A DNA stretch of 24,905 nucleotides, taken from IMG/VR virus record IMGVR_UViG_3300033273_000132, positions 1 to 24,905 of that record. One strand, 5' to 3'. Below, one piece after another: positions 1-24,905 of this stretch. Position 1 is the first letter of the stretch, and each line of letters starts with the position of its first letter. A model generated the notes under the pieces. It had not been told where the DNA came from. It saw nothing but the letters and a program-made list of their open reading frames with translations, and did not search any database. The stretch comes from a virus. Position numbers and translations under genes: made by a program.

Positions 1-1
1 A

Positions 2-151
2 GAGGTCAAATGCCGCGCGTCCGGTTTCAAACAAATTTATGAGTGGCTCGGCGACAACGATGCGCTGGTCATAAAAGCTGACAATAAACGAGAGTTGGTC
101 GTCCTCGACTTGGGCGACTTTTTTGATTTGTTGGCAGGCAAGCATGACTGA
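2..151 (+). CDS. C-terminal fragment of an unknown phage protein
   Basis: An open frame enters from the left edge and ends at TGA 149-151, giving the last 49 residues of a protein whose start lies outside the window. The visible part is mixed in charge, with a short hydrophobic stretch (VVLDLGDFFDLL) near the end, and it shows no motif I recognise. It lies 24 bases upstream of the next start on the same strand, so it probably belongs to the same early operon. No function can be assigned. Confidence 0.6.
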   Translation, partial: EVKCRASGFKQIYEWLGDNDALVIKADNKRELVVLDLGDFFDLLAGKHD

Positions 152-175
152 CCTGCGGGATTCAGGAGGCGCACG

Positions 176-367
176 ATGCCACGCCTTGAGCTGAACCCGA
201 ACAATTATGCGCGCCATGACGAGCGCACTGCGTCCAGAAAATGTCTTCATTGTGGACGTTTTTTTAGAAGCTATCACGCTGGCAACCGCATCTGCCCCAG
301 ATGTGAAAAGCTTGACGATTTCAATCACCGCCGCTCCGGCCTTGATGAGCAAGGGTTTGTGAAATGA
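176..367 (+). CDS. Small zinc-ribbon protein (63 aa)
   Basis: Four cysteines at residues 23, 26, 40 and 43 form a C-x2-C-x13-C-x2-C ribbon that very likely binds one zinc ion. The flanks (GRFFRS and GNRICPRC) resemble a short zinc-finger protein common in phages and prophages of alphaproteobacteria. A strong AGGAGG ribosome binding site sits just upstream of the ATG. The stop overlaps the next start as ATGA at 364-367, indicating coupled translation. Such proteins are usually treated as DNA-binding or protein-binding regulators, but nothing here shows the target. Confidence 0.8.
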   Translation: MPRLELNPNNYARHDERTASRKCLHCGRFFRSYHAGNRICPRCEKLDDFNHRRSGLDEQGFVK

Positions 368-831
368 TTGAGGTCACGCTGGAATATTACGAGGTGGCTC
401 AGGCGGCGCATGTCGGCCAGCTTCGCAACCTGTCTGCCATGAGTCGTGGCTACAAAAGCAAAATGGCTGGCAGTGAGTGGCAGGCGCACATCGAGGGCGC
501 TTGCGGTGAGATCGCAGTCGCAAAAGCTGCTGGCAAGTATTGGGGCGGGAGCATCAACACCTTCAAAGACGGTGGTGACATTGTAAGCACAGGCTGGGAG
601 GTGAGGACACGTTCCAGCCACGATCACGACTTAATCGTCAGAGACAACGACCCCGATGGGCGGGTCTTCATATTGGTGACTGGTCAGTCACCGACGTTTT
701 GCGTTCATGGATGGATCATGTCGGAGGATGCGAAGCGGGAGGAGTGGCGCAAGGATTATGGCGGGCATGGCCCAGCATACTTTGTGCCGAAAGTATCGCT
801 GAGAAATATGGAGGATTTATTTGTCGATTAA
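364..831 (+). CDS. Conserved phage protein with a PD-(D/E)XK-nuclease-like pattern
   Basis: This 155-aa protein carries a helix GACGEIAVAKA (E49), then GGDI (D72), then EVRT (E79, R81), followed by the strand-like segments LIVR and VFILV. The order helix-Glu, Asp, Glu-x-Arg matches the core of PD-(D/E)XK nucleases, except that the usual lysine is arginine. Similar proteins are frequent in phages and generally lack a proven function. The start overlaps the upstream stop (ATGA), and the 3' end overlaps the replication initiator by 11 bases. The role may be DNA processing or a nuclease-like fold without activity; catalysis is not established. Confidence 0.6.
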   Translation: MIEVTLEYYEVAQAAHVGQLRNLSAMSRGYKSKMAGSEWQAHIEGACGEIAVAKAAGKYWGGSINTFKDGGDIVSTGWEVRTRSSHDHDLIVRDNDPDGRVFILVTGQSPTFCVHGWIMSEDAKREEWRKDYGGHGPAYFVPKVSLRNMEDLFVD

Positions 832-1612
832 AGCTATCTCATGGGCGTTCCAGCAACGCCTCGACGACCCGACAGCGAAACTGGTCCTGATCGGGATTGC
901 AGACAAATACAACGAGGATCGCGGCTATGCCTGGCCGTCGGTCGCCGCTCTGGCTGACATGGCTGACTGCACCGAGAGGACAGTGAGCCGCAAGCTGGCC
1001 TTTCTGGAGGAGGCAAAACTGATCGCAACGATCAGGCACCCGACCAAGACAAATCGGTATTTTTTGCCCCATATGACATCCTGTCGTGACGACACCGGTG
1101 TCACCCCCGATAGGACATCAGATGTCAGGTGCTACAGGACATCAGATGTCAGCCGAACTATAATTAACGATAGTGAACAGAAAGACTCCATCAAATTGGC
1201 TTTTGATAGCTTCTGGGAAGCTGTCCCACGCAAGGTCGGCAAGAAGGCAGCCATGACTGCTTTCAAGGCGGCAGTGAAGAGCGTGAAGTCTGAGGTGCTG
1301 ATTGCTGAGATGGAGCGATATGCGAAGAAGGTCAGGTCGGACGGTACAGAGGCGCGGTTCATTGTGCATCCGACCACCTGGTTGCAGCAGGGCCGCTGGG
1401 AGGATGAGCCGGTCGTAGAGGCTAATGCGCACAGGCCTCCACCAGGACACAGGGATTGGCTGCCGGAAAGCAAGGAGGAGTTTGAGCGGGAGATCATGAG
1501 CAATGAGCTGCTGAAGAACCGGACGCTGCAATATGTCCCGCATCTTTGGCACTACGTCTTGCAGAAAGGCTGGATCAATGAGCGACCCAAACAGACAAGG
1601 ACCTTCGGATGA
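821..1612 (+). CDS. Replication initiator, lambda O / HTH_36-like
   Basis: A 263-aa protein with an N-terminal winged helix-turn-helix (about residues 35-75, with PSVAALADMA and ERTVSRKLAFLEE), a polar low-complexity linker (about 85-125), and a C-terminal block containing FWEAVPRKVGKKAA and HPTTWLQQGRWED. That C-terminal block is typical of phage initiators of the O/DnaD-like group, which bind the origin and load the host helicase. The start is TTG 821, chosen because GGAGG at 810-814 lies six bases upstream and homologues begin near this SIKAISWAF motif. The linker-coding DNA contains a phased palindrome cluster (1075-1150), the arrangement seen in lambda O. The 3' end overlaps the next gene. 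Confidence 0.8.
   Translation: MSIKAISWAFQQRLDDPTAKLVLIGIADKYNEDRGYAWPSVAALADMADCTERTVSRKLAFLEEAKLIATIRHPTKTNRYFLPHMTSCRDDTGVTPDRTSDVRCYRTSDVSRTIINDSEQKDSIKLAFDSFWEAVPRKVGKKAAMTAFKAAVKSVKSEVLIAEMERYAKKVRSDGTEARFIVHPTTWLQQGRWEDEPVVEANAHRPPPGHRDWLPESKEEFEREIMSNELLKNRTLQYVPHLWHYVLQKGWINERPKQTRTFG
1075..1174. repeat. Phased palindromic iterons plus AT-rich segment: candidate replication origin
   Basis: Three palindromes are centred near 1096.5 (GACACCGGTGTC, 1091-1102), 1120 (GACATCAGATGTC, 1114-1126) and 1144 (identical, 1138-1150), so they are phased by about 24 bp. The last two lie in 17-bp exact direct repeats (1112-1128 and 1136-1152). Two weaker inverted repeats, GACA/TGTC (1075-1085) and GTCGT/ACGAC (1083-1093), precede them. 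An AT-rich stretch follows (1156-1172), bounded by ACTAT and ATAGT. The cluster lies in the linker region of the initiator gene, as lambda iterons lie in O. The origin function is inferred. Confidence 0.65.
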
Positions 1613-2078
1613 ATTTCTTCAGCACCATACCGTCGAAGAAATCGAGACTTCAAAGGCGGGCAAGAAGAGGACGCGGGTCACCGATCAGCTTTGGATTGAT
1701 TACTATCTCAAGCACGGACATATCGCGCTTCACCAACACCTCACAGCGGAAAGGCTACTGGCTCTCTACAGAGCCGCAGGCCAGTCGCAAAAGGTAACTG
1801 GCAGCCTCGATGCCCTTCCGTCTGGCACGGCCGTGCAGAGCGACCGTAGCGCAGACGCGCTTATGGACTTCTTCAAGTTGAAGTGGCTGATGGGTGCGGA
1901 AATGTTTGGCTGTGTGCAGGATGTCGTGATCTACGACTATTCGGCGCCAGAGTGGGCCAAAAGAAACGGCCGCAACCCGAAGGCTGCGACCGAGATTCTG
2001 CGAATGGCTCTGGATAGCCTAGAGGACGCGTTTAAGCGCCTGCATGATCGTCCCGCTTCGGGACGAAGAAATCCTTGA
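1578..2078 (+). CDS. DUF6456-like phage protein (166 aa)
   Basis: The ATG at 1578 is preferred to the upstream TTG/ATG options because it follows the previous gene's reading region naturally and gives a protein beginning MSDPNRQGPS. The core (about residues 33-75 and 95-155) has a conserved-looking helical pattern: a Leu/His-rich segment, LLALYRAAG, FFKLKWLMG, then a final helix. This resembles the alphaproteobacterial DUF6456 domain found in phages and small regulators. The predicted role is regulatory or nucleic-acid binding, but no catalytic residues are evident. It overlaps the initiator gene by 35 bases, and its 3' end overlaps the convergent reverse-strand gene by 47 bases. Confidence 0.6.
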   Translation: MSDPNRQGPSDEFLQHHTVEEIETSKAGKKRTRVTDQLWIDYYLKHGHIALHQHLTAERLLALYRAAGQSQKVTGSLDALPSGTAVQSDRSADALMDFFKLKWLMGAEMFGCVQDVVIYDYSAPEWAKRNGRNPKAATEILRMALDSLEDAFKRLHDRPASGRRNP

Positions 2079-2325
2079 TGGCTTTCTCCTCGTCCAGCTC
2101 ACGACTGTCCTTGATGATGATGCGAAGGGCTTCATCAAAGCCGCCCGACACACAGCCAGTTTTCCAGTCAGCCGTATTGCCAAGCTCTATGATCACCTCA
2201 TAGCCTCTGCTCTCCACGATGACGAAGCCAAACTCCGGATCGAAGCTTACCTCGCAGTCATCAAACAGAGTGGATGACCAGATGTGAGCGCGGCTGGATT
2301 CAAATTCCACGCAAAGATTCGTCAT
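2032..2325 (-). CDS. Hypothetical protein, last gene of the reverse cassette (97 aa)
   Basis: The reading frame on the minus strand starts at one of two adjacent ATGs (2328 or 2325), preceded by GAGGAGG; 2325 gives the better spacing. The protein (MTNLCVEFES...) has alternating beta-like segments (FGFVIVES, YEVIIELG) and a charged C-terminus, and I do not recognise the family. It overlaps the 59-aa zinc protein upstream by 26 bases and so is probably co-translated from the promoter at 2628-2656. A plus-strand frame of 77 codons lies opposite, but it lacks a comparable ribosome binding site. Confidence 0.6.
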   Translation of the reverse strand: MTNLCVEFESSRAHIWSSTLFDDCEVSFDPEFGFVIVESRGYEVIIELGNTADWKTGCVSGGFDEALRIIIKDSRELDEEKAIKDFFVPKRDDHAGA

Positions 2326-2479
2326 CATTTTCCTCCTCATCCCAGACCTCGCCAGTGCCGTCGCACCGCTCACAGGTCATGAAAACGTCCTCAAAGGGAC
2401 TGTAAGCGCCCGGAGGACCGCCGTAACGCTTCACCTCGTACCAACGCTGGCCGTCGCCATCGCACTCAGGGCAGATCAT
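2300..2479 (-). CDS. Mini DnaJ-type zinc protein with two CxxCxGxG motifs (59 aa)
   Basis: This short reverse-strand frame encodes C3-P-E-C6-D-G-D-G and C36-E-R-C39-D-G-T-G, two exact CxxCxGxG motifs that together can bind one zinc ion as in the cysteine-rich domain of DnaJ. No J domain is present. The ATG overlaps the stop of the upstream membrane-protein gene as ATGA (2479-2476), indicating translational coupling, and its tail is strongly acidic. Similar stand-alone zinc ribbons occur in phages, where the function is unknown. The motifs are seen directly; a chaperone or regulator role is speculation. Confidence 0.7.
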   Translation of the reverse strand: MICPECDGDGQRWYEVKRYGGPPGAYSPFEDVFMTCERCDGTGEVWDEEENDDESLRGI

Positions 2480-2598
2480 TTCCAGAGCAGCGGGTCAGGG
2501 AAGACCAGCACCATGCAGACATAGATCAAAGCCATCAGGCCAAAGAACGCGGCAGTGGCAACAACCTGGCTAAGCCAGAACATCAAAGCTTCTTTCAT
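2476..2598 (-). CDS. Small single-span membrane protein (40 aa)
   Basis: The minus-strand ATG at 2598 follows a near-perfect AGGAGGTAAGC ribosome binding site, which decides the start over longer in-frame options. The peptide has a short amphipathic N-terminus, a hydrophobic segment from about residue 12 to 33 (VVATAAFFG...VLVF) and a C-terminal PDPLLWK. It would sit in the inner membrane with one span. It is the first gene after the reverse promoter and is coupled to the zinc protein by ATGA. It could be a host-modifying accessory protein; lysis seems unlikely this far from other lysis genes, and there is no direct evidence either way. Confidence 0.65.
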   Translation of the reverse strand: MKEALMFWLSQVVATAAFFGLMALIYVCMVLVFPDPLLWK

Positions 2599-2613
2599 GC
2601 TTACCTCCTGTAA

Positions 2614-2673
2614 AAGCATATTTGCGCATATTATGCCCAGAGGTAAATCAGTGCAAGCATATATGAGCATACT
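2614..2673. promoter_or_regulatory. Paired 19-bp operator-like repeats over the reverse promoter
   Basis: AAGCATATTTGCGCATATT (2614-2632) and AAGCATATATGAGCATACT (2655-2673) match at 15 of 19 positions, and each contains two GCATA half-sites ten bases apart. The copies are 41 bp apart, close to four helical turns. One covers the -10 of the reverse promoter and the other touches its -35. This fits binding of a dimeric repressor or activator to both. The regulator itself is not identified in the window. Confidence 0.65.
2628..2656 (-). promoter_or_regulatory. Sigma-70-type promoter of the reverse cassette
   Basis: On the minus strand, TTGCAC (2656-2651) and TAATAT (2633-2628) are separated by exactly 17 bp and closely match the -35 and -10 consensus. 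A transcript would start near 2621, about 15 bases before the strong ribosome binding site of the 40-aa membrane protein. Confidence 0.75.
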
Positions 2674-2721
2674 TGCTAAGCGGGGACGCTTTTGATATTG
2701 TTTATGCAAGAGTGAACAAGT

Positions 2722-2744
2722 GCGCCGGAAAGGGCGCTTTTTTT
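2722..2744 (+). terminator. Rho-independent terminator-like hairpin before the methyltransferase
   Basis: GCGCC (2722-2726) pairs perfectly with GGCGC (2733-2737) across a six-base loop and is followed by seven T residues (2738-2744). The stem is short but GC-only. It sits directly before the likely GTG start of the methyltransferase at 2745 and overlaps the purine-rich AAAGGG (2729-2734), which may be its ribosome binding site. It may act as a terminator or attenuator. Confidence 0.55.
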
Positions 2745-4001
2745 GTGCAAGATATCCAAGTCGAATGGCTCGATGTCACACAGGTCACGCCTTATGCCAG
2801 GAATAGCCGAACGCACAGCGACGAGCAGGTTGCTCAGGTAGCTGCAAGCATCAAAGAGTTTGGCTGGACCAATCCTATATTGCTCGACGAGGCTGGCACG
2901 ATTATCGCCGGTCATGGTCGGCTTATGGCCGCCCAGCGTCTAGGACATGAGCAGGTGCCAACGATTACGCTGGCTCACCTGACGGATGCGCAGAAACGTG
3001 CTTATGTCATCGCCGATAACAAGCTGGCCCTCAACGCAGGCTGGGACGCAGAGATGCTCGCGGTCGAGGTGGAGGAGCTATTGGATCAGGGCTTCGACCT
3101 TGATTTGACAGGCTTTGACGCGCAGGAAATCGACGCGCTGCTTGCCGACGCAAATAAGGTTGCGGAAGGGAATACTGACGAGGACTTGGTTCCAGAGGCG
3201 CCAGAGTTTCCGACCAGTGAGCTTGGCGATGTCTGGATTCTGGGTCGTCACCGTGTCGTTTGTGGTGACTGCACGGATCAAACCGCTGTCGACAAGCTTA
3301 TGCAAGGCCAGCTTGCAGACATGGTTTTCACTGATCCGCCATACAACGTCGATTACTCAGGGCGCGGCGCAAACCAGCTCGGCAAGATCAAAAATGACGC
3401 CATGTCAGATGCCGCTTTTCAGCAGTTCTGCTCAGATGTGTTCGCAAGCTATTTTAGCGTGATGAAGCCATTGGCTTGCATCTATGTTTGCCACCCTGAC
3501 AGCAAAACAGCTCCAAAAATTGCGTTTGAATCTGCTTTTGGGGATGCTTTTGAGAAGAGCAGCACGATAATTTGGGTTAAGCAGTCGGCAGGCATGGGCT
3601 GGCAAGACTATCGCGCGCAACATGAGCCTATCCTTTACGGGTGGAAAAAGGGCAGCGGAAAGCACTTTTTCTGCGGTGACCGAACCAAAACGACAGTGTG
3701 GGAAATTGGCAGAGATGTGCAAAAGGACTATGTGCATCCAACCCAAAAGCCTGTCGCGTTGGTTGAAGAGGCTATAAACAACAGCAGCAAGGGACACGAC
3801 ATCGTCCTGGACTTTTTCGGCGGGTCAGGCAGCACGCTTATAGCGGCTGAAAAGACCGGGCGTAATGCCAGGATCATTGAGCTGGACCAGAAGTATGTCG
3901 ATGTCATCGTAAAGCGGTGGCAGGACTTCACAGGGCAGGACGCAATACACGAAGAGAGTGGTGAGACCTTCAATGGCCTATCCAAGCAAAAAGACGCCTG
4001 A
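2745..4001 (+). CDS. ParB-like domain fused to a DNA N6-adenine/N4-cytosine methyltransferase
   Basis: The frame is open from TTG 2673, but GTG 2745 is preferred: it follows the hairpin and gives MQDIQVEWLDV, where homologous proteins usually start. The 418-aa product has an N-terminal ParB/sulfiredoxin-type domain (about 1-110; PYARNSRTH, GHGR at 56-59), then a beta-class methyltransferase with DPPY at 197-200 (motif IV), HPTQKP and FFGGSGST at 357-364 (motif I, AdoMet binding). The DPPY-before-FxGxG order defines the beta class and usually means N6-adenine methylation. In phages such enzymes commonly protect genome DNA from host restriction or aid packaging. No cognate nuclease is seen nearby. 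It overlaps the terminase small-subunit gene. Confidence 0.85.
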   Translation: MQDIQVEWLDVTQVTPYARNSRTHSDEQVAQVAASIKEFGWTNPILLDEAGTIIAGHGRLMAAQRLGHEQVPTITLAHLTDAQKRAYVIADNKLALNAGWDAEMLAVEVEELLDQGFDLDLTGFDAQEIDALLADANKVAEGNTDEDLVPEAPEFPTSELGDVWILGRHRVVCGDCTDQTAVDKLMQGQLADMVFTDPPYNVDYSGRGANQLGKIKNDAMSDAAFQQFCSDVFASYFSVMKPLACIYVCHPDSKTAPKIAFESAFGDAFEKSSTIIWVKQSAGMGWQDYRAQHEPILYGWKKGSGKHFFCGDRTKTTVWEIGRDVQKDYVHPTQKPVALVEEAINNSSKGHDIVLDFFGGSGSTLIAAEKTGRNARIIELDQKYVDVIVKRWQDFTGQDAIHEESGETFNGLSKQKDA

Positions 4002-4449
4002 GATCGTCGGACGCTTCCTAGAAGCAATCCGAAGCGGACGCAGCGCAGCACAAGCCTGTAAGGCAGAGGGAATGCCGTCAACGCAAACGATCATCAACTG
4101 GACGGAGAACGATCCAGAGTTCGCTGCGGCCTATGAGAAGGCTAAAGAGGAGCGCGGTAACTATTATGGCGAGCTGGTGGCTGAGATCAGCCTGGCAGGC
4201 TTGCAGGGGAAATATAAGGACAGCGCAATGCTGAGGGCCGCTATAGACGGGCTGAAGTGGAGCGCAGCAAGGATGGCGCCAAAAGGCTTTGGCGATCGTA
4301 TGCAGGTCGAACATAGCGCACAGAGCAGCTATGTGGACGCGTTAAAGGCAGTGCAAGGCAATATAAGCGCAGAGAGTGGGGAGGGTAGTAACGCACAACC
4401 TTTATCACTACGCGCGCGCGAAGCTGCCGAGAAGCCGACGATTCAGTAG
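3973..4449 (+). CDS. terS: Terminase small subunit
   Basis: A 158-aa protein starting MAYPSKKTPEIV, with an N-terminal helix-turn-helix (about residues 12-45; AAQACKAEGMPSTQTIINW) followed by helical segments (FAAAYEKAKEERGNYYGEL, DSAMLRAAIDGLKW). This matches small terminase subunits of the Terminase_small_Bac type, which bind the packaging site and load the large subunit. GTG 3958 is an alternative start; ATG 3973 has GGTGAG at suitable spacing. The first part overlaps the methyltransferase 3' end by 29 bases. The C-terminal 45 residues are polar and probably disordered. Position upstream of the large terminase gene supports the call. Confidence 0.8.
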   Translation: MAYPSKKTPEIVGRFLEAIRSGRSAAQACKAEGMPSTQTIINWTENDPEFAAAYEKAKEERGNYYGELVAEISLAGLQGKYKDSAMLRAAIDGLKWSAARMAPKGFGDRMQVEHSAQSSYVDALKAVQGNISAESGEGSNAQPLSLRAREAAEKPTIQ

Positions 4450-4617
4450 GTCTTTAGGTACACACCCTGACGAAACTCTAGGCAAACTGCGGTAGAGCGG
4501 GCGAGGTAACACCGGAAGTCACACCGGATCGTTGCTGCTCGATGCGAAATACCCCCCCCTATAAATCGCGGGCGGGGCAGGTTTTGCTCTACCCCTCCCT
4601 CCGCACCTGGAGTTGTT
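4450..4617. other. Non-coding stretch between terminase genes with inverted and direct repeats
   Basis: No supported gene was seen in this stretch. It contains ACACCGGA twice, 12 bp apart (4509-4516 and 4521-4528), GGTAGAGC (4491-4498) whose exact complement GCTCTACC lies at 4586-4593, and a run of eight C residues (4552-4559) followed by TATAAAT. A long-range stem or a terminase recognition site is possible because TerS often binds near its own gene; this is inference. Confidence 0.45.
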
Positions 4618-4695
4618 ATGATAACCACTTTTCCGATCACGATCGGCGAAGCGATCATCATCGCTTTGCTGCTTGTTTCCATCATCCGGCGCTGA
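4618..4695 (+). CDS. Micro membrane peptide (25 aa)
   Basis: The frame MITTFPITIGEA... encodes 25 residues, of which about 6-22 form one uninterrupted hydrophobic helix, followed by a terminal Arg-Arg. The layout of a single span with a basic tail is that of small phage membrane peptides. CTGGAG lies six bases before the ATG as a plausible ribosome binding site. The extreme hydrophobicity over the whole frame argues against chance, but a 25-codon frame cannot be proved from sequence alone. Possible roles include a lysis accessory or membrane effector. Confidence 0.45.
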   Translation: MITTFPITIGEAIIIALLLVSIIRR

Positions 4696-4734
4696 CCCCC
4701 CCTTCGTTGCTGGGAGACGCAGGGGAGTCCCGCC

Positions 4735-4872
4735 ATGAAAAATTTTCCGGCGAGAGCTGTGCGGACGCCGCGTTTTCGGCCCCGCGTAGTTAAGAGCAAA
4801 AAGGTTTATTGCCGGAAAGGCAGGCGCGCAGTTTCCCAGAGGCGCGCTGGGATTGGGGCGGGCATTGACTGA
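4735..4872 (+). CDS. Small highly basic protein (45 aa)
   Basis: An ATG frame with GGGGAG seven bases upstream encodes 45 residues with about 15 Arg/Lys (RTPRFRPR, KSKKVYCRKGRR), so it would be a strongly basic, nucleic-acid-binding type of peptide. It ends at TGA 4872, inside the beginning of the large terminase frame, in the manner of coupled phage genes. No family is recognised. It may instead be an unselected frame in a GC-rich leader, so confidence is moderate to low. Confidence 0.4.
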   Translation: MKNFPARAVRTPRFRPRVVKSKKVYCRKGRRAVSQRRAGIGAGID

Positions 4873-6256
4873 CCTTAAAGACACGCTTCTGGCGCTTAGG
4901 AACGACCCTGAGCTGTTTGTCCGGCATGTGATAGGTGCTGAGCCGCAAAAGTGGCAGGCAGAGGCTTTGAGGGCGATTGCTGCGGAGGATCGTGTTTGCA
5001 TCCGCTCTGGGCATGGCATTGGCAAGACGGCGTTTCTGAGCTGGCTGATCTTGTGGTGGTTGCTGACGCGGTATCCGACGAAGATCGTGGCGACTGCGAA
5101 CACGGCGCATCAGTTGAACGATGTGTTGTGGACTGAGGTTGACAAGTGGGCGCGCAGGATGAACGAGGGCTTTCGCAAGCAGCTCGACTTCAAGGCCGAC
5201 AAGATCAGTCTGGTTGGCAGCTCTGACAGTTTTTGTGCGTTTCGTACAAGTCGGCGGGAGAACCCGGAGGCGCTTCAGGGCTTCCACTCTGAGAATATGC
5301 TGATCTTGGTTGACGAGGCATCTGGTGTGCCGGATGTGGTTTTCCAGGTGGGTGAAGGCGCGATGTCTACGAAAGGCGCCAAGACGGTCTTGACTGGCAA
5401 CCCTACTCGTGCAGAGGGCTTTTTCTTCGATGCTTTCCATAGCAATCGGGAGCAGTGGCACTGCATGAAGGTGTCCTGCGCGGACTCTGACACGGTTGAC
5501 CCGAAGTTTGTCGAGGACATGGCCGAGAAGTACGGCGAGGAGTCCAACACCTACAGGGTGAGGGTTTCTGGCGAGTTTCCCACGCAATCGGACGACGTTC
5601 TGGTGCCGTTGCATCTGGTAGAGGATGCGGTAAAGCGGGACATTGAGGCAGCGCCCACGACGCCGGTTGTGTGGGGCGTGGATGTGAGCCGTTTTGGCGG
5701 CGACAGATCGGCCCTTGTGAAGCGGCAGGGTCAGGTGGTTCTGGAGAAGGCTAAGACCTGGCAGGGCAAGGACCTGATGGAGCTGGCTGGCATTTTGCTG
5801 ATGGAGTATGAGGCGACGCCGTTTTCGTTGCGGCCTCAAAGCGTATTCATTGATTCGATTGGAGTGGGCGGTGGATTGGCTGACAGGCTTGCGGAGCTGG
5901 GTCTTCCGGCGGTCAGTGTGGCTGTCTCGGAGTCTCCAAGCCTCAAAGACAAATATGTGCGACTCCGTGACGAGCTTTTCTGGAAGGCTCGTGAGTGGTT
6001 TGAGGCGCGTGATTGCAGAGTTCCGAACGACGAGACGCTGATCTCCGAGATCACTTCGATCCGGTACAAGTATCAGTCCAATGGGCGGCTCAAGGTTGAG
6101 AGCAAGGATGAGATGAAGCGGCGGGGCCAGAGAAGCCCTGACGTTGCTGATGCGTTTGTCCTTTCGTTTGCCCATGAGGGTGCGACAGCGATGGGCCAGA
6201 TTTCGAGGTGGAATAACAGCGGCGCGATCAAGCCGCAGACAGGGTGGGTTGTGTGA
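4853..6256 (+). CDS. terL: Terminase large subunit
   Basis: The ATPase-nuclease motor that packages DNA into the prohead. Residues 52-59 (SGHGIGKT) form the Walker A motif and 150-155 (LILVDE) the Walker B with its catalytic glutamate; TGNPTR near 181-186 fits the coupling motif. The C-terminal RNase H-like nuclease begins at GVDVSRFGGDRS (D277, D284), with FIDSIGVGGG further on and DVADAF near the end. At 467 aa it has normal length. The start is uncertain: TTG 4853, or TTG 4865 preceded by GGGG, which would shorten the protein by four residues. It overlaps the next gene by GTGA at 6253-6256. Confidence 0.93.
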   Translation: MGRALTDLKDTLLALRNDPELFVRHVIGAEPQKWQAEALRAIAAEDRVCIRSGHGIGKTAFLSWLILWWLLTRYPTKIVATANTAHQLNDVLWTEVDKWARRMNEGFRKQLDFKADKISLVGSSDSFCAFRTSRRENPEALQGFHSENMLILVDEASGVPDVVFQVGEGAMSTKGAKTVLTGNPTRAEGFFFDAFHSNREQWHCMKVSCADSDTVDPKFVEDMAEKYGEESNTYRVRVSGEFPTQSDDVLVPLHLVEDAVKRDIEAAPTTPVVWGVDVSRFGGDRSALVKRQGQVVLEKAKTWQGKDLMELAGILLMEYEATPFSLRPQSVFIDSIGVGGGLADRLAELGLPAVSVAVSESPSLKDKYVRLRDELFWKAREWFEARDCRVPNDETLISEITSIRYKYQSNGRLKVESKDEMKRRGQRSPDVADAFVLSFAHEGATAMGQISRWNNSGAIKPQTGWVV

Positions 6257-6522
6257 CAGACAACGTGGTCGAGTTTCCAGGCGGTCAGATGGACGTAAAG
6301 TTCGTCCCTGACTTGGATGAAGACGAGATCATGATGATCACGACCTTTTTGACAACCCAGATCAACGGTCTGGCGGTCACGGCTGATATTAGCCTGGAGT
6401 CGGCGGTTTACGCCTGTCTGCGCGCAGCGGCCCACGCCGCTATCGAGGATGGCTGGTCCGCATCGGACTTCGAGGCTTTCTGTAAAAGCACCGAAATCAG
6501 AGAGGTTCAGGTCGATGCCTAA
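6253..6522 (+). CDS. Hypothetical small protein after terL (89 aa)
   Basis: GTG 6253 overlaps the terminase stop as GTGA and has AGGGTGGG just upstream, so it is preferred to GTG 6244. The product begins MTDNVVEFPGGQ and is mostly helical and acidic (DLDEDEIMM, then AVYACLRAAAHAAIEDG). I do not recognise a defined family, although small acidic helical proteins with a VVEFPGG-like N-terminus are frequent in alphaproteobacterial phages. The next gene starts inside its last codons. Confidence 0.65.
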   Translation: MTDNVVEFPGGQMDVKFVPDLDEDEIMMITTFLTTQINGLAVTADISLESAVYACLRAAAHAAIEDGWSASDFEAFCKSTEIREVQVDA

Positions 6523-6802
6523 AGAGCGCGACCCCAAATTGAAGCGGGCTGGCGTCAGTGCTTTCAACAAGCCGAAGCGCACACCGAGCCATCCGACTAA
6601 AAGCCACGTTGTCGTGGCTAAAAAAGGCGACAAGACCAAGCTGATCCGGTTTGGTCAGCAGGGCGTAACAGGCGCGGGCAAAAACCCGAAATCGGCGACA
6701 CAAAAGGCGCGTCGGCGCAGCTATTACGCTCGGCACAACGCTCAGGACGCGAAGCCTGATATTTTCAGTGCGCGTTACTGGAGCCATAAGACGAAGTGGT
6801 GA
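6515..6802 (+). CDS. Conserved basic phage protein, DUF6321-like (95 aa)
   Basis: The ATG at 6515 is chosen because the conserved part begins there (MPKERDPKLKRAG) and AGAGG lies upstream; an in-frame start at 6449 would lie wholly inside the previous gene. The protein is Lys/Arg-rich with a recognisable conserved core: NKPKRTPSHPTKSH, then KLIRFGQQG, then KARRRSYYARH, and a C-terminal ARYWSHKTKW. I associate this pattern with a widespread phage family (DUF6321 from memory). Its function is unknown; the charge suggests DNA or RNA contact. It overlaps the preceding gene by 8 bases. Confidence 0.75.
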   Translation: MPKERDPKLKRAGVSAFNKPKRTPSHPTKSHVVVAKKGDKTKLIRFGQQGVTGAGKNPKSATQKARRRSYYARHNAQDAKPDIFSARYWSHKTKW

Positions 6803-6805
6803 CTC

Positions 6806-6943
6806 ATGGATTACTGCAAGATTTGTCCTTTCCCGGCCAAGTGCGAGAGGCGCGGCCGGTGCATGACCGGCAATGAGGTCGTCAAGGCCGAGCCGGTGAA
6901 GGAAGAAGCCCCGAAAACCGTGAAAAAGAAAAAGGCGAAGTGA
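6806..6943 (+). CDS. Cysteine-rich mini-protein A (45 aa)
   Basis: A 45-residue frame begins MDYCKICPFPAKC and ends in a Lys-rich tail (KKKKAK). Cysteines at 4, 7, 13 and 19 form C-x2-C-x5-C-x5-C, suitable for a zinc site or a small Fe-S centre. The same spacing recurs in the 50-aa protein encoded at 7008-7160. The stop overlaps the next ATG (TGATG). The family is unknown to me. Paired occurrence and tight packing support a real gene. Confidence 0.65.
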   Translation: MDYCKICPFPAKCERRGRCMTGNEVVKAEPVKEEAPKTVKKKKAK

Positions 6944-7011
6944 TGTACGGCAAAGGCAAAAAGGGCAGCAAAAAGGCTGGCAACGTCAAAAAAGGCAAAT
7001 ATTGCTCGTGA
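6943..7011 (+). CDS. 22-residue basic peptide
   Basis: The frame MYGKGKKGSKKAG... is 22 codons and made almost only of Gly, Lys and small residues, with a final Cys-Ser. Similar tiny Gly/Lys peptides beginning MYGK are familiar in marine podoviruses near the portal gene. The ATG overlaps the upstream stop and the TGA overlaps the next GTG (GTGA at 7008-7011), which makes translation plausible. It is too small for any functional claim. Confidence 0.5.
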   Translation: MYGKGKKGSKKAGNVKKGKYCS

Positions 7012-7160
7012 TTTTGGTTCGTCAGCTCTCAAGGCCCAAAAAGAGCGCGCCCCCGCAGTTCTCCCTCTGCGCGGGGTGCGTCACCCCGAAACGGTGCAAA
7101 GAGGCGCAGATTTGCGATGCCCCTGCGAAAGCAGCGCGCGCTAGAGGCAAAAAGAAATGA
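7008..7160 (+). CDS. Cysteine-rich mini-protein B (50 aa), likely paralogue of A
   Basis: GTG 7008 forms a GTGA overlap with the previous stop, and the TGA at 7158-7160 overlaps the portal start (ATGA), so the frame exactly fills the space between two genes. It has an N-terminal basic segment, then LCAGC, PKRC and AQIC, giving C-x2-C-x5-C-x5-C, identical in spacing to mini-protein A, and a basic tail ending GKKK. The shared spacing and basic tails suggest duplication followed by divergence. Zinc or iron binding is inferred from the cysteines only. Confidence 0.6.
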   Translation: MILVRQLSRPKKSAPPQFSLCAGCVTPKRCKEAQICDAPAKAARARGKKK

Positions 7161-9139
7161 TGGACAACGATACTTTAGGCTCTGTGATCTCCCGCGAGAT
7201 CACCGAAAGCCTGAACCATTTTGACACTGAGTATAGTCAGGACCGGATCGACGCACTGGACTACTATCTCGGCCGCCCTTTTGGCAACGAGGTCGAGGGC
7301 CGTTCTTCTGTGATTTCCACAGAGGTCGCGGACGTCGTGGAACAGATCATGCCGTCCATGATGCGCATCTTTACAGGCACGGACAAGGTTGTGCGCTTTG
7401 CCCCGCGTACCGAAGAGGACGTCGAGAAGGCAGAGCAGGCGACAGATTATGTGAATTTCGTTCTTCAGAACGACAACGACTATTATCGCGTCCTGTATAA
7501 TTTCATCAAAGACTCGCTCCTTTTTAAGATCGGCGTCGTCAAGGTGAGCTGGGACGAAGCTGACGAGATCAAACAGGCCTCCTATGAGGGGCTGGATGAG
7601 AGCGAACTGGCTCTGCTGCTGACAAACCCCGACGTTGAGATCGTTGAGCAGGACACCAGCGTCGTTGTTGCTGGCGACGAGGAGCTGGGGATCAACGAGG
7701 TTCTTGCCTACGACGTCACACTGCGGACAAAGACCAAGTCCGGGCGCATCCGCGTTGAGAACGTGCCACCGGAGGAGTTTCTGGTAAACCGCCGTGCCAA
7801 GAGCATGGAGGACGCCCGCTTTATCTGCCACCGGACCACCATGACGGTTTCCGAGCTGGTCAGCATGGGATACGACCAGGACGAGATTGAGGCACATGCT
7901 GGAGTCGGGGAGCTTGAGGTCGATATTGAGCGCCGCAAGCGTTTCGAAGACCTTGACGGCCAAAACGACTACAATTTCGCAGACCCCTCGCAGCGCGAGG
8001 TGCCGGTATATGAGAGCATCGTCAAAGTCGATTATGACGAGGATGGCGTTGCAGAGCTGCGCCGCGTTCTGTCAATCGGCGATTCCGGCGACCATGTCCT
8101 TGAAAATGACATCATTGATTACATCCCATTTGCGGTGATCTCGCCGATCCTGATGCCGCACCGCCTGATCGGCCGCTCGATCTTTGACCTGACGAAAGAC
8201 CTGCAAGTCATCAAATCGACCCTGATGCGGCAGTATTTGGACAGCACCTATCTGTCGGTGATGCCCAGAGTTATCGCTGTCGAGGGGCAGGTGAATATCG
8301 ATGACCTCCTAGAGGGGGCGCCGGGATCGGTGATCAGGACTAGGACACCGGGCGCCGTGCAGCCGCTTTCTACCGGCGGTGTCGGCGGTGAAATCCAGCC
8401 TCTTATGCGCTACCTGGACGAGATCAAAGAGCAGCGTACCGGCATGAGCAAAGCCTCGCAGGGCTTGGATGCCAACGCCCTCCAAAGCACCACCGCTGCG
8501 GCCGTAGCCGCTACGGTAAAGGGCGCCGGTCAGAAGCTTGAAAGCTACGCCCGGACCATCGCTGAGACAGGCATGAAAGACCTGTTCCGCATCGTGCTGA
8601 AGCTGGTGTCTACCTACCAGCAACAGAAGCGCATCATTCGGCTGCGCAACAAGTTTGTGCCGATTGACCCGCGCGAGTTCGAAGGCTTTGACATTGTCGT
8701 CAATGTCGGGCTGGGGACGATGGACGAGCAGGAGAAGATGGCCCGCCTGATGGAGATCATCGTAAAGCAGGAGCAGATTCTGCAAACGCTTGGGCCAAAC
8801 AACCCGCTGGTCGGCATGGATCAGTATGCGAACACGCTGCGTCAGTATGTTGAGCTGGCTGGCATGAAAGACGCCTCGCGCTACTTCAAAGACCCTGCTG
8901 AGGCTCAAATGATGCAGCAGCAGCAACCGCAGCAACAGCAGCCCAACCCTGAACTGGTCAAAATCCAGCAGGACTTTGAACTGAAGAAAGCCAAGCTTGA
9001 CGCAGAGATTGCTCTGGAACGCGAAAAGATGATCGCCGAACTGGAACTGCGCCGACAGGAGCTTGCGGCAGAGGCTCAGCTCCGTGCAGCCAAAGCCATG
9101 ACCGACGCTGAAATAAGCACCAACCTGCCTCGCGCATGA
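7157..9139 (+). CDS. Portal protein, P22-like
   Basis: A 660-aa protein forming the dodecameric DNA gate at one capsid vertex. The N-terminal region has RIDALDYYLGRPFGNE and SSVISTEVADVVEQIMPSMM, the middle NVPPEEFLVNRRAKS and PFAVISPILMPHRLIGRS, and then GMSKASQGLDANALQST and a conserved-looking LVSTYQQQKRIIR. These are typical of the short-tailed-phage portal family (P22-type). The last 70 residues contain a Gln-rich tract and a long charged coiled coil (ELKKAKLDAEIALEREK). ATGATG offers two adjacent starts; the first overlaps the upstream stop as ATGA. Length and position agree with a portal. Confidence 0.92.
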   Translation: MMDNDTLGSVISREITESLNHFDTEYSQDRIDALDYYLGRPFGNEVEGRSSVISTEVADVVEQIMPSMMRIFTGTDKVVRFAPRTEEDVEKAEQATDYVNFVLQNDNDYYRVLYNFIKDSLLFKIGVVKVSWDEADEIKQASYEGLDESELALLLTNPDVEIVEQDTSVVVAGDEELGINEVLAYDVTLRTKTKSGRIRVENVPPEEFLVNRRAKSMEDARFICHRTTMTVSELVSMGYDQDEIEAHAGVGELEVDIERRKRFEDLDGQNDYNFADPSQREVPVYESIVKVDYDEDGVAELRRVLSIGDSGDHVLENDIIDYIPFAVISPILMPHRLIGRSIFDLTKDLQVIKSTLMRQYLDSTYLSVMPRVIAVEGQVNIDDLLEGAPGSVIRTRTPGAVQPLSTGGVGGEIQPLMRYLDEIKEQRTGMSKASQGLDANALQSTTAAAVAATVKGAGQKLESYARTIAETGMKDLFRIVLKLVSTYQQQKRIIRLRNKFVPIDPREFEGFDIVVNVGLGTMDEQEKMARLMEIIVKQEQILQTLGPNNPLVGMDQYANTLRQYVELAGMKDASRYFKDPAEAQMMQQQQPQQQQPNPELVKIQQDFELKKAKLDAEIALEREKMIAELELRRQELAAEAQLRAAKAMTDAEISTNLPRA

Positions 9140-9528
9140 ACCATTTAGGCGCTGTGTGCGACCTGCTGATAAGGGCAGGCGTATATACAGACTGGACGCT
9201 GGAGCGGGTGCATCGGCAATTTTCGCATCCGGTCGCACTTGGGCAGGCGATGATTTTCCGCACTGAGGGGCAGCCTGTCGGTGTGGTGACATGGGCCTTT
9301 GTGTCCGACGAAGTTTTGACCGACTTGATGAAAGGTGAGCGTGGCGTTGCTCCGCATGAGTGGCGCTGCGGCGGGAATCTGTTCTTTGCTGACTTTGTGG
9401 CCCCATACGGCCACGCGCCGAACATGATGCGCCAGGTTCGCGGCAAGTTCAGAGACATTTTAGGAAAAGGGGTGCGCGGGCATTGGTTCCGTCGCGCGAA
9501 AGGACGAGCAGGTCATGTGGGATCGTGA
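9136..9528 (+). CDS. HlyC-type toxin-activating lysine acyltransferase homologue
   Basis: This 130-aa protein matches the core of HlyC, the enzyme that transfers a fatty acyl chain from acyl carrier protein to internal lysines of RTX toxins. VHRQF places H26 where HlyC has its catalytic His23, PVGVVTWAFVSDEV corresponds to the PVAYCSWANLS strand-helix, and FFADFVAPYG puts D86 at HlyC Asp92. The C-terminal GHWFRRAKGRAGH replaces the longer tail of HlyC, so this is a short form. It overlaps both the portal (ATGA) and the next gene. No RTX toxin is visible; the substrate could be a virion protein or a host protein. The assignment is by motif recognition. Confidence 0.8.
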   Translation: MNHLGAVCDLLIRAGVYTDWTLERVHRQFSHPVALGQAMIFRTEGQPVGVVTWAFVSDEVLTDLMKGERGVAPHEWRCGGNLFFADFVAPYGHAPNMMRQVRGKFRDILGKGVRGHWFRRAKGRAGHVGS

Positions 9529-11404
9529 TTTTCTGGACAAGTGGGACATGGGCAAGCGCATGGAGTCGCGCCTGTTCTGTTTCGGCTCTGGCACCACAGA
9601 CGAAGGCAGCGGCTCGAATGATGACAGCGGCGGTCGCAAGCCGGGCGAAGGTCAGGTTTTCGGCGTCGATGGTGTGTCCAAAACCGGCAGCACCTCGCGG
9701 GACGCGGCTATCGGGTACACGGACGGCTCTGGCGGTCAGGGCGTCAATTACAACGCGCTCCAGAACGCCACCCGCAGCCAGACAAACGCGGCTGTCGCGG
9801 CAGCCAACGCAGCGGCTCAAGCTGGAGGTGACGCGCAGGCACAAAGCGCAGCGGCGCGGGCAACGCTGAACAATGTCAGCCCACAAGATGCAGCGGATCG
9901 TGCCGTTGCAATGCAGAACACGTTTGGCGCGGGTGCTGGTATTGCGCAGGCTCTTGGCATGGGGCCAAATGCTGCCCGCGTGACCGCAGCAGACGAAGCC
10001 GCGATGAACGCCATGTTCGCTGGCAATGCGCGGGCAAACGCTGCTGCATCTGGGTACAACCCAGCCGCAGACATGGGTCTTGGCTTCATGCCCGGATACG
10101 ATCCCAGCACCGACATGGGTTTTGGCTACATGCCTGGCGGCAATCCGGGCCAAGCCGCAATCCAGACGATCGACAATATGCTCGGCAAGCTGGAGCAAAT
10201 GAAGGCTCGTGAGGCTCAAAGGCGCGCTTTGTCTGGTGGGCAGACGACTGCGGATGTCCAGGCGCTCAATGCTCAGGCTGGTGAGGTTTACTACGACGAG
10301 AAGACCGGCACCTACAAGGCTGGCGCGCTACCTGACACGCAGCCCACTGTGAGCGCATTGCCTGACGTCGGTTTGGGCTTTGCTTATATGCCGCCGCAGA
10401 CTGCTGATGAAGTCCGCGCGATGTCCGACGCGGCTGGTGAAGTCTACTATGACGAAGTCACCGGGCGCTATATGCCGGGACCGCTGCCTGGCATCAGCCC
10501 CGCTCCGATTCCGAGTGCTTCCTATTTCGCTGATCTGAGCGTGCCTCGCGCTAATGTGAACAACGTGAGTGTCTCTGGCCCGAACCTGCCACCGCCGACG
10601 ATAACTGACCAATCTGGCGTCACGTTTGACACGACCACTGGCGAGATCATCAGCCGTCCGAGCAACGCGTCATATTTCGCCGATCTTGGGGGCAACTACC
10701 GCCCGGCCAGCGGGAACAACGCGTCTTATTTCGGCGATCTTGGCGCAGGGCTGGAGCGCATTGACAGCCCGATGGTTCCGGTATCACCACCGCCGCGCTA
10801 CCAGACCAACGCGCAGCGTGACTTTTATGAAGGCCTTGCTGGTCAGGGCGATGCGGCGATGAACGCTTTCCGCGCCGAGCTTCGCAACCTCGACAATCGC
10901 GGCTTCATGGGCCGACAGATCGCGGGCGGTATCGGCGCAGACGGTGTGCCTAACTATGATCTGACCTTCCCCGAAGGCTCTCGGATCAGGGGTGTGACGA
11001 ACACCAATTTTGTTGACCTGCCATTTTTAGGCACGACGCCGATATCGACCTATACCGGGATGAACAACCCCAACGCTCAGGACAGCATGGCTGACAGCGG
11101 CGATGAGAGTGTCGTGGCGCCGATCGACAATCCGCTGACCAATCAGCCCCGCTGCCCGGATGGTTATGTTTTCGATGATGACCTACAGGCTTGCCGCCTC
11201 GATGTGAGCGGCGGCGCCAGCCAAGCACAGACAGGTGATGGTGACATCTATTACCGCCGCACCGCGCTGGATGATGCACCAGCGAATGTGCCGAGTGGGT
11301 TTGACTTCGGGGCCGCGAACCGCCGGTTCACGCAGAGCTACGGCTACAGGCCTGACTATTACCGCTCACCCATGAGCCTGACAGGATTTACTCGTCTGTC
11401 ATGA
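9515..11404 (+). CDS. Glycine/alanine-rich repeat protein of the head operon (629 aa)
   Basis: An unrecognised protein with internal repeats: MGLGFMPG (187-194), MGFGYMPG (201-208) and VGLGFAYMP (285-293); GEVYYDEKTGTY (256-267) and GEVYYDEVTGRY (308-319); ASYFADL at 335 and 385 and ASYFGDL at 403. Residues 80-180 are Ala-rich and probably helical; RCPDGYVFDDDLQAC (546-560) is a likely small disulfide or calcium loop. All eight lysines lie before residue 269, leaving 361 residues with none despite many arginines. It sits between the acyltransferase and scaffold genes, so a virion or core role is likely. The start at 9515 overlaps the previous gene by 14 bases; ATG 9548 is an alternative. Confidence 0.75.
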   Translation: MWDRDFLDKWDMGKRMESRLFCFGSGTTDEGSGSNDDSGGRKPGEGQVFGVDGVSKTGSTSRDAAIGYTDGSGGQGVNYNALQNATRSQTNAAVAAANAAAQAGGDAQAQSAAARATLNNVSPQDAADRAVAMQNTFGAGAGIAQALGMGPNAARVTAADEAAMNAMFAGNARANAAASGYNPAADMGLGFMPGYDPSTDMGFGYMPGGNPGQAAIQTIDNMLGKLEQMKAREAQRRALSGGQTTADVQALNAQAGEVYYDEKTGTYKAGALPDTQPTVSALPDVGLGFAYMPPQTADEVRAMSDAAGEVYYDEVTGRYMPGPLPGISPAPIPSASYFADLSVPRANVNNVSVSGPNLPPPTITDQSGVTFDTTTGEIISRPSNASYFADLGGNYRPASGNNASYFGDLGAGLERIDSPMVPVSPPPRYQTNAQRDFYEGLAGQGDAAMNAFRAELRNLDNRGFMGRQIAGGIGADGVPNYDLTFPEGSRIRGVTNTNFVDLPFLGTTPISTYTGMNNPNAQDSMADSGDESVVAPIDNPLTNQPRCPDGYVFDDDLQACRLDVSGGASQAQTGDGDIYYRRTALDDAPANVPSGFDFGAANRRFTQSYGYRPDYYRSPMSLTGFTRLS

Positions 11405-11658
11405 ACGAGGGAAAGCTGCGGGAAGAAGCGGAGCGCAAGGCGAGGGCTGAAGCCCTTTTGCGCGACCCGCTGATCATCGAGGCGTTTGAAACGCTTGAGA
11501 AAGAATTTGTGACCGCGTGGAAGCAGTCAGCGATCGCTGACCAGGCCGCCCGCGAGAACATCTACCAGCTTTTGCAAGCACTGGAAGCCTTCAAGGGACA
11601 CTTTGCGAAAGTCCTTGAGGACGGCCGACTTGCTGAGGAACGGCTAAAACACAGATAA
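11401..11658 (+). CDS. Small helical phage protein (85 aa)
   Basis: The start forms ATGA with the upstream stop. The whole sequence is helical and charged (KLREEAERKARAEALLRDPL, then AARENIYQLLQALEAF), predicted to form a helical bundle or coiled coil. Proteins of this size and shape, with ...LRDP...AF..LE...AWK..., lie between portal and scaffold genes in many podoviruses and are of unknown role. The position suggests a part in head assembly. The scaffold gene follows after 14 bases. Confidence 0.7.
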   Translation: MNEGKLREEAERKARAEALLRDPLIIEAFETLEKEFVTAWKQSAIADQAARENIYQLLQALEAFKGHFAKVLEDGRLAEERLKHR

Positions 11659-11672
11659 ATTAGAGGTGACTT

Positions 11673-12698
11673 ATGGTTGACCCGGAAGCGGAGACCACAA
11701 ACCTTTCCATTAACGACGCAGCCAGCCTGCTTTTGCAGACCCCTCCGCCGGAGGATACGTCTGAGGAGCCGGAGGCACAGCCTGACGAGATCATTTCTGA
11801 GGAAGATCAGGCGATGCCCTTTGAGGACGACGCGGATGAGTCGGAAGACTTTGACGTTGAGACCGATGAGGAAGATCAGACCGACGAGGATGCTGACGAG
11901 GAAGACGACTATGAGGAGCATGATGTCTACACCGTCCGTGTGAACGGTGAGGACGTCGATGTAACCCTTGAGGAAGCCCTCAAAGGCTATCAGCGCGAGG
12001 CTGATTACACGCGAAAGACGCAGCAACTGGCCGAGCAGCGCAAGCAGCTAGAAGCCGAGCAGTCTGAGTTCCAGGCTATTCAGGCGCAAACGGCGCAACT
12101 GCGGGATGCGTATGGGCAAACCCTTCAGCAGCTACAGCAGCAGCTTCAGACCGGCCTCCAGCAGGAGCCGGATTGGGACGCTGCTTATCAGCAGCTTGAT
12201 GCGAAGGAATACACCCGCCTAGTTCAAGATTGGAACGCGCGCAAAGACAATCTGGCGAAAGTCCAGGCTGAACAAGCCCGCGTTGCAAAGGAGCAAGCGA
12301 AGGAATCAGAGGCGATGATGCGGGCGCATTTGGCCCAGCAGTCGGAACTGATGCTTGAGAAGCTGCCGCAATGGCGTGACGAGAAAGTCAGGCTGTCTGA
12401 GCGTGATCAGCTTATCACCTACGCCAAGTCGCTCGGCTATACCGACGACGAGATTGCAAACGCCGCAGATCACAGAGCGATCGTCGCTTTGTATCACTCC
12501 TGGCAACTTTCGAAGCTCAACGCTGCGAAGCCAGAAGCGAAGAAGCGGGTGCGCAAAGCTCCCAAAATGGCAAAGGCAGGAGTTCCTCGCTCGAAGAACG
12601 AAGTGGCAGCCCGCCGCAAAGCAAAGCTTGCGGATCGTCACGCCTCTGAAGGCAGCATTGCCTCAGCGGTTGATCTTCTTCTAGCCAGAAACAAATGA
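11673..12698 (+). CDS. Head scaffolding protein
   Basis: A 341-aa protein with three parts: an extremely acidic, disordered N-terminus (about residues 26-86, mostly Asp/Glu), a VYTVRVNGEDVDVTLEEALKG segment, then a long Gln/Glu/Lys coiled coil (about 110-240) and a basic C-terminus (KKRVRKAPK, ARRKAKLADRH). This is the usual build of procapsid scaffolds, whose basic tail binds the capsid protein. It lies 8 bases upstream of the major capsid gene. GAGGTGA precedes the ATG as ribosome binding site. The family is assigned by architecture and position. Confidence 0.85.
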   Translation: MVDPEAETTNLSINDAASLLLQTPPPEDTSEEPEAQPDEIISEEDQAMPFEDDADESEDFDVETDEEDQTDEDADEEDDYEEHDVYTVRVNGEDVDVTLEEALKGYQREADYTRKTQQLAEQRKQLEAEQSEFQAIQAQTAQLRDAYGQTLQQLQQQLQTGLQQEPDWDAAYQQLDAKEYTRLVQDWNARKDNLAKVQAEQARVAKEQAKESEAMMRAHLAQQSELMLEKLPQWRDEKVRLSERDQLITYAKSLGYTDDEIANAADHRAIVALYHSWQLSKLNAAKPEAKKRVRKAPKMAKAGVPRSKNEVAARRKAKLADRHASEGSIASAVDLLLARNK

Positions 12699-12706
12699 GG
12701 TAAATC

Positions 12707-13660
12707 ATGGCTACCCTGACCACTGCCACCAAAATTGGTGAGCGCGAGACCCTTGCCGATGTGATCGCAAGGATCGACAGCGACGAGACCCCGATCTATT
12801 CGGGCGCCTCGAAGCGGACGACTAACGGCATTTTTGCCGAGTTCCTCGTCCAGGAGCTGGCAAGCGCCAGCACTTCTAACCATCGGAACGAAGGCGCGGA
12901 CATGACCGACTCCGGCGTGACCGCTCTCCAGCGTTTCGGGAACTACCATCAGATCTCAACTCGTGGGTTCCTCATTTCGAATACGGTCGAGACCGTTTCA
13001 AAGGCAGCCATCGAGTCTGAGGTAGCATACCAGACGGTTCTTGCAGGCCTCGATCTGCGGCGTGATATGGAAAAGATGATCGGCGATACCAACGTCGCTC
13101 GTTCTTCTTCCGATCCTCGCAAATCTGCATCGCTGATCACTTGGATCACCAACGGCGACGCACCGGCTGACATGGCCTTCGCAACTGGCGACGGCTCTGA
13201 CACCGCAGACCTGACCGGCACCAGCCGTGCATTGACCCTCGACCAGATCGACTCGGCAATGCAGGCAGCTTGGGAAGACGGCGGCAACCCTCGTCTTCTG
13301 GTCGCTTCGGCAACGAACCGTGCCAACATCTCTGATCTGACTCAGAGCGGCACCAATCTGGTGACCAACCAGGCTCAGACCACTGCCCAGAAGGCTGTCA
13401 CCTTCAACGGCGCGGTATCGATCCTGTTCAACGATTTCGGCCAGCTCGAAGTCGTTCCGTCTCGCTTTATGAGCAACAACAAGGTCTATCTGATCGACCC
13501 CGATCATGTGGCCGTCGGCGCGCTCAGCGGCCGCAACTTTGTCGAGCAAGAAATTGCTCCGACAGGCGACGCGCAGAAGAGACAGATTGTCTGCGAGTGG
13601 ACTTTGATCCCGGACGCACCGAAAAGCCACGCGGCTGTCATCGGTCTGTCTGGCTCCTAA
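12707..13660 (+). CDS. Major capsid protein, SU10-type / DUF5309-like
   Basis: The 317-aa sequence has the features of the DUF5309 (SU10 major capsid) family: an N-terminal ADVIARIDSDETPIYSG, then YHQISTRGFLISNTVE, the LDLRRDMEKMIG helix of an HK97-type spine, RLLVASATNRANISDL, and a C-terminal FNDFGQLEVVPSRFM with KVYLIDPDHVAVG. It builds the icosahedral shell. The ATG follows GAGGTAAATC, 8 bases after the scaffold stop. A strong terminator (13683-13706) follows directly, as is common for the most highly expressed virion gene. Repeated folding features are intact, so it is probably functional. Confidence 0.92.
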   Translation: MATLTTATKIGERETLADVIARIDSDETPIYSGASKRTTNGIFAEFLVQELASASTSNHRNEGADMTDSGVTALQRFGNYHQISTRGFLISNTVETVSKAAIESEVAYQTVLAGLDLRRDMEKMIGDTNVARSSSDPRKSASLITWITNGDAPADMAFATGDGSDTADLTGTSRALTLDQIDSAMQAAWEDGGNPRLLVASATNRANISDLTQSGTNLVTNQAQTTAQKAVTFNGAVSILFNDFGQLEVVPSRFMSNNKVYLIDPDHVAVGALSGRNFVEQEIAPTGDAQKRQIVCEWTLIPDAPKSHAAVIGLSGS

Positions 13661-13682
13661 GCCATTCACAAATCTTCAAGAG

Positions 13683-13706
13683 AGGGCGGCTTCGGCCGCC
13701 CTTTTT
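13683..13706 (+). terminator. Rho-independent terminator after the capsid gene
   Basis: AGGGCGGC and GCCGCCCT form a perfect 8-bp stem with the very stable TTCG tetraloop, followed by TTTT. It lies 22 bases after the capsid stop and just before the next gene, whose ribosome binding site (GGAG, 13710-13713) follows it. Confidence 0.92.
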
Positions 13707-13719
13707 CATGGAGTTTCAC

Positions 13720-14043
13720 ATGAAAAAACTGATTTCCGCTGACCGGTCATCCGGCAAGGAAACATGGATGAATTTCGACCGAGACGGTCAGGCAGAGATC
13801 ATCCAGAAGCAGCACATCAAGCAAGTGCTGGAGGCCAACAAGCGGCAGCAGAATGAGTGGGAATACGGCAAGCTCATTGGGAACACCCAGCGCCATCACC
13901 AGAAGGTCGCTGACATCCCGAACCTGCTTTACATCCAGCTCAAAGAAAAATTCGGGCATCCGGCCGACAACCCAAAAGATTGGGCGCGCTGGCTGAATGA
14001 CCCAGACAACCGGCACTTTAGGACAGGCGGCGGGCGTATCTGA
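13720..14043 (+). CDS. Conserved post-capsid phage protein (107 aa)
   Basis: The ATG at 13720 follows GGAG with six-base spacing; upstream in-frame ATG 13708 would lie against the terminator. Conserved-looking elements are QHIKQVLEANKRQQNEW, VADIPNLLYIQLKEKFG and a C-terminal WLNDPDNRHFRTGGGRI. This pattern is familiar from proteins encoded directly after the capsid gene in marine podoviruses, where the function is unknown. Expression depends on read-through of the terminator or on a separate promoter not identified here. The stop overlaps the adaptor start (TGATG). Confidence 0.75.
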   Translation: MKKLISADRSSGKETWMNFDRDGQAEIIQKQHIKQVLEANKRQQNEWEYGKLIGNTQRHHQKVADIPNLLYIQLKEKFGHPADNPKDWARWLNDPDNRHFRTGGGRI

Positions 14044-14678
14044 TGGCGATCACGACATATTCAGAGCTGAAAACTGCGGTGGCGAACAGCCTTGCCAGAA
14101 CAGACCTGACCGACAACATCCCTGACTTCATTGCACTAGCAGAGGCGCGTCTGTCTCGTGAGCTTGAAACGAGGGAGCAGGAGAAGCGGGCGACCGCGAC
14201 ACTGACGGCCAGCGACGAGTTCATCAGCCTGCCGACCGATCTGCGAGAGGTGCGCTCTGTAAAGCTGAACACTTCGCCGAACACGGTTCTGGAATATATG
14301 TCGCCGACCTCGCTTGATAATAACTATCCGAGCGCCGGTACTGGAAAGCCTGCTGCTTACAGCATTGTCGGCACTGAGATGAAGCTGCGTCCGGTGCCTG
14401 ACTCCGGCTACACGGCAGAGATCATTTATATCGGCAGCCTGTCGGCTCTGTCTGACAGTAACGCCACGAATACTATGCTGACCCGCCATCCCGACGCCTA
14501 CCTCACAGGCGCTCTCGTGGAGGCGTACCTGTACCTGATGGACGATCAGCGGGCGCAGCTCTACGACCAGAAGTTTACTCGGATCATCGAAGAAATCCGA
14601 AAGGATGAGCAGAGGGCGCATTACGGCACCGGTACTCTGCAAATCCAATCCATCTACACCAGGCAAGCCAATATCTAG
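14043..14678 (+). CDS. Head-tail adaptor, SU10 / P22 gp4-like
   Basis: The 211-aa protein begins AITTYSELKTAVANSLARTDLTDNIP and contains FIALAEARLSRELETREQE, a beta-like middle with EFISLPTDLREVRSV, and a C-terminal helix YLTGALVEAYLYLMDDQRAQLYDQKF. This order is that of the SU10-adaptor/P22 gp4-like ring proteins, which bind the portal after packaging and seat the tail. Length fits the family. The start overlaps the preceding stop. Function is inferred from family and position. Confidence 0.85.
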   Translation: MAITTYSELKTAVANSLARTDLTDNIPDFIALAEARLSRELETREQEKRATATLTASDEFISLPTDLREVRSVKLNTSPNTVLEYMSPTSLDNNYPSAGTGKPAAYSIVGTEMKLRPVPDSGYTAEIIYIGSLSALSDSNATNTMLTRHPDAYLTGALVEAYLYLMDDQRAQLYDQKFTRIIEEIRKDEQRAHYGTGTLQIQSIYTRQANI

Positions 14679-14687
14679 GAGTAAAGC

Positions 14688-15074
14688 ATGAGCGCGCTTT
14701 CTGATTACGCCGAAAACAAAGTGCTGGATGTGCTGGGCGCAAATGCGACCTTCACGGCACCTGCGGCGGTCTATCTCGGACTTTCAACCGGCTCTTTCGC
14801 AGACGACAACAGCGGCACAGAACTGACCGGCAACAACTATGCCCGCGTCTCTGTTTCATTCGGCGCGGCAGCCAGTGGCACTATGTCAAACGACGCAGCG
14901 ATTGAATTTGCGGCGGCCACCGGCGCATGGGGTTCGGTGTCCCATTGGGGGCTGTTCGATGCCAGCTCTGGCGGGAACCTTCTGGTTCATGGCAGCTTCA
15001 CGACCGCAAAAACGATTGCCTCTGGAGACGTTCTGAAAGTAGCAACCGGCGACCTTGATATCACTGCTGCTTAA
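14688..15074 (+). CDS. Small tail/fibre-associated structural protein (128 aa)
   Basis: TAGGAG precedes the ATG. The protein has a conserved phage pattern: LSDYAENKVLDVLGANATFTAPAA, VYLGLSTGSF, NYARVSVSF, NDAAIEFAAATGAWGSVSHWGLFDA, then a beta-rich C-terminus with GDVLKVATGDLDI. Similar proteins are annotated as tail fibre or minor tail proteins in many phages. It is probably a beta-sandwich virion component. The exact attachment point on the tail is not visible from sequence. Confidence 0.65.
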   Translation: MSALSDYAENKVLDVLGANATFTAPAAVYLGLSTGSFADDNSGTELTGNNYARVSVSFGAAASGTMSNDAAIEFAAATGAWGSVSHWGLFDASSGGNLLVHGSFTTAKTIASGDVLKVATGDLDITAA

Positions 15075-15084
15075 GGAGTGAGTC

Positions 15085-16053
15085 ATGGCTATCCTCAAGC
15101 CGAACCTCGATCAGCTCACAGGCTCGATCGACGCATTTGTCGGCTCGTTTGATAGCGACGCCGACCTTCTACGCGCTGACTTCACAAAGGAGCCGACGCT
15201 AGAAGAGCTGGATGGTCTTGTTGCCAATTTTGATGCGCTCGACAGTTTTGGCAATGTAGACAGCCTCACTTTTGACTTTTTCTCGGTATCGGCGTCCGTC
15301 ACTGGCGCGGTGTCGGTGCAGGCACAAATCCAGTTCAGCATCCTGTTCGATGCAAGTGCTTCAGTCGCTGTTACAGAAACGGCGACTGCGCAGCGGGTGC
15401 AGTTTGTTGACGCCTCTGCTTCGGTCGCTGTCACAGAGACTGGGACTGCGCAGCGGGTGCAGTTTGTTGATGCGTCGGCGTCGGCAAGCGTCACTGCAAC
15501 CAACGCTTTCGACAGAGTGCGTGGCGTTGACGCTTCTGCTTCTGTTGCCGCGACGAGCAGCAACGACTTCGCGAGGGTGCGCGGCGTTGATGCGGCAGTC
15601 ACTGGCGCAGTGTCAATCGCGGCGACTGCTGCTTTCATTGCACGCATGGAGGCTGCGGCTTCTGTCGCCGTAACGGCAGCCAACGACTTTGGCCGTGTTC
15701 GAGGCGTCGAGGCTTCGGCCTCAGCGGCTGTTACAGAGTCGGCAAGCTGCTTGGCGGTCATATCGGCCACCGCATCAGCAGACGCTGTCCTGACGGCTTC
15801 TGGAGCCACTGTAGCCGTGTTCTCGGCCCCTGCCACCGGCACGGTCGCAGTCACCGGAACCGCTGTTGGCAAAATACCTGGCGAGGACTGGTCTGATGTC
15901 ACCGCAGGCGGCGAAACATGGGCAGTGCAGGAGCCAGATGGCGAGGCTTGGACGGTGCAAGCCGAAGACGGCGAAACATGGACAGACATCACGGCTGGCT
16001 CAGAGGTTTGGGCAAACATGGCCGTCAGTGAAGGGACTTGGCTGAGGCAATGA
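15085..16053 (+). CDS. Tandem-repeat virion protein with a Trp ladder (322 aa)
   Basis: After a unique N-terminus (1-68; LDQLTGSIDAFVGSFDSD), residues 69 to about 262 are nine to ten tandem 20-residue units of the form DASASVAVTETxTAQRVQFV, beta-rich and almost free of lysine. The last 54 residues then change to a strict decapeptide pattern with Trp at 269, 279, 289, 299, 309 and 319. The ATG follows AAGGAG. It lies between adaptor/tail genes and the hub, so it is most likely a fibrous tail or decoration component. No named family is recognised. The repeats point to a beta-solenoid or similar extended fold. Confidence 0.75.
   Translation: MAILKPNLDQLTGSIDAFVGSFDSDADLLRADFTKEPTLEELDGLVANFDALDSFGNVDSLTFDFFSVSASVTGAVSVQAQIQFSILFDASASVAVTETATAQRVQFVDASASVAVTETGTAQRVQFVDASASASVTATNAFDRVRGVDASASVAATSSNDFARVRGVDAAVTGAVSIAATAAFIARMEAAASVAVTAANDFGRVRGVEASASAAVTESASCLAVISATASADAVLTASGATVAVFSAPATGTVAVTGTAVGKIPGEDWSDVTAGGETWAVQEPDGEAWTVQAEDGETWTDITAGSEVWANMAVSEGTWLRQ
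15289..15870 (+). repeat. 60-bp (20-aa) tandem repeats
   Basis: Nine to ten diverged units, each 20 codons, lie within the 322-aa protein. Two adjacent copies (residues 89-108 and 109-128) differ by a single amino acid and are near-identical at DNA level, for example in GCGCAGCGGGTGCAGTTTGT. Other copies replace QRVQFV by ARVRGV or GRVRGV. Confidence 0.85.
15889..16041 (+). repeat. Decapeptide tryptophan repeat
   Basis: Six Trp codons lie exactly 30 bases apart (first at 15889-15891, last at 16039-16041). Each unit resembles W-x(6)-G-E-T/A-W or close variants, such as EDGETW and AGGETW. Confidence 0.85.
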
Positions 16054-17510
16054 TACGTTTCGGAGAATGGTTGCCGGATCAACCGGACCTCAACAATCCA
16101 GGAGTGACCGTAGCGACTAATGTCGTGCCAGCGGCGGGTGGCTATCGCAGCTTTCCGAGCTTCGTCAGCTTCAGCAATGCGGCTGACAGCCGGATCAGAG
16201 GCATGTTTGCCGCGAAGGACTCTAGTGACACTGTGTCTTTGTTCGCAGGTGACGACGGCAAGCTCTACAAGTTCAATCAAGGCACATCCAACCTTGATGA
16301 TGTGTCGAAAGCCGGGACGCCTGCATATGATTTGGCTGGTGTCGAGCGTTGGCGGTTTGCGCAGTTCGGAACGAATGTGATCGCGGCTGGAGGTGTCGGT
16401 GAAGAGCTTCAGGTCTTCAATGTTGGGACGGACTCTGCTTTCTCCGATCTTGGCGGCAGCCCGCCGAAGGCAGATTATATCGCAGTCGTCCGCGACCAAG
16501 TGTGGACCGCAAATATTGATGAAGGCTCAGGCCGCGTTCCAAATAAGGTGCGCTGGTCTGGAATCAACGATGAGACGAGCTGGACTATTGGAACGGATCA
16601 AGCTGACAGCCAGATCATTCCTGACGCGGGTGCTATCACAGGCCTTGTCGGCGGTGAGCGCGCTGTCATCCTCATGGAGCGCGCGATTGCTGTCGCGTAT
16701 TACGTCGGCTCTCCGCTTATTTATGAGATCAACCGCGTCGAAACCCAGCGCGGCTGCCCCTTCCCCAACTCGGTGGCTAACGTGGGGGGAGATGTATTCT
16801 ATCTGGCGCGGGACGGCTTCTTTAGGTTCTCCGGCAACCAGTCGATCCCGATCGGTGCTGAAAAAGTAGACACGTTTTTCTTTAAGGACTTCAACGAAGC
16901 GCAGGTCGAGAAGATGTCTTGCGCGGTTGACCCTGAGACGCAAATCGTCGCTTGGTCCTATGTCTCCAACAGCGCGACAGACAACACGCCGGATAAAATT
17001 CTGGTCTATAACTATGCGATCAATCGCTGGAGCATTATCGAGCAACAGTGTGAGCTGTTGGCCCCGCTTTTCACTCCAGCCTACACGATGGACGACCTGG
17101 ACAATCTGGCGGCCAGCATCGATGACCTGCCAGCGCCGCTGGATTCTGCCTTGTATAAGGGCGGGCAGTATTTCTTCGGTGGGAGTAAAGACCAAAAGCT
17201 GCACGGCTTCACTGGAACCGTGCTGGCGGCGACTATTGAGACATCAGAGTATGCTCTGACGCCAAACCGGCACACTGTAGTGACGAGGACCGTCCCTTTC
17301 TTCAAAGACGGCTCCGTGACGATGCAGATCGGTTCTCGCGACCGGCAAGACGACACCACGACTTTCGACACGGCTTCGAGCCTTACCGATGAGGGCTTTT
17401 GCCAGCATCGGGTGCAGGGCCGCTTTCACCGCGCGCGTATGAACATCAGCGGCAACTGGACCTTCGCGCAGGGCGTAGACATTGAGGGGCGGACTCTTGG
17501 CAGACGCTAA
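16050..17510 (+). CDS. Tail hub / stabilisation protein, P22 gp10-like
   Basis: The ATG at 16050 overlaps the upstream stop (ATGA); an in-frame TTG at 16038 is less likely. The 486-aa protein begins MIRFGEWLPDQPDLNNPGV and continues with repeated beta blades (IRGMFAAKDSSDTVSLFAG, LQVFNVG, KVRWSGINDETSW, AVAYYVGSPLIYEI, GDVFYLARDGFFRFSG, NRWSII). This build is that of the large beta-propeller-like hub protein in short-tailed phages, corresponding to P22 gp10. It would extend the portal/adaptor and close the DNA channel. The family is assigned by overall pattern. Confidence 0.8.
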   Translation: MIRFGEWLPDQPDLNNPGVTVATNVVPAAGGYRSFPSFVSFSNAADSRIRGMFAAKDSSDTVSLFAGDDGKLYKFNQGTSNLDDVSKAGTPAYDLAGVERWRFAQFGTNVIAAGGVGEELQVFNVGTDSAFSDLGGSPPKADYIAVVRDQVWTANIDEGSGRVPNKVRWSGINDETSWTIGTDQADSQIIPDAGAITGLVGGERAVILMERAIAVAYYVGSPLIYEINRVETQRGCPFPNSVANVGGDVFYLARDGFFRFSGNQSIPIGAEKVDTFFFKDFNEAQVEKMSCAVDPETQIVAWSYVSNSATDNTPDKILVYNYAINRWSIIEQQCELLAPLFTPAYTMDDLDNLAASIDDLPAPLDSALYKGGQYFFGGSKDQKLHGFTGTVLAATIETSEYALTPNRHTVVTRTVPFFKDGSVTMQIGSRDRQDDTTTFDTASSLTDEGFCQHRVQGRFHRARMNISGNWTFAQGVDIEGRTLGRR

Positions 17511-17820
17511 CTTCCGCAGGCTGCCGACGGAGGCGACCAACCCGCGTGAGATCAGTCAGGTCGTCAACAACATTCTCGAAGGCAAGCTGAACAGCACCGG
17601 CTCGTTCACCTGCACTGCCAGCGCAACGACGACCGCTGTGACCGACTTCCGCGCTGGCTTGGACAGCGTGATCCTGCTCATGCCAACGACGGCAAACGCA
17701 GCGGCTGAGCTTGGGGCTGGCACGATCTATGTCAGCACCCGCGCGAAGCAGAGCTTTACTGTGACTCACGCTAACAACGCACAGACGGATCGGACATTTG
17801 CATATGTCATCATCGGCTGA
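17497..17820 (+). CDS. Small tail-associated protein (107 aa)
   Basis: The TTG at 17497, preceded by AGGGGCGG, gives MADANFRRLPTEATNPREISQVVNNILEGKLN; it overlaps the hub gene by 14 bases. The N-terminal PREISQVVNNILEGK is a motif I associate with short proteins following the hub gene in marine podoviruses. The remainder is beta-rich (SFTCTASATTTAV, SVILLMPTTA, FTVTHANN). A role as minor tail or fibre-attachment protein is possible. It has no catalytic motif. Confidence 0.7.
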   Translation: MADANFRRLPTEATNPREISQVVNNILEGKLNSTGSFTCTASATTTAVTDFRAGLDSVILLMPTTANAAAELGAGTIYVSTRAKQSFTVTHANNAQTDRTFAYVIIG

Positions 17821-18169
17821 CGAGTGGCGACGCTGCTCACGCTGGATTGAAGATGCGCTGGAATATGCGCACGGCTCACACACGCTTGATGATGTGTGGG
17901 ACGCAGTAGAGCGCGGCGACGCGCAGTTTTGGCCCGCACCCGACGCGGGTCTGGTTACTGAGATAATCGACTACCCACAGCGCCGCACCCTTCGCTTCTG
18001 GCTGGCGGGCGGCAACCTTGAAACGCTTAGAGAGCTGGAAACCCGCGTGATCGAATGGTCAAAGCAGTGGGGCTGCACAGCTTGTGAAATCATCGGCAGA
18101 CGCGGTTGGGTCCGCGCTTTAGACGGCTTTGAAGAGGCCGGAACTATAGGAGTCAAAGAGTATGGGTAA
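17804..18169 (+). CDS. GNAT-like phage protein (121 aa)
   Basis: ATG 17804 is preferred to TTG 17798. The sequence has an N-terminal helix (DEWRRCSRWIEDALEYA), beta strands (VTEIIDYPQRRTLRFWLAGG), a helix LETLRELETRVIEWSKQWGC, and a C-terminal ACEIIGRRGWVRALDGF. This resembles the small phage acetyltransferase-fold proteins found beside tail genes. The usual acetyl-CoA loop R/Q-x2-G-x-G/A is not clear, so an active enzyme is uncertain. It overlaps genes on both sides and is part of the same operon. Confidence 0.6.
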   Translation: MSSSADEWRRCSRWIEDALEYAHGSHTLDDVWDAVERGDAQFWPAPDAGLVTEIIDYPQRRTLRFWLAGGNLETLRELETRVIEWSKQWGCTACEIIGRRGWVRALDGFEEAGTIGVKEYG

Positions 18170-18899
18170 AGGTGGAGGCGGCGGCGCGCAGACTGTCAAC
18201 ACACAGGTGACACCGCCAGCATACGCGATGCCATTTCTGGAGTTTGGCCTGTCGCAAGCGAAAGAGCAGTTCAACTCGGCCATGCCAGGTTACTATCCAG
18301 GCTCGACGGTTGTCGGCTTTTCGCCTGACAGTGAGCTGGCTTTGCAGATGACGCGGAACCGCGCGCTTGATCCGATGAGCCTCACAGCTCAGACGCAAAA
18401 CGTGGTCAATCAAAACCTGATGGGGACGAACCCACTGGCGATGGCCGCGTTCAAGCCAGTCATCGACACGGTTCAGAGCCAGTTTGCAAAGGCTGGCCGA
18501 TATGGCTCAGGTGCCAACCAACAGGCTCTGGCATCTGCTCTGGCCCCCGCTGCGCTCCAAGCTCAACAAGCCGCGATCGCTCAGGCACCGCAAGTGCAGA
18601 ACATGGACCTGCAACAGCTTGCTGCTGTTGGCGCCGCAAGAGAGGGCCAAGCTCAGGCAGAGCTGCAAGACAATATCAACCGGTTCAATTTCCAGCAGAA
18701 CATCGATGCGCAGAAACTGCGAGACTACATGGCTCTCGTCGGCGGCGGCACCGTCGGAAGTAACAGCATCCAGCCGGTGTTCCGCAACCCTGCCGCATCT
18801 GCGCTCGGTGGCGCGCTCGGTGGTGCGCAGCTTGGCTCATCTCTTGGATTTAACCCGATGTATGGCGCTCTTGGTGGCGGCCTTCTCGGCTTGCTTTAG
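18162..18899 (+). CDS. Ejection-type internal virion protein 1 (245 aa)
   Basis: ATAGGAG lies upstream of ATG 18162, which overlaps the previous gene by 8 bases. The protein has a Gly-rich start (MGKGGGGG), a conserved-looking PPAYAMPFLEFGLSQAK, YYPGSTVVGFSPDSE, a helical Ala/Gln-rich middle (residues ~90-190) and a C-terminal glycine-zipper hydrophobic tail (SALGGALGGAQLGSSLG...GGGLLGLL). This is typical of the first injected protein in podovirus ejection clusters, the role of P22 gp7. The tail suits membrane insertion. Function is inferred from architecture and gene order. Confidence 0.75.
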   Translation: MGKGGGGGAQTVNTQVTPPAYAMPFLEFGLSQAKEQFNSAMPGYYPGSTVVGFSPDSELALQMTRNRALDPMSLTAQTQNVVNQNLMGTNPLAMAAFKPVIDTVQSQFAKAGRYGSGANQQALASALAPAALQAQQAAIAQAPQVQNMDLQQLAAVGAAREGQAQAELQDNINRFNFQQNIDAQKLRDYMALVGGGTVGSNSIQPVFRNPAASALGGALGGAQLGSSLGFNPMYGALGGGLLGLL

Positions 18900-18908
18900 G
18901 AGGGCGAC

Positions 18909-19985
18909 ATGGCGATTGGCGGCGGCAGAAACATCAGCGGCCTTCTCGGTTCCGACTTCAATGACCCACGCACTCAGGGCGTTCTCGGTCTGGCGACTGG
19001 CCTGCTGGCGGCTGGCGGCCCTTCGGTTGGCCGACCCATTTCGCTTGGCCAGGCGCTTGGCACCGGTCTGCAAGGCGGCATGGACGCGTTCCAGAAAGCA
19101 CAGCAGCGCGCTGATCTTCTGAACCGCTACCAAGACACGCTGGACTATCGCAGCCGTCAAGAGAAAAGGCAAAACCTGCTGGATGAGCGTCAGTTCAACC
19201 GGCAGAACCGCCTAGATGAGAGACAGCTCCGCTTGGACGAGGAAAACAGGATTCGCCAGCAGCGGCTTGACGACATCGCTGAAAGGCGTGGGCAATATCA
19301 GGTCGTCGGCGGGAACCTGTTTGACATGAGCGGCGACCAGCCCAAGCTGGTGGAACTGCCGTCAAAACTGTCGGAAGAGGCGTCGGCAGACGGTCGCCTG
19401 ATTTACACCACAAATGCTGACGGCACGGTTTCGGTGCGCAAGTCCAGCCTGTTTGACGAGCTGGAAAAGGCTGCCGCAGCGAACAAAGCGCCAAAGGCAC
19501 TCAGCACGAAAGCACAGTCGGCAGAAGATGAGGATTTCTACGCGATCGACACTTCGCAGGGCATCCTCACTGACATCGACCACTTCACCGACCTGATCGA
19601 CAACGACAAACTCGGCTTCGGGTTTGTTGAAGGCATCGGCGACAGCACTGCGCGCTTTTTGAACATTGCTGGCGAAGAAGCGATCAACTCTGCTCAGTTC
19701 GACACCTTCTTGGAAAAACTGCGAAACGACAGTCTGCGGCTGAATAAAGGTGTCCAGACGGAAGGTGACGCCAAGCGCGCGCTCAATGAACTCATTAAAA
19801 ACAAAAATGACACCAAAGTGATCCGCGCGCAGCTTCAGCGGTTGCGCGAGATCAATGAGCGCGCAGTGGAAATCAGAAAGCGCAACATCAACCGGCGCCG
19901 CAAGTCGCAGAACATCGATGCTTTTGACTTCTCCGACTACAGCACTCCCAACACTGGATCAAACGTAGGGTTCAAAATCAAATGA
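18909..19985 (+). CDS. Ejection-type internal virion protein 2 (358 aa)
   Basis: AGGAGGGCGAC precedes the ATG. The N-terminus (NISGLLGSDFNDPRTQGVLGLATGLLAAGG) is glycine-rich and hydrophobic, followed by a long charged coiled coil (about residues 70-140, with repeated LDERQ and NLLDERQFNRQNR) and a helical C-terminal half ending in basic RKRNINRRRKSQ. The make-up corresponds to the second ejection protein of short-tailed phages. Its gene is coupled to the next by ATGA at 19982. Function is inferred. Confidence 0.75.
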   Translation: MAIGGGRNISGLLGSDFNDPRTQGVLGLATGLLAAGGPSVGRPISLGQALGTGLQGGMDAFQKAQQRADLLNRYQDTLDYRSRQEKRQNLLDERQFNRQNRLDERQLRLDEENRIRQQRLDDIAERRGQYQVVGGNLFDMSGDQPKLVELPSKLSEEASADGRLIYTTNADGTVSVRKSSLFDELEKAAAANKAPKALSTKAQSAEDEDFYAIDTSQGILTDIDHFTDLIDNDKLGFGFVEGIGDSTARFLNIAGEEAINSAQFDTFLEKLRNDSLRLNKGVQTEGDAKRALNELIKNKNDTKVIRAQLQRLREINERAVEIRKRNINRRRKSQNIDAFDFSDYSTPNTGSNVGFKIK

Positions 19986-22006
19986 GCGTGACAGTAGAAA
20001 TCGAGGGCGTTGGCGAGGTCGAGTTTGACGATGACTTCAACGATCTGACGCGTGAGCAACAGCAACGCCTGATCAACCGCGTCGCAGCAGATCGCGCAGC
20101 GGTTGAGTCCAAAAACAAGAAAAAGACCGACAGCTATTTGACGAACCTATATCGCACCGCGCGTCAAGGCGTGATGCTGGGCTTTGGTGACGAGTTCGAG
20201 GCTGGTCTGCGGACAGGCTTTGGCCTGCTCGGTGACTATGACAAGACTGTCGAAGATGTGCGCCGCAACCTGAAGGCCTTCTCCGATGAGAACCCGATGA
20301 CGGCCCTCGCGGCTGAAATTGGTGGCGGGCTTCTGACTGGTGGCGTCGGCGGTGCGCGAGCTGCTGGCACTGCGGTAGGCCGCAAAATTTTGCAAAAGGC
20401 TGGAACGACAGGTCTGGCTGGTGCGACAGGCGCTGTAGAGGGTGCAATCGCAGGTGTCGGGTCTGGCGAGGATGCGGCTGGTCGCACTGTCGGAGGCCTC
20501 GTCGGTTTGGCTACAGGCGGTGTTCTTGGCACGGCTGCGCCCGCTGCCACCAGCGCGATTGGCAAAGGCGTTGACCGTGCTGCATATGCTCTCGGCCTCA
20601 AAGCTGACGACGCTGTAGCTACAGCGGCTGAGCGCAAAGCACTTCAGAAGCTTGAGGGCGCTGGGATGACGCCGGAATCTGTGCAGAAGGCGCTCGATGA
20701 TGAAGCGGCTAAGGGCATCACAGACACCATCATTCCTGATGTCGCTGGTGAGCCGACGCGCGGCCTTGCTCGTGCCGCTGCCATTTCTTCTGACGAAGGA
20801 CGCGAGATCGCGACGCAGACCCTTGACGAGCGCGCCGCTAGTCTTGGCGACAGGATTGCGGACGACGTTGGCGAGGTTTTGGCTGGCGGGAAAGGCGCTG
20901 CTGACGCTTTGGATGAGATTTCAGCCCGCCAGCGCGCTTCTGCTAAAACTGACTATGATCTGGCCTTCAATGTGGATGGCCGACCTGTCACTGTTGAGGT
21001 CACGAATGAGCTGCGTCGCTTGTTTGCGCTGCCAGCTTTCGACGAAGCAGTGGAGCAAGCGCGCAATCTGGCCAAGTTTGATGAGGTGGATTTGCCGTCG
21101 GCAGGCGATCTGATTGACGGCAAAAAGCTGGACAATCTGTCACTGCAAGAATTGCACTATATCAAGATGGGTCTTGATGAAGTTATGGGTCTGGGCAAGC
21201 GTGGCCAGGCCAAAACCTCAATCGGTCGCGGTGTAGAGGGCAGGCTCAAGCAAGTCCGCAGGGATTTTGTAGACATCCTCGACAACGCTTCTCCGCGCAT
21301 CAAAAACGACGCTGGCGAAGAGGTCAGCTCTTACATGGTCGCCCGCAACAAATTCGCAGGTGACGCACGGCTACAAGAGGCCATCGAAGATGGGCAGGCG
21401 TTCTTCCGCATGAAGCCTGACCAACTTCAGCGCCGTGTTGCGCAGATGTCTGATAGCGAAAAAGAGGCGTTTCGGATCGGCGTGGCGCAAGCTGTGCGCG
21501 ATTCCGTTGATAAAGTCAGCGACCTCGCTGATGCGGGCAAGCGCATTTTTGGCAATCCAGAAAAGCGCAAGCTGTTGCGCGCGGCTTTCCCTGACGACGA
21601 GAGCTTCAATGCTTTTGAGAAGCGCATGACCTCTCGCGCACAACAGGTCAAAACGCGCGGTCGTGTCGGCGTTAATCAAGGTTCGCGCACAAAGGTCGTT
21701 GACGAAGAAGTGTCTGATCTCGGCCAGGCGGCAAATGTTGGCGCACAGCTTCTGGGCGGGAACCCGCTTCCTGCTGTCGGGCTTGGAACGCGGCTATATC
21801 AGCGCGCGCGTATGCCTGAGCTTGTTGGCAGCCGTCTTTCTCGCGACCTGTTCAGCACAGACCCTGTTGCTCAAAGAGAGTTTCTGGAGCGGCTTGCTGC
21901 AAGGCGTGATCTTGACCAGGTGCGTCAGGCGAGGGTTGGCCGGTTGGCCGGAGGTTATGGTGGCGCCGCAGGCGTCTTTGGCGGACTTCTCACAGGGGAA
22001 AGATAA
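19982..22006 (+). CDS. Large ejection-type internal virion protein 3 (674 aa)
   Basis: The start overlaps the previous stop (ATGA). After an N-terminal VEIEGVGEVEFDDDFNDLT segment comes GVMLGFGDEFEAGLRTGFGLL, a motif common in podovirus ejection proteins, and a long glycine-zipper hydrophobic region (about residues 105-190; GGGLLTGGVGG, GLVGLATGGVLG). The rest is helical and charged with a final segment rich in Arg. The hydrophobic zipper could line a trans-envelope channel during DNA entry, as proposed for P22 gp16 and T7-type core proteins. No transglycosylase or peptidase motif was seen, unlike some relatives. Confidence 0.75.
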   Translation: MSVTVEIEGVGEVEFDDDFNDLTREQQQRLINRVAADRAAVESKNKKKTDSYLTNLYRTARQGVMLGFGDEFEAGLRTGFGLLGDYDKTVEDVRRNLKAFSDENPMTALAAEIGGGLLTGGVGGARAAGTAVGRKILQKAGTTGLAGATGAVEGAIAGVGSGEDAAGRTVGGLVGLATGGVLGTAAPAATSAIGKGVDRAAYALGLKADDAVATAAERKALQKLEGAGMTPESVQKALDDEAAKGITDTIIPDVAGEPTRGLARAAAISSDEGREIATQTLDERAASLGDRIADDVGEVLAGGKGAADALDEISARQRASAKTDYDLAFNVDGRPVTVEVTNELRRLFALPAFDEAVEQARNLAKFDEVDLPSAGDLIDGKKLDNLSLQELHYIKMGLDEVMGLGKRGQAKTSIGRGVEGRLKQVRRDFVDILDNASPRIKNDAGEEVSSYMVARNKFAGDARLQEAIEDGQAFFRMKPDQLQRRVAQMSDSEKEAFRIGVAQAVRDSVDKVSDLADAGKRIFGNPEKRKLLRAAFPDDESFNAFEKRMTSRAQQVKTRGRVGVNQGSRTKVVDEEVSDLGQAANVGAQLLGGNPLPAVGLGTRLYQRARMPELVGSRLSRDLFSTDPVAQREFLERLAARRDLDQVRQARVGRLAGGYGGAAGVFGGLLTGER

Positions 22007-23155
22007 ATGCCTAAGAACAGCATCCGAGACTACAGCGCGACAGCATCATCAAACACTGACATTCAGTCGGTGGATATCGATGAGAACTGCGCCGCAAGTG
22101 GGATCAACAACGCCATTCGGGAAGTCATGGCCGACCTTAAGGATGTCAGCACCGGCGCGGTCGCTCTTGAGACGCCTAGCGCCGATCAACTCAACGTGGA
22201 TAACATCCGCATCGACGGCAACACCATCAGCAGCACCGACACAAACGGCGACATTACCCTCGACCCGGATGGCACGGGCGATGTGATTGTCGCGTCGGGC
22301 AACCTGCTTCATCAGCGCACCAGCAACACCATCAGCGGCACCAGCGTGAACAAAATGACGCTTGGCGATGGCACTGGGCAGTATGGCGTAATTGTGGATG
22401 TAGGCAGCGGCAGTGGATACTACGGCTTTGCCAAAGGCGGCACATACAATTCACGCATCCGCTACGACTACACCAGCGACTTTATGGCGTTTGATGTCAA
22501 CGGTGCAGAACGTATGCGTATAGATGCCAGCGGTGACATGAAGTATCCCGGCACTAATGCTCAGTCTATCATGACTAACGCCCACAGCGGTGCAGCAGGT
22601 GCCACCAACCGTAGGGGCATGATTCAATCTGGCGATCAGCTTGTTTTCCACACTGGCAGTGGAACCGCAAATATTGACGCAATAAAACTATATACTGGTT
22701 TTTCTGGGCAAGCTGGCTCGACATTCGCCGCTCTACAGTTTTTGGTGCAAAGCGACGGTGATGTTCAAAACCGCAACAACTCATACGGCTCCACTTCAGA
22801 CTTAAAACTAAAGCAGGACATCGTTGCGGCCAGTTCGCAGTGGGATGATATCAAGGCGGTACAGGTCAAGAATTATCGTTTCAAAGACCAAGTGGCCAAT
22901 CTCGGAGATGACAACGCGCCAACGATGTTGGGCGTGGTCGCACAAGACCTCGAATCCGCTGGCATGAGTGGCCTGGTAATAGACAAACCAGACATCGTTG
23001 ATGGTGTGGATTTAGGCACGACAACGAAAAGCGTCAAATACAGTGTCCTCTACATGAAGGCCATCAAAGCTTTACAAGAAGCTATGGACCGCATTGAGAC
23101 CCTTGAAACCGAAATGACTGCGCTCAAGGCCCGCGTAACCGCACTGGAGGCATAA
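22007..23155 (+). CDS. Tail fibre with S74 self-cleaving C-terminal chaperone (382 aa)
   Basis: The N-terminal 48 residues (RDYSATASSNTDI, CAASGINNAIREVMADLKD) form an anchoring domain also seen in the next gene. The middle is a beta-rich shaft (NVDNIRIDGNTIS, GDITLDPDGTGDVIVASGN, MRIDASGD). From residue 264 the Peptidase_S74 domain begins: S264-D-L-K-L-K269 has the Ser/Lys dyad spacing known from endosialidase-type chaperones, followed by YRFKDQ and LGVVAQDLE. A C-terminal coiled coil (residues 350-382) ends the domain. Self-cleavage before S264 would release a trimeric mature fibre. It starts directly after the previous stop. Confidence 0.88.
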   Translation: MPKNSIRDYSATASSNTDIQSVDIDENCAASGINNAIREVMADLKDVSTGAVALETPSADQLNVDNIRIDGNTISSTDTNGDITLDPDGTGDVIVASGNLLHQRTSNTISGTSVNKMTLGDGTGQYGVIVDVGSGSGYYGFAKGGTYNSRIRYDYTSDFMAFDVNGAERMRIDASGDMKYPGTNAQSIMTNAHSGAAGATNRRGMIQSGDQLVFHTGSGTANIDAIKLYTGFSGQAGSTFAALQFLVQSDGDVQNRNNSYGSTSDLKLKQDIVAASSQWDDIKAVQVKNYRFKDQVANLGDDNAPTMLGVVAQDLESAGMSGLVIDKPDIVDGVDLGTTTKSVKYSVLYMKAIKALQEAMDRIETLETEMTALKARVTALEA

Positions 23156-23158
23156 CGA

Positions 23159-23665
23159 ATGGCCCGCGACAAACTCACCGAATATGACAGCACCGCCGCA
23201 AACAACACTGTCTGCGGCGGTGTGAACATTGCAGAAAATTCTGCTCTGCCAAGTGACATGAACAACTTTGCGCGTGAGATCATGTCTCATCTGAAGGAGT
23301 TTGCGGATGGCACAAATGGCATCAACGTCCTCAGCCTGGCAGATGATGACGCAAGCGCGGCGATTAAGTTCCAGGCACCGTCTGCGGTCACGGCAACAGT
23401 GACTTTTACGTTGCCCGATGGTGACGGAACCAGCGGCCAGACGCTCATCACTGATGGCTCTGGCACATTGTCATGGGGCGCGGGCGGCGGTGGCTCTTTC
23501 TTGGGTGACAGTGGCGGTGGCACGGCTGACATCATTCGGGTCCATGAGGCGCAGCTCGATACCAGCGTGACTGTTGCGACCAACACAAACGGCCTTGCTG
23601 CCGGTCCGCTAACTGTAGCCAGCGGCGTAACGCTGACCGTCAATGGGAGCTTGGTGATAGCATGA
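23159..23665 (+). CDS. Second short fibre sharing the anchoring domain (168 aa)
   Basis: The N-terminus (EYDSTAANNTVCGGVNIAENSALPSDMNNFAREIMSHLKEF) aligns with the first 48 residues of the S74 fibre in length and key positions, so both probably dock at the same site on the tail. A beta-rich FTLPDGDGTSGQTL segment and a Gly/Ser stretch follow, ending in LTVASGVTLTVNGSLVIA, a cap-like repeat typical of phage fibres. No chaperone domain is present. The next gene starts at ATGA overlap 23662-23665. Confidence 0.7.
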   Translation: MARDKLTEYDSTAANNTVCGGVNIAENSALPSDMNNFAREIMSHLKEFADGTNGINVLSLADDDASAAIKFQAPSAVTATVTFTLPDGDGTSGQTLITDGSGTLSWGAGGGGSFLGDSGGGTADIIRVHEAQLDTSVTVATNTNGLAAGPLTVASGVTLTVNGSLVIA

Positions 23666-24048
23666 GTACCTTAAAGGCAGACACAATCCAGAACACCTCT
23701 GGCGGTGCGGCTACGCTGACTAGTCAGGCGGCGGCGAAAGTTTTTTGCCAGACTAATCAAAGGGACTTTGCGGCACAGGCAGGGAACAGCCTGAACATCT
23801 CCAGCGTAAGTGACGGCGGTGCGGGAGATATTGTTCACGCATTCACCAACAACTTCGGCGGAGCTTTGACCTACAGCATCGTGCTGACTTGTGGTGGCGG
23901 CTCTAGTGATAGCGCACCACGATTTGCTGGCCCTGCTGACAATGTTGACCCAACTACGGGTGGCTTCACGTTTAAGAACGCTAATTCGTCTGGTACGGCT
24001 CAAGATAAAGTTATCAACTCTACAGCCTGTTTCGGAGACCTCGCATGA
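23662..24048 (+). CDS. Small fibre cassette 1 (128 aa)
   Basis: Begins MSTLKADTIQNTSGGAATLT and ends CFGDLA. The middle contains NSLNISSVSDGGAGDIVHAF, a version of a domain seen in many phage fibre proteins (S-L-N-x-S-S-x-x-D-x-x-x-G-D). Two other cassettes follow with the same plan. The start overlaps the previous stop (ATGA) and the stop overlaps the next start. It is probably a receptor-binding or accessory fibre subunit. Cysteines at 29, 77 and 123 may be paired. Confidence 0.7.
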   Translation: MSTLKADTIQNTSGGAATLTSQAAAKVFCQTNQRDFAAQAGNSLNISSVSDGGAGDIVHAFTNNFGGALTYSIVLTCGGGSSDSAPRFAGPADNVDPTTGGFTFKNANSSGTAQDKVINSTACFGDLA

Positions 24049-24810
24049 GTACCATCATCGCAGACAACCTGACCGGCAAGACCACCGCTGGAAATGTGAC
24101 GGTCACCTCTGAGGGCGGCTCGGCGACGTTCCAGTTGCAGAAGGGTATCACCAAAGCGTGGTCCAAGTTGGACGGCACTGGCACCATTAGCTTCTTTGGG
24201 TCTTATGCTCACAGTTCAGTAACAGACAACGGGACCGGAGATTACACGCACACAATGTCCGCCGTGATGGCTGATGTGAATTATTCGCACACGCTTACTG
24301 CCAGGACGTACTTTGCGGTTCTGCGTGACGGCAACATTCCGACGACGACAACCTACAGGGTGGGCCACATCTACAACGATGGCTCTGGCGGCAACTTCGG
24401 TTATTCCGATGGCAAGTATATCTCCACCAACATCACAGGAGACCTCGCGTAATGGCCGGAACAATAGTAGCAGACACCCTGACCCACAGCACCGCCGGTT
24501 CGCTGACCACCGACTATGTGGTGAATGGCAGCGCGAAGGCTCACTTTAACTACGACCAGACAGGCACGCCAGCTATCGGTGAGAGCCTAAACGTCAGCAG
24601 CATTTCGGACAATTCGACAGGAAACTTCACGGCAAACTGGTCTAACAGCATGAGCCAGACAGACTATTCTGGTGCAGGGATTACCAGAAATAAGCATTTG
24701 CAGTTTGACGCAAACCTGTCTGCAAGCAGCGCACAATTTGCTTCTGAGACCGGTGCCAACGCTAGGTCAGACCAAGTTGACAATTTGGCTGTTGTTTTCG
24801 GAGGCCTCGC
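24034..24810 (+). repeat. Conserved fibre-gene junction repeats
   Basis: GGAGACCTCGC occurs at 24034-24044 and 24438-24448, and GGAGGCCTCGC at 24800-24810, at the 3' end of each small fibre gene. The element encodes the conserved C-terminal G-D/G-L-A and places GGAG at ribosome-binding distance from the next start codon. Confidence 0.75.
24045..24452 (+). CDS. Small fibre cassette 2 (135 aa)
   Basis: Begins MSTIIADNLTGKTTAGNVTV and ends ITGDLA. The core SSVTDNGTGDYTHTMSAVM is the best match in this window to the shared fibre domain. The start overlaps cassette 1 by ATGA, and the start codon plus AGTACC repeats that of cassette 1 at DNA level. The stop and following start form TAATG. The sequence differs strongly from its neighbours between the conserved ends, as expected for a receptor-contacting part. 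Confidence 0.7.
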   Translation: MSTIIADNLTGKTTAGNVTVTSEGGSATFQLQKGITKAWSKLDGTGTISFFGSYAHSSVTDNGTGDYTHTMSAVMADVNYSHTLTARTYFAVLRDGNIPTTTTYRVGHIYNDGSGGNFGYSDGKYISTNITGDLA

Positions 24811-24814
24811 ATGA
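24452..24814 (+). CDS. Small fibre cassette 3 (120 aa)
   Basis: Begins MAGTIVADTLTHSTAGSLTT and ends VFGGLA. Contains ESLNVSSISDNSTGNFTANW, the third version of the shared domain, after a VVNGSAKAHFNYDQ segment that I have seen in marine phage fibre proteins. It overlaps cassette 2 by one base and the next gene by ATGA at 24811-24814. Confidence 0.7.
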   Translation: MAGTIVADTLTHSTAGSLTTDYVVNGSAKAHFNYDQTGTPAIGESLNVSSISDNSTGNFTANWSNSMSQTDYSGAGITRNKHLQFDANLSASSAQFASETGANARSDQVDNLAVVFGGLA

Positions 24815-24905
24815 CGCCCGACTTCACAGGCACCCACCTGTGGGACCGGCTGTGCTGGGCTAAGGAACACCTTGAGCCGCACCAGTCGGACTACCGTGTC
24901 GTGTA
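24811..24905 (+). CDS. Start of a further phage protein, cut by the window edge
   Basis: An ATG at 24811 overlaps the preceding stop (ATGA), with GGAGG at 24800-24804 as ribosome binding site. The 31 visible residues begin MTPDFTGTHLWDRLCWAKEH and remain open to the edge, reading YRVVY at the end. I have seen similar starts in small phage proteins following fibre genes, but cannot assign a function from this fragment. Confidence 0.6.
   Translation, partial: MTPDFTGTHLWDRLCWAKEHLEPHQSDYRVV

Follow-up and report, generated by a model that had tools for sequence, protein, structure and literature searches.

Replication origins lying within genes are established, phage lambda and oriL of phage SPP1 being known cases. 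For lambdoid phages, both the layout of the origin and the requirement for the iterons and the AT-rich tract have been described (PMC7466680). In lambda itself, the annotated iterons fall in the O gene at nt 349-433, with start-to-start spacings of 20, 24 and 23. In SPP1, oriL is located within gene 38, coding for the replisome organizer gp38 (G38P), and includes direct repeats bound by the initiator together with an AT-rich unwinding element (PMC6316719). In addition, the DNA-binding domain of RepA from PLE, a V. cholerae satellite, covaries with the semi-palindromic repeats of its origin, the two acting as a module (PMC8263062).

The DNA analysed here, referred to as the window, is the entire IMG/VR record IMGVR_UViG_3300033273_000132, 24,905 bases long, classed as linear and probably a fragment; its structural genes are of the tailed phage type, with an SU10-type portal and an Sf6-type small terminase. 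Positions 821-1612 of the plus strand code for a phage replication initiator of 263 amino acids, with a TTG start, composed of an N-terminal winged helix (HTH_36), a disordered linker and a C-terminal helical domain. The protein matches HTH_36 (E=5e-8, 33 bits against a curated Pfam cut-off of 25) and phrog_270, replication initiation protein (E=6.5e-38), and several of its further PHROG matches are labelled 'replication initiation O-like'; it is a member of the HTH_36-type phage replication initiators (PHROG 270). In an AlphaFold2 model, whose mean pLDDT of 64 is only fair, the winged helix occupies residues 1-81, with the predicted recognition helix at codons 52-64 (ERTVSRK..., positions 974-1012, plus strand), and residues 72-120 fall below pLDDT 50. 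The C-terminal part (positions 1193-1609, plus strand) is helical in this model; it is a candidate for the contact with the helicase or its loader, and is conserved among phage initiators from other hosts. Searching the PDB with the initiator returned chance matches only by sequence and generic winged helices, none of them significant, by fold. A scan of genome contigs for initiator relatives retrieved three distant actinobacterial prophage-like loci only, and no host for the window.

Other genes of the window show features of their own. The gene at 1533-2078 overlaps the 3' end of the initiator gene and has a sub-threshold match to DUF6456; the one at 2673-4001 codes for a DNA methyltransferase with a ParB-like domain fused N-terminally, and that at 15085-16053 for a protein carrying internal repeats of the type DASASVAVTET...QRVQFV. 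Three consecutive genes at 23662-24048, 24045-24452 and 24452-24814 encode similar-looking proteins of 120-135 amino acids, starting with MSTLKADTIQ, MSTIIADNLT and MAGTIVADTL; these may be tandem paralogues, either of a tail protein or of a receptor-binding protein.

Within the DNA encoding the disordered stretch of the initiator lies an array of palindromes. The preliminary description of this sequence had listed three of them, two identical 13-mers and a 12-mer, phased by about 24 bp: all three are present and perfect, with centres 23.5 and 24 bp apart, but a fourth, degenerate site at 1075-1085 had been missed. Specifically, iteron 1 is this degenerate palindrome, GACATCCTGTC (centre 1080), kept in the group-1 relatives introduced below as GACATCCTGTC, GACAAATTGTC and GACAGAATGTC. 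Iteron 2 is the perfect 12-mer GACACCGGTGTC at 1091-1102 (centre 1096.5), read in frame 1 as D-T-G-V, while iterons 3 and 4 are two copies of the perfect 13-mer GACATCAGATGTC, at 1114-1126 (centre 1120) and 1138-1150 (centre 1144), both read in frame 3 as T-S-D-V. These four sites of the linker-coding stretch are of the GACA...TGTC type, with the proposed form GACA(Y)C-N-G(R)TGTC, and successive centres are spaced by 16.5, 23.5 and 24 bp. A composite palindrome, TGTCGTGACGACA at 1082-1094, was not counted as a further site, since it arises only from the half-sites of iterons 1 and 2 that face each other. Searching the whole window for GACAYCNGRTGTC with at most one mismatch gave no other occurrence.

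The array amounts to four palindromes with 6-bp arms in at most 60 bp. In Markov-simulated windows, the largest palindrome cluster counted one or two members in 58 out of 60 cases, three in one and four in one. When the protein was kept fixed and synonymous codons were shuffled, four palindromes were obtained in 0/20000 permutations and in 1/20000 usage draws, and both identical 13-mers in 3/20000 and 0/20000, respectively. The palindromes exceed chance, therefore, even with the protein sequence fixed. This bears on a first alternative, namely that selection acted on the peptide, and that a repetitive, low-complexity linker is palindromic in its DNA by accident. The repeated RTSDV peptide remarked upon at the outset does occur twice, at residues 98-102 and 106-110, and low complexity is common in linkers; against this explanation, the signal is lost on synonymous shuffling.

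Group 1 consists of the 18 marine IMG/VR relatives that cover the array region (L001-L018). The array is found at the same position in 18/18 of them, and at least three GACA..TGTC sites are present in each of the 13 relatives tallied. Nine representatives were compared pairwise in a codon alignment, considering the codons of shared residues: synonymous codon identity, expected at about 36%, was 0.85 within columns 85-116 and 0.46 in the remaining columns. Over columns 85-120, the excess above expectation was 0.50, compared to at most 0.18 for any non-overlapping window, and it was matched by 0/20000 random 36-column sets. Amino-acid identity in the codon alignment of the relatives was 0.47 in the linker versus 0.76 in the DNA-binding domain. 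In addition, one relative, L016, carries the identical 13-mer GACACCAGATGTC in two frames, coding for D-T-R-C at gene nt 271 and for T-P-D-V at nt 318. Because synonymous identity peaks at the sites, the peptide drifts and L016 makes use of two frames, we conclude that the iteron array is conserved as DNA and not as peptide. The proposal that the DNA signal took precedence over the protein thus found support in the alignment suggested for checking it, in which the palindromes keep their bases while the linker changes. With synonymous codons frozen exactly at the sites while amino acids drift, the same DNA read in different frames, and the outcome of the synonymous shuffles, the peptide-repeat explanation was rejected, and we give it a negligible probability.

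Directly downstream of iteron 4, a 50-nt tract (1151-1200, plus strand), conserved at synonymous sites, represents a candidate unwinding element. The AT-rich segment already pointed out after the palindromes is evident here, as the GC content over 1140-1219 is 0.33-0.40, against about 0.55 in the surroundings. Palindromic iterons placed mid-gene, where the initiator gene encodes the linker, and followed by an AT-rich tract, are likewise the layout of ori-lambda, and the lambda iterons occupy the corresponding place in their gene with a comparable phasing, so that the likeness to the lambda O layout first drawn from the window holds. Differently from lambda, the iteron sequences are others, and while O is a PF04492 protein (match 6e-36), the window protein has no PF04492 match and carries HTH_36 instead. 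A profile comparison (hhalign) of the window family with single lambda O or TP901-1 Rep sequences gave no similarity, and no lambda P homologue was identified beside the window initiator. Judging by anatomy and conservation, the window array would work like ori-lambda, with a protein outside PF04492 (Phage_rep_O). By their descriptions, SPP1 oriL shares with the window the repeats and the AT-rich element inside the initiator gene, whereas SPP1 differs in having oriR as an additional origin and in encoding a loader and a helicase of its own (gp39, gp40). The replication genes of lactococcal P335 phages (BK5-T ORF49, phi31 Orf269) resemble the window gene in their homologous C-domain and linker repeats, and in BK5-T also in HTH_36; unlike in the window, the repeats reach greater lengths (about 40 nt for BK5-T) and the region is far more AT-rich, and the proteins are only about 26-33% identical to the window protein.

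All together, these data support well a lambda-like reading of the array, and we consider it very probable that this segment is the replication origin of the phage, with initiator dimers on the iterons, an AT-rich tract that opens and a recruited helicase. Since intragenic origins are established, the window origin would join a known kind. In the mechanism that we propose, dimers of the N-terminal winged helix of the initiator would bind the four palindromes coded in its own disordered linker; the assembled complex would then open the adjoining AT-rich tract (about 1151-1200), where AAC-type boxes recur every 10 bp, and the replicative helicase or its loader would be brought in by the C-terminal domain. 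For binding, melting, helicase loading and origin activity, we infer these steps from lambda and SPP1. Along the 24.9-kb fragment, the GC skew climbs without turning clearly, and decides nothing. C72C1, a complete relative, has its skew minimum at 24.36 kb, about 3.3 kb from the repeats; this minimum is confounded, because it coincides with the point at which transcription diverges (24.35/24.45 kb).

Palindromes read by a winged-helix protein would fit an operator equally well, and the known part of the genome is 24.9 kb only. On this alternative, the initiator would bind the array so as to repress or stall transcription of the operon to which it belongs, with the origin located elsewhere. We regard this as unlikely: the array is in the middle of the gene, about 255 nt into it, instead of at a promoter; a conserved AT-rich tract comes right after it; the same intragenic place is kept among phages of many hosts; and the proven lambda origin has the same layout. 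Autorepression, for its part, could coexist with origin function.

Moving to the wider initiator family, distant relatives carry unrelated repeat sequences at the same gene position. Specifically, the repeats are of GAAGCAgtTGCTTC types in L022-L025, GACACAGCTCTGTC in L028-L033, GGTGTCActcTGACACC in L047-L051, GGTGACAGAGAGTCACC in Vibrio phage D273, AAACCCGGAA in EBPR podovirus 2 and GGGGTGAAC in Arthrobacter phages, and the record of Lactococcus phage BK5-T has an annotated repeat_region within the initiator gene. At least five repeat pairs were detected in 128 of 135 dereplicated initiators, and 90% of all 135 outscored their synonymous shuffles, at 1/200 or better. Despite the variety of repeat sequences, repeat centres lie within gene nt 230-460 in 94.5% of the 128 repeat-bearing initiators, and the place of the array is constant, between the DNA-binding domain and the C-domain. 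Under the same scan, lambda O passes (18 pairs, 0/500), while the second positive control, TP901-1 rep, is weak (75/500 shuffles); the other genes of the window generally fail, with weak signals in the portal gene and in the gene at 22007-23155. A hold-out search of actinobacterial genomes yielded 11 new initiators, all of which pass (0/200 each); the EBPR podovirus 2 initiator, used as query, found no relatives among viral contigs. We propose linker-coded repeats as a trait of the HTH_36-type initiator family. As a separate observation, the IMG/VR contigs carrying many of the Microbacterium-type initiator relatives (loci L170-L249) measure only about 15-18 kb; they may represent a class of small actinobacterial phages or of phage satellites.

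Some phages carry sites for other DNA transactions within genes, an example being the pac site of P22, and in the window the initiator gene is followed, about 2.3 kb downstream, by a terminase small subunit gene. Both facts would suit an array serving packaging (pac), site-specific recombination or copy-number control instead of initiation. The repeats, however, accompany the initiator and not the terminase in phages of differing gene order, for instance BK5-T and those of Vibrio, Arthrobacter and Gordonia, and they covary with the initiator recognition helix, as detailed below, which makes such a role very improbable in our judgement.

If the iterons are read by the initiator's own winged helix, the residues facing DNA should best predict the iteron sequence. 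Across 130 proteins, columns 57, 53 and 56 covaried best with the iteron sequence after regression on overall identity, and column 54 likewise scored high. In each of three disjoint clades, 0/2000 label permutations attained the margin of the set 53/54/56/57 over other columns, the set having been picked after the first scan and the permutation tests removing phylogeny only in part. Among Arg53 proteins, GTGAA repeats were found in 8/11 with Ser, Asn or Thr at position 57 versus 1/55 with Arg57; for GTGTCG repeats, the figures were 14/23 with Lys57 versus 4/55 with Arg57. In the hold-out set, this residue-57 code holds for the Arg57 proteins L254, L257 and L258 and fails in L253, L259, L263 and others; because of these failures, the code is a partial one.

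A comparable indication is given by chimeric pairs. L032 and L047, which have different iterons, are 92% identical in the C-domain and 44% in the DNA-binding domain; L028 and L031, 80% identical in the DNA-binding domain and 38% in the C-domain, have the same repeat type. In these comparisons, recombinants switch repeats along with the DNA-binding domain. The groups L031-L033 and L047-L051 as a whole combine near-identical C-domains with different DNA-binding domains and iterons; these are naturally occurring module swaps, joined close to the AT-rich tract. Part of the covariation is explained by physical linkage and common ancestry, given that the repeats lie next to the DNA-binding domain. 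The joint variation of DNA-binding domain and repeats is a likeness to PLE RepA, from which the window departs in that PLE has its origin between genes and that RepA_N is a different domain. In conclusion, the sequences themselves display the site array, its conservation as DNA regardless of peptide and frame, its fixed place and its covariation with the helix; the lambda-like intragenic origin of the preliminary description is sustained as to layout, DNA conservation and, in three clades, helix covariation, its function as an origin being the part that we infer.

The AT-rich tract of the window contains two AACNRT boxes on the plus strand, AACTAT at 1156-1161 and AACGAT at 1166-1171, 10 bp apart, and a further 10 bp downstream a degenerate third box, AACAGA at 1176-1181 (plus strand), whose position is occupied by a full AACNRT box in relatives such as L007 and L010. 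In many family members such boxes are found immediately 3' of the iterons, on the coding strand only, in all three reading frames and mostly spaced by 9-13 nt, 11 being the commonest. They reach up to about four times the level of synonymous shuffles, with the motif having been spotted on the same sequences used for its counting. AACNRT is rare in the Vibrio-type clade (at least two boxes in 1/27), and 4/11 hold-out initiator genes have at least two boxes. We consider the phased AACNRT array, perhaps an element for unwinding or strand capture, as a lead and not as a result.

By combining the two elements, a broader reading can be formulated, to which we give slightly better than even chances: in this large family, distributed among phages and prophages of many hosts, the origin would almost always lie within the initiator linker, and would consist of helix-matched iterons plus a constant, strand-specific AACNRT array with 9-13 nt phasing. 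The pairs Ser/Asn/Thr57-GTGAA, Lys57-GTGTCG and Arg57-TGAC would be examples of the diversification of the iterons with the helix. Three points may be new, namely how widely the linker-origin rule applies, the covariation with the recognition helix, and the AACNRT array; no description of them was found in titles and abstracts of the open-access literature.

In conclusion, a probable origin has been placed in an uncultured marine phage from sequence alone, and the lambda arrangement, in which the binding site lies within the gene of its own binder, would recur in initiators without detectable similarity to lambda O. The phased AACNRT array provides a new candidate for a melting element that is open to testing. 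If the two-part reading is true, both origin and binding specificity would be readable from one gene, and the family would offer a naturally occurring data set from which to work out a protein-DNA recognition code. Hundreds of natural protein-site pairs are available, since the iterons lie beside the recognition helix and the two diversify together; these pairs could be used to study how winged helices choose their DNA, to predict phage origins and to build orthogonal replicons.
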